A program made the position numbers and the translations under genes. 64,000 nucleotides of DNA from Ilex aquifolium. Taxonomy: Eukaryota; Streptophyta; Magnoliopsida; Aquifoliales; Aquifoliaceae. Positions within the stretch are counted from its first letter, which is position 1. The number at the start of each line of letters is the position of its first letter. The notes under the pieces are model-generated. The model saw only the letters and a program-made list of their open reading frames with translations, was not told where the DNA came from and did no database searches. The stretch covers positions 8,051,001-8,115,000 of the forward strand of contig OX637397.1 in NCBI GenBank assembly GCA_951799425.1. Direction: 5' to 3'. Positions 1 through 64,000 of this stretch are shown here, piece by piece.

Positions 1-162
1 AAAAATAAAATTTGCATACATAGAGTGCACGAAAGTAAAATACACACACATATATAGACTACCATTCCCGCCTATTCTCAGAACTACAACACTTTTCAAT
101 TGCAAAATCGAAGCAAACAAACACACACACACACACACACACAACTGTCTCTTCGTTACTTC

Positions 163-2046
163 ATGTTCATCTTCTCTGCACATAAAGCCTTTAAACTTAT
201 CCATTCATCCCCTGGTTATTACGCTTCTGCTACTGCACTGGACCCAGCACTCTCTCTCCTCCACCTTCTTCAGCTCTCAATCTCCCACCAATCCCTCAAA
301 CTCACCCGACAATCCCATTCCCAAATATGTCTCCTCGGCCTCACTCAGCACCCTTTCATTGTAACAAAACTCATTTCTGCATACTCTTGGTGCAAAAACC
401 CAGTTGACTCTCAGCTTGTTTTCGACTCAGTTTTAGTCAAGAATGTGTATATATACAACACATTGATTAATGGGTATGCGAAAAATTGTTTATACGATGA
501 AAGTTTTTATCTATTTAACCAAATGAGTCAAACTTCTGTATTACCTGATGAGTTCTCTCTTTCAATTTTATCGAAAATTTCGGGTGATTTAAGAAATATA
601 TTTGAAGGGAAATCCATCCATGCAAAGTGTATAAGGTTTGGGCTTGTTTCAGATACTGTAGTTGCCAACTCTCTTATGTCCTCGTATTTGAAGTGTGCGA
701 GTTTTCTTGAATCCTTGAAGATGTTTGATGAAATGCCCCACAGAAATGTTTCGTCTTGGAATGTTATAGTATCAGGCTATGCAACTTTGAAAGAACATGA
801 TTTTGGTAGTGATATATGGACATATGTCAAAAATATGCAAATTGAAGGGTTCAATCCTGATGAATTCACGGTTTCAATTCTTCTTCCTTTGTGTAGGAGT
901 GAAAATGAGAAATTGAATTATGGAAGGGAGCTTCATTGTTATGTTGTAAAGAATGAATTGCAAATGGATTCAGGTTCTGATGTTCATTTAGGGTGCTGTT
1001 TGATAGATATGTATTCGAGGAATAATAAGCTCGAGTTGGGTAGACGAGTTTTCAGTCGTTTGAAGCATAGAAATGTCTATGCTTGGACAGCGATTGTCAA
1101 TGGCTATGTACAGCAAGGGTATTTTGATGAAGGTCTGGTTCTATTTAGGGAAATGCAAGGGAGAGATGGGATAGAACCCAATAAGGTTTCGCTTGTGAGT
1201 ATTCTTCCTGCTTTTAGCTCGCTTGCTGGTTTAGTTGGTGGGAGACAAATTCATGGATTTGCAATTAGGAAGGAGTTGAATCATGAAGTTTCTTTATGCA
1301 ATGCTTTGATTGATATGTATTCCAAGTGCGGGAGCTTGTATTGTGCCAGGCAGGTCTTTGAATATGATTGTATCAATAAAGATGTGATCTCCTGGAGTTC
1401 AATGATATCTGGATATGGATTACACGGGAAGGGTGAGGAAGCCATTATTTTGTATGATAAGATGGTTCAAATTGGGATCAAACCAGACATGATAACAATT
1501 GTTGGGGTTCTTTCTGCTTGTGGCAGGTCAGGATTAGTTGATGAAGGCTTTAGAATCTATAGCTCTGTTGTAAATTATTTTGAAATTAAACCTACGTTGG
1601 AAATATGTTCGTGCATGGTTGATATGTTTGGTCGATCTGGCCAGCTTGATCGAGCTTTGGATTTTATTAAGGCTATGCCTATAGAACCGGGTCCTAGTGT
1701 TTGGGGGGCTCTTGTTAATACTTCCATACTTCATGAAAATTCTGGGATGCGAGATTTGGCGTATAGTTTCCTTATTCAGATGGAACCTGAGAACCCCTCA
1801 AACTATGTCTCTCTTTCAAATCTGTATGCTGCTTCACGAAGGTGGGATGTTGTTGCTGAAGTGAGAACAAGGATGAAAGAAAGGGGACTGAGAAAGTTAC
1901 CCGGGTGCAGTTGGATTAGCATTAACAGCGAAAATCACAGCTTTTATGTTGCTGATAAAGCGCATCCTAGGTCTGATATGATTTATGAGATGCTGGATGA
2001 ACTCGTTTTAGCAATGAAGGGAGTTGGTTATTCTCCTGATCTTTAG
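163..2046 (+). CDS. PLS-class pentatricopeptide repeat protein, E subgroup
   Basis: Intronless 627-residue protein. The open frame extends upstream to 100, but that first codon is TTG; the first ATG in frame is at 163, so I start there. The body is a run of PPR motifs in P-L-S order, with typical strings such as YNTLINGYAKN, SWNVIVSGYA, AWTAIVNGYV, CNALIDMYSKCG and SWSSMISGYG. The C-terminus has an E-type domain (WGALVN, NPSNYVSLSNLYA, then GCSWI and KAHPRSDMIYEMLDEL) and stops at GYSPDL. It therefore lacks a DYW deaminase domain. PLS-class PPR proteins bind organelle transcripts and mostly specify C-to-U editing sites, with E-only members recruiting a deaminase in trans. Targeting to mitochondria or plastids is inferred from the hydrophobic, acid-poor N-terminus. 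The RNA target cannot be told from this. A CA microsatellite lies just upstream of the ATG. Confidence 0.93.
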   Translation: MFIFSAHKAFKLIHSSPGYYASATALDPALSLLHLLQLSISHQSLKLTRQSHSQICLLGLTQHPFIVTKLISAYSWCKNPVDSQLVFDSVLVKNVYIYNTLINGYAKNCLYDESFYLFNQMSQTSVLPDEFSLSILSKISGDLRNIFEGKSIHAKCIRFGLVSDTVVANSLMSSYLKCASFLESLKMFDEMPHRNVSSWNVIVSGYATLKEHDFGSDIWTYVKNMQIEGFNPDEFTVSILLPLCRSENEKLNYGRELHCYVVKNELQMDSGSDVHLGCCLIDMYSRNNKLELGRRVFSRLKHRNVYAWTAIVNGYVQQGYFDEGLVLFREMQGRDGIEPNKVSLVSILPAFSSLAGLVGGRQIHGFAIRKELNHEVSLCNALIDMYSKCGSLYCARQVFEYDCINKDVISWSSMISGYGLHGKGEEAIILYDKMVQIGIKPDMITIVGVLSACGRSGLVDEGFRIYSSVVNYFEIKPTLEICSCMVDMFGRSGQLDRALDFIKAMPIEPGPSVWGALVNTSILHENSGMRDLAYSFLIQMEPENPSNYVSLSNLYAASRRWDVVAEVRTRMKERGLRKLPGCSWISINSENHSFYVADKAHPRSDMIYEMLDELVLAMKGVGYSPDL

Positions 2047-4106
2047 AATTCAACACAGATATGTCAACACTAATGCAGCAATGCGATATTTTGTGCCACC
2101 AGGGTCAGACACAAGCATCGTGCTGAAGTTAAATGGCACTGCAAAAAAGAGAGTTGTCTAATAATAGAATCTCTATCAATGTTTGCCCTTGGGGATTGTG
2201 CTGGCCGTATGCCAAATGCTTCATACAGGTTAGTTCTTATTCATTTACCATTTGATGTAGTTCCCCCCAATAAAACGTATTTGGTTTTTTGACCAAGTGG
2301 AAAATGGACGCACAAATCCATACTTCTCAATTGAGGTTGTCAAGTTTTTAGGAAAATGCATAACATTGTTTCAACCATATTCAGAAAGTAGATCTAGTGT
2401 TTTTTAGACACAAAAGAGACTTCATTTAATGATATGGAATTACAAAATTGGGTTTTACGAACGCTATGTAAAGTTGTACTTTGTCCAAATACTGGTAATA
2501 GTTAACTCATACCTTGTTTGGTATGCCTCCAAGTCGGGAAACACGGATGCTTCCATGCTGCAACCTAAAGTTTCTTATCCTTAAATGCTCCAAAAATCTG
2601 GTTTATGTATGGTCAATTCCCCCGTTGCTCTGCACCTATATCTTTTGAATCAGCATTTGAAGTGATGTGCAAAACTTTGGTCTGCATATTGCAGAAAATA
2701 GCTCAAATGATTCTGTTTCTGTCTAGAAATATATGTACGAAAGAATAGCTTTCAACCTGTTGTTGTGTATACCAAGATACTCTTAAGGATTGGATTCTGA
2801 TTAGGAATTGTAATATTGGTTCTAGAATTTTACCCTCCTGGCAGTACAAGACAATGGATGAGCTTTCATGGATCTCAATAAGAAATAATCACAGAAGTTT
2901 ATAGAAGGTGGAGATTTGTGCAACATGGTAAGTACCTTAGATTTAATCAGGACGGCCTGATGAGGCATAAGATGTATCCAAACAATGAATTTTACATCTT
3001 TATTCCACTGCTTGGGGTCTTTGCTTATTCCTGTTCACTGAGAATTTAGACTATAGCTTTACGTTGCATATATTTACCCACAACCCAACCTTCTGGATCA
3101 TGTACCTATCTTTGTTATAGGTTTTATTTTGGAGGCAGAAATGGTGGCTGAAGCTAGACAAGTAATGAGAACGGTGTACTGGAGTAAGAATTGGTTCAGT
3201 TGTTCAAAATCTTTTATTGTAATGGTGGCTCCATGTTCCTTATTGGCTTCATTGAAGGGTGTATTTTTGGTGCCTATATAATGTATTGGAAAGTAACTCT
3301 GCATGACCCATGGTCACTGATGTCCAAACAGACCTTGTTTGGTTTTTCCTTAACTGTCTCATCTGTCAAGAGTATTAAGATCTAAAGCAAAGGCAGTCTT
3401 CCAATAAGAACAGGACACAGTCAACATGAAGAAACAAGTGAATTGCAATTCTCAAAACATATGGCATCCATCTTTGTACTAGAAATATGGCATCCATCTT
3501 TGTACTGTGAATCTGAGACCAAGTTTTTCTACGTTGAACATCAAAAGAAAACATGATTCCTCTGGGCCTTACGGTGGAGATTGATAGTTACTGATCTTGT
3601 ATCCCTTCACAAAAAGGTGGTTTTATAGATCTCTTATTTAATATGAATATGAGCTTTTTATTATCACCAAGTTAAAGCCCATTTTATGGTAGATTCTTAT
3701 CATTTGCAGGTATATGGATTAGCATCATCTGCTCTCAAATGACTGATTTTAAGATTGCTTCCATGACATGCTTCAGTCTTATTTCTGACTGGGATGATGG
3801 TAAGTTCCTACTATTTGCTACCAAGCTTTTAGTTAAGTGGAGCCAAGGACAACTATGCTCAGCTCATAGAGGTGCTATTCATTTTGTTGGTGGGATGTGA
3901 TTCCTATGAAGAATGATTTCAAATAGATAGCAGTGTCTCCTGAAGGCAGAGACTTCAGTTGCATGGAATTATAATATTGCATTGTGTGCTAAAAAGTCAT
4001 GTTTTGCTTCTACTAGAATCAATAGTTATTCCAGAGTATGCAACTAGTTAGTTTGGTATGCTCCTAGAGTTTGCATCTCCAGCCCTGTGTTGTACTCGGT
4101 CCAGCT
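2047..4106. other. PPR gene 3' flank, no further coding gene seen
   Basis: About 2 kb without a convincing open frame. A good donor-like site (ACAGGTTAGT) near 2226 and another (ATGGTAAGTA) near 2924 suggest a spliced 3' UTR for the PPR gene, which is common in this family, but no acceptor was fixed. The frame directly after the PPR stop stays open for about 26 codons without clear domain identity. The short open frame at 3191-3385 looks like chance. Confidence 0.5.
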
Positions 4107-4314
4107 TGATAATTTAGATCAGAAAAAAGAAAGAAACTAGAAAAAAGAAATATTATTGAAGCATAACTAGCCAGAACATACTTAAAGGAAAACTACATAT
4201 AAGAGGTTTTTATATAGTAAGGCAAAAAGAAAACAAACAGACTAAGCTAGGGCAACATAAAATAAAACAAATGACTAAGCTACCCCTAAGTCTAATATAC
4301 TAACTACTCTAACA
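4107..4314 (-). repeat. 3' LTR of the Copia-type element
   Basis: 208-bp copy with TG/CA ends, adjacent to the purine tract at 4315-4328. It pairs with 5804-6014. Confidence 0.9.
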
Positions 4315-4732
4315 CCCTCCCTCAAACTCATGATGTGGTATCAGAAAATATCAAGAGTTTGTCAAGAAAAAAACGAAAGCGAGTGATAGGATGCGACTTT
4401 GTGAAGAAATCTGTTAGCTACATAGTAATCAAAAGAAAGGGAAGTGAGATAAATCAACAGTAGAGGCAGCAACTTCTAGAACATAGAGCTCCTCCAACAC
4501 ATACAGTCCTCCCTTTCTACGGCCTATCTCAATCAGCTTGTTGAACTGTGGATCCTGAAGGACTTGAGGTAAATGAACCTACTGAAGGAGATATTGTAAG
4601 GGCATCAGGTTGATGGAGAGAGATTAACTTCTGCAACTGATCAGCAAGCATAATTAGGCTGGGGGCCTGTGAGGAGGACTCATCCACCGGTGTTGCAACT
4701 GTTGTTGAATGACGATCTTGAGGCTGAAATGA

Positions 4733-5149
4733 CTAATTTGCTGTCCCCCTAGCATTTTTGTTCACCAGTTTAGGACATTGAGCCTTCCAGTAGCCCTTCT
4801 CATGACAGAAGCTACACTCATCTGAAGCTACACGACTCTGATATTTATTTTGTGAATGAGAAGTCACCGTGAGAGGCACAACCAATACAGTCTGAGTAAG
4901 CAATGGAATAAGACTATTTCGATAAAGAGTCTTAAGACAAACTTTTTTAGCCAGAAGCTCATTCACTACTGCATGAACTGAGGAAAGTGGATTACGATGG
5001 ATAATAGAACCACGAAGTCCCTCTAAGTCATCCCTGAGGGCCATCAAAAATTGCACCAACCGCTGCTCCTCTCTAAAAGTGCGATATATCATATGAGTAT
5101 TCAGTTCAACAGGTTCAACAAGTGCTAACTGATCCCAATATCCAGTCAT
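4733..5149 (-). pseudogene. Copia gag fragment with degenerate zinc knuckle
   Basis: 138 codons resembling UBN2/gag polyproteins of plant Copia elements: TGYWDQL, then REEQRLVQFLMAL and LRGSIIHRNPL and NELLAKKV, then a knuckle. The knuckle reads CSFCHEKGYWKAQC, so the C-X2-C-X4-H-X4-C histidine is replaced by tyrosine and zinc binding is probably lost. The frame continues upstream of the ATG as GDKNIQEFYSV before a stop near 5190, so the N-terminal part of gag is gone or out of frame. Downstream pol is absent. Confidence 0.8.
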
Positions 5150-5449
5150 AACTGAGTAGAACTCTTGGATGTTCTTATCACCCTGACATACAGCTGAATT
5201 TCATGCTCTGGCTGATACCTCTTTGCAAAATTGGACTTGCAACGAGAAGCACCAGCAGAAGAGAAGAGACAGCAAACCCAGCAACCAGAACCAGTGCAAC
5301 GACTGGTTCAGCAAGGAAGACCCAACAACGAGAAGCACCAATAGAAGAAAAGAAGCAATCAACGCTAAACAATCCAAAATTCGCCACAAATCAACTCAAC
5401 AACTTTGCAAATCAAATACTCATAACAAATTGAGATTTCTTACACAACA

Positions 5450-5580
5450 ATATAGGAAAAAAATGGCACTAAAAATCAAAATTCGGCACTGGTCACAGCA
5501 TAAACAGTAACTTCGGTACTATTCACAGCGTGTGAACAGTATTTTCAGCACTGTTCACAGCCCTTAGAACCACAAAAAGT
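5450..5580 (-). repeat. CTGTTCAC-type short repeats in retroelement leader
   Basis: The leader between primer site and gag contains several imperfect copies of a motif reading GAACAGT/CTGTTCAC (for example around 5499-5560: GCATAAACAGTAAC, GTGAACAGTATTTT, CACTGTTCACAG). Similar motif clusters are seen in other plant Copia leaders; a role in packaging or priming would be inference. Confidence 0.5.
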
Positions 5581-5803
5581 CAGCAACCCACCAATCACTA
5601 GCCCTCAAATCACACAACTCAGTACCAAGAACCTTTAATCGCACTACTTAGGCTTGATATGAAGTAAAGAAGTCGAAGAAAATAGCAAAAAAAAATAAAT
5701 CGACATAGATGATGTTAGCCTTAATCCAAGAATATATTCTTTCTCCAACTAAATTACTGTGGTGCTACAATATATTTTGGATCGAAATCATGCTCTGATA
5801 CCA

Positions 5804-6014
5804 TGATAATTTAGATCAAAGAAAAAATAAAGAAATTAGAAGAAAGAAATATTATTGAGGCATAACTAACCAGAACAAACTTAAAGGAAAATTACATATA
5901 AGAGGTTTTTATATAGTAGGGCAAAAGGAAAACAAACAGATTAAGCTAGGGCAACATAAAAGAAAACAAATGACTAAGTTACCCCTAAATCTAAATATGT
6001 TAACTACTCTAACA
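5804..6014 (-). repeat. 5' LTR of the Copia-type element
   Basis: 211-bp copy next to the tRNA-Met primer-binding site at 5791-5803. It is followed on the plus strand by the target duplicate CAGCT and a CT microsatellite. Confidence 0.9.
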
Positions 6015-6019
6015 CAGCT

Positions 6020-6621
6020 CTCTCTCTCTCTCTTACACACTCCAACCAACATTTCACAAGGAAGACCAGTAGTGCACAAAAGGAAAAATCTCTAGTATTC
6101 CCTTGATACATGTTTCCCTCCAAAAGAATTTCCTGGACCTTTTATGCTTTCCCTTCTTAATGATCACCCTCTCTGTTGTGGATGTGCTGCTCGCTGTGGA
6201 CTCGACTTTGATAAGTTCAGAAGGTGAGATGAAAGAAAAAAAAACAGATATCAAAGTAGGTGGTGATAATCACAAGCTGAATGAATCCACAAAATTCCTC
6301 AGCTCAAATAAACAAATGTTTAACTCCAACTTCTTGGTGTAACCTTCTTCAAGCAGCTCTATCTACAACCATATCCTCTGTGACAATCCAAAAAATGGTC
6401 TTTACTGCTTCTAATGCATTACTTTTGCAAAACAAAATATCCATCAAAAGTTAATCCTTTTCTCCGAATGTCCAAAGACATCCACTGCACCATTCAATTT
6501 GGTTTTAGTGGCAAATAAAGAATTGCCATTTGCAAGTGTAGGAAGATAGGAAATGGGTCTTGCACAGTTGAATGTCTCCTTTTCTTCACCCCTTTCCTAC
6601 AGAAAGAGTGAAGTAGCCTTC
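6020..6621. other. Interval between Copia element and transporter gene
   Basis: CT repeat at 6018-6034, then about 580 bp of unremarkable sequence that includes the 3' UTR of the minus-strand transporter. No gene is supported; the short frames on both strands overlap each other and match nothing recognisable. Confidence 0.5.
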
Positions 6622-9108
6622 TCATCTCTGTGCCTCTGATTCTCTTTCCCGGCGATAATCATAAACTGAACCAACCACCACTCTTCCAACTCTTCTTTTT
6701 CTTCGTGTCCTTTTGCTTCTACCTCTCTTTCTTTCCTTTTCAGCTGAAGCTTGTGACATGGGAACATGATGAAACCATAGCAATGGCACTAAAGCTGCAA
6801 GAAACTGTATCACAATTCCCACAGGCAGGCTTGAGTAATCACCAGATGTTATTCCAAGAAAACTGGCCAATCCAACTCCCAGAAACCCACTAAATATTGA
6901 CGATAAACACAAAGCTGATGATAAGAAAGAGAAGAGAGATCCTTCACAACCGGATGGGGCCAAACTTGCAAAAAGGACTTGGAATGGTAAGAGCTTAAAT
7001 TGTGCAATGGTTTCTGCTACAGCTGAGAAACAAAGGGCAAACACCTCATTTGGAATTCCCAGTTTGAGATTGACCTGTTTTACCAGTACAAGATCAAGAA
7101 GAAGGGAGCAAGCATACAAAACTTGAACAATTCCAATCAGTTTTCTCGGGGGAATATTTTTCCAGAACTGGTCATAGAGTAGTGTCATGGATAGGAGCAG
7201 CAACTGGCCAGTCACCTTAGACATCCCAATGATTAAAGGATCGAGATTTAGGTATTGTGTTTGATAGCAAAAGTTAGAACCTGATAGTATTGGGACTGCA
7301 GCAATAGAAGCAACGATGCAAACAAGAGGTCGGGAGATGCTTTCTTCATTAACTGTCACTACAAGTTCAGCATACTGTTTCCAGATACTCTGTGAGACAG
7401 AATTCTTCAGAATACTGTGGTTGGATGATTGAGGTAAACCAAGTGAATCCTCTCTTGTTGCTAAGAAGATTGGGAGTTGAACAGCAAGTAAAGCTGCAAA
7501 AGTTAGAAACATTAATTTGGGTTTTTGTGTCCAAAGTAAGAAGAATCCGCCAATCAGGTTTCCCAAGACTCCACCGGCCGCTAAGGCCATGAATGCATAA
7601 GATTGGAGGCCGGCCATTTTGTTTTTCTGGCCATATTGTGCAACAAGAGCATCCTTTGCAACTTCTGCGATGGATGCTCCAAGATTACTGAGAAGAACAC
7701 ATGCCATGAGAGTTGGAAGGGCTTCTCCTGCAGTTGGGATCAATGCCAATGACCCCCAAGCCAGGACCTGCAGAAGGACTGAAGTTTGCTACATATCAGG
7801 CTCTTCAATCACATTTGGTCAGTGAGTTTTCCAATGATATCAGCTTCATTCATCAAATCAATTACAGATTTATTGAGACATTTTTATAACTTCTTTTTTT
7901 GGGGGAACACGCAACCACCTGCAGGCGGGAGCGAGCCCTTACCACCGGGCCATGCCACTCCATCACCTCAAGATTTATTGAGACTTAGGACAAGCCTTTG
8001 GTCTGGAAAAGTATAAGATTTTGGATATGAACAATAGGAGTAATTCCTAAATATCCCTTTAGGCATCAACATTAGAAGAGTTCATTTTGAGCAATAGTCC
8101 AAAATCATGTGAGGATTATGTGGCTATATTTGAAACACAAGAGGTGAAGTGGAAAAGGGGTAAACCACAAGAGGGGAAATGAATTTGCCCATAAATTGAA
8201 ACTTGGTCATAAAAAGCTTTTGCTTTCTTGTTTTGTACAAGTAACACCACTTTTTATGATACAGAGAAAAGTCAACTAACAATTTCTTGTAATGTGAGGA
8301 AACTGTATTTTTGTAGTTACCTTTATTCTAGTATTAATTTTGCAGCAACCTTTTGCATATAGAAGCTAACACATCAGATCTGAAGTTATGCTGAATGGCA
8401 AAAGAAACAATAACTCAAACACCTTCCTCACTGAGAAAATCAACAATTAAGGCTATCAAGGCCAAAAAGATATCATGAATTGCAGCAGTGATATAAAAAG
8501 AATTCCAGTAAACTAAAACAGTGAAGTGGCATTCCACTGTGGTGTACAACTACAAGAACACAAAATGAACCCCACAAAATAGAAAATGTAAAACTAGATT
8601 GTAACTTACCTCCAATGGAAATATAAGGTATTCTATGAGCACCCCCAATATGCAGAGCATCAGACAAGATTCCATACAGAGGCTTGGCAACCATGGGTAG
8701 GTTAGCAGAGTTCTGCACAACCTGCAATACTGATGGATGCAGATTAAGAAAGTGAGCCATGTGGAAGTTGAGGCCCAGCCAAGGAAAGCACCTAAACCCA
8801 TTCACCCAGTACCCAAATCCACACAAAACCACCATCTGTTGACTACCCACTTGAGAAAATCCATTTCTTTCCCCATATACCCCTTTGGTGTTGATTTTGT
8901 TAGGAGGAACTTGGATAGGGTTTATTCTGATAGGTTTTGTGAGATGGGGTTTGGGTCTTGTAGGTTTATCAATGGTGTTCTCTGGGTTTTGGTGCTGAGA
9001 ACAATAGGTTGGTCTCAAGGGAAAGAGAGATGGTTTTGGTGGTGTGTTTTGGAACCTTAGCTTAGTTGGGATAAATGGGTTTCCATTGCAAACTACTGGG
9101 TAAACCAT
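6622..9108 (-). CDS. Folate-biopterin transporter family protein, plastid-type
   Basis: Two coding exons: 9108-8610 (donor GGAG/GTAAGT) and 7778-6622 (acceptor CTTCAG/TCC), joined in phase 1. They give 551 residues, stop TGA at 6622-6624. Residues 1 to about 85 are Pro, Lys and Asn rich, like a plastid transit peptide. The rest is a BT1/FBT-family major-facilitator-type membrane protein: KPLYGILSDAL and HRIPYISIG before the junction, LLQVLAWGSLALIP across it, then LMACVLLSNLGASIAEVAKD and further hydrophobic helices. Family members carry folates or pterins; plastid FBT1 is a folate carrier, but this subgroup (the FBT8/9-like form known in Arabidopsis) has no firmly established substrate. The last about 40 residues form an Arg/Lys-rich tail. 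The 5' UTR contains a GA microsatellite at 9236-9272. Confidence 0.88.
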
Positions 9109-9227
9109 GATTTTCAGATTAGGTGTCTAGATTGAGAGCAGAGCAAGATGAGCAAAGGAGTAGAACTATATGCAAAACCCCCTTGCCCTTTCTGACTTCT
9201 GAATTCGTCAAACAAGAAGAAAGAGCC

Positions 9228-9235
<8 letters not shown>

Positions 9236-9272
<37 letters not shown>
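9236..9272. repeat. GA microsatellite in transporter 5' region
   Basis: About 18 uninterrupted GA units, 130 bp upstream of the transporter ATG (CT on the coding strand, the usual form in plant 5' leaders). Confidence 0.9.
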
Positions 9273-9275
<3 letters not shown>

Positions 9276-9299
9276 TCTAGAAGAGGAGTCTGAATTCAC

Positions 9300-10377
9300 T
9301 CAAGTTTAGAGAGAAAGATTAAGAGGATTCCAGCTGATGATGCCTTTCTGGGTTTTGAGGGCCGTCAGTTTGTAGTTTTGCCGACCAGATTTGAAGGGGC
9401 CCAACCAACAACAACAGCGCGGCTTTTGTCTTAAACGCGCCCTAGTGTTCCTGGCGACTGGGACAAACAAAGGTCTTGGGTGTCACTTAGGAATTAGGAT
9501 TTTTTAGGTCAAAGCAAGAACAAAAAAAATTTATTTAAATTTAATTTAAGAACTTAATTTATAAAATTAATAAAACAAAACTTTATTAACGGAGTCGGAA
9601 CTAGGATTTTCTTTTAAAAAGGGTCAAATAGTGGTATAATAATATAATTTTTACTCAATGTGGATCATTCAATTAGATTATTAATATTATGACATTTACA
9701 TGCATAGAATATATTAAAATATCAATCTCAGTATAGTATAATTATTAGTTTCAATAAGATGAATAAAGTTAATCAAAATTAGTTGATTATTAGATGTAAA
9801 AAGAAAATTAATCCCACCATTAATAATTTAAAATAAACTAAATTTTATAAATTTATAATAGCAAAATTTAACAATTTATGCAAAATGTCACAATTTTAAT
9901 AGTTAATTGTTCAATATGGTCTAACCAATAATCGAGAGGATAAAATAAAATCAAGATCTACTTAATTTAATATAATTATCAAATTGAGGGTAAGTTTTAT
10001 TTAATTTTAAAACTCGTAATTAATTCAAGAATTATATTAAATTAGGTCTTTATATGATTGCTCATGGGTGTCACCTCCTTGCCACTCTCATGGGCCAGTC
10101 AGTCAGGCTTGAACCTCCTTCCATAAATGTTTCTTTATACCAAGTTATCTAAAACATGATTTTATGGGGTGAGACACCTTATATGATGCTGTCAATTTGC
10201 TTTGCTACCTGATGTCATTTTGCTTATAGAGTGAGATGGAACATACAAAGAAGGACAAATTCAGATTCTGAGTATAGAAATTGAGTACACACACAACCAT
10301 CTCAAAAAAATAAATAAATAAATAAAAATTTATCACCACTAAGAGCTTTTAACTGGCATCAGAAACAGAGAAACTGA
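9300..10377. other. AT-rich intergenic region
   Basis: The first about 150 bp probably include the transporter promoter. From 9490 on it is very AT-rich with stop codons in every frame. No gene, RNA or bounded element could be identified. Confidence 0.5.
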
Positions 10378-11503
10378 GGGCCTGTTTGGTTTGCGTTTCA
10401 AAAAATAGTATCCGAAAACAGTTTTTGAGAAGAGTTTTAAGAAAGTGTGTTTTGATGTTTTCTGAGATGAAAAACTTGTTTGGTTAGATGATTTCAAAAA
10501 CAATTTTACAGAATAGAAAATAGTAAAACCTGTTTGGATAGTTTAAATATATGTTTGAACAGTAATTCAAAATTTAATAAAAAAAATATAAGAAAGTTAT
10601 TTTTAGATTGACAATTTCATAAAAAAAATTCAATAAACCAAACTTTAAAATAAATCAAACATATTCAATAACCTTCATCAAAAATTAAATCAATATAAAA
10701 GAATATATCAATCACCATTACCAAACAGATTTAATAGAAAAAATATACAAACAACAATAATTTTTTTTTCAAAAAAACAAAAAACACCGAAGAACACACA
10801 CCATCACACAATATATATATATATGAGAAGTTATCTTTAATCCTTCAAAATATCTTCAACTAAACCAAAGAGTTTTTCCATCATCAAGCTGTCATCTCCA
10901 ATCAAGTATTAGCTACCCATGATCATCATAAACCAGAGCAGCTCGAGTTCGCAGAACAGGTAGGCATCTTTGATCCTGCCTCACCTTGAAATGCACATCC
11001 ACAGGAAGCTGATCCAACCTGGAGAAGTCTGAAGAAAAATCAAATCTAAACCCAGATGTGCGGACACTAGAATCAACGTTGGAGCCGACACTGGAGCAAA
11101 CTCAAATCGGAACCCAGATGTGCGTGTGTGTGATTCCTTTGATCTGGTTTTCGCCGGAGTGTGGAGAGAGAAAGACAAGAGAGAGAGAAAGCCAAAAGAA
11201 AAAAAAAGCAGAGCAAGGCAATAAAAAAAGTTTTTTTTATAGTTAGATATGTTTTTGTTGCTAAGAAGGTTTGAAGGGGAGACCTCATTAATGAAGAATT
11301 GGTTGCTCTCCGTGTTTCCATTCTTCCCCGTGTTTTCTCTCCAAAACAGCAAAAACACCTTTTAGTTATTCTCTAAAATCAGCCTTTTGTTCTCAAATTT
11401 TTTGGAAATTATTCTGTAAGATAAGTTGTCCAAACAAGTTTTCACTTGTTTCCTGTATCAGAAAACAAAAAACCTGTTTTGGAGATACAATCCAAACAGG
11501 GCC
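10378..11503. mobile_element. Non-autonomous DNA transposon, PIF/Harbinger-like ends
   Basis: The left end reads GGGCCTGTTTGGTTTG and the right end, on the other strand, GGCCCTGTTTGGATTG. Both are flanked by TGA (10375-10377 and 11504-11506). The subterminal parts continue to pair loosely, with repeated tracts such as AAACTTGTTTGG. A 3-bp target duplicate and these ends fit PIF/Harbinger derivatives, although the usual target is TWA, so superfamily assignment is tentative. No transposase frame exists; the open frame at 10981-11358 has no recognisable domain and lies in low-complexity sequence. Confidence 0.7.
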
Positions 11504-12108
11504 TGAATTCATTCATTCACTGTGCTCATTTTACAAGATTGGTACAAGCAAGCATTTTTTTATTACACCCTTACAAAATTAGATCTAGAAGAGGAAAGGA
11601 CTTACCTAGATGTAAGATACAACAAAATCTGGCTATTGGAATTTAATCTCCACAAAGTATTCTGTAAATCTAAATCCTAGCAATCACCAGGATAATGGGT
11701 TTCCTCCTTTAAATCTTTGAAAGAAAGTGGAAAACAACCCGAAGGAGCAATTGTATCTTAATTGGGTAACACTTAAATCTAAAGAATCTTTTGAACAATG
11801 TTGAAACCCTCAAGCTGAAGATAACTACATTGAAGCGGTAATGTTGCTCTTATCAAATTTTAACAACAAATTTTTGCACACCAAAAATGATGTATTACGT
11901 TCACCTATCTCTGATGGTGGTGAATGGGTCACACATCATTTAGCACGGAAGATTTGGTGTAAAAAATTGGTAAAAGTAGCATTATTCGGATCTAAATGGG
12001 TGTCACCTACTCTAGTCTTTATGAAAAGAAAAAAAAATGAAACCAAAGAAGGATGTATACTGAGGTGAATTGGGCTGCATCACCCAAATTGAGCAGGTTC
12101 TGCTCAGA
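11504..12108. other. 3' flank of the unknown Cys-motif gene, with a small hairpin
   Basis: Contains an imperfect stem-loop at about 11871-11971 (TTTTTGCACACCAAA against TTTGGTGTAAAAAA, with AATGATG against CATCATT). It is MITE-like and probably transcribed in the 3' UTR or just beyond. Otherwise nothing seen. Confidence 0.4.
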
Positions 12109-13924
12109 TTACATCAATTTGTAGTAACAGTGATCTCCAGAGAGAAGGATCTCATAGCCCTCACCACAGGGACACTTGAAGTGAATGACCAAGCCCTCCC
12201 CACACCTCTCCACCCACACAGCTTCCTGAATAGCTTCTTCAGTTTCAGTCCCAAAGTTATCCTATAACATGAAAGAACAACTTAGGTAGCAAGAAAGTGA
12301 TGGAGACCAAACAAATCAAGAGTGAAGATTAACAAAAAAAAAAAATCACAACAAAAATTGTGGAAACTACTCACTTTAGCTTAGGAAAGAACCACATTAA
12401 TCAGTCAGTCAATTAAGAAAGAACCACTTAGGTAGGTAGCAACAATGTCATTGAGACCAAACAAACCAAGAATAAGATTAACTAAAAATAGGAAATCCCA
12501 CTTAAGAAGAAAAAAAAAAGATTAACTAAAAAAAGCACAGCCAAGAATGGTAAAAACTACCCACTTAAGAACCCACCTTAATCAGTTGAAACAGACAATT
12601 AGATGAATAATGTTCAGTTGTAAAACAAGAACACAGAATGAGCAAAATTACCCACTTAACTATCAAAACTACACTGAATTGAGAAGAAACTGAAACCAAC
12701 TGGACCAAAAAATTCAATGTATACAATGCACATGATACAGAATTAGAACAGAGGAGTCACTTAAAAGCTAAAAGTACCAACTTAGATATCAAAATACCAC
12801 ATAATTAGCTACATAGGAAATAACAAAAAAAAATCACAACCAAGGGTTGTACAAACTAGATGAAACAGATAATTAGATGAAAATTGTTCTTGGTGAATCG
12901 AAAATTCCACACTGAATCATCCACTTAATTGAGAAGAAACTGAAACCAACTGAATCAACAATCCAATGAATACAATGCATATATGAGTCTCAAACACATT
13001 TGTGATTAAATTCAGAGAAAATGAGATGAAAAGAAATGAGACCTGTAGGGTGTTTATGTTGTTATCTTGTGGGTGGTCAGAGTCTTCTTCTTCACCTTCA
13101 CGCATGACCTGATCACACCACCGGCTCATCTCTTTCATCCGATCCTTCATTCTCTTCAACCTCTGTACCCAATTACCCAACAAAATCAATGGCATTTTAA
13201 TCAATAAATCTGAAGGACACAATCACCAAGAACCAACCTTAGCATTAGGACTGTCTCTTTCAATAGAATGAGGACCCATCTCTACGGAACTTGGAGAACT
13301 TGAAAATGTTCTCGCCACCGGAGCCCGTGGCGGAGTGGTGGTGGTCAACTGGTACGCCGATGAAGTCAGATCAGACACCGACCGGCGATATATTTGGGGA
13401 AGAGGTGGCTTAGCCGGAGATGGAGATGCCACCGGTACAGAGACGTTGAAATTTTCCGGCGATTGAGGGTTCGAGAATTGAACCGAGGCAAAGGAAGAAC
13501 CGGTGATTTGGGTGTTCGGAGCTCTACCATTGTTGGTTCCCGGGGAATTAACTGGGTCAGAGACACAGCGGCGGAGAACAGGAGCTACGACGGGAAGTGG
13601 AAGCTTGGTGAAGCCGCGTAGACGGTAGTGATCGGTGGTGGTGGAGGAGGGCGGTTGGAGGGTGGGTTTCTTGGAGGTGGGTTCTTGGAAAGAAGTTGAA
13701 GAGGGTGATTGTCTCTTCATGGAACCATTACCACACATGGTGTAGTGATCCTGTGCTGGGACAGGTGGTTCTGTGGTGGTGGTCCAGTGGTGGTGGTGGT
13801 TTTCACTGGGACTGGTGAGGCGGAGCATGGTGAGGTGGTTAATGGTGGCGGTGTCCAAACCACTGTGTTCTTCGTTTTCTTGGAGCTCTGATAGTTTGTT
13901 CATCTCTGGTTCTTGATCACTCAT
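12109..13924 (-). CDS. Plant protein of unknown function with Ser-rich region and C-terminal Cys motif
   Basis: Three exons, all phase 0: 13924-13238, 13162-13043 and 12261-12109, stop TAA at 12109. They give 319 residues. Residues 1-229 are Ser/Thr/Pro rich and probably disordered, with two RR-x-VSD motifs (RRCVSDP at 118-124, RRSVSDL at 180-186) that look like basophilic kinase or 14-3-3 docking sites. Exon 2 begins with a charged segment, RLKRMKDRMKEMSRWCDQV, likely an amphipathic helix. Exon 3 is the conserved part: EEAIQEAVWVERCGEGL then KCPCGEGYEILLSG and CYYKLM. It carries C289, C299, C301 and C314 (C-X9-C-X-C-X12-C), possibly a metal site. I recognise the terminal block as plant-specific but know no function. 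A CT tract forms the 5' leader. Confidence 0.85.
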
Positions 13925-13926
13925 CT

Positions 13927-13952
13927 TCTCTCTCTCTCTCTCTCTCTCTCTG
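13927..13952. repeat. CT microsatellite in 5' leader
   Basis: CT run directly upstream of the ATG at 13924; on the coding strand it is a GA leader tract. Confidence 0.85.
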
Positions 13953-14014
13953 TAAATTTTCTGTGTATTTCGAATGCTGAAGCGCGCGGGTAAAGTTTAA
14001 GGCTTTTGGAGGGA

Positions 14015-14021
14015 TTATATA
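14015..14021 (-). promoter_or_regulatory. TATA box of the unknown Cys-motif gene
   Basis: TATATAA on the minus strand, about 90 bp upstream of the ATG at 13924, a normal place for a plant core promoter. Confidence 0.6.
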
Positions 14022-14065
14022 AGGAGATTCTGCTACGGTTGATAACTTGTTGACCAATAAACTTG

Positions 14066-14131
14066 TGACACGTCATGGTCTAGGGGTTGTTTTAGTCATT
14101 CTGAAAGTTTACCTTCAAGATTTGACACGTG
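14066..14131 (-). promoter_or_regulatory. G-box and ACGT element pair
   Basis: A perfect G-box CACGTG at 14126-14131 inside GACACGTGGT, and a second ACGT core in TGACACGTCA at 14066-14075, both about 50-110 bp upstream of the TATA box. The pair resembles abscisic-acid or bZIP/bHLH response promoters. A TTGACC W-box core is at 14050-14055. Function is inferred only from motif and position. Confidence 0.5.
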
Positions 14132-14179
14132 GTGGCGGGATATTGGCTGTTGGCGTGTAACAGAATTACCTGTAATGGC

Positions 14180-14838
14180 TGCAATGAGCAAAACAGAAAA
14201 AATTTGGATCCTCCTAATTTCAAATTTTTTATATTCAATCATACACCGTTAAATTTTTTAAGTTCAATCATACACTGTTAAATTATTAAATTATCACGCC
14301 ATTAAACTTGATTAAAATTAATTGAAATTCGATTCAATAAAATTGATATAACTGAAAATTAATATAATATATTGCACAATTCCATATAAACCTCTTGCCT
14401 AGTTAATTATTTATGGGGCATCAAAGTCTAAGGTAGCTTAAGTGGAGATAAAGGCAAACTATAAATACAGATGTCTTGAACTCAAAACTTGACAACTCTT
14501 GGAATCAATCTTCTACATGTCAGCACAATTTGGTTAGTAGAACGGATCTCTATTGATTGGATGAACTATATCTAGACTTTGGGTGTGGGTTCAACTCCCT
14601 ACCAACTGTGCGAGTCTTGATTGACCGCTGCACGTGTTGAAAGACCGCTATTTATGACACTTTCCAAAACATTATAGGGCATCAGAATTCTTTCAATTTT
14701 ATATTTTTTTTTCTAATTTTAATTGAATTCAAAATTTCATTGTTAAACTCATTAAATCCCGGTAGTGGATTTTATGGACGTCACTGACCACCAATGGGAT
14801 ACAATAAATTTATTCAAGAATGAATGATTGAACTTGAT
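14180..14838. other. AT-rich intergenic region with imperfect repeats
   Basis: Contains two near copies of AAGTTCAATCATACA-type sequence around 14225-14285 and no coding signal. Probably decayed transposon sequence. Confidence 0.4.
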
Positions 14839-14847
14839 TAGAATTAA

Positions 14848-15980
14848 GGGAAAATTTCATTTATACCCCCTCTAAATAGATCTATCTTCAACGACACCCC
14901 CTGTCTTTTCTGAAATATCACTGCACTTCCTAGTTTATATGTCCTCTTCACCTAGACCCTTTACCGTAACCACCCGTTACTGACCATCAAAAAAGTGCTG
15001 ATGTCATACCAAAATTTTTATTAAATGTCAATTTTACCTTTCTTATTCCCTATGAAACCCTTGTTTCACTCTCTCTCTCTCTCTCTCTCTCATGCCTCAA
15101 CAACCCAATCACCAAGCTGCAAAAACAACGTTGCAATGAACCCAAGCCACTGGTCCTAGCATGAATCGGTGAAGAATAATATAAAAAATTCACATAAAAA
15201 ATAAAAAATTTAGTGTTATGAATCGGTGACACTGTAAAAAAATTAAAAAAAAAAAAAACCGGTGACACTGTACACTTAAACATAATACAAGGAAAAAAAT
15301 TCAAAATAATTTTTTTTTAAAAAAATTTAAAAAAAAAACCGATGACATCGTACGCTTAAACATAATATAAGAAAAAAATTCAAAATAATTTTTTAAAAAA
15401 ACCGGTGACACGCTTAAACATAATACAAGGAAAAAATTTAACATAATTTTTTTAAAAAAATTTTAAAAAAAAAATCGGTGACATCATACGATTAAACATA
15501 ATATAAAGAAAAAATTCAAAATAATTTTTTTATATGTGAACTCTATAGAGGAGGGTATTTGTGTCATTTTCCTTACTTGTACCATTGGTGGATTTATACC
15601 AGCAAATAATACCACTTGGTATGTGGTATTCATTAAAGTCATGTACAAGGGATAAAGGTTATTATACAAACCGGGTCGGTATTGTAACCCGAAAAATAGT
15701 ATTGTACATAAAATATCAACCAAACAAGGTAATAAGTGGGCCCCAACTACTATTTACTCTATCCCACTTCCTAATACCTCGTATATCTGACAAACAAAAA
15801 TACTCATACTTACAGGAAATAGGTAGTTTAATAAAAAATAATTGGTGAATATGTAATTCTTTATAAAATTCATTGGTAAAATGATAAAATGTGTGTTTCC
15901 GTCACGTCTGTTAGCCGACCAACACTGACGGTGTCATTGAAGATAGACCTATTTAGAGGGAGTGCAGATAAAATTTTCGC
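14848..15980. mobile_element. Decayed Mutator-like element
   Basis: Left end GGGAAAATTTCATTTATACC followed by CCCTCTAAATAGATCTATC and TTCAACGACACC. The inverted right end reads GCGAAAATTTTATCTGCACT, then CCCTCTAAATAGGTCTATC and TTCAATGACACC. The 9-bp flanks TAGAATTAA (14839-14847) and TATATTTAA (15981-15989) agree at 7 of 9 positions, as expected of an old Mutator target duplication. The interior has no transposase. A similar internal segment near 15545-15572 suggests a second, partial end. Confidence 0.72.
15228..15530. repeat. Tandem repeat inside the decayed MULE
   Basis: About four imperfect units of 60-80 bp, each with an A/T-rich spacer, ACCGGTGACAC or a variant, then TTAAACATAATA and CAAAATAATTTT. 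Units start near 15259, 15339, 15401 and 15474. Confidence 0.75.
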
Positions 15981-16773
15981 TATATTTAAAACAGAAAAAA
16001 TCGAAATACAACTAGGGGTGCCAATCTGGCCGATGCAACCTGAGGTAGGGGCTTACCAGTGCTGCATTGTAAAAGTAGGTAAGATGGATGCTCAAGTAGT
16101 ATGCCATGGTAACCTTTTCTAATGCTTTTGCTTTGCCTGAAGATATCCTATTTGCCCCAATGAAAACAAAAAGAAACCCAACCATCCTTCCCTTTTTCAT
16201 ACTTCACATTTGGATTTCCAGGTGTATATGAAATAGACTAGCTGGGACAAAGTTACTAGATGTTCTCTCCCTTCCCAAAAGAGGAAAGAGAAAATTGCAA
16301 TAGAAGCCTATAGAGTTCATAAATAGGCGATAAGATTACAATAAAAGTAAGATGCATGTACATGTAAAACGATGATCTTCACTCTCCGGTAAGCGTGACT
16401 GGCTTGAACCATTCTATACAATATGAATGCGCACCGAGATATGCATTGGACAATCTCCCTCAAATAGTTATATATCAAAGCAAACTATTTTTTGCTTGGT
16501 ACTTTGCAGACCATCGATCCCACCACAAAGCAAGAGGTAACACTCGAGGCAAGACTTCAGGCTGCTGGATTCAAGAAATAACAGTTTCTTTTCGCTGGGA
16601 ACCACAAATTCTTGTGTTATTTTCCTGTTTTGGAATTTTGGAGAGGCTTCTGCTACCATTGAAATCTTCACATAATTGAAACAAACATGTCTGAAAACTT
16701 GCAGAGTCGGGCTAATATGAGTAAATCATAATCTCAGCGCTTATCCATTTGAAAGTCTCAAAGAGTCTGAGGA
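15981..16773. other. 3' flank of the HAD phosphatase gene
   Basis: Apart from the 3' UTR of the minus-strand HAD gene, nothing specific is seen. The short frames at 16012-16200 and 16395-16679 have no recognisable content. Confidence 0.4.
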
Positions 16774-19700
16774 TTAGGGTGTCAGGTCAAAATTTGCTTC
16801 CAATAGTGAAGAAACCTGAGCAAGAGAAGACACCTTGTAATCTGGTTTATAAGCCACGGTGGCATGTACCGGAGAATCATACCTCCCGGTTTCGTCAAGC
16901 AAGCATGTAAAAGCTCCTGCTCGTTTCCCACAAGCCACCTGCAAAAACCAGATAACAACAGGCAACCATACAATTATCCAAGTGACAAATACCAGATAGG
17001 ATTTATATAGTAAGTTAATAAGAGAATGTAGAGGTAACCCAGATAGGATGAACAGTTAGTTCAACAGGGCAAAGCTGTAACGATAGCTTAGCAAATGGTA
17101 GAGCATGTCATGATTCATTTCCCAAATGCAAGCAATCACCAATTACCAAAAAAAAAGCATATAAATAGCAAGAATGTAGATTTGGCCGGATTAGAGACAG
17201 ATGATTTTGAAGCACCTGGTTGGAAAAGTTTTTCCCTCAATCTGCCTTTTTTTAGCTTGGTAAATTAGATGCTCAAGACCATCAGACCCTTTTTCATGCA
17301 GAAATCAATAGTAAAGCCCAGTACCATTGGGTTAGAACTATCTAATAATGGATTTCTATATTATCAAATGAAAATTTCTTGTGCCAAAAGAGGAGTTCTT
17401 CATGTAAATACAAGGCATGAGGAGCAACAAGATAGCACCTCAAAATAAATCAGAAACATTTACTCCACCAAAATACAAATACTCACGTCGTCTTTAAGGC
17501 TGTCACCGATCATCATAACTTCACTTGGTTGAAATTCCCAGGTTGTACAGATATGCAGCAGTGGAGCAGGGTCTGGTTTATAAGGACGAAATTCCCTGCT
17601 CAGTGCTGGAGAAAATGTGATCTGTGGCAACAACAAATTACAATTTCACATTTGTTAAAATCAAAAAGTGAGCCAAAAAGTTCTGAGAATAGAAAGTAAG
17701 AGTCCTTTAAGGACTGTATGATGCCTTATTGCTTCACAGTTACAAGTCATTTTCTCATTACATTAAAAGTGTATACTCAAAATACATACACGCAGAAGCG
17801 AATGTGCACTCAACATGACAAAGACGTAGACTTTTGACCTAGGTTTGTACAACCACGTACGACAAGCTTTACCTGCAAACTAGCAGGACCATTCTGCATG
17901 CTCATCCTAACAAACAAAACTATAAAATTCAAGGACACACAAGAACCCAACTTTCGTTGTTAATCATGAAAGAAACAAATAGATTCAAGAGTTAGCATAT
18001 AACTTCTTGGTTCATTTCTTCTATGTAAACAAGTTTACTCTCCAAATAAGAAATACACAATTGCACAAACTAACCAATTAGCTCCAACAGGTTTTTAGAA
18101 AAATGTTAACAACCTCTAGAAGATTAAGAGTCTGCAAAGAGTCAAAGACGACTTTAAGAAGAGAGAAAATAATTATTTTGCAGAAAAGTAGAAAACAAAG
18201 CAAACATGTTAATTCGAAACAGCTGATGAAAAAGATAAAAAAGAAGATATAGCTGATGAAAGGAAGAAGTTAGAAGGAACACACGAGTGGCTGCCACGTG
18301 TGTAGCGCTAGCATTATCAAAGTGTAGGATAAATCTATAGTGAAATGGCACCGCTTGATCGCGTAGCAAGTACTACTACTGAGCGAGAGTATCCTCAGTG
18401 TGGGGACAGAGGGCTCTATTTGAGTAACAAGATATTGATGTTGAGTCTGACAGGGACAACAAAAACTGCTTTGCTTCCATACAGTTAGCTGTCAGAGGAG
18501 TGCTCTACAGATTTTTGTAGTTATTTCAAATGACTCATTTCAATCTCCCTTTTCTGTCTCAAATTAATGCAACTAGAGACCATGATCTCAATTGTCAATC
18601 TCATGGGGCACAAAAGTTTTGAGCCAAATAGCAGTATGTTTGATCTCAGCTCGGACATACCGGTCTACATTCTGACTCTGGTAGCGTGAACAAGAAAAGA
18701 ACTACTGTTCAGAAATCAATTCAATGAACCAGAATAAGATTCTGTCGAGAATTCAACCTTAAGTCTTAGTTCCATATCTATTCTAAACTCAAAATTTTGA
18801 CATAGGGATTGAAACAATTTGTATTTAATGAACTTAAGTTGGTTAGAACTTAGACATATACCATACTTGAATCCCCAAAGTATGCTGGAGGCATGAAAAT
18901 TGACTTTTATGTTTGTATTCCCTTTTATGTGTGGTCACAATTGAAGAATTATATGCAAAACTGTGAACCTATGACACAGTGTCTATTATCTGTTCGTGGA
19001 GTGAACAGTTGAGCCATAAAAACCATCAACATGTCAGTTCTCCTGTTCTTATTGAGAACGATGTTTGTAAGAGCTATGTGTTATCTAGTGTTGATAAATT
19101 GTCCCAAGTTAAGGTAGAACTGTTTGAACCCTCAAGTCACTCATTTCAAACATGGAAACAGCTTTGAGTTCCAAAATTTTTTGGACGGCATATTTTATTC
19201 CAGGCTCATCTCTCTCATCGGGCTCAGGAATTAGAATAGTTCTCGGCCTATAATAGTGTTACTGCTTGGGAGCACAGTAGAAAACTCAGGAAAGTAACAC
19301 AAATTACAGGGGACATCTTGCAAGACTCATGCCAAAAAGGGGGAGAACTCCTGCCCCCCAAGTCTCCCCAGGGGGTAGAAAATGCTTGGTTGACGTGAAC
19401 TGAAGGACTGATTATGTAAGTAAAGAATATGAAGAATACCTATTACGCCTTGAACACAATTCAAACATCAAATGACTTATAGAATATAGCTTATACATTA
19501 CCATGCTTCTTTCACATGTCCAGAGAAGGTTTCTTATCTAATTTAAAGCTTACTAGTCAATGCAGACGTGGATCTAGTTAAAGCTGAAGAGTCAGAGCAT
19601 GATCAAGTAAATGTCGAGTGTTGCTCAAACTATGATATGCATGTGCAGCCGGCCATGGGGATATACATGATTGATTACATTACAAGAAAAGGGTAGGAAG

Positions 19701-22700
19701 AAAAACTGGTTTCAATATTATGGTATTTTTAAATCAAGTAAGCTTCCCATTACACCCCATGCAAATAAAGATAATAAAAGATAAAGACTAAGAAACAATC
19801 ATATTTGAAGAATACTTCTACAGGGATAACCTCCTCCGGTCCTTGTGTAAATTGCTTCACTGTCTAATATTTTCAATCTCTACAAAAACAATAAATAATG
19901 ATTTATGCTCAAAATATATGATTACACGCAGCATAAACAAAGGAAAACTTACCCCAAAGCGTTGATGAAACAAATCAACTGATGCCTTGACATTTCGAGT
20001 GATTAGTCCCCTTCTGAAGAACAGTAAATTTGTGTCCCCGCAATTACGAGAAACAAGTTACAAATAAAAAATAAAAGGTGACAATACGAATGAATAAGAT
20101 TGCAAAATTTGTATACATGGCCATGTTCACAACTAATGAATCCTTCAATGACTAATTGCTACTGATTCATAGACTGGAGTATGCATAAAACAAATATAGA
20201 TTCTATTGAGCTCGATTGAACATGCAAGCACCCACACAAGCTAATTAATGGAAAATTCAAAAGCATGCTGGATCCAGTGATTTATTATTTTTAGACATAA
20301 GATAGTGATCACTCCACGGAGGTCTTAACTCTAGATCATATGTCACTCCTCAACATATGATGATCCCAATGAAAAAAACTAGTGATATCTACTAACAAGT
20401 GATGACAAATTTAGGTGCCCAACCACAACCTGAAAGTAGAGTTATGTTTCAACTTTCACATGTAGCATTCAAATTAATCTACTAGAACATTTGGTTGAAC
20501 TCATTAAAAGTTCTCAGAGCATATTGTAACTGTATTGTCAACAGTTCAAGTCAGCAAAGTGGAAATACAAACACAATGTGGTTTGGGCATGATTAGGAAT
20601 GAGTAATCAAGGCAGATGTGAAAGCATCTGGTTAAGCTACCCCCACATCCCAAAGAAGAGAGGCAAATATTTAGTCTGGCTGATATAGTGAACCCACACA
20701 CTGTTCAGTACTTCAGTGCATGGTAGGACCTTCGGGGAATGACAATGGGGAGAAAATCTGAATCTTCTGTGTGTGTTGGGGGGGGTAGCTAACAAGTCTT
20801 CAAGACTTATCTCACTTTTTGTCCTCTTTACTTGTCAAAAATCTTAAGGAAATCCCATCTCTTATTAGGCTGTAAGTGTAACATAGGTCAGCAACACTTC
20901 GTCAGAGTAGAGGCTGGAGAACTGGTATTCATGAAAGGAGAATGATACAGTTCCTCGGTCTGAAGTCTGAACATTGATCATATGCTACTTTCATCTCTGA
21001 GTTAATTCAAAACTTGTCACGGATAACAGGATCCACATTCTAAAATGAGGAGATAAGTGCCTCTAAAATAAAAAATTCAGGTAAACTTAGATTGGAAGAA
21101 AACTGTGAGTGGCTCCTCTTGAGATGAGAAGAAGATGGAAGAAACTAATTTTAAGACAGCCATAGATACAATAAGAGGAGGGTTCTACAACAAATCAAAA
21201 AAACTAATTACTGCCAATAACAAGGAGCAAACCATCATGGAATAAAAATGAATATAAATCACATAACAAACCCCTACTTTTTGTCACTATTAATTTGGAG
21301 CCCATAAGACTGCTTTAACACTTTCTTGTACACAAATGCAGTAACTGTGCTGACTTTCTGGAAAAGTTATTAAAGTGAAGCACGTGATAAGTTCTGATTT
21401 TATGTATGGTGGATTAAAATTATAGTCACCCAAAAAGAGCATCAGAATTTCTATAAGAAATTGAAATATTTTACCTTTTATTGGGTTCTGGGAAATTATT
21501 ATGTCAAAGATACAAATACATTCTAATGAAGTTGCTATGAGAATTGAATATCCAGAGGAGTTCAAAGGAGTGCCATATTTTAGCTTTTTGGTTAAGATGA
21601 GCTAATAATAAACCAATACAATAACTGTAGCTACAAAAGAAAGTTTTGTCAATCCTCTACCAAATTTAACTTTGTCAAAATAAAGCAATAGACATAAGGA
21701 AACAGAATGTGTGGTGACTTAGCAAGAAAATTACAGTCCAAGTTAAAGCAATGTAAAAAGGAGTGATTATAAACATCCCTTTGGAAAGAATACAATATAA
21801 TGGAGTGATTGTAACAATGTAAAAAGGAGGAAATCTGCAGGGAAACTCTACCTAATATTCCTTGAATCAAGGAAACCACAAAGTTCTGATGCACCTGCCA
21901 CCATTATTGCACTATCAAAATGTCAAATCAAATGAGGAATATTACCGTACCAAAATACAACTTTTTAAAATTAAGTTACACTTTTTTGAAATAAAAATTA
22001 TAACTGAAAAAGTGATAAAAATTACAACTTTTAAGATAAAGTTATTACCTATTGAGGTTAAATTATATTTTTTAAACATAAATTTACAAATGATCAAGGT
22101 ATTTATGATTGATCAAAACATTCTATGATCAATCGTGAAGTTATCTCATGCAGTTGCAACTTAATTTGAACAAAAAAAAGTAGTAATTTTTTGTATTCAA
22201 ATCAAATATGTATATGAAGTATTAAAATTTTGTTGCAATGCATAATTCTGGTGAAACAGGAATGTTTCGAAAACATAATTAAAACAAAAAAATTTGAAAA
22301 TTTGTCTGCAAACTATACCTAAACATTAATCAAAACATACCAAAATAAAACTCAAAACATAAGAATTTTTATTTCCATATTCATTCTAATTCGCTTCGAT
22401 TTATATAGAAACGAAAATATTTTCGACGTTTTAGACCGTTTCTACCATTATTTTGAGACGAAATTTAGTTCCCAATATATAACACACGAACGTTATAAAT
22501 GTATTGATAATGAACATTCTTATACCAGGCATGATTTGGAGGCGATCAAGGCCCTGTTTTTCGAAATCGGCGATAATTTCGTAAGCTTTTCGCTGCTTAT
22601 CCGGGCTCCAATCCTCAATGTGGTGTAAAATATCAATTCCAGAAGGACTTCTGGATTTGATAGAAACGTACTCATCTTCTCCGAGCACCGCCTTGTACAT

Positions 22701-22874
22701 TGCCTGGAAATCGATGACGGGGACGGTTAGGGTTCCGTCCATGTCGAACACCACTCCCCTCAGTCGGGGCTTGGGAGTGAGGGAGGTAACGGTGACGGGA
22801 AGAGAATTTGTTCCCATTGACGAAAATGACCTCGGGAGTACGGAGAGAAGCGCTCTGGAGAGGGGTAGTGGCAT
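16774..22874 (-). CDS. HAD-superfamily phosphatase-like hydrolase
   Basis: Five exons: 22874-22526, 21894-21852, 20013-19953, 17621-17487 and 16938-16774. Phases are continuous and the total is 250 residues, stop TAA. All four HAD motifs are intact: motif I VVFDMDGTLT with D44 and D46, motif II Thr136 in LITRN, motif III Lys166 in RPYKPDP, motif IV MMIGDSLKDD with D191 and D195/D196. It ends CGKRAGAFTCLLDETGRY and a short tail. The fold is a small-cap phosphatase of the group that includes Arabidopsis At2g33255. HAD enzymes use the first motif-I aspartate as nucleophile on phosphate esters; the substrate is unknown. The first about 36 residues look like an organelle presequence (several Arg and Ser, no acidic residue). 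Exons total 753 bp in a 6.1-kb gene, so the introns dominate. Confidence 0.92.
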
Positions 22875-24101
22875 TCACATAGATGGAGTGAGTAGAGATG
22901 AAGAGAGTGGTGAATGTAACAGACAAAGACAACTGAATTAAATTCTACCAGACGACAGAGGTAAAGGCAAATTACACTTTGACCTCTTCAATTATGACTC
23001 TTTTTAATATGTCTACTCAATTATCATAATTTCAAGTGATTAGGTTCACATTACCACAATAGTTGACATCCATTACAATTACAAAGAAATGTTATTTTAT
23101 TTTACTCTTTTAACTATATAATTTTTTGTATTTTACTCTAATATATTGGCAATTTCTGTCCAAAAAAATAATAAAACTACATTGGTATATTGTTATATGT
23201 TTTTTTCTATATAATAAAATGAATGTACAGATAGAAAATAGAGAGAATTACGCGCAGACGTGTAATACTTAGAGCTCTCAAATTTAAAATATTATATTTA
23301 GAATAAAAATACTTTAATAAAATATTAAATATCAAATATTTTAAATTTTATAACCAAAATTCATGTTCTATTATAACATTTCTTGAAATAAAATTAAAAA
23401 TAAAAATCTATTTTTTTCTTAAAAAATCATAATTAGTATACATTAGGAAGTTATAATTTTTTTTTGAAGTAAAATATTATTTGAACTTAATGTAGAAATA
23501 TAATTAATTTATTTAAAAGTGAACTCCATTTAACATTAAAATTTATAATTAATTCAACAAATATATTAAATTAGATTTCTAAATTAAATTTACTATTTTT
23601 TTAATGAATTATTTAAAACAGAACTCAATTAAATTTACTATCATCCAACGACTGACGATATTTCAGACTGTCTCAAACTATTGACGTCTCAGATCGTTTC
23701 GATCCAACGTACTATATTAGCTCTTGAAAATTTTTGCCGCTCAAAAAATTTAGTTTCTAAAACTAACATTCCTAAATTTAATTCTTCAACCCAATCAAAT
23801 CCGGCAATTGAGCGATATCTCATTCCTCAACTCTGTCTCTTTCTCCCTAAAATATAGATTATAACTCTTATCATTATTTTCCTGATTTTATTTCCTATGT
23901 TAAAGGATCATTTTCTATACTTAGATATTGACAGTCTCTCACACTCTCATCTTTCATGATTCTATTTCCAAACTGAGACACATGTCTCTCCAAAATTCTA
24001 TCATAATGTTGCTGCTCTCCATCTTTACTGTTCAAATCACACATACATCTTTACTGTACATATATATAGTACAAAAATCGAAGACATACTATATCTACAT
24101 G
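22875..24101. other. AT-rich upstream region of the HAD gene
   Basis: About 1.2 kb, strongly AT-rich from 23080 on, with no coding signal. The first 100 bp must hold the HAD promoter; no clear TATA was fixed. Confidence 0.4.
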
Positions 24102-24110
24102 TTATATCTA

Positions 24111-25396
24111 GGGAAAGTTTCATCTAAACACCATGTAGTTAAGTCTAAATTTAATGACAACCCCTCTAACAATAACTTTTGTCTCTCTCAGTAGATAAAA
24201 TAATGTTTTAACTAAATATTTTGTGAAAAATACTGAAATTACCTTTTATTATGTAAATAGACTAAAATGTCAACAATTATTTTCCCATTATATATGCGCT
24301 AACTAGCCAGCATATGTAATTTCAATCATTATATTATCCCAATAATTTTTTTTAATTTTAAAACATTGTATTATAACTTTGTTATAATATTAGTTATCAT
24401 ATTATCACTCATTTGATTACATAATCAAGTTTTTATAATTTTTATATTTATTTATCATAATAATTTTATAGTTAAAAATGATTTTTCTATAATAAAAATT
24501 ATAATTGATAAAGTCAATGTCAAAATCTCATCTATTTCTAATTCTTCTGCTATCATATTTCCTCCACAACGTCGCCCGACCGCTCCTCACACATCATACT
24601 TCATATATAAAATTTAAAATTATTTGATAAAATTTAATATTAATTAAATAAATTTGATCTTAATTTTGATAAATTTAAATATTAATTTAGTTTCAATTTT
24701 ATAAAATTAAATATTAATTTAGTATTAATTTGATTGAATTTAATGTTAATTGAATAAATCTGAATGTTGTTTTAATAAAATTGAATGTTCATTTGGTGTT
24801 AAATTAAAGAAATAACATTAATTTGATAAGGTTAAATTTTAAATTAATGAAAATTAATAAATTAAATAGTTTAATTTAATAAAATTGAATGTCAATTTGA
24901 TAAAAATAAATAATAACTTAATATTAAATTAAAGAAATAATATTAATTTGATGAAACGAAATATTAAATTAATATAACTAAATGCTAATTTGATAAAATT
25001 AAATATCAATTTTGTATTGATTTGATGAGATAAAATATTAATTTAGTTTAAAATAAATAAAGAAATTTAATTTGATAAAATTGAATATTAAATTGATCAA
25101 AATAAAGGTTAATATAATAGAATTAAAATGGAGTGTATTGAAATTTCAGAATCAAGAGAAAGTGTTGTTAAAGCCAGGTCTATTTACTAGGGGTGTTATT
25201 AAAATTAGGTTTATTTATAAGGGGTGTGGATAAAATTTACCCTATACAATACTCGGGATATTTATATAAATCAATAATCGCCATTAATGGTGTAACCCGA
25301 CAATCACTAACAGGGAGTGACAGTGAAATTTTAAAATCGGAAGGAGGTGTCATTGAATTTAGACCTAATTACAGGGGAGCTGAATGAAATTTTCCC
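24111..25396. mobile_element. Mutator-like element with perfect 9-bp target duplication
   Basis: Starts GGGAAAGTTTCATC and ends, on the other strand, GGGAAAATTTCATT. The TIR similarity runs for about 60 bp (GTCTAAATTTAATGACA against GTCTAAATTCAATGACA). It is flanked by TTATATCTA at 24102-24110 and 25397-25405, an exact 9-bp duplication, the Mutator hallmark. The 1286-bp interior is AT-rich with degenerate repeats around TTAATTTGATAAAATT and no transposase, so it is non-autonomous. The right target copy overlaps the 5' end of the Helitron that follows. The TIRs resemble those of the decayed element at 14848-15980. Confidence 0.92.
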
Positions 25397-25401
25397 TTAT
25401 A

Positions 25402-25756
25402 TCTATACAAATATATATAATAAAACGCATAGGAAGTTGAATTTTATCCCCTATATATTCCCCCCAAAACTATCACATCACTCATTTCTATTACATGCTC
25501 AGTCATTTAATATCTGATTAATTTATAATTTAACATAATTTTTTATTTCAGATATTATCCATACACGATAATATAGATCTGTTAAAAAAATTTAAATTTT
25601 GTCAATATCTTTAAGAAAATAATGGGTAAAAATATTTTTGAATGATTTAATCAAATAAATGAAGGAAAGAAAAATTATTATTTAATATAATGATATCGAT
25701 TTTTTAGGACTCGAATTTTTTATTCTATCGTGCCTTCAGGCACGGGTTATGACTAA
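25402..25756 (+). mobile_element. Short non-autonomous Helitron
   Basis: Begins with TC after an A (TCTATACAAATATATATAAT). Near its 3' end is a hairpin, GTGCCTTCAGGCAC at 25730-25743, and nine bases later it ends CTAA followed by T. This is the standard Helitron arrangement: 5'-TC, 3' hairpin, CTRR, insertion between A and T. A second Helitron-like terminus (GCACGGGTTACCCTAG, then T) lies at 25859-25875, so two ends may sit in tandem. No Rep/helicase frame is present. Confidence 0.75.
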
Positions 25757-26599
25757 TATAATATAAAACATGACAGTTTTCAATAAATTAATTCGACAAT
25801 CTTAAATAAACTTATCCAACGGTCACTAACGTTTGTTAAAGCCATTCACATTCATATTGCACGGGTTACCCTAGTATTGATATAAAAAACATTCCTAATA
25901 GTCAACCGAAATCTTATTGTACACAAATGAAAATGTTATTTAGAACTAATTTATTAGGAAAATGCTATTTGGACCTAAAAATCTGACATAATTTGCTGAC
26001 CTAATGACGTGGCTTCATTGGAATCATTGAATTAACACCAAGTTCCAATGTTTGATGGAGCCCACAGTCAATCTAAAGGTCATAGTGAATTAGGTCAGCA
26101 AATTAGGTCCCAATAGCATTGCTCTATTTATTATAGTCTTTAGGGTAAATTACACTCACACCCCCTGACTTTTGGGTTTATTACACGGACACCCCCTCAC
26201 ATTTGAAAAATTACACTGAGACCCCAATAGTTAGACGGAGTTAACTGCCTTGATAAAAAGACTATTTTGCCCCTCCCTTTAACACACACTTAAATCCAAA
26301 CCCCAAACCCAACGTTTTCATCATCTTCTCCAGTCTCCACCTTGACTCTCTCTCTCTCTCTCTCACTCACTCACTCTTTCTCTCTCACTCTCTCATACCC
26401 TCAAGGCGAAGAATGAGGTCGAAATCGTCGGTTTATCTCTGTTTTTCTGTGTATATATATATACAAACACACACACACACACACACACACACAACAGATC
26501 TAGGATCATATCCCAGATCTAATTCCTTGCTTGAGCAATGATCGAAGACTTGGAGTTTTCAAATCTAGGGCTGGTGGTGAACTGTGGAATCTAATCTTA

Positions 26600-26925
26600 G
26601 GAGGGGTGGTTAAAGGTTTGGCTAGGGGTCTGGGTATTGGGTTGCGATGGGGTTAAACGGCAGACTTAGTCTGAGTGAGAGAGAGAGACCTGGTTTGGTG
26701 GTGGTTGGTGTCTGGGTATTGGGTTGCGATGGCGTTTGAAGGACAGACGTAGTGAGAGAGAGAGTGTGTTGGTTTGGTGGTGGTTGGTGTCTGGGTGGCG
26801 GTGGTGTTGGATTTACAGATCTGGTAATTTTTCGAAACCCACCGCAGTGGTGGCGGTGGTGTTGGATTTACGGATCTGGTTCTGTGTAATTTTCGAAACC
26901 CACCATAGTGGTGGTAGGGGCAGTG
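26600..26925 (+). repeat. Second set of tandem repeats in the same MULE
   Basis: GGTTTGGTGGTGGTTGGTG with GTCTGGGTATTGGGTTGCGA recurs around 26625-26790, and GTTGGATTTACGGATCTGGT with TTTTCGAAACCCACC occurs twice around 26807-26915. Confidence 0.75.
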
Positions 26926-26959
26926 CTCTATGTATGTGTGTGAAGAGAGAGAGAGAGGA

Positions 26960-27045
26960 GGAGGAGGAAGAGGAGGTGGTGGTGGTTTCCGTGGTGTGGA
27001 GGCGGCGATGGGTGGTGATTAACTGATGGTGGATTTGGGACAAAT

Positions 27046-27097
<52 letters not shown>

Positions 27098-27285
27098 GTG
27101 GTGGTGGTTTCCGTGGTGTGGAGACGGCGATGGGTGGTGATTAACTGTGATGGTGGATTTGGGACAAATCTGAGAGAAAGAGAGAGAGAGGAGGAGGAGG
27201 AGGAGGTTGTGGTGGTTTTCGTGGTGTGGAGGCGGCGATGAGTGGTGATTAACAGTGATGGTGGATTTGGGACAAATCTGATTTA
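26960..27285 (+). repeat. Three tandem units inside the MULE
   Basis: Three copies of a roughly 75-80-bp unit reading GTGGTGGTTTCCGTGGTGTG, GGTGGTGATTAACTG, then GATGGTGGATTTGGGACAAA, separated by GA tracts of different length (the longest about 27053-27095). Length changes in the GA tracts point to slippage or unequal exchange. Confidence 0.85.
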
Positions 27286-27648
27286 TAAATGGAATTTACA
27301 TTAATATGTTGTATAATAAACAAAAAAATTTAGTATTTAACTTATTAATTTGATAGATTATGAAATATAAAATAGATAAATAATAAATGAGAGATGAAAT
27401 AAATTCAGGAGTAAGAAATAATAAATTTTTAAACTTAATTTTGAAGGGTATTTTTGGTATTCTATAAATTATTATTGATGACATCAGTTTTAACGGTGAA
27501 CCATTTTAACGTCTGTTAGTTGGAGGGGTGTGGTTGTTATAAGTTTTAAATGTCGAGGGAGTTTTGTGTAATTTTTGAAACATGAGGGGGTGTCCGTGTA
27601 ATAAACTCAAAAGTCAGGGGGTGTGAGTGTAATTTACCCTAGTCTTTA

Positions 27649-27856
27649 AATTGAATTGATATCGAGTCTCAACTAACGGTGGGATCAAAAAATACGATGA
27701 CCAGTAAGACAATCTAACGGTCATCAACTCGGTTGTACACTCCATGTGAAAATTTCACATCCGATTCATCCCCGGGGCCAAGCCGCTAGTCAACGATAAG
27801 GAGCGAAATTGAACAAGAAGTTGAAATTCGTGGCCCAGAGGAAGCGCTTTTTCCAA
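27649..27856 (+). promoter_or_regulatory. Compact promoter and 5' UTR of the CTPA-type gene
   Basis: Only 208 bp separate the MULE target duplicate from the ATG at 27857, so the core promoter must lie here or partly in the transposon. No convincing TATA box is visible. Confidence 0.45.
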
Positions 27857-30800
27857 ATGGAAGTATTCGGAGGCTCTGCTTCTTCTTCGGCTTCGTTATC
27901 TCCATCGTTTGGAGTTTACAATGTCCACAGAAACCCTAATTTCTCTCCCAAGGTACTCTTTCAGTATCACTCTCTGTTTGGTTGCTGAGGAAACCTAAAA
28001 AATAAAAATAAAAAAAAGTGAAAAAGAAGAGAAATAAGTGAAGAAAGCTTTGGATATTATTGCTTGATCTTTAGATTCTGAAAGCATTATACTTTCGTTC
28101 ATGTTCTGGATTATCAAAACAGATATAATTGTTCGTACAAAATTAAAAAACCTGAATATTAGTTAATTGTGTTTACGGGTCTTTCCTGATTCGATGACTA
28201 TTGAAAATTATGCTGTACATAACAGAAATATTGTTATTGCATTTGCAAAACGTTATTACAAGTGAGCTCTATCATGTTTGCAAAGTTTTGTGTGGTATTA
28301 GGATGTCTAAATGTTCCTGTAAATATGTGTTTAGTTGGACACAAGCGTAAGAAAGATCAAATGTGTTTAGAAAAGCTGGCCATTAAGAAAAATTGGATGA
28401 GGATAAAATGGACGGAGTCAACAAACGGATGATAGAAGGTGCTTGATAGCCTTTCTGGTAGAGTGTTTAGTACACACCAATGACCTGGGATGAAATCCCT
28501 CTGTGGGTTTGAAGGGATTTATGTGTTAGGGTAGGTCTACCCTTCCTGCGTAGCATTGCTTTTGTAGCCCAAAACTAGGCCTGACAATTCCTAGTATGAT
28601 CAGCCAAATATACTCAATTGACTCGAAGTTATCGGATCTGAGTTTTGCCCATTGTTTTAAAAACCGGCCCTGCCCGGCGGGTTAGCCCAGAGAATTGTCC
28701 AACTAGCACCTAAACTGGGCCGGATTTGAAGTTGGATTGTTCAAGCCATTCACCCGCCTAAAACCCATTCAAACCGGCCTAGACCGGATGAATTTTATAA
28801 ATTCCGTTAAAATCGGTCGATTTTCTCAAATTCGGACCGGACTTTAAAATATTTAAATTTTCACTACCTATCCAGTTGGACCACCTCATTCATAGCAGCC
28901 CAGCCCAATAAAAGAAATGAAGTGCGCTTCTTATAAGGTCATTTCCACTTCTTACTCAAATTTAAATTTGAGTAAAAATATACTAAAAATAAGTTTCAAT
29001 CTTTGACTCAAATCTATACCAAATGAAGAAAAACTCAAATTTTTACTCAAATTAAGGCAGACTCAAACTTTTACTCAAATCTTCAATGGTTAGATTTTAC
29101 TCTTTTAAAATATTTAAATCTTTCTTTAAATTTGAGTTTCTCTTCTTTAAATTTGAGTTTGTCCATTTGAGTGTTTTGTATCAAATCAAGTTTTTTACTC
29201 ATTTTTTTTATTCAAATTTGAGTTTGAGCTTGGGTTAACATTGGAGATGCCCTAAGACAAACACTTCTCTCCTATTCTGGTTGCTTTCTGATGTGGGATG
29301 TCAGGTAGTGTGATTAAATTGTCCAAGTTCTTGTGATATTTTTTCAAAGCCTTGTAGTGTACTTTTGGCTATTTTTTTTTCTTTTTATCTATTTTGTTTT
29401 TTAGGGTCATCACATTGTTACTATTTATGCCAAATATTCAATGGTTATTAGTGATTTTTTTTGTGTTCTATCAAATTATATCAATTGTGTGAGCAAATTA
29501 ATGACTTAGGGATATTTTTTTGTCATTTTAGTTCGTCTATTATAACATAAAACATGTTATTGTTGTAACTAATATAATCTTTTAACATATTCATTACTAT
29601 TATAATTTTTTATTATTATTTATTATATGGCCGGTTCGACCGGTTGATCCACGGTTGAACCAGTAACCCATTGACTCGGTCCCTTAACCGGGTTGGGGTT
29701 CGGGCTAGATTTAAAAACTATGGTTTTGCCTTACGAGTTCTAGTCACAACCGGGTTGACCTGCCAAACCCGTTTAATAAATGTATTAACATGAACTCGGC
29801 TATACACGATACGGATTTTTTTATGCAGGACACGAACCCTGCCATATAAGACCATAAGCAAGTCATGTATGGTTGATCAAATTTTAATACGAACAACTTA
29901 GACATGACATGATCCATTACATAAGATAAAATGAGGGGAAGTCGACATCTGATTAGTCTTTGACACACAATATAAATGAATTATCCGATTGAAGTAGAAG
30001 GTGCAACAGAAAGGTCGAGTCTAACCTAGTTTGAGGCTATGAGCAAGCACTTGATTGCCTTGCAGTTGACTGAAGCTGTATGCTTGAAAATAGCATATTG
30101 GGGATGGCTCCAAGTAGCATCAAATCCATTTTTGCCGCTGATTGGAATGTGGATTCATTTGTTGGAAAGAAGTACGTGCTAACTGTTATGAGCTGATTTT
30201 CCATGCTAGCACAATGAGTGGTCTGGTCAAACATCCTCAATTCTGATTCTGATGCATGTTGGTGTATTTAACAGTGAAAGTTGGCAGCGATACCTGCACA
30301 ATATGATATGATCATATGAACCTGTTTTGTGCATGATTTCCGAAGTTATTGGATACTGATTTAAGTCGGGGCACTCATTTGATTGACAACAAGTGCCTAG
30401 TTTAACTGAAGCTTTATCTTTTTGTCTCGGAGATGCACACAACTTGGATTGTTCGCTACTTCGAACTGGCATTTCTTTCAAGATTTCTGAAAACCAGATC
30501 ATTGCCACTCTCTGAGCTAGAGTAACTTGTCAAACAAAGTCATAAGTCACATGATGAGCTTGTGCTTATCAATTTGATGGATTCAAACTGGCGGTCCTTT
30601 TTTCTTATTATCATCTGCCGATTGAATAGAAAAAGATTGTGTAACTTAACATCTCCTATTACTAGAAAGTTTCCATTACGGCTTTATGTCATGTGGAGAT
30701 TTTAAACGTTGTAAATAACATTTCAGGTAGTGAATTTTCAATTGGACTAAATGCAGGTGCTGCCCTGGAATTCCCTATTTGTGATGACTGTAGAAATTCG

Positions 30801-33800
30801 ATTACGAAGTTCCCTCTCTTGTATAAGCAAGAAAGCCATTGACCGACCAGGAAGTTGTTACCCATTTTGCTGCATAGGAGATTACACACACAGATTCTTT
30901 ATCCAGTCGGATTGGATGCAAAATAAAAGATTTACATCTCAGCGTGGTTGGCTTTTGATCAGGAAATCTACGTCCAGTTTTCAGAATGCAGTGAAAGGTT
31001 TTGAAAACTTCAAAAATACCGTCCCCGTTCTTTTTGTACGGCTTGTTGTTGGAGTATTGGTGTTTACAACATTTAGTATTGCTGTTAGCCGAACTCCTTC
31101 CTGTAAGTTTGAATATTCTATCAAATCAAATAATGTTTTGGCATTGGTTTGGAGTGAGAAGAACCTCTATGAGAATGGCTTTTTACTTCATTCTCTGTTA
31201 CAACACTTAAATACTATCATTGTGCAGTGGCCCTCAGTGAAGAGAATCTCCTTTTCTTGGAGGCTTGGAGAACAATTGACCGTGCCTACGTTGACAAAAC
31301 TTTCAATGGTCAAAGTTGGTTTAGGTACAGGGAAAATGCACTGCGCAATGAACCAATGACTACACGAGAAGAGACATGTATGCCTTTTCATTTTTTGTTG
31401 TTATTTCGCTGTGGTGGTTTGCATGCATCCTACTTGTATCTGTATGCAGTTACAGAAAATTTGTACACCTCAAATATTCACTATCTTGGTAAGTTGGCAT
31501 TAGGTCTGCAAACACAAACAAATTCTATTGATTTAATTTGTTTAGGTAGAACAAAGATCTGCACTGACCTCGGCGACTGTAAATTGCGATAATTTTATAT
31601 CATATTTGATAGGTATGTTTTTATGCTAATTTGAAGTGTTAACCAATAACCAGTAGTGCTTCCGGTTATGGTTTTTCGGTGCCAAGTTCTTGTTTTACTT
31701 GAACCAAAATAATAGGACCTATAAAGTTTTGTTCTTAATGCTATTTCGAATTTGGAATTACATACTAAAAAAATTGTTGTCTTGTTGATGGTCTAACCTA
31801 TGCAATCGTATTTATCATCCAGATATAGCCATATAGGTGCTTTAATTCATGATAGGCTTTGCACGGGCATGATTGAGGAAAGAAAATGTTGTCCTGCATT
31901 CAGTTGAATTAACACGTAAATAATGAAAGTGAGAACCTAAATTAGGTCAACCACATAAGGCTGTTGTGTCTTAATGTAACTCAATTCAATTTATCTCAAT
32001 TGTGTAACCTTTTTTGACCTGTTCTAGTGGTCTGTAGACTTCTTAAACTGCTTTTCCATCTTTTTACATGTACCGGCTGCCTAAATCCGGGTTCTGTGTT
32101 TGCATTTAGATGTGGCGATAAGGAAGATGCTTGCTACTCTGGATGACCCTTTCACCCGGTTTTTGGAGCCTGAAAAGTTTAAGAGTCTGCGGGTACGGGG
32201 ATGTTTCTTCACATCTTTTTTATAGATTACTGCATCTTTGGGTGAACTACATACCAAAATATGTATTAATTTTATGTAGCAGTTCCTGCTTCAAAGGAAT
32301 TTAGTGTTTTCAGATGTTATTCCTAAATTCTCTTAATGCGTTCTTTGAAGGCAGTCAGGAACACAAAGTGCTCTTACGGGAGTAGGTTTAATATGTATTA
32401 ATTTTATGTAGCAGTTCCTCCTTCAAAGGAATTTAGTGTTTTCAGATGTTATTCCTAAATTCTCTTAATGCGTTCTTTGAAGGCAGTCAGGAACACAAAG
32501 TGCTCTTACGGGAGTAGGTTTGTCAATTGGCTATCCCACAGGAAATGATGGATCTACAGCTGGACTGGTGGTTATTTCAGCTGCTCAAGGAGGTCCTGCG
32601 AATAGGGCTGGCATTTCATCTGGGGACGTAATTCTGGCAATTGACAATACGAGTACAGAAGCGATGGGCATATATGATGCTGCGGAACGCTTGCAGTGAG
32701 TTTTCTTCTAATATGCTCGCTAAATGAAATGCAATGCTGCTTTCCAATAGAGTAGCATACATTAATGAAGTTGCAATTTATTAGAAGACCTGTTCTTAAA
32801 TCACTAGAAAAGCAGCACAAAGGGAAGGAAATATTTGCTTTGTTTGCCTCATTTGCCATGTTGAAAGATTAAGTACACCCAACGTTGGTTTATATATTTG
32901 AGGGGTCACTCCACCCATTAACAATTGGTTAATTGGTTTTGGGTTGGATGCTCTAAAATGGTATTAGAATTGGGCCTTCGGTGGTGTAGTCTGTCATGGT
33001 TGAGTTAGTTGCGAGAAATATCTTAACTGTGCAATTATTTTCAATGTAGTCTCAAGTCCCACTGGAACCCCTGTATTCTAGTTGGTACCTTAGTTGGACA
33101 TCAAAGGGATTATTCATTCAGCAACATTGCTACTCTTTGTAGGAAATAAGACTCCGGCAAGGATAAAAAAGGGTAGAGGATAGCATTTGAAACATAGATC
33201 TTTAAGGCATGCCAATATCCTTGGTGCAGCAACTTGGCATTTGGGTTTCCATTTTTCCCCTTATCCACTTCTTTTATTGGAGATCTGCAGTATTTTTAGT
33301 TTTTCTTGATATTATTGTTTAAAACCCGGTGGATCATAGAATGCCCCATCTTTGTGGTATTATTCTTCTGTTAAGTATGGTCTTCTCTTGACATACGATA
33401 GTTTTTGTTGAAGTATAAATACTTAAGTTACACCTTCTCCAATAGCTTAAGCTTTTGAAGTAGGTGGTTGTTTAACATAGTATCAAAGCAGGAGATCTTA
33501 TGTTCGAATCTCGCCGTCACCCTAATTATTAAAAAGATTTTCATGTGCTAGGCCCAAAATCTAGCATGTACGTGGGGGCATGTTGAAGTGTAAATACTTA
33601 AGTTTCACCATCTTCAACGGCATAAACTTTTGGAGTAGATGGTTGTTTAACAGTTTCTATTGTGAATTTTCCAAAATTTTGAATTGGATACATTCACATT
33701 TGCTATTATTATAATGCAAGCTGAATTCCCTCTCTCTCACTCACACACAGGCAAGCACCAACCAAAGAAACATTTTTGTTTAAAGTAAATAATTGTCTAC

Positions 33801-36800
33801 TTCTTTAGAGATTGTACATTCTTAACCAATTTGAATGTTGAAAAGCTCAAAGGCTGACAATGCATATTATTCATGATATATACATCTTCTTTTGAAAAGC
33901 TAAACTAAACACTTCTAAATACTATCATAGGTAAGTTCATGGTTATCCATTAGTGTAATTATCTTACAGTTCTACGTTTTCAGATAGAATGAACCAATCA
34001 GACCAAAAATAGTAAGATAGAATGGACCAGGAGAATCTGTCTTGATCTTGAGCCATGCAGTTCAAACCTACATGTAAGAATACATGTCTTAACATGAAAA
34101 GAAATTATGAAATGCAGGGGACCCGAAGGAAGTGCAGTGGAACTCACAGTTCGTAGTGGACCCTTGATAAGGCACCTATCTTTGACGTAAGTACATCTCA
34201 TTCTCTTTCTTGAATTAGTTGCAAGCTTCACATCCTGCAGAAGTTGAATATGCATTAGCTAAAATGACCCCAAGTCAAGGTGGTGCGGATCAAATAGAAA
34301 TTAGGTAAAGCATAAAATATATTCTGTTATTTAGGGTTTACTGGTATATTTATCAGTTTAGGAACTAAATATTATTTTCTGTTTTAGTTTTGGTAACTGT
34401 TAATTAGTGTTTTCAGTGTTGCCTACAAATAGGCCTTATATGTGATGGTTTTGGTACATGACTTGAGTATTGAACTGAATAAAATATTGTATTGGGGATT
34501 GTTATCCTGTTTCTTTTGTTCTTTTTCTTCTTGATTTCTAGTCTTCGTGAATTTGGCCCTCTTCGCCTCATTCGTTCTCAATTCCTTAAGCACAATGATT
34601 CTTCTTCTTGTCCTCTGTCACAGGGTCTGTTTTGTGTATGCTTCAAAAAATTAAGCATTAAAGCTATGCTGCATCCGTTAGAGCATCTAACTGATAACCA
34701 ATAGCCAATTAGTGGAGAGGCCTGTTAAGCATATAAACCAACATTAGGTGGTCCTAATCATTCGAGTGGAATACAAGCTCTATTTACAGCCTCTACCTCG
34801 TATGTCAGTGAAAATGTTGCTTGTAAGTTTTTTTCTTTGGGGCTGGGGTAGAGGCTGGCAAGGATATTATGTCTTTTCAGTCATAAAATTGTTTTATGTC
34901 ATTTCTCTTTTCATAGGGAATTCTCGTCCATCTTAGACTTTGTATCTTTCCTTTGTTTAGGACAATTTCTGGTTGTTTACCCCATAGGGAGAATATTATA
35001 TAGGAAAGAGAGAAACAAATGTTGGTGATGTTGTTTTGAAGCATATTTTTGCACTTCTGTTATAAGCTATTAAGATATTAAATATGTGACATGTGTATAT
35101 GGATATGCTGTTTTGCTAGAACTTACGAACTAACCAACTGCTGCTTTGCAGAAGAGAGAAAGTTTCATTGAATCCAGTAAAGTCAAGAATCTGCGAGACA
35201 CCTGGTTTGGGGAAAGATGCCCCCAGAATAGGATACATCAAGCTTACTTCATTCAACCAAAATGCCTCTGGTATTGTGCAGCTACTTGTTATCAGTTAGT
35301 TTTCAGGATTTACACACTTTTTATCGGTGTTTTCTTTGTTGAATTTACACACAAAATTATATCATTAAATCTTGGTTTTCAACCCCTATGCAGAATTCAT
35401 CCATGTCTTCTATGTTTTTCTGTTTTATTCTTTTGTGGGTCATTCCTCTTTATCTAGGGCGTATGTTATGTATAATTATAGCTACTCATTTGCTACCTAA
35501 CTTAATCCTATTTTATATCCTTCTCAACTACATTCAATCCATTTCTTAAGTCCATAATCGGTCATATTATACATTATCTAACCCTTGTATGTCGAGATTT
35601 TTTTTTTTGCACTTATTAACCTTGCTGCGGATTTAGACATAGATTTATTATTTTCTTTTTCTATCCTTGAATGTTCTATTTTAAAGATTTTTTGCCATCA
35701 ACCTTGCTTAATGCTTCGTGGTGGTTATGAATACTATTTTGACAAAAGCAGTAAGCCTACATTTTAAGAATTTTATATCCTGGGTCCTGTTGCAAATTGA
35801 CCCACTGTGGATTTGATGGATGCATAATCTACCAATTACCATGAACTGTGTTAAACTTTCGTTTTTTTTCACTCTAATGGTTTAGTATGTTACAGCATTT
35901 GTTCTTAAATGCGAAAAGTGTATTTCAGTGGTCCAAGTACACATGCTCTTTGTAGGTGCTGTAAAAGAAGCAATTGAAACTTTAAGGAGAAACAACGTTG
36001 ATGCCTTTGTGTTAGACCTTCGAGATAATAGGTGATATGCTTAAACATTAGGTGATATGCTTAAACATGCTTCATTTTGAACTTCTACTTGAACAGATTT
36101 TCTGAAAAAACTAAATTTGGTGCAGTGGTGGTCTTTTTCCTGAAGGAATTGAGATTGCCAAGATTTGGTAAGCTTTATTGGTGGATTTGTTTTATGCATC
36201 ATGAAATGAGTTTCCTTTTCTTCTGCCAGTTAATTTGGTATTGCCAAGATTTGGTAAGATTTTTAGGCAGATTTGTTTTATTTGTCATGAAATTAGTTTC
36301 CTTGCCAGTCAATTTGGTATCATTTTGCTGGTGTTGTGGATTATTTTGGCTGCTCGTTTACGTGTAGGTAGTATGAAGTTATTTACCGTTCATTTTTCCT
36401 TTTGAGATATTTTATTTACTTGCTGTATATCAGTTATTGGTCTGAAATAGACCAGTTCTGTTCTACTCAATGCGTTTGCAGCTAACTAATCCTACTTGTT
36501 CACGTGCATTTTTTGTATCTTAGTAGCACCAGTCCTTCCAGCTATAGTGAGTATTCTCTTTACCTGCAATTTCTTCCCTTTGTTTGATTTTAATGTCAGA
36601 TGTACCCCAATTTGTTGTAGGTTGGACAAGGGTGTGATTGTGTACATTTGTGACAGTCGTGGTGTTCGTGATATATATGACACAGATGGAAGCAATGCAA
36701 TAGCAGCTTCAGAACCCCTAGCTGTGCTGGTATGGTAACTTACGTCTAAACTGATATGGTTTGGACTCAATATCCTCAGAGCTTTCACCAACTTTTGTAA

Positions 36801-37563
36801 AGATGTATGATATAAAGCTGTGATTATTTTATTAGGCTTTACATTTAGCTCCTATAATTGAGGTTTTGGTGAAAGAGGTTTATGCTTTATCCAGGACTGT
36901 GTTCCATGGCCTCTTTTTCACTGCTCTGCTGTCTACATGCTGAGTGACCATGATCCTTTTTTCTTGGGTTGTAATACTGTTTGTTTGGAAAAATGACTAA
37001 ACTTCCTTTTTCCATTTCCAAATCTGTAATACTGGAACATTTTCCATTGTGGATATTTATTTGGTTCCACCATGGCTAGCTATCTTGAACTTTTTCTCAT
37101 GTTCAATAGCTGACTCAGGATGTCTGATGGTGCTTCTCTTAGTTTCTCTACTTCCTCCCCTTCTCAAAGAAACAAAATCAGCAATCATCTCTCCTCTCAC
37201 CTTAAACCTTGGAAGGCTCATTTTTCGATCCTACACAAAAGAATTGACAACTTGACATCTTATGCTTTTGTTAGGTGAACAAAGGAACTGCAAGTGCAAG
37301 CGAAATTTTAGCTGGTGCATTGAAAGACAATAAACGCGCAGTGCTGCTAGGAGAACCCACATTTGGGAAAGGGTAAGATTTTTGCTTAACAATGTATGTC
37401 TGAATTTTAATCATTTATTTCCAACAGGCCTAAACTATCCCCTTTCACAGTAAGATTCAGTCAGTTTTTCAATTATCCGATGGCTCTGGCTTGGCTGTTA
37501 CAGTTGCTCGTTATGAGACACCTGCTCACACTGATATTGACAAGGTCTCTCTCTCTCTCTTAC

Positions 37564-37602
<39 letters not shown>

Positions 37603-37769
37603 ACAGTGTGTGATGGCATCACCTGGTCTTTGCTCTTATCTAGGTTGGCGTAATCCCTGACCATCCTCTACCTGCATCGTTTCCCAAGGATGATGAGAGT
37701 TTTTGCGGCTGCATCCAGGACAGTGCATCTGCTTGCTATCTCAACGGAGTTGAGCTGTTTTCTAGATGA
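27857..37769 (+). CDS. CTPA3: Chloroplast carboxyl-terminal processing peptidase (CtpA/D1P type, CTPA3-like)
   Basis: Thirteen exons: 27857-27952, 30757-31102, 31228-31377, 32110-32192, 32487-32695, 34118-34186, 35152-35270, 35956-36031, 36126-36167, 36621-36729, 37275-37372, 37451-37544, 37644-37769. All junctions are GT-AG with continuous frame; 538 residues. An N-terminal Ser/Arg-rich region is followed by a hydrophobic stretch ([19 protein letters not shown]), as in a lumen-targeting signal. Then come the conserved [16 protein letters not shown] and [12 protein letters not shown], a PDZ domain ([12 protein letters not shown] to about residue 310), and the protease core with [10 protein letters not shown] and PTFGKG. 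These give the Ser440/Lys465 dyad, 25 residues apart as in known D1 peptidases. The end is [19 protein letters not shown]. The family trims precursor D1 of photosystem II or other lumenal proteins. The match to Arabidopsis CTPA3 rather than CTPA1/2 is from memory. Confidence 0.93.
28650..29722. mobile_element. hAT-type non-autonomous transposon in CTPA intron 1
   Basis: Ends CATTGTTTTAAAAACCGG and, inverted, CATAGTTTTTAAATCTAG. The target duplicate GTTTTGCC is an exact 8 bp (28642-28649 and 29723-29730), the hAT length. The subterminal parts are rich in CCGG words (ACCGGCCTAGACCGG near the left; GGCCGGTTCGACCGGT near the right), as in a common plant hAT MITE group. No transposase. It contains the MITE at 28937-29252. 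Confidence 0.9.
28937..29252. mobile_element. Harbinger-like MITE nested in the hAT element
   Basis: 316 bp, left end GGTCATTTCCACTT, right end inverted GGGCATCTCCAATGT, flanked by TAA at 28934-28936 and 29253-29255. Inside, ACTCAAATTTAAATTTGAGT is a perfect palindrome and AAATTTGAGT recurs several times. The TAA duplicate suits PIF/Harbinger. Because it interrupts the hAT element it is the younger of the two. Confidence 0.75.
32258..32521 (+). repeat. 132-bp tandem duplication across an intron/exon junction
   Basis: Copy 1 at 32258-32389 and copy 2 at 32390-32521 differ by a single base that I can see (CCTGCTTC against CCTCCTTC). Each has the branch/acceptor region and the first 35 bases of exon 5 of the CTPA-type gene. 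The real exon must start in copy 2 (32487), because use of the copy-1 acceptor (32355) runs into TAG at 32409-32411 after 18 codons. Confidence 0.97.
33406..33652 (+). mobile_element. TRIM retroelement in CTPA intron 5
   Basis: Two 72-bp terminal direct repeats, 33406-33477 and 33581-33652, both TGTTGAAG...TTTAACA (TG/CA ends). After the first comes TAGTATCAAAGC, a diverged initiator-tRNA-Met primer site. Before the second is a purine tract, GTGGGGGCA. Flanks GTTTT and GTTTC match at 4 of 5 bases. The 247-bp whole has no coding room, which defines a TRIM. Same orientation as the gene. Confidence 0.85.
37569..37598 (+). repeat. TG microsatellite in the last CTPA intron
   Basis: About 15 TG units, preceded by a CT run at 37546-37560 that starts at the donor site of exon 12. 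Confidence 0.9.
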
Positions 37770-37970
37770 TAGAGTTCTTTACAATATGTAAATTTACTTT
37801 CTTTTTAGGGTTCATCATTCTTTCACTGGAGCGAGTAAACAAGCACGGGCGAGCACCCAATAGGTGTGCAAATAGAAAAGGAGAAAAATTAATATCTTCC
37901 ACTATGTTTATGGTTGTTGATTAAAAGAAAATTTCAATGTGAATTACATCTATTTGCAAGTATTCTCACC
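37770..37970 (+). other. CTPA 3' UTR
   Basis: Two hundred bases from the stop to the TRIM; no clear AATAAA signal. The insertion may have placed the natural polyadenylation region beside or inside retroelement sequence. Confidence 0.4.
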
Positions 37971-37975
37971 ATATC

Positions 37976-38455
37976 TGTTACAATCTCACATCGGTTAAAA
38001 ATAAGATTAGATATGTGTATATGAATTGTTGGGCACCTTTTCTTTGTAAGCCGGTTTTGAAGGGCAAGTTGTACCCATGAATTTATAATAATTGATATCA
38101 GAGCTAATTACTTTGTTGAGTATGGGATCGAATACAATATGAGTTGTGGCTCTATGTGGTTAAGTCAATGAAGGGACGACTTATAGGTTGGATTAAGATG
38201 ATTTGGTATTATGTATGGGTGTAGTACTATCTTATTGAATACTGATAGGTGAATGAAGTCGCCAAAGAAAAATGGTTATTGTTAGATCAGTATTAATAGA
38301 GTAGGTTGTCGTGGACGTCAGTTATGGAAGGGTAGTAGAATGTTACGATTTCACATCGGTTTAAAATAAGAATAGATGTATATATATAAATTTTTGGACA
38401 TCCTTCCCTTACAAATTAATTTTTAAGGGCAAGTTTCACGTATAGGTTTATAATA
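37976..38455 (+). mobile_element. TRIM retroelement downstream of the CTPA-type gene
   Basis: Terminal repeats 37976-38090 and 38341-38455, 115 bp each, starting TGTTACAATCTCACATCGG and TGTTACGATTTCACATCGG. The first is followed by ATTGATATCAGAGC, a near match to the tRNA-Met primer site. A purine-rich GGAAGGGTAGTAGAA precedes the second. The target duplicate ATATC is exact (37971-37975, 38456-38460). The interior has 250 bp and no coding frame. It is a different TRIM family from the one in intron 5. Confidence 0.9.
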
Positions 38456-38460
38456 ATATC

Positions 38461-39669
38461 TAAGACTACGGCAATGAGCCAATCTTCCATGCAAAGATTT
38501 TTTAGAAGTTTGAAATAAATGGTTTTTATGTTTTCTTTTTTCCATATAACGCATTTATGCAAATCATGTGTTATTTTCTTTACATTTGTGTGTTGGCATA
38601 AGTTTTGTAATTTTTAAAATTTAAATTCCTATATAGAAACAACTATAAGTAATTCTTTATCCCTAAAGTGATCCTCGAGCAATGATAAGATTATTTGATT
38701 GTGATTTGTACATCACAAATTAGCGTTGCCTAAATAATCTCTTCACATGACGGTAAGATGATGTACATTAATCTTTCTTAAATCTCATAATGACGGAAGT
38801 CTCATATACTTGGTTGTCCTTTACGCTTCTATAATCACATAAGCATTTGTTCAGGTATCAACATCGCATCGAGTCTAGGTACCCCATCTTCATCTTATTA
38901 GTACTACAATGAAAACCTACAGAGTGAGAGAATAATGAATTTGTACGAAGTAGTTGTCATTCTCTTATTATTGTGGAAATCAAAGCCAAGGGATTGTCAT
39001 GGTAGCAAGGAACCATCCCCTCACAGTGGATATGCTCATTGAGCCTAACTCTCTACTAAATGACTTAAGAAACAGGGTAGAAGGGAAAAAGGGAATGACA
39101 TGTAAATGCCTGTGCAAGCAAAACACACTAGAATACTTAACTCAACTTGGCAAAGTTTTGTCCCAACACGTTAGTATGGAAGAAAAAGATCGTCTATATC
39201 GACCAACACAGAACTGAATCAGAAGACAAGAAGGCATACCAGAGCACTTCTGCCATTCCAAGCAATATCCAAACAGCAGTCCCTTTTTCGGTTCGTTCGT
39301 TCTGAAAACTACTATACTACTGTATCTATAAAAATTAAAAAATTAAAATATTTCTGAAAGGCTTTATCAGCCAAGAATGAGGTATGATGTGGTAATGGAA
39401 GCAGTAATCAGTGTAACACCGTGGCATTGTTCAGCGTATTATGACTGAATGATTGTACCACTGTGGGGACTTGACCCAAGCATTTGCAAGCAAGACCAAG
39501 CCAATTCATGCTCCAAGCTCAAACTTGCTGAAAAGAGTTTGAATCTTAGTCCTTCGACTGTTGTAATCATGTGTAAGTAGTTCAAGGTTGGTGCATCAAC
39601 CCAGAGCAACAACTGAAAGCAAAAGGAAACCAAGCCAGGGTTCTTCTTTTTCAAGCTTTCTAGGAATAA
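38461..39669. other. Intergenic region between TRIM and the 285-residue protein gene
   Basis: No gene recognised. The part nearest 39669 will be the 3' UTR of the minus-strand gene. The frame at 38954-39217 has no recognisable domain. Confidence 0.4.
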
Positions 39670-42600
39670 CTACAGCATCTTTGTCCATGAACCCAAAAAT
39701 GGGAAAACTGCAATCAGCAGCCTCAACAATAAGGGCATCTCACCTTTTCTGCCTCCCCTACTCAACTTGCCCTTCTTAATAGGTGTCCTTCGTGGGCCCC
39801 TTTCTGTTCGAGCCGACCTTTTCATAGACTCCATACTATCCAGCACATCCCATCCACCTAAACTGGGAGCATCTTGGCCGTCCTTATCAGCTGGGGTTTC
39901 ATTACCACCTACCCATGATTGATATCCCATCTTTCCCTTTCCGGTCCCTTGGCTTTCTTCTTTTTCTTCATCCTCCTCCAGTTCAACTTTTCTTCTGGTG
40001 CGGGCACGTGGTTTCTTCTTAGCCTTTGCCTTGCGTTTTGGGTTGTTTTGTTTATTTCCCCAGAGCTTCTGAAATGCTAAAGAAAGTGCTGACTGCCCAA
40101 GAGGGAGTGCGAGGGCCATAAGAAAAGCTTTGGGACCTGTTGATAGCAGGAGGGATATGACAGTTGCTGGAAGGAACCATCCAAAAGATCTGAATGCCTG
40201 CACTGGCCACAGAGATATATATCAAGAAATTATATTAGGACCTTGCTTATTAACCTTCTTAAACATAAACCAGGCACCAAGTTATTTTGAATAAGAATAA
40301 TGTCTCATAACATTTGTGGATGGTACCTATATATGACTTAATAAGGTGGCCACTGCCTGGTGAAAATGTAAAAGTTTTTACTTACTAGTGTAAGAATGCA
40401 TGCTCAAGTTCGAGTAAGTGCAAATGATACCAAGGATACATCAGTGTCTAATCCACCAACAGGACCAACACTGGGTAATGGCTCATATCACTTCAACAGA
40501 TATGTTCTAGCTCAATTCTTGTTGATTCTGGGGTGTCCAAATAATTTATTAGGTAAGAATGCAGTAAAAAAAAGCTCTTTCACGTCGCACCTCTTAAACT
40601 AGTATTGACTCTTGAGCACCAATATATTGCACTATCCTGTGCAGATATGTAGTAAGCTATCGCTTATTGAATTAGTGCACTCGAGAACGAAAGAACCTTG
40701 TAATACAAAGGACTACTTATCCCTTCTCATACTGAGAAACATAAAAAGCACTTGGCTAGGTGAAAATGCCCTATAGTACATACATTTTTGTAATAATGCA
40801 GGGGCAAGTGAACATTTCCAATTATCAGCTAAGTCCCTTCCGCACTAAAATTTAAGTTGTCGACTGTCTAGTTCCCTTTTTAATTCTGGTATTGGTGTAT
40901 GCTAAGGAACCAAAAAACCCCAATTACAAAGACCAGACCATCTCTTAGTAAGGGTACTAAAGAACAGTACTTAAGGACATATAGCATGCTGGATCTTCTA
41001 GAGACCAGCTTTACACTAAGGTGACCAACAGCATTTACATATATAAACAGCAAGAGAAAATTGGGCAAATGCCTCAGACTCTCAGTCTATCACTATAGCT
41101 TTGTCAACAATATACCCAATAATATAAACATTATTAAATTAGCTGTTAATCAGTTATGAATAAAACTATATCAGTAGCACATTGGCAGCCCAGGTCAACT
41201 CAGGGTTAGCAGAAATGCCAAACAAAGAGAATAAGGTTATTAATGATATAACTACAGTCGTTTGAATCCCATGTTAAGGTGTAAGTTAACAAGAGAAGTC
41301 TACAAATCACTAAGTGTCATGTGACACTCTCCCTAATTGTCTTGTTTTAGGCAGGAGATTAGACGCTATCGAACTCTTGTGCATTATTTTGCCAACTGCC
41401 AAAAAATTTAAGAAAATCAAGAAGTATTTGGGGAGCATTAGTCTACCATTTGATTTTCACTTTGGAAGTAAATCATCTGGCTTTTGAGAGCAAATAAAGC
41501 AATTGGTTTCTCTCGAAAATAATATACAATGCACTTATCAGATGCAATAAAAATGTTCCTTCAGGACCTTAACATAATCGGTGAATTAATTCTCAGCATC
41601 AGATATCATCTCTCAGAAATTATAATCTTGTCAGTGTGTCATCCTCTAAATTCAATGAATAATTAGCGCAAACAAATTCATGTGTTTTTATTAACAGGTG
41701 ACCACGTATGTAGGTTTGATTAGATACCAGGATGGTAGAATTCCCGACTCCAAATTGTATCTCAGACCCTTAAATAAATATTAGTTAACTATTTGGATAT
41801 GAATGTATAATTATATATAATCTCATAAAATAGAGAAAACGATCCAGTAGAAAACAAACCACGACCCAAAACAGCGTACCAACTTAGCCTACCCAGAATG
41901 ACACTAAGAAATTCTTCAGGCTAATCATCAAATGCAAAGGCAATTAAGAATTTTCAAGATCATTACTTGGAGTCACAGAAGCACAAATCAGAGTGTAAAT
42001 GTTAACAGTTTAATCCATTTAAAAATTATAACGCCAAAAAAGCCCAATTTGTTTTGCAACCTTCTTGGCAATGTCAAATTCATGCCAAGTAAAACACTTA
42101 CAAATTTATACCAATTGAGGCTTAATTACATTAATATAGAAAATATAACTGCACAAATAAACTAAAGATAAAGAATAAATGAAGCATCTCTCACAAACAT
42201 AAGAACTACTTAGCAAGTCAATCAAGCAACTAAAATCAGCTAATTTTTTACTAAATTAAGATACTAAAAGGTTGAAAAATGCATAGAAGTTCAAAACTAT
42301 ATCAACCCAGAACACAAAATTCAAACTTAAAAACTAAACAGAAGAAAGAACAGAGCTTATAAAACGAACAAAAATTAGTTACCTTAAAAATCCAAACACC
42401 GTCAATGAATTCCTCTACAACTCCACCCAATTGCTCCAAACCGAACGGCGTATCATCATCATCATCATCGTCACTGCCGTCGTTCCCAGAATTGGAATCG
42501 AAATTAAAATTGAAGTTTTGGTTCCGGAAGGACTCGGCGTTAGAGTCCCATCGGCGGTACCTGCAAACTTGAATTTGGCGAAGAAGATGAGAGGAGGATA

Positions 42601-42712
42601 ATGTCTGGGGTTTTTGGGGTGATGGGTATTGGTGAAATTGTTGAGGAGAGAGAATAAGAAGAGGAAGAGAACATGGGTTGGTATGGAGAAGAAGACTGGT
42701 TGCAGCCTTCAT
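39670..42712 (-). CDS. Probable plastid membrane protein of unknown function
   Basis: Two exons, phase 0: 42712-42383 (donor AAG/GTAACT) and 40197-39670 (acceptor GTGCAG/GCA), stop TAG; 285 residues. Residues 1 to about 55 are rich in Ser, Pro, Gln and Arg with no acidic residue, like a plastid transit peptide. Then an acidic tract (Asp81-87) and [17 protein letters not shown] lead to a hydrophobic segment at about 117-145 ([16 protein letters not shown] and following). A long Lys/Arg/Glu-rich middle follows ([25 protein letters not shown]), and the protein ends in a second hydrophobic helix ([16 protein letters not shown]). No known domain is recognised. Start at 42712 is the first ATG of the frame. 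The intron is 2.2 kb. Confidence 0.8.
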
Positions 42713-43300
42713 TTGCCTTTTCCAAGTTCCAACATTATGGGATTATCCTCTCCCCTAGCTAGAGAACATACAATATAGTAAACCAATCTTGAGATTTTTT
42801 TATTTTTTATTTAAATGTTATTTATATTTAATTTGGATCCTAATTAACTATAATGGTCGATGATGAATGATTTTTTTGATCAAATTAGGGAAGAGATTAA
42901 TTAACGTGATGTAATTTGGACATTATTATCGTTAAACTAAAAAAAAACTCACAATACTAACCACCAAGTGAGGTTGCATTTTTCATCATTTTTTTCGAAG
43001 AAAAATCTATAATATAATACAAGATATATTTTAATAAGCTCATCCGACGGTCTCAAATAAATTTATTGAACGACCATCAACATCTCTATCAAAATTATTC
43101 ACATTATACCGTGTCTTCAGACACGAGTTACTCTTAGTCTAAAATATAAAACAAGACAGACCTCAATAAGTTTATCCGACAGTCTCAAATATATTCATTC
43201 AACAGCTACCAACATTTCTCTCAAAATTATTTATATTGCACCGTATTTTTAGACACGAATTACACTTAGGATAGTATAAACATTAAGACGACGTCGTTTG
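42713..43300. other. Gene-to-gene spacer with decayed Helitron-like termini
   Basis: Short divergent spacer between the minus-strand plastid protein gene and SMAP1. The hairpin GTGTCTTCAGACAC at 43111-43124 followed by GAGTTACTCTTAG, and a second such segment around 43229-43259, resemble the Helitron 3' terminus at 25730-25756, with the shared phrase TTATCCGACAGTCTCAAAT between them. Two old tandem ends are likely. Confidence 0.5.
43288..43297. promoter_or_regulatory. ACGACGTCGT palindrome upstream of SMAP1
   Basis: Perfect 10-bp palindrome with a GACGTC (bZIP C-box) core, 96 bp upstream of the SMAP1 ATG. The same word is in the right arm of the MULE at 46579-46588 and, with one change, in the left arm at 45768-45777. 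Confidence 0.5.
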
Positions 43301-43392
43301 AGATTTTCAGCATCCATATATAGAGTGAGATTTTTAGAGAGAGAGAGAGAGTTATAGAAAAGAAGGCAAGCGAGATTTCTAGAGAGAAAGAG

Positions 43393-43590
43393 ATGAAGGC
43401 GATGACGGTGGACTACTTTGCGGATTTTGAAGAGCAGGGATCGACGATGGCTATGGACGTCGACGACGTCGAAGCCCTCGAAATATTCGGTGGAGAGGGT
43501 CCATCGGTCGCCGCCGACCATCACAGGCTTGCCGACGCCGACTTCTTTAACTCATTCGAAGACGATTTCGACGACTCCGACATCCACTAA
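43393..43590 (+). CDS. SMAP1: Small acidic protein 1
   Basis: Single-exon 65-residue acidic protein: TVDYFADFEEQGSTMAMDVD, VEALEIFG, then the diagnostic C-terminal block LADADFFNSFEDDFDDSDIH. This F/D-rich block and the length match Arabidopsis SMAP1 (62 residues). In Arabidopsis SMAP1 is needed for normal response to the synthetic auxin 2,4-D and is linked to the RUB/CSN-SCF regulatory machinery; that role is assumed to carry over. The ATG is the first in frame and follows a GA-rich leader (43338-43352 is GAGAGA). The antisense frame at 43249-43524 is its shadow. Confidence 0.93.
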   Translation: MKAMTVDYFADFEEQGSTMAMDVDDVEALEIFGGEGPSVAADHHRLADADFFNSFEDDFDDSDIH

Positions 43591-43610
43591 CTCTATCTCC
43601 GCTGCCACTA

Positions 43611-43907
43611 TCAATCCTTCTATTTCTAGGTTTTCTATTTAAGAATTAAATTGCGAAGAAATGGCATTTTCGAATTCTTCGTTGTTTGGTACCTGTGTGA
43701 GTTTGAATCTACACCATGTTGTCATCTTCTCTGAATACCTATGAGGTGTTTGATATTTGTCTATCAATCCCTCTATTTCTATGTTTTCTACGTAAGATTC
43801 AAAAATGTGAACAAGTGATATTTTCAATTCCGTTGTTGTTTGGTACCTTTATGTGTTTGGAAGATTCCTCTTTTCTTGAATGCATATGGTGTGTTTGATA
43901 TTTGTTC
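43611..43907 (+). repeat. Diverged tandem duplication in the SMAP1 3' region
   Basis: Two units of about 150 bp, from 43611 and from 43764. Each runs TCAATCC(C/T)TCTATTTCTA, GTTTTCTA, TTGTTTGGTACCT, then GGTGTTTGATATTTGT or close to it. Probably within the 3' UTR. Confidence 0.8.
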
Positions 43908-45644
43908 TTAACCAAATTAAATGTCCGGAAATTAGAAATCTCTTTGGTCTTATGCTGCTGTGTGGGTGTTAGGCATTCTATGGTGAATTTTAAGTGGGTT
44001 TTCCGTGGAATAAACTAGTTTATCCAGGGTTTTAGGAGGATAAGGTTTGTTGTATTGGAATTTGAAAATGGAATCTGAAAATGCAAAGATGTGTTGGGGA
44101 CGAAATATATTCCTTAGCTGAAAATGGTAGGACTTTGGACAGACTTGTGTACCTTTTAGTTGTATGAAAACCCTTCTCGTTATAATTCTCCTCTACTTTT
44201 GGAGAATATTAGTAAAAAAACATTGTTGGTAGCCAAATTATTAGTTAGAAATTCATTTGATACCAGAAAATGAAAAAGGGATTTCATATCCTTTCTTTCC
44301 AGTTCCTTCTTCAGATTCCTTTTACTAAAAGAATTGAGCTTTGAAGACAACCTAAGTTACCAACAGCCTAGGAGACAAGCTTGTGAGGCTTTCTAAAAAC
44401 TCCATAACTTGGGTTTGAGTGATAAATCTAGAGCAGCCTCACCCATTGTTAATAAGCTACACTGGATTTGCTTGTGTTTCAGCCAAATCTGCTTATAGTC
44501 CGGTAGGGGTACACTTTTTTTGATGGATCATTTTGATGGTTTATGTGGTTCTGTGGTACATTTTTCGGTTGACGGCACCATTTTTTTATGGCTTTGAGGA
44601 AGTAGACATTGTGGTTGTGGCATTGAGATATATAGTCAAATGAATGCAGTGGCTGTTGTAGCTGGTATGCGGATGCCATTGCTGTTAATTTGGCCATAAC
44701 TTTAATGCATTGGTTACACTTGGCGTTTTGGATCCCTCGAATACTCTTTTTTGGTCTAATTTTCTTAAATGATAGATCATCCATCGTGTATTTGTACAGA
44801 TTAGACTATGAATTCCACTTATTTATTTTTCTTAATAGATCTTCCTTTGCTAACTGATATTTAACGGTTGCAGTTTGAGTTTACAAAAATGTTATACATG
44901 TAATCATATGTTTCAGATCGTTGAGAAAAATTGAAGAAAAGTGTATGGGATCTTTTCGCAGTATAACTAGTGTTAATTTTTAGGGAAGGATTTAGTACCA
45001 TATCAAAAATTTTAATTTTTTATTTTGGTACCATATCAAAAATTTTAATTTTTTAAGTAGTTATAACCTTTTGAGGTACAAGTTACAACTTGTAAAAGGT
45101 GTATTCGATTTGAAAACATTGCGATCGATTATGGAAGTTATAACTTTTAAAAATAAAATTACAAGTTTTAAGGTCAAGTTATAATTTAAGTTACAATTAC
45201 TCAAGAAAACTCAGGATCGATCATAAACTTTTCTTGATTAGATCGATCATGACTTCCTTAAGCAGTTATAAGGTAACATAGATTTTCCTTATTTTTAAAA
45301 GATCCTGATAAAGAAATCATGTGGTTCTTGGAACAACTTTATTTTATTTGAAAAAACACACTATTTTCCCTATCAGTAGGGGGCAATAGGAGAAGAACCC
45401 TCAGATACGAGCCTAAACAATGTAACAAGCTATATTATTTTGAAGAATTCATAACCAATAATGAAGTGATCATAAAGGAATGCTTATAGTTATAAATAAC
45501 CACAAAACCCAAAAGATCTGTAGTAAATATTCTTAAACCCCTTTTTAAATGAAGTGAGATCAAAAATGACCCTAGGCATCTGAAACTTTCACAAACTTTG
45601 TAAAATAGGCAACGAACCCCTTCGTTCTTTTCCTTTCCTGTGCA
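43908..45644. other. SMAP1 downstream region, no gene seen
   Basis: Mostly unremarkable. A duplicated phrase, ACCATATCAAAAATTTTAAT, occurs at about 44998-45017 and 45030-45049. The AT-rich stretch 45050-45260, with AAGTTATAACTTTTAAA-type words and GATCGATCAT, resembles sequence in HAD intron 1 (21955-22150), so both may be copies of one repeat. Confidence 0.4.
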
Positions 45645-45653
45645 TCATTTCTG

Positions 45654-46695
45654 GGGTCTGGCTCCTCTACGGTAAGGAGGTAACCGCTTGATATGCGGTT
45701 AAGTGGAACGACACCGTTTCACTGTTTTTTGCAATTTTTTTTTTATTTTTTATTTTCCCTTACCAAAACGATGTCGTTTTTTGTCCACAAAATCCACATC
45801 TGAAATCCTTCTCCTACCTTCGGCTTCGTCAGACTCAGGCGCCTCCCATATTCAGACTCAGGCGCATCCAATAACCTAGTTCAAAGACATTGGTTGGGTG
45901 ATCACTACACTATCCAGGAACCTCAAAGGTATCAGAAGATTCCCCTTGTGCACAAGGCCAAAGACCTTTAATTACTTCCTTTGCTTTGCAGACCTTATCA
46001 ACCCATTCACCTTCAGAAGAACAACTGGAGAGCTGATTCTTGCATCAACATGTTTAATAAGGGGACCATTGAAATCTGGAAGCCATTTAAAATCTTACCT
46101 GGAGATGTTTTGCACTATTGAGAAACAAAGGGGTGGGCAGCATTAATCTATTGAATTCAATTTTCATCCTAACTAGTGCTATACAATAGCATTTTTAAAT
46201 AAATAAAAACAGGACAAACCAAATCTCATATTGAGCCAAATTTCTGCCCATTCATCATCTCATATTGAGTCTATTCACTCAACTTCAGTAATTAACCAAA
46301 TCTGAAATCACTGAGTTCAGTCCACAAAATCTAAAATTAGGTCTATTTTCTCAAAATCAATAACCCAAAATAGCAACACAAACCTGGTCACTGGTCAGTG
46401 ATCAGCGAGAGAGGGAAAGAAGGCAGGAGGTCGCTAGTCGCCGGAGGTAGGAGAAGAGAGAGAGAGATGGGATGCGCCTGAGTCTAAATATGGGAGGCAC
46501 TTGAGTCTAAATATGGGAGGCACCTGATGAAGCCGAAGGTAGGAGAAGGATTTCATATTTGGATTTTGTGGACAAAAAACGACGTCGTTTTGATAATGGA
46601 AAATAAAAAAAAAATTGCAAAAAACAGTAAAACGGTGCCGTTCCACTTAACCGCATATCAAGCGGTTACCTCCTTACCGTAGAGGAGGCAGACCC
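45654..46695. mobile_element. Mutator-like element with about 225-bp terminal inverted repeats
   Basis: Left arm about 45654-45880, right arm about 46465-46695, clearly complementary over most of their length (GGGTCTGGCTCCTCTACGG against GGGTCTGCCTCCTCTACGG; then AAGGAGGTAACCGCTTGATA in both). The target duplicate TCATTTCTG is exact at 45645-45653 and 46696-46704. Long TIRs plus 9-bp duplication identify a MULE. The approximately 580-bp interior has no transposase; the frame 45898-46146 is not recognisable. Confidence 0.94.
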
Positions 46696-46723
46696 TCATT
46701 TCTGCCTTCAAGTTTGATTTCCA

Positions 46724-46732
46724 CCCCCCCCC

Positions 46733-46763
<31 letters not shown>

Positions 46764-46770
46764 ACACACA
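46724..46770. repeat. Poly-C run followed by CA microsatellite
   Basis: Twenty-six C residues, then about ten AC units. A run this long is error-prone in sequencing, so its length should not be trusted. Confidence 0.85.
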
Positions 46771-46779
46771 CCCCCACAC

Positions 46780-49700
46780 AAAGAAAACAATTGATGAATG
46801 ATTTAGAGCAGAACCAAGTGGAGATTGAAAACAAAGGCAGCAAAAGCTCATATTTCAACCCAGTTATAGATACACCATATCAAACAGTTTTCAGATATCC
46901 AATATACTTTCCCCACATTTCGGGTCAGCTGACCTAATTTAATCTGTAATGTACAAAGGAACGTTTCTTACAACAAAGCCCTCCTTCATAAGATGCTTAA
47001 AAACTTAAGTTAGACTGGTGGAAGTCAATAAAAAAAAAATAAAAATAAAAAGCATTTCCTCCACATGGATTTCTTCCCATTTTGTGGATAGCATTGCTCT
47101 TGATGCAGAGACCTCCAGAAACTCCTCAACAGATGCTGCACAAATTCTACTGGCACTGACAAATCTCTTTGCAAGTTAGCATGAAATTCTAGCTGCAGAT
47201 TTAGTGGTGCACAGAACACCACATCTAAAGAAGGGCTTAGATACAAACTTCGACCACACTCCCACATTACATAGTAGTTTGTTTTGTCAAGGAGGATCGG
47301 TATGGTTTTGGGTCCACTTTTTTTACGGAGAGAGAGTGACATCCTCAATCACTATGCTGTAATCTCACCCTGGAGCAACAAGACATTATCAATAAGCTCT
47401 CATTAAATTTAAAATCTTATTTTTCTCAACTTAAAAATCTTCATATAAAAGCTAAAGCAGATACCAAAGTAAACATAACAGACTAATAAAGAATGGTTGT
47501 TATGAGGTAGAAGAATGCAACCATCGAAATGTATGTGATTACCATCTGTGCAACTTTTATGCGCCTTCCCATTAAAGGAAATCTAGAACCAACCTATTGA
47601 GATAATCAAACATACAAGCAACCCAGAAGAACCCTCATTTGCAGGCTGTCCAGAAACATGGACATTTTATTTTTAAGGAAGACAATATAGCAGTATAATA
47701 TACATGGAGAGAGAGAGAGAGAGAGAGCCAATGACAAATTTGAGAAACAAAATCTTGTTTGAGTTAAACTTCAAAGCGAAGCTTCAATACATCCCACATT
47801 CGTCAAAACTAAAATACTTCGTACCAAGAGTATCTCGACTTGGCTGGGGAAAATTTTAGGCATATTCCAAATCATTTTCCCTTAATTTTAATATCCCCAG
47901 GACATGGATTACGAAGCAAAAGCAGGTAGCATACTAACACTACAAGTGAAGGAACTCCATAGTTCTAAGATGCCTGTGCTTAAACAGAAAATTTTCTAAT
48001 GTACCTGTAAGTCTTAAGTGTTAAAAGCTCGTAAACCAAACAAAGTTCTGAGTTTAGTAAATTAACTTGAAAAACTAAAAGGGAGGTTGGGCTGAGGCAT
48101 GAAGTAAACTGGTAATGCATCAGAAGGCAGTCCACCAGTTCTGTAGAGAAAATATACACTGGCTGATGGAAACCAACTACTCTCTCAATCTCATCCACAG
48201 ACACATTTCAAGGAAGATACTAGTTTACAATGAAAGGTCAACTCTGGAAGGAGCCAAAAAGGCACCCCATCCATATAGGGAAAGAACTACAAACTTGATG
48301 AAGGCGAAAAATGGACAAACACACAGAAGGTAAACACCTAAAGTTTGTTGCCCATAATCATTTTGACCCCTCTACATAACAAAACCCTGACTACCACCAT
48401 CAGTCTCAATACTGAACTTTCTTCCCAATACCAACCTGAACTCAAGTTCGACATTTCAGTGTCTTAAATACGAGAGTGACTCCTGAACAATGACCATTTC
48501 ATTAGAATGCCAATAATTGGCAGGAATAATACAATGCCACAAGAACCTCACCCTTTGAAATATCTCCTTCCAAGCATGGCTTTGAGTGAGGACCAACAGA
48601 CCCTGTCTTTCTAGAGGAAGCACACCTGCCTGCTCAGAATATAAGTTCGAAGCAATCCTCTCCATCCATATAAAGTTTCTAATCAATCATCCTTTCCATT
48701 GTCTCCCCAACCCATGATATGAAAACAAAATTTGAGAGAGAGAGAGAGAGAAAACAAATAAAGTGTTGTTTCATACAAAAAAAATTGAAACCTCATAAAA
48801 ATCAAAGTACAAAGAAGGATAAAGCTTCCTTCAGAAAGAAACAAACACAGGAAAACTTAGGCAAAAACCAGAAGCAGAGGATGGAGCCCACTATCCATGT
48901 CCCAAGCAAAAGATCCAGGGGTAACCATGCTCCATGTATTCCCACAGATAAGGTGTACCCTCTAGCTAAAACATCAGTCTCTTCTTTCCATTTTGATATT
49001 CAACCAAGATAGATTCATAACCTAGCAAATCAAATGCCCACACCACTAGGATCCCAAAATAGCAGATCCAAACCAGGCACTACTCATACCAGAGTAGTAT
49101 GATGCAAGCATCCTTTGATCAAAGCTTTCAAGGACTAACACATCTTTTGACTTGAATAGGTACCAGATGCATCTGGATATGCAGCTTGTGCCCAAAGGAA
49201 AGTTTAAATAGGTAATTTAGCTAACCAACTCGAAACCAATTTGCAGTGGGTGAAATGACTCCTCAACCATATAAAACAACCTCAGGTTCTCTTTATAACC
49301 TCCCTCAAATAGAGCCTGGGCTCACATGTGGGCTTACATAACCAAAAGAAACAAACAAATAAACCCAAAAATTCAAAGGGATAAGAGCTTGGGTCCACTA
49401 GCCAGGCAAGGTCTGCTCTGATTCCATGTTAGAGGCATCCAACCCAAAAACAACTCATGATGGGTGGAGTGGGCCTTCAACCATATAAACCAATCTTGGT
49501 TGGTCTTATCTTTTCATATGAATACAAACTCTCTTTACACCAGCAAACCGAAGTCCATGGGAAAGAGATGAAAAACTGCATCACCGACACCCAAGAAAAT
49601 GTCATGAATTCCACGTTCTAAGCTGTCATTCAACATAAAGCAGGCAACTAGGCCTAAAAATGAACCAAGTAAAACCAAATATTGGAGTACGCAAGCTGAA

Positions 49701-50395
49701 CTTGTATTCAGATGAATATGTCGGGGGTAGCCTTGCCAGGTTTGGAAAATGTTTGTAGTTAGTTTCATCAATGATCCAATTTTAGCTGTGTACCATGGCC
49801 CAAACTCAAGCTCAAATAGGTTCCTTGCTATTTTGAGATGTTGAGAAGATAAAGAACCAAAAAGGATGGAAACCCTTATCAAACACCCTAGATCCGAGTC
49901 TCAAAAGAAAAAATGTAAAATCCTCAAATCCACAGGAGGAACCCTAACCCTGACCAATTGATAAACCTGCCAAAATTGAATATTTGACATAGTGAGGAAT
50001 GGGGAAGCTAAACTATACCAGCTACGGATCATCATCTACCTCAAGTTTTGGCACTTGATTCCTTTATCACTCCCTTACATAGTCCCAATTCCCACCTTGT
50101 TCTTCCTCTCATTACGCTTACAAGCCAAGCTGGCTACTGCTCCACCTTGGGTATACCAAAAGGGGCCTTACAGCACAAAATCACTCATCTCACACTAATA
50201 AGATACTTCACTAACAAATGTACATTGTACAAAACAACACTCACAGATGCCTTGTCAAATGCCACCAAACAAAACATATACAAGGAAGATGGTACGTAGT
50301 AACATCATTCTCAAAAGAAATACCGTGAGGATAAAAGACAAACCATCATTCACCTGGGGTTGAAAATCTCATATATTGGCCATTATCAACAGAAT
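46780..50395. other. Spacer downstream of the AMBRA1-like gene
   Basis: 3.6 kb with no supported gene. The GA repeats at 47706-47727 and 48735-48752 and a possible small retroelement at 49213-49515 are the only structures seen. Two open frames on the minus strand (47025-47348 and 49535-49882) are longer than neighbours but show no known domain, Kozak-like start or splice support. Confidence 0.4.
49213..49515 (-). mobile_element. Possible decayed TRIM
   Basis: GCTCTGATTCCA at 49416-49427 is a diverged reverse complement of the tRNA-Met primer site (TGGAATCAGAGC on the minus strand). It is followed directly by TGTTAGAGGC, a plausible LTR end. The LTR-like phrase TTCAACCATATAAACCAA near 49473 is repeated as CTCAACCATATAAAACAA near 49263, followed by a polypyrimidine AACCTCCCTC. 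Exact ends and target duplicates were not found. Confidence 0.4.
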
Positions 50396-53300
50396 TTAGC
50401 CTTCTAAAGCATATGTCGGAACCTACATGAACAAATGAAATAGTGATGAAAATAACAAAAGTGAAATAACTATTATAATCAGAATCATTCACTCAGCTAT
50501 TAGTCCGTACTCCAGACTACAATAGGTAAAGCACAAGAATGCAAGATAATCTCAATTCACAAGCCAAAAAGATCTTCACGCAGATAGGCCCCAGGGGCAG
50601 TCTGTGTATTTGGGCTGATGCATTCAGTCACCGAGGGAAGCATAGGCCACAATTTTTAGAAGAAAAGAACCGTCTCCATTCCTCTCGCGATAAGCAGCTT
50701 CTTTTAATATTTTTAAGATACCAACACATATAAATTGGACGAGAGATCCTCGATTTGTAAGCAGATTCTTGTAACATTATTTTTGATGGCATCATGCATT
50801 ATTTATGAATAAATGCACTCTAATAAATTTATATGTGTGGTGGACATTTACGCCAAGCAAGTTTCCTTCAAGTTTATATAACTTTATAGTCAAAAAGAGG
50901 GCTAAACTAAAGCACAAGAGGGCATCTTGACAACAATGCAATCCAAACTTCAGCATTCTTCAATGTTCCAATATAGTATCCACATATACCAGTTAAACTT
51001 CGTGCATTTCCAAACTAAAGTCTTGGAATTCATAGAAACCTAGTTATGCAGTAGGATCAATTCCATTCCTCGAATACCCAATTGTCCATATCCTTTGATG
51101 AACACATTTCAATTAACACCGCCATACACTAAATTCACAAAGATAAAATATGATAATCCCTTGTACCTAGTTTAGTCTTCTGTAAACCTCTAAAGACATT
51201 GTCACATTCCCAGAACAAAGAACTTTTTTAAAAAAAGGACCTGTAGAAAGACTATTTTTGGGCCTGACATGTTCAGAAACTTCATTCTCATTCTTTCCCC
51301 ATCCTGCTGTTGGTCACAATGTTGCTCCATTGATCGATATGGGTGCTGCAAAAGGGAATTTGTTGTAACCATTTACTTTCCCTTTCCTCGATTCCTTTTA
51401 GAAAGCTAGAGTAATTGAATGAGAGATCCAATTTTCTTGTGGAGAAGGACCTAAGGCCATCCATATACTCCTGCAGTTCCAAGTAGAGATTTCATGGGAG
51501 TTTCACCACTTGTCCAAGTGCCTTCTCCGTCATCTCTACCTTCAGATCAATTTTAGTTTGGCACTTGAGTCTTGACATATGGCACTTGTAGCTTAGGCCA
51601 GTTGGATTTGGATGCCTAACTAACAACAAGACAGTCATCAAACTAACAACTTTGAAATATATATATCTCATTGACATTTATCATTTCTCTTCGATATTAC
51701 CAACAGTTCCCCACCAATTCCAACAATGTGAATCATACTTTGCATGAAGTAGAGCCATGCCTCCGCTGTGTGCCCCTTTGAACTCAGTTAAATTTATTTG
51801 AGGCATTCAATATGTTGCAAACTCTTGAACTACCACGTCAAAACAAAATTTTGAAATGAATGTGAAAATATAGCTCAAAGTAACAGAAACCAATTGGTGC
51901 TGGGTGCACTTGAGCAAAAAAATAAATAGGGCACTTGGTCTGCATTTTGGTAACCACCATTTTGTAACAGTCTTAAACATATATATATGTATATGCCTAT
52001 TCTATAAATCTGAGTTTTGATTGATTGAATGTAGTTAGAATGCCACACAGTAATGTGTTCATGGCATCACACCCAACTTATGAGGGAAAATTTGGAATTG
52101 GGTCATCCACCAAAATATATAACAATGCACAACTTAATTAAAGGAAAGGTGGTAAATCAAATGGTAAATTTGGCATTTGTAATACCTCAAGCATGTTTTC
52201 ATCGGGAGAACAGGATGCCATAAGGTTCGACCCATGGGAAACGTCATATTGTAGGATTCTCAGCTTCCCTTCCTGCATGTTTAGAGAAAAATGTCAGAAA
52301 AATTATTTCCAGAAGCAAAGACATAAAAATTCATAACAAATTTCTGCTGTTCACCTTAGTTCCATAGACAAGGCCACCACCAACTGAGGGATGAAAACAA
52401 GCTACATTGACCTCATCGTCTGCACTAGGAAGAACTCTCACAAGTTCCATATCCGAAACTCTATAGACCTGATTAATGAAAACAGACTATGAATGGCGAA
52501 ACTTCCAATACCGTTGAATATTAGTACATATTTTAATATGATTTTCAGTTTAGGGTAGCCTTACTTACAGCTATACTTCTAATACATTCACTTCATTTTA
52601 TGCAACCAAATGGTTAGCACAAGTACATAGGATGGAGCTGGAGTAATTTATGTGGAGTGAAAATAGGGTGCTCTTAGCATTTCTATATAACATTACAAAT
52701 AAATTCACCAGTACTGCTTGTACACTAGACTGAATTACACAAGTCAACCATGTATATAACACTCAATGTGAGTAATAAAGAACCTAAAAATGATCCATAG
52801 AGAGAAGGAAAAGTTTGAGGGCCTAGGGAAGAGACACCATATGCTTATGCCATTATTCCTATTTCAACGATAATGTGCACAAGAATCCACTCTGAGGTAA
52901 TTATGACTCAATTTCTAACATAAATATCATCCTTTTTTAACCTTTAATCAAAGACGTTTTCCTCATTTTTAGTGTCACTTTCTACAAATTCTCCTTCCTG
53001 ATATGAAATAAGCCAGAAATAGCAATTCCTCATAGATGTTGTAAACATCAGTTTTCAAACCTCACAGGTAGGTTTGTTAAAATTCAACACGACACGATTA
53101 ATCGACACGAATGAAGCGGGTTTGGGTGATATCTTAACGGGTTTGGGCGGTAAACAGTTTGACTCGCCATACACGTTTAATAAACGGGTCGTGTTTGGGT
53201 AAGACCTGTTAAACCGTTTATCACACGTTTACCCGTTTAAATAAAATTAATATAATAATAAATTAATAATTATTTTAAAAAATTAACCAAAAAAAAGAAA

Positions 53301-56300
53301 TACAAAAATCAATACAAAAAAATAAAATAAAATAAAATAAAACAGTAGTTCAAAGACAAAAGAGGAGATGGGGAGCAGTTCAAAGATAAAGGCAAACCAA
53401 TGCCTTTTGTTTTTGTCCCACATCGGTAAATGAGGGGAGATGGGGAGGACTCACTTGCCTATAAAAGTCAGTGGCCTCTTGCTTTTTTTTTAGCCTTCTA
53501 GTCTGATTTTTATGTGAGATTTGACTAGAAATTCTTCTTTTTTGTGGTAAGTACAACTGGCAGTAAAAAAAATAGAGTATTAAAATTTGTTGATATAATC
53601 TTTTTAAAATTAAATAGGTTAAACGAGTCAGTGTCATGTTACCCGTTTATTAAACGGATCGTGTACGTGTTGAGATTTTTCACCCGTTTATTAAACGTGT
53701 CGTGTACGGGTTTACATGTTTTTTATAATATCACCCGTTTAACCCGACACGTTTGACACCCCTACTCACTGGCAATTCATATCCTACTATATTCTCAAAT
53801 GAGAATGAGCAAAAAATAGTACCTACCTAGCATTTCATAACAAATCGCACGTGACCGTTGTTACCGGCAATTCTTAACAGTGAAGAATTATGAAATGCCC
53901 TGCATGCCTCACGAGATGACATTATCAATATATGAATTCTACTAGTAACTAGTAGTATTCTTCTCTTTATCCTCAACAAACTTCAAATTTAGCATGCTCG
54001 CTTATTATGTTTATGTCTTTCGCCTTAAGAAGTTCCATTTTTCCTTTGGTTTTTGGAAGCAGCAATCAGGGATGCAGGGTTAAGACACAGTTCAAGCTCC
54101 CAAAGGGGGCGAAACCCATACTAACTGTTTTACCACTGACTGACCTGCCTCATAATAATCTTGAGATGCCAAATGTGAAACACAATAAATAATTCTTTTG
54201 TTTTCTTTTAATACGTGATATGCATGCACCCATGACTCAAAGCATGTCCCCCTTTCAAGGGTGACAAAAGTCGCTGTCCAAGCTAGCAGCTGGCGATCTA
54301 AAGCCCGCAACTTCTGAATAGTCTCAGAATGGTGCTTTGCAAGTTCAACAAACAAGGATATAAGCAACCTAAACATGTTCAACCTTGCATACACAACTTC
54401 CTCACAAAGGACATCAAAAATCTCAAAGCATTTAGTTGGTTAATGTCAAACCAAGCAACAATTGCTTGGCTGTCAATGCACATTGTTACCCAACAAGGAA
54501 CTAATACCAGTTGTAGGTACATTGGCCAGGGAAGGCACAATCTGAGATTAAGTGTGTAGTAGAACACACTTTTATATATTCCTTGTTCTACTACTACAAA
54601 GAATATATAACTGATAGCATGATATTGATGATGTAAGATATTAATGAATTTTATATTCTGCATAGTTGGAGAGAATGCTGATTCTGTAGCATGTCAAATA
54701 CAAAAAAGCAATATGTCATACGAAGTAAAGCCAATGCTCATATCCACTGAGAGACGCTTATGGCAGAGGAAACAGAACAACTAAAAGCACCTCCACTCCA
54801 TTTCTAAAATAGAAAGAGATATACGTGGCGCAAAACTTACAGATGTTCAAGTATAATACATGAACTTTACCTCCAGAATGGTGTAAATGGGTACTGTTGT
54901 TTCTCCATCAATCACAACACTCTTGAGAAGTGAACTATGACGACGACCATAGGCAAGTAACAAATGCTCAGATGTAGGAGAGAACTGCAATCACAATAAT
55001 TTAAGTAAAACTTCAATCAATGTTAAGTAAGATCACTAAGACTCGTTCAATTTAAAACACCTATTACATCTCTTAAAAATATGGATCTCTTATTATAGAG
55101 TCTCCAGAATTGAATATTTCAACGAAATTAAAGCCACAGGAATAAAAAGAAGCTCCTGTTCATTTTATATCAGATTTCGCAATCCATCGCATACCACACC
55201 CTACAGATTTATGGCATGATATTATATTCGCCTGTTCACATATGCACAAGCAAAGAGATTCTAAACATATACACCCTCTATCCTAACAGAAGACTAGCAA
55301 TGCAAATATTAGCTTGCCTAAACAAACACAATTTGCTTCTCATAAAGGAATCTTCCCTCTCTTTAAATGATATCTCTACTTACATGATTCTACCTCCTCA
55401 CAGACCTCTCTAAGTCTATATGCCAATCAATATAGAGCAGGACACCATGTGAAAAAGTGGGACAGGTACACCCACATCATACCAAATTCGATTGGGAACT
55501 TGAAACTGGAAACCCTCAATACTTTCAATCTCACCCCAAAGAATTTAGAAACTACAATTAATTCCCTTACAGCAAAAGATTATGGTTCTCAACCAAAGCC
55601 TATTAAAACAATACCAAAGCCAGAACTTGATAACCATGTCCTTTCATTAATTGAATAGGATCATGAGTAAATATCATTGGAAGCATCACACTTTTCTAAA
55701 TGTAAATTGAAGGATCTCATTATTTGTCTCCCGTTTTCTCTGTTAGCTATAATAACATCAATTGGCATTTCTTACAGGGTGGGGGCCACCCAGCTGCAAA
55801 AAAGGGGAGTAAGAGATTGGTAGTGGTACTGGGTTACAACTATTTCCAAAAGAGTTTAGAGTTTAGACTAGGAAGCAGAGGAGGAGTAGAGTGGAATAAA
55901 CATGATACAAATTAGCAAGTCGGCATAAAAAATAAGAACATATCCATAATATTGATGAAAATGAATATAATTAAAGCCCCAAATGACAAAAGAAATAGTA
56001 CCAACAATTTATTTATTCATTTGCTTCCTTTTTTGATAAGAAATGAGAATTTCATCAGAGGGAGAAAAGAAATACACATGAGAAGATCAAGAGATTCAAA
56101 ACAGAGAAACAGTAAAATAAAGAGGCTCCCTACAAAAACAAAAACAAAAAATGTGCCCCATCACTCCTCAAGACGGGGTACAAATGACCTCTAAATGAAT
56201 CCAGAGTTGATGTTCTTTCTTGGCCAGGCTGTCAGATTAAGGCACACCCTCAATATTGACTGCCTTTACAGCTCAAAATTGATAGCATACACCAGCTAGA

Positions 56301-59300
56301 TCAATAAGAAAGTAACAGAGGACACACAAACCTTTCTTCTTCTTTGCAGTAGGCCTTTTAATGACTACGTTTACATCATTTTAAATCAAATTTGTATCCT
56401 TTGTGAGAATTATAGCAGAACATGTGTTTTTGTAGCATTTAAACATGAAATCGTACAGAAATGGTGCATATGGCCATAGAGAAATTGACCTGGATTGAAG
56501 TTAAACAATGAGCAGCTCTGATTGCCCGTGACGCAAGAACCAAACCAAATCTAGATAAATGGAAAGGACATCAGACTACATACGCATAACTATTAACAAA
56601 AGCTACACAATAAAGAACTCAACATGTAAAGGGGTGGGTGGGAAGTTTAAACTTACGTTGCCTCCTCAAGAGAATATATTCGCAGCTCATACATGACTTG
56701 TTGTGCTGCGATTGGATGCCTTGTTGGAGATGTTGCAGCCCCTGTGGGCATCTGGCCATGGAAACCAGGATCAGCTTCCATGTTCGGTAGAAAACATGCA
56801 ACACAGGCTGCCAAAAATCTCCCACAAGATGAAAAATGGGCACCCATTTCACTGGAAGGAATAAAAAATCCATGTAAGTATTTAAAGGAATTTCGCTCAA
56901 GTACTATGCAGTTTTTGCTGTAACATGACACTCAGAAAATAGTACAAAATTTAACTATGTGCTTATCAAAATGAGCTCAAGCTCAAAGATGAACTACTTC
57001 AGGAAACTGGAAGTGCCAACCACTTCCACTTGCATGTAGAGGCTCCAGTTCTTTATTACAAAGTACAGATAACTAATAAGCTTAACAATATTAAATTTGA
57101 ACATAGAGCTAAACATGCCAAATATTTAGCATGGTGAAGAAATATACCTACAGAGTACGGCATGTGGTATAGTCAAGCGACATCTTTCAGCATCAAGAAA
57201 TGCACGAGGATCTTTGACATCATGTGGCCATATTCTAAGCTTCACAGTGCAAGGTAACTCAGCAGCAGCTGCTGCAGCCAACGATGTGGCTAGCTCAGAC
57301 TGGATCCGGCTAACATAAGGCTGAGAATCCCTCTCATCACGTGCAATACTATTTAAAGTAGCAGTTGCAGCAGCTACAGAAGGGGACATCATACGAGAGC
57401 GTGAAGAACGGTGCCGTGAACCAGGTCTTCCAGTACTTCTGGATTGACCACTACTTTGAACCGCCGGAGCAGGGTTATCTGTTTCACTATATGTCGGTAA
57501 GTTTTCAGGAGCACCAACATTGAGTGGAGGCATTACGCGTTGGACAGCTTGGCTTTGTCCAATCAACCACCCTTGCAGGAATGGTAATTCCCAATATGCT
57601 GGATCACCATAAGGAAAGAATTGATTACTTCTTTCTTCAGGCTGCACATCAGTCTCCATAGCATCCACAACAGGTTGAGGAACAGAGTCTTCAGGTACAG
57701 GAGAGCTACTAGGTTCAACAGGAGACAACAAAAGTTCATACTGGCCTGAGGGAGTTGAATATGTAAGAAGCCGCACTGAGGCAGTAGGTTCCATTCTATG
57801 GTCGGCAGTCGAACTGACATCCATATCAGTTTGCTGCAAAGGTATTCTCTCATTACCTCTACCCATCGAAGGCCACATCAAGAACGGTAGAGACATGAGC
57901 GGTAATTCATTTGCTGAATTAGATCCATAATTAGATTGACCATCTGCCAAATATACAGTAGGAGGAGGGTAGCTAAAGTAACCCGGGGAAGTTGCGAGTG
58001 TCATTGGAGAATCTGATGACTCTAGGTCATTGACCTGCAAATCCGGACAATAGTAGGATCAGCAGCAATCAAAATAAGAAGCAAATAATTCACATAACAG
58101 CACCAAAAACGTTACCTCCGCAGTTAGAAGAAATGGGGCAGCATGTGGATGAAAATGCACAGCCCGAAGTGAACGGCGTGTTTTAAGTATGATGGTTGGT
58201 GAGGATGTCTCCCCTCTTCTGTTGTAGTGCCATATATAGAGCTACCATAGATTCCAACGTCAAAGCCATCATAGGATGTCCAATATAAAATTCAAAGGAA
58301 TGCTAAGGTAAAGATTCCTCACCTTATGGCCTGAAGCAACAGCCAAAAGTTCCCCTTGGGCATGGAAAGCAATAGAAGCAATAGGACGGTCTGCACAAAG
58401 AAAAAACATCTGACAAGCCAAACCTACCATTCAACTAGACAAACAGTAACAATATTTTTTTGCTGACATGTTGAGATGTTACAGAGAGAGATCTACAAAA
58501 GGAATTACAAAAATCACGCGATCCTATACACTCAGCAGTGTTTGCATCCCACAGGCGAACTTCATGATCCAAACTTCCACTTGCAAGAATGTCAGGACAC
58601 AATGGGTGGAATCTAACCTGCAAAAGTTCCACCAGCATAGAGGATGGTATAGGATACTAGGGAAGAACAGCACATTCAAGGAATTGGCATGCAGTTGGGT
58701 TCATATAATATTGCAGAAGGACAATCAGAAACTTCCAGCATATGGATATGAAATGAAGTTCAAGCAATGCTGAAAACCTGACTTATTATAAAATACTTTT
58801 AACAAGGGAATGCTGTATAACATGCAAACACGTAAACATATTTTATAAACAAAGAAAATGCAAGAACAAAAAAGAGTCATAACAATCGACAAAAATGCCA
58901 AATATATAAATCTTCATCTTCTTATGGGGAAAAAAAAAATCATAAATCTTCTTGTTCACATGGTCATATTTCGATATCATATTACATAGATAAATAAGAT
59001 ACCAGAGCTGCCCCTCCAATTAGTGTGATAATCTGATGTGTGACATTTTTGAAACCAAGAATATCCTTCAGCATTGCAAAGCTATCAATAACATAAAATT
59101 ACAAGGAACTGTTCAAGAGAAGATGAAGAATTCTCTTCTTATATTATTCCTACTTGATTTGGTCTTTTTTCTTTTCTCAACTCCAAGATTCCTTGAAATC
59201 TAGCAAAAAACGTCTCCAACTGATTGCCAATGGCCCAACTTTCATAGACTATTTCATCAAAACCAGACAGCAACAATATCTAGTAAATATAAAGTGGGAT

Positions 59301-61845
59301 CGAAACAAAATCAATGATCAAGAAACAAGAACCCCTAGTAGCACTTTTTCTGCATTCAGCCAAGAGAAATATTCACATCCAACCAAACCATATAAGAGTC
59401 CACATGCCACTCTATCCTACAGCACTCCTTCTCCAACCCAAGTGCTAAAGATAGACTACCTATCCATCCCATCATTAAGCATCTACATAATTGTTGAACT
59501 TCAAGGATTGTCCTCAGAAGTAGTGTTTGTTGGTGGTTGCATTCTTCTTGAACAATAACAGAACTATACTGTAAAAACCAGACAACATTTCATTGGTGCA
59601 ACATCCTACAATAACAACCTAAGCCCAGCTCCTTCACAGATGTACCCTACTTAAACAAGAGGAATGTGCACCCTCAAGCTTATAGATTGAGCATCAATTA
59701 ACCAGTCCTCCTCAAGTGGAGCGGCTAAAGCCAAGTTGTTTATGAAAACATGCAAGCTAAGCGTGATAAATGTGTATGCATTCCAGCTTAAGAAAACACA
59801 TTCAACAAGCATAACTAGGTTGCTACAGATATGTTCTCTTCTTTGGCTCTTGAAATTGCATCCAGAAGTTGTTGGAACAGCTCACACACCCACTTTATCA
59901 TCTGTTGTATACCTCTATTAAAATAAAATGGCTTGATGTTTATTCATCAATGAATGACTCCTATCCATTCATATCTATTTCTCAAGCTTGGGATGCTGTT
60001 AGTTCACGAAGATCAAATGACCAATTTTGAATGTCATTCCTATTCAATCATATTCTTTCCATCAAAGACAAAAGTCCTCACAAAACCAGCCAGAATTGTA
60101 TAAGATAAGACAGATCAATGCATCAGCATAATGCAAAATTAATGCATGGCAAAAGACATGACCACAATCTAACAGAAGACGCGATACTTCATTGAGCTGA
60201 AAAATTCCCTGTAGTATACCAAATTGAGTTCAAAGAAAAGGCTAGTTGAATTACATGACCGGGAAAGGCAGACTGTCCAGCCAACAACAGCAGATGTGAG
60301 CTATAAAAGCTTCCAGCACATTAAAAGGTTGTTTTTTTCATTTAATTATGCATAAGGACCTTAAATAGCTTATTACCAATAAAATAACCCACTTAAAAAT
60401 TTCCACAAAAATTCACTTTTAATATTATAAATTTGTGTCCTAAATATCAGATAGAAAAAGGACATAAGATTATATGCACTGTCTACAACTCCCGAGAAAG
60501 GAACCATTCCCGATAGATATGCATCCAGATTGTGCAAACTACAGTAAAACTGATTGAATTTTCAATAATTAATATTCTCTTTATTATCCTTTCTCTCTTG
60601 GGTTCAACCGGAACATTCTTATTTGGACTATCAGCTGCTATCTGTCGCTCCATTATCCAAATGAGTTTAATAGATGTGCAAAGTTTCAAAACACAGGCTT
60701 ACCACCCAAGGTGTCCTCCGATGACCACTCAACACTTTTAAACACCTCCCAGTTTGGCAATCAATTATCTTTACAGTATGGTCTCCACTGCCACCATGTA
60801 ACACATTAAAGTTAGCAAAGTTACACATACTTTTACAATCAATTGAATTGAGAGAATAACATCAACTTACTGTGTGGAAGCAAGCGTTTTTCCATCAGGG
60901 CTGAAGGCTGCCGCTATCGTTGACCGAGGAGGAGGCAGCAGTGGACAATATCTGGCTGATAAATTCTGCAGTGATTCCGCCTCTACCCTGAAACGATAAA
61001 AAATGTTTCAGAAAATTTATCAGAGGGGTAATTTATGGGTTACACAGCAACAAAGTGCCAATCCATGAATGAGAAAAAATAAACACAAGAAAGGAAATAG
61101 ATGTATATATCCAATTTCGGTAAGAAGGTAAGAATGCAAAATAGCTACCGCTAAAATATCAATTACCATGAAAGAAGTCCTTGTCTTGCATCTCTTGCTG
61201 CTTCGCATTTCAGCCCCAATGAATCAATATGGCCTATAGAAGCCTCTCCCCATAACTTTTTAGAAGAATGTTTGGTTCGAGGAGATACCTCCCTCCGTGC
61301 TAACAGTTGAAATACATTACTACAGCTAGCACAATTGTACAACGGAACTCAATCAGCTCAAAAAAACTCAAATACATGCAAAATAACCTAAATCTTGGCA
61401 CTATCCTTTGCAAACACAAAGTTATAGGTCATTATGTACTCTTTTTTTTTTTTGATAGGAAACAATACTAATTAATAATAAAAATATATGTGGTACAATA
61501 TGAAAGCAAAGGTGAACATGTAGTCCAACCATAGTGCATCACAGCATAAAAGCGCTACATCAGAACTGAAAAAATAGAAAAACAAGCAAAATGGATAATT
61601 ATCATCCGCGAACAGTTTTCCAACTCCTCAAAATTCCAAAAAAGAGGCAAATTTGCAAACTCCTTCAATGCCGATGCCCAGAAGAATGCTAAGAAGTAGA
61701 TAGATTCCATAATCCTTCAAGCAACTCACACTTATCTTAAAAATTCATGTTTCAATGGGTTACAATGTGGAATCAATACATGCAAAATAACCCAAATTTT
61801 GGGCTTGTCCCTTACAAACAAAGTTATATTTCATCATGTACCATC

Positions 61846-61876
<31 letters not shown>

Positions 61877-62714
61877 AAAGAAAAGAAAAAGAAATAAGGA
61901 CTATAATCCATTGTGGTCTCTTTAATCGAGAGTGCAGGTGCATGGGGTAATACAAACCTGACCATTGGCATCACAGTTGCTAGCCTGACACTTCTACCAA
62001 TGCCCCATGCCAAAAGCCCCAACACCCAAATAATTGCTAATAACAAAAAGAAAGATACTGAACTACACACCCTAGACTTGTTAAGTTATATATCACTTCA
62101 AAGACATTGCACTAATCTTTAATAATTAAACCATCATTGGCCTTTGCATTACCCTTAATCATTACTCGTTACACTTGATCTTAGTCAAAAGGCCAAGAAA
62201 GGGATTAATTTTTCATTACACTTACTTGTGCAAAAATAATTAATCCGGGCGGAGGATCTTTCCCAAAAACGCCAAGTCACAATCGAGCAATGCCCACTAC
62301 AATTAAACGCACAAGCTAGCTCTCTCCAAGAGGCAAAGGCTTCGGGTGGCCTCCGAGAGACTAACTCTCTTCCCATTGTGGGATCCAATCCCCAAGACCA
62401 AATAAAACATGTAAAGATAAATTTCCCACATGCAATTATTGATCCTCAGATAGCACAAATAGTTTCCTTATAGGAAATTCGAATTACCCGAAAATCAGCT
62501 CAGAATTCCTCGAAAACCCATCAAATTTTGCATTCTCCGACTAATACAATCAACTGGAAATGCAAAACCAACAAATATTGAGGTAGTAAGAGTTGATTTT
62601 GGACCTGTGTTTGGAATTGCGGAGATTTGGAACAGCCTGAGGAAGACGCGGCCGTGGCTGAGAACTTGACGTTGTTGGATCATTCAAATTGTCCGGCAAG
62701 AACGACGACCTCAT
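50396..62714 (-). CDS. AMBRA1-like WD40 repeat protein
   Basis: Fourteen exons: 62714-62605, 61292-61167, 60987-60871, 60787-60703, 58617-58509, 58390-58323, 58241-58116, 58034-57148, 56851-56657, 56550-56490, 54984-54871, 52468-52355, 52272-52186, 50422-50396. The frame is continuous; 741 residues. The ATG is the first after an in-frame TGA. Residues about 45-247 hold WD repeats (STIAAAFSPDGKTLAS, LASGSLDHEVRLWDAN, IASIAFHAQGELLAVASG). Residues 248-542, nearly all exon 8, are Ser/Pro-rich and probably disordered. From about 520 the conserved C-terminal half resumes (DAERCRLTIPHAVLC, MGAHFSSCGRFLAAC, RAIRAAHCLTSIQFSP, LLLAYGRRHSSLLKS) and ends VPTYALEG. This order fits AMBRA1, whose propeller is built from separate N- and C-terminal parts; animal AMBRA1 is a DDB1-CUL4 receptor and autophagy regulator. 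Plant function is inferred. Confidence 0.88.
53069..53764. mobile_element. hAT-type MITE in AMBRA1-like intron 11
   Basis: Left end TAGGTTTGTTAAAATTCAAC, right end inverted TAGGGGTGTCAAACGTGTCG. Flanks CTCACAGG (53061-53068) and CTCACTGG (53765-53772) match at 7 of 8 bases. Subterminal copies of CCCGTTTATTAAACG occur in several places. The interior has an AAAAT tandem run near 53318-53341 and no transposase. Confidence 0.75.
53415..53466 (+). promoter_or_regulatory. snRNA-type promoter motif pair inside the hAT MITE
   Basis: GTCCCACATCG at 53415-53425 is an exact match to the plant snRNA upstream element RTCCCACATCG. A TATAAAA box starts at 53460, 34 bases after it. In plant snRNA genes that spacing goes with RNA polymerase II (about 24 goes with polymerase III). 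No snRNA coding region is recognisable downstream, so this may be a chance or co-opted motif. Confidence 0.45.
61845..61879. repeat. Poly-C then poly-A run in AMBRA1-like intron 1
   Basis: Twenty-two C then thirteen A residues; lengths are unreliable. Confidence 0.85.
62170..62205 (-). pseudogene. U2 snRNA 5' fragment
   Basis: The minus strand reads CCCTTTCTTGGCC then TTTTGACTAAGATCAAGTGT. It matches the first about 35 bases of U2 snRNA (CTTTCTCGGCCTTTTGGCTA, then AGATCAAGTGTA) with a few changes, then stops matching. No branch-site-pairing region, Sm site or later stem follows and no upstream element plus TATA sits at the usual distance. It is therefore a 5' truncated copy, in the sense direction of intron 1 of the AMBRA1-like gene. 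Confidence 0.7.
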
Positions 62715-63129
62715 AATTTTCCCGAGAAAATCTCATGCTCCAATAATTTCCGGCATTCTCTTCGATAATCGGCGAGAAAAACGAAAATTCTCCGATAAAA
62801 TTTCAGATTCGAAGATCGGAGACCATATTTATAATCAATTCGATTATTGAAACGTCTTCGAATTGTGAAATAACTTACGACAGAGAGAGAAAGGATATCG
62901 ATAGGCCTTTGTGCATAGAATTGAGAGAGAAAGAGAGACTGTTGCGAAGGGCAAAATCGGAATAAGAAAAGACGAAAAAAGAGAGGAAGAAGAATAAGCG
63001 ATAACAATGGTTTTGTCGAGCGTAGGGTGGGCGTGGGGAGGGGAGTGACTTTGGTTTGGGCGGTGCCTCGGCTTTATTTTGCAGGTAAGGCTCTTTCATT
63101 TATCCACTCACCCAAAAAAAAAAAAAATT
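62715..63129 (-). promoter_or_regulatory. 5' UTR and promoter of the AMBRA1-like gene
   Basis: GA/CT-rich leader (AGAGAGA-type tracts near 62882-62935 on the plus strand). A short upstream ATG overlaps the main ATG in another frame (about 22 bases upstream), which may reduce initiation. No definite TATA was seen. Confidence 0.4.
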
Positions 63130-63676
63130 TGGTTAATTGTATTGGAGGTCCTCAAAGTATGAAATTTGTCTTATTTTGGTTCTCAATATTTTAATTGTAT
63201 CATTTTGATCACTGAATTATTGAATATGTTTTTATATGGTCTCTCAACCAGACAACTTCCAGATTGTTAATATTTTTTTATCATAAACTTGTCACGTAAT
63301 ATTTAAATATGGATAAAAAATAATTTTGATAGATCTTAAACAAAATATGGGGAGCTCTTAACAAAAAATGTGTAATATGAGTAGCTTTTGACCAAAATTT
63401 GAATAGCTCATGATCAAAACTGTGTAATTTGGGTAGCTATTTAACCAAAATTTAAGTAAAAATTTGATCAAGAGTTATTCAAATTATTTTTTTGTCTATA
63501 TTTAAGTTTCACGTGACAAGTTTATGATAAAAAATATTAGCATCCGGGACGTTGTCTACTTGAGGGACCATATAAAAATATATTCAATACTTTAGGGACC
63601 AAAATGATGCAATTGAAATATTGGAGACCAAAATGAGACAAACATCATACTTTGGAGACCTCCAATACAATTAACC
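63130..63676. mobile_element. Long inverted-repeat element upstream of the AMBRA1-like gene
   Basis: Arms 63130 to about 63310 and 63480 to 63676 are complementary along nearly their whole length (GGTTAATTGTATTGGAGGTC at both ends; ATCATAAACTTGTCACGT further in). The spacer is about 170 bp. The transcript would fold into an approximately 180-bp hairpin. Flanks are A-rich, so no target duplicate can be read. It is probably a foldback or MULE-type MITE. Confidence 0.8.
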
Positions 63677-64000
63677 CAAAAAAGATTACTAAACTTTACA
63701 TACACACCTCTAATATTTTTCACTTAATCATATAGACCTCATCACATTTGAGATATTATACTCTGATCCCAGTCAAGAACATTGAGATATTATACTCTGA
63801 TCAACTAACACTACCATTGTCCTCTATTGTGGGAACGAAAATCTCAAGAATCAATGACACCTTGTATGTATCGAATACCAAATTTTTTTTCTTAAAACCC
63901 TATAAAGCGGAATTAGGGTTTACCTTTAAGATCGCTCGGGATTGATCTCGTCTCAGCACGAACGCAGAACCTAACAACGAACGCGGAAGAAAGTTCGACA
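63677..64000. other. Window edge, possible start of another gene
   Basis: GATATTATACTCTGATC is repeated at 63752 and 63787. The last about 100 bases are less AT-rich and contain TTAGGGTTTACC, like a donor site of a minus-strand leader exon (GGTAAACCCTAA), but the window ends before any coding region is visible. Confidence 0.3.

Follow-up and report, generated by a model that had tools for sequence, protein, structure and literature searches.

Tandem duplication of an intron–exon junction places two locally identical acceptors before exon 5 of a predicted CtpA-type protease gene in Ilex aquifolium

What becomes of a gene when the end of one of its introns and the start of the next exon are repeated head to tail? 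A stretch of 64,000 nucleotides from Ilex aquifolium (hereafter the window; C7:8051001–8115000, 36.4% GC, zero N) poses this question in a predicted protease gene, in which a 132-bp segment occurs twice in succession across the junction of intron 4 and exon 5. Among the ways in which new introns have been proposed to arise is duplication across a splice junction. As the two copies here differ at a single base far from the splice site, the choice between their acceptors would be set almost wholly by position and context.

The gene model (Table 1) was drawn by eye from the sequence and verified by translation; all 12 introns of this predicted structure are of the GT-AG type. Pfam searches of the predicted protein returned a peptidase S41 domain (PF03572, E 1.3e-53) and a PDZ_6 domain (E 2.3e-11), and residues 151–525 align colinearly with the photosystem II D1 protease in PDB entry 1fc6 (E 1.1e-120), a combination that identifies the predicted product as a D1 C-terminal processing protease and upholds the CTPA-type label given to the gene in an earlier sequence-only reading. 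By similarity, the 538-aa product probably corresponds to Arabidopsis At4g17740. Arabidopsis has three homologs (At4g17740, At3g57680 and At5g46390), and the At4g17740 mutant is reported to be stunted and yellowish, with D1 maturation absent (PMC7896377). A protein search of the Ilex assembly gave 15 matches among the best candidates scored: 12 were stretches of the CtpA gene itself, leaving three on C15 and C3 that were partial (53–70% identical) and look like old paralogs. As no second close copy appeared among these candidates, there is no sign of a backup that might buffer mis-splicing, and the gene therefore probably still makes enough normal mRNA. Upstream lies an element of ~1.5 kb (window positions 26141–27641) with 76-nt inverted repeats (95% complementary), ending ~200 bp before the CtpA start codon; it looks like a non-autonomous inverted-repeat element.

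The two copies of the duplicated unit stand head to tail, ungapped, and are identical at 131 of 132 positions, the sole difference (G32288 versus C32420) falling 67 nt ahead of the first exon base. The array comprises exactly 2.0 units, and the flanking bases at each edge do not extend the repeat, so the duplication junction is free of microhomology. Each unit holds an acceptor and the first 35 bases of exon 5, as had been claimed from the letters alone: the exon 5 acceptor of the gene model lies at 32486/32487 in copy 2 and its twin at 32354/32355 in copy 1, giving intron 4, measured from its donor, a length of either 294 or 162 nt. A branch-like TCTTAAT starts at −24 in both copies. The 35-nt exon piece (32355–32389 and 32487–32521) had a mean expectation of 0.00 in 100 shuffles and no third occurrence in the window at up to three mismatches. 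In a search of the whole assembly (800,232,872 bases in 103 contigs), the 132-bp unit matched just these two places among the best candidates scored, and a transposon or other repeat was rejected as its source, no further genome match having been found among those candidates. Elsewhere in the window, at an unrelated position (43006–43269), there is another exactly two-copy tandem repeat with a 132-bp unit, 79% identical; the shared unit size is probably chance.

Table 1 Features of the CtpA-type gene and of its duplicated junctions (window coordinates).
Feature	Coordinates	Strand	Remarks
CtpA-type (S41) protease gene	27857–37769	+	13 exons, 538 aa, intact; joined exons form a single open frame
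Exon 4	32110–32192	+	Gene model; donor 32192/32193
Tandem unit, copy 1	32258–32389	+	97 nt of intron end, 35 nt identical to exon 5 start
Candidate in-frame microexon, 27 nt (SGTQSALTG)	32355–32381	+	Copy-1 acceptor with GTAGGT donor at 32382
Candidate newborn intron, 105 nt	32382–32486	+	8 nt of exonic origin (GTAGGTTT) and 97 intronic nt of copy 2
Candidate AG/GT...AG/GT intron, 132 nt (Rogers type)	32386–32517	+	Excision gives exact normal protein
Tandem unit, copy 2	32390–32521	+	97 nt from the end of the intron, then the authentic 35-nt start of exon 5
TAG stop	32409–32411	+	Translation; copy-1 acceptor without further removal
Exon 5 (copy-2 acceptor)	32487–32695	+	Linker and PDZ start; ungapped against 1fc6 over the exon 4/5 join
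Tandem duplication, 20 bp × 2, identical	36029–36068	+	Doubles exon 8 donor; donors 36031/36032 and 36051/36052
Tandem duplication, unit ~86 bp, 81% identical with gaps	36154–36320	+	Doubles exon 9 end and donor

Splicing to the copy-2 acceptor gives the normal protein, ungapped against 1fc6, and the earlier statement that this copy keeps the PDZ frame agrees with the intact, colinear product. A transcript spliced to the copy-1 acceptor and read straight on would meet its first stop, TAG 32409, after 243 residues. The sequence-only reading had predicted this stop and a truncated protease; the stop is there, but it is not the only outcome of using copy 1, and a stable truncated protein is not the likeliest product. 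Eight introns of the gene model lie downstream of TAG 32409 and, under the 50–55-nt rule for nonsense-mediated decay, such an mRNA would more likely be degraded than yield a stable truncated protease. Two further routes would escape the stop. The first would keep the 27-nt microexon and remove the 105-nt intron behind it, adding 27 nt and nine residues with the frame kept and, by translation, zero new stops. The second would pair the copy-1 acceptor with a GTTTAA donor at 32386 and the AG at 32517, leaving the protein unchanged; joined instead to the copy-2 acceptor, the same donor would add 31 nt and shift the frame.

The two candidate donors were compared, by U1 pairing energy in a fixed donor register, with the 12 native donors of the gene (−8.9 to −0.6 kcal/mol) and with 627 GT sites of the gene region. 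GTAGGT at 32382 pairs at −4.8 kcal/mol and beats four of the 12 native donors, but 8.3% of the GT sites pair no less strongly; GTTTAA at 32386 pairs at −4.0 kcal/mol, beats one native donor and is equalled or exceeded by 16.3% of GT sites. With that many GT sites matching or exceeding them, neither is compelling by pairing alone. Six of six intronic bases of GTAGGT are able to pair with U1, against one of its three exonic bases.

As for the acceptors, the earlier description of them as equal holds locally, given a single difference 67 nt upstream, but not for what follows them. The copy-1 acceptor leads into an exon-like stretch of 35 nt (45.7% GC), beyond which AU-rich intron resumes (30.9% GC), whereas copy 2 is followed by the rest of exon 5 (48.9% GC); this exon context would favour the copy-2 acceptor. 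The copy-1 acceptor is the nearer of the two to the exon 4 donor (162 versus 294 nt), which could promote its use.

We favour, with moderate confidence, a recent duplication by break repair after which copy 2 is mainly used and copy 1 is predicted to feed a minor, largely unproductive RNA. Error-prone repair of a staggered break, with both ends filled in before end joining, would have doubled the last part of intron 4 together with the first part of exon 5, leaving a 132-bp tandem duplication. Small tandem duplications have been linked to break-end fill-in and joining in human and mouse cells (PMC8355091), and we infer a similar origin here, the duplication junction being sharp and free of microhomology, as such repair of staggered ends would leave it. 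Most productive mRNA would then probably come from splicing to the copy-2 acceptor, with copy 1 discarded inside the 294-nt intron. Probably only a minority of transcripts would be spliced to the copy-1 acceptor; these would yield mainly an early-stop RNA that is likely decayed, with perhaps a little of the in-frame isoform bearing nine extra residues, or normal mRNA by the AG/GT route. We propose that continued access to the original mRNA has allowed the duplication to persist, and that it is probably neutral; should RNA contain copy 2 alone, this would be an ordinary neutral duplication.

Duplications of this kind are ordinary in the genome sampled. Twenty stretches of 10 kb were drawn and 19 were counted (190 kb), omitting low-complexity arrays and one stretch (L003, G000:C7:500001-510000) most of which is occupied by a satellite array with a unit of ~375–380 bp. 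The 190 kb held 13 two-copy tandem duplications with a unit of at least 20 bp and an identity of at least 90%, six having a unit of at least 50 bp and two of at least 100 bp; two of the 13, both in stretch L018, belong to longer arrays, and one of these is among the two with a unit over 100 bp. Assuming a substitution rate of 7e-9 changes per site per year, one difference in 132 places the event ~0.5 million years ago (limits, 0.014–3 million). The C15 and C3 paralogs were too diverged to serve as the ancestral state, and no segment over the exon 4/5 join aligned credibly. Four bacterial relative loci were uninformative on tolerance of a nine-residue insert, the linker pattern matching in none of the four.

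Among the alternatives, incipient intron gain fares best, although we hold it to be unlikely: the 27-nt microexon would be kept and the intron at 32382–32486 removed, so that SGTQSALTG would occur twice ahead of the PDZ domain. Its appeal lies in a geometry like that of a gained intron in potato, in which 10 exonic nucleotides were recruited compared with eight here (PMC4974935), together with the preserved frame and a GTAGGT donor whose full intronic pairing places it above a third of the native donors. The same donor is, however, equalled or exceeded by 8.3% of the GT sites of the region and poorly matched to U1 on its exonic side, 27 nt makes a short exon, and 1fc6 does without the nine added residues. 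That this intron is already at birth, with the copy-1 acceptor, GTAGGT and the copy-2 acceptor in use and a second protein made with a doubled SGTQSALTG linker ahead of the substrate-binding PDZ domain, we consider a little more doubtful still. Were it true, the two donors duplicated elsewhere in the gene, with copies that are identical in one case and 81% alike in the other, would add graded experiments in site choice within the same transcript.

An assembly artefact appears improbable; here two haplotypes, or a single unit counted twice, would have been placed in tandem, the difference being a heterozygous site or a read error. The one difference in 132 (0.76%) falls within the usual range of plant heterozygosity, and tandem mis-assembly around a heterozygous site would leave just such a trace. 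On the other hand, 264 bp is readily spanned by single long reads, the use of which is suggested by the setting of the window (no N, a 42.8-Mb contig, an 800-Mb assembly in 103 contigs); the sampled stretches hold other short tandem duplications over varied identities; and there is no extra copy of the unit in the assembly among the best candidates scored. The earlier suggestion of either a very recent event or an artefact is borne out as to near identity, but the length of the contig and the lack of N in the window make the artefact the less likely of the two. Equally hard to credit is a functional brake, whereby frequent use of the copy-1 acceptor would lower CtpA output through regulated nonsense-mediated decay, for although the acceptors are locally identical with equally distant branch-like motifs, the copy-1 acceptor is nearer the donor and its stop has eight introns downstream, we see no sign of regulation or conservation, exon context would favour copy 2, and heavy loss of a protein whose absence harms Arabidopsis (PMC7896377) would be selected against.

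The recent break-repair duplication that we prefer is not the only doubled splice site in this gene (Table 1). Use of the second exon 8 donor leads at once to a stop (DLRDNR*), as does use of the second of the two exon 9 donors (36167/36168 and 36253/36254; IW*), and at all three duplicated junctions the choice that keeps the protein is the one with the longer intron. The exon 9 duplication is the older one, and its 81% identity suggests that the CtpA gene is able to bear a doubled splice site over a long time. With three duplicated junctions of different ages in one gene, its transcript could serve to test whether the spliceosome holds to the original exon edge. Three of four complex tandem arrays in the gene lie over a junction (chance of at least three of four under random placement, 0.031), or two of three once the exon 5 duplication is removed (0.075); the four were picked by hand, with three others set aside, namely a partial repeat of 21 bp in intron 1 (29122–29160), a TG array in intron 12 (37567–37612) and a non-adjacent repeat pair in intron 5. 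A tendency of tandem duplications to hit splice junctions beyond chance is weakly supported at best. The intron 5 pair (33406–33477 and 33581–33652) consists of 72-bp direct repeats, 86% identical and 103 bp apart, and is not a simple tandem duplication.

Several published systems resemble this locus. In Daphnia, staggered breaks with accompanying direct repeats have been tied to new introns (PMC4202315). The small tandem duplications of PMC8355091 are likewise short, two-copy and head-to-tail with a sharp junction, although they arose at induced breaks in human and mouse cells, whereas the mechanism here is read from the scar, and at 132 bp the Ilex unit exceeds the insertions of under 100 bp named there. 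In the AGGT model of Rogers (1989), exemplified by ATP2A1 (Hellsten et al. 2011; both via PMC4974935), duplicated AG/GT sites bound the new intron; here, too, AG/GT is equally placed in both copies (32384–32387 and 32516–32519) and a 132-nt excision would keep the protein, but the unit is mostly intronic (97 of 132 nt) rather than exonic and its GTTTAA donor pairs weakly with U1.

The closest published case that we found is the potato RdRp gene PGSC0003DMG402000361, which gained an intron by tandem duplication across an intron–exon boundary (Ma, Lan and Niu 2016, PMC4974935), in an article that counts few recently gained introns as proven. There, RNA reads prove splicing, whole-genome sequencing reads back the duplication and a phylogeny places the gain, whereas the case here is one of anatomy; the potato copies differ at ten positions rather than one, and the CtpA gene has two further duplicated junctions, set against a second short duplication (83 bp) in the potato gene, itself a point of likeness. 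In both plants the unit joins an intron's 3′ end to the 5′ start of the exon that follows (97 and 35 nt here), a cryptic donor (here a candidate) lies inside the exon piece of the upstream copy, the first nucleotides of the new intron are recruited from the exon (10 in potato, eight in the candidate), and the downstream copy supplies, or here would supply, the branch site and acceptor. We regard the anatomy of the Ilex duplication as a further instance of this known kind, with intron gain as a possibility.
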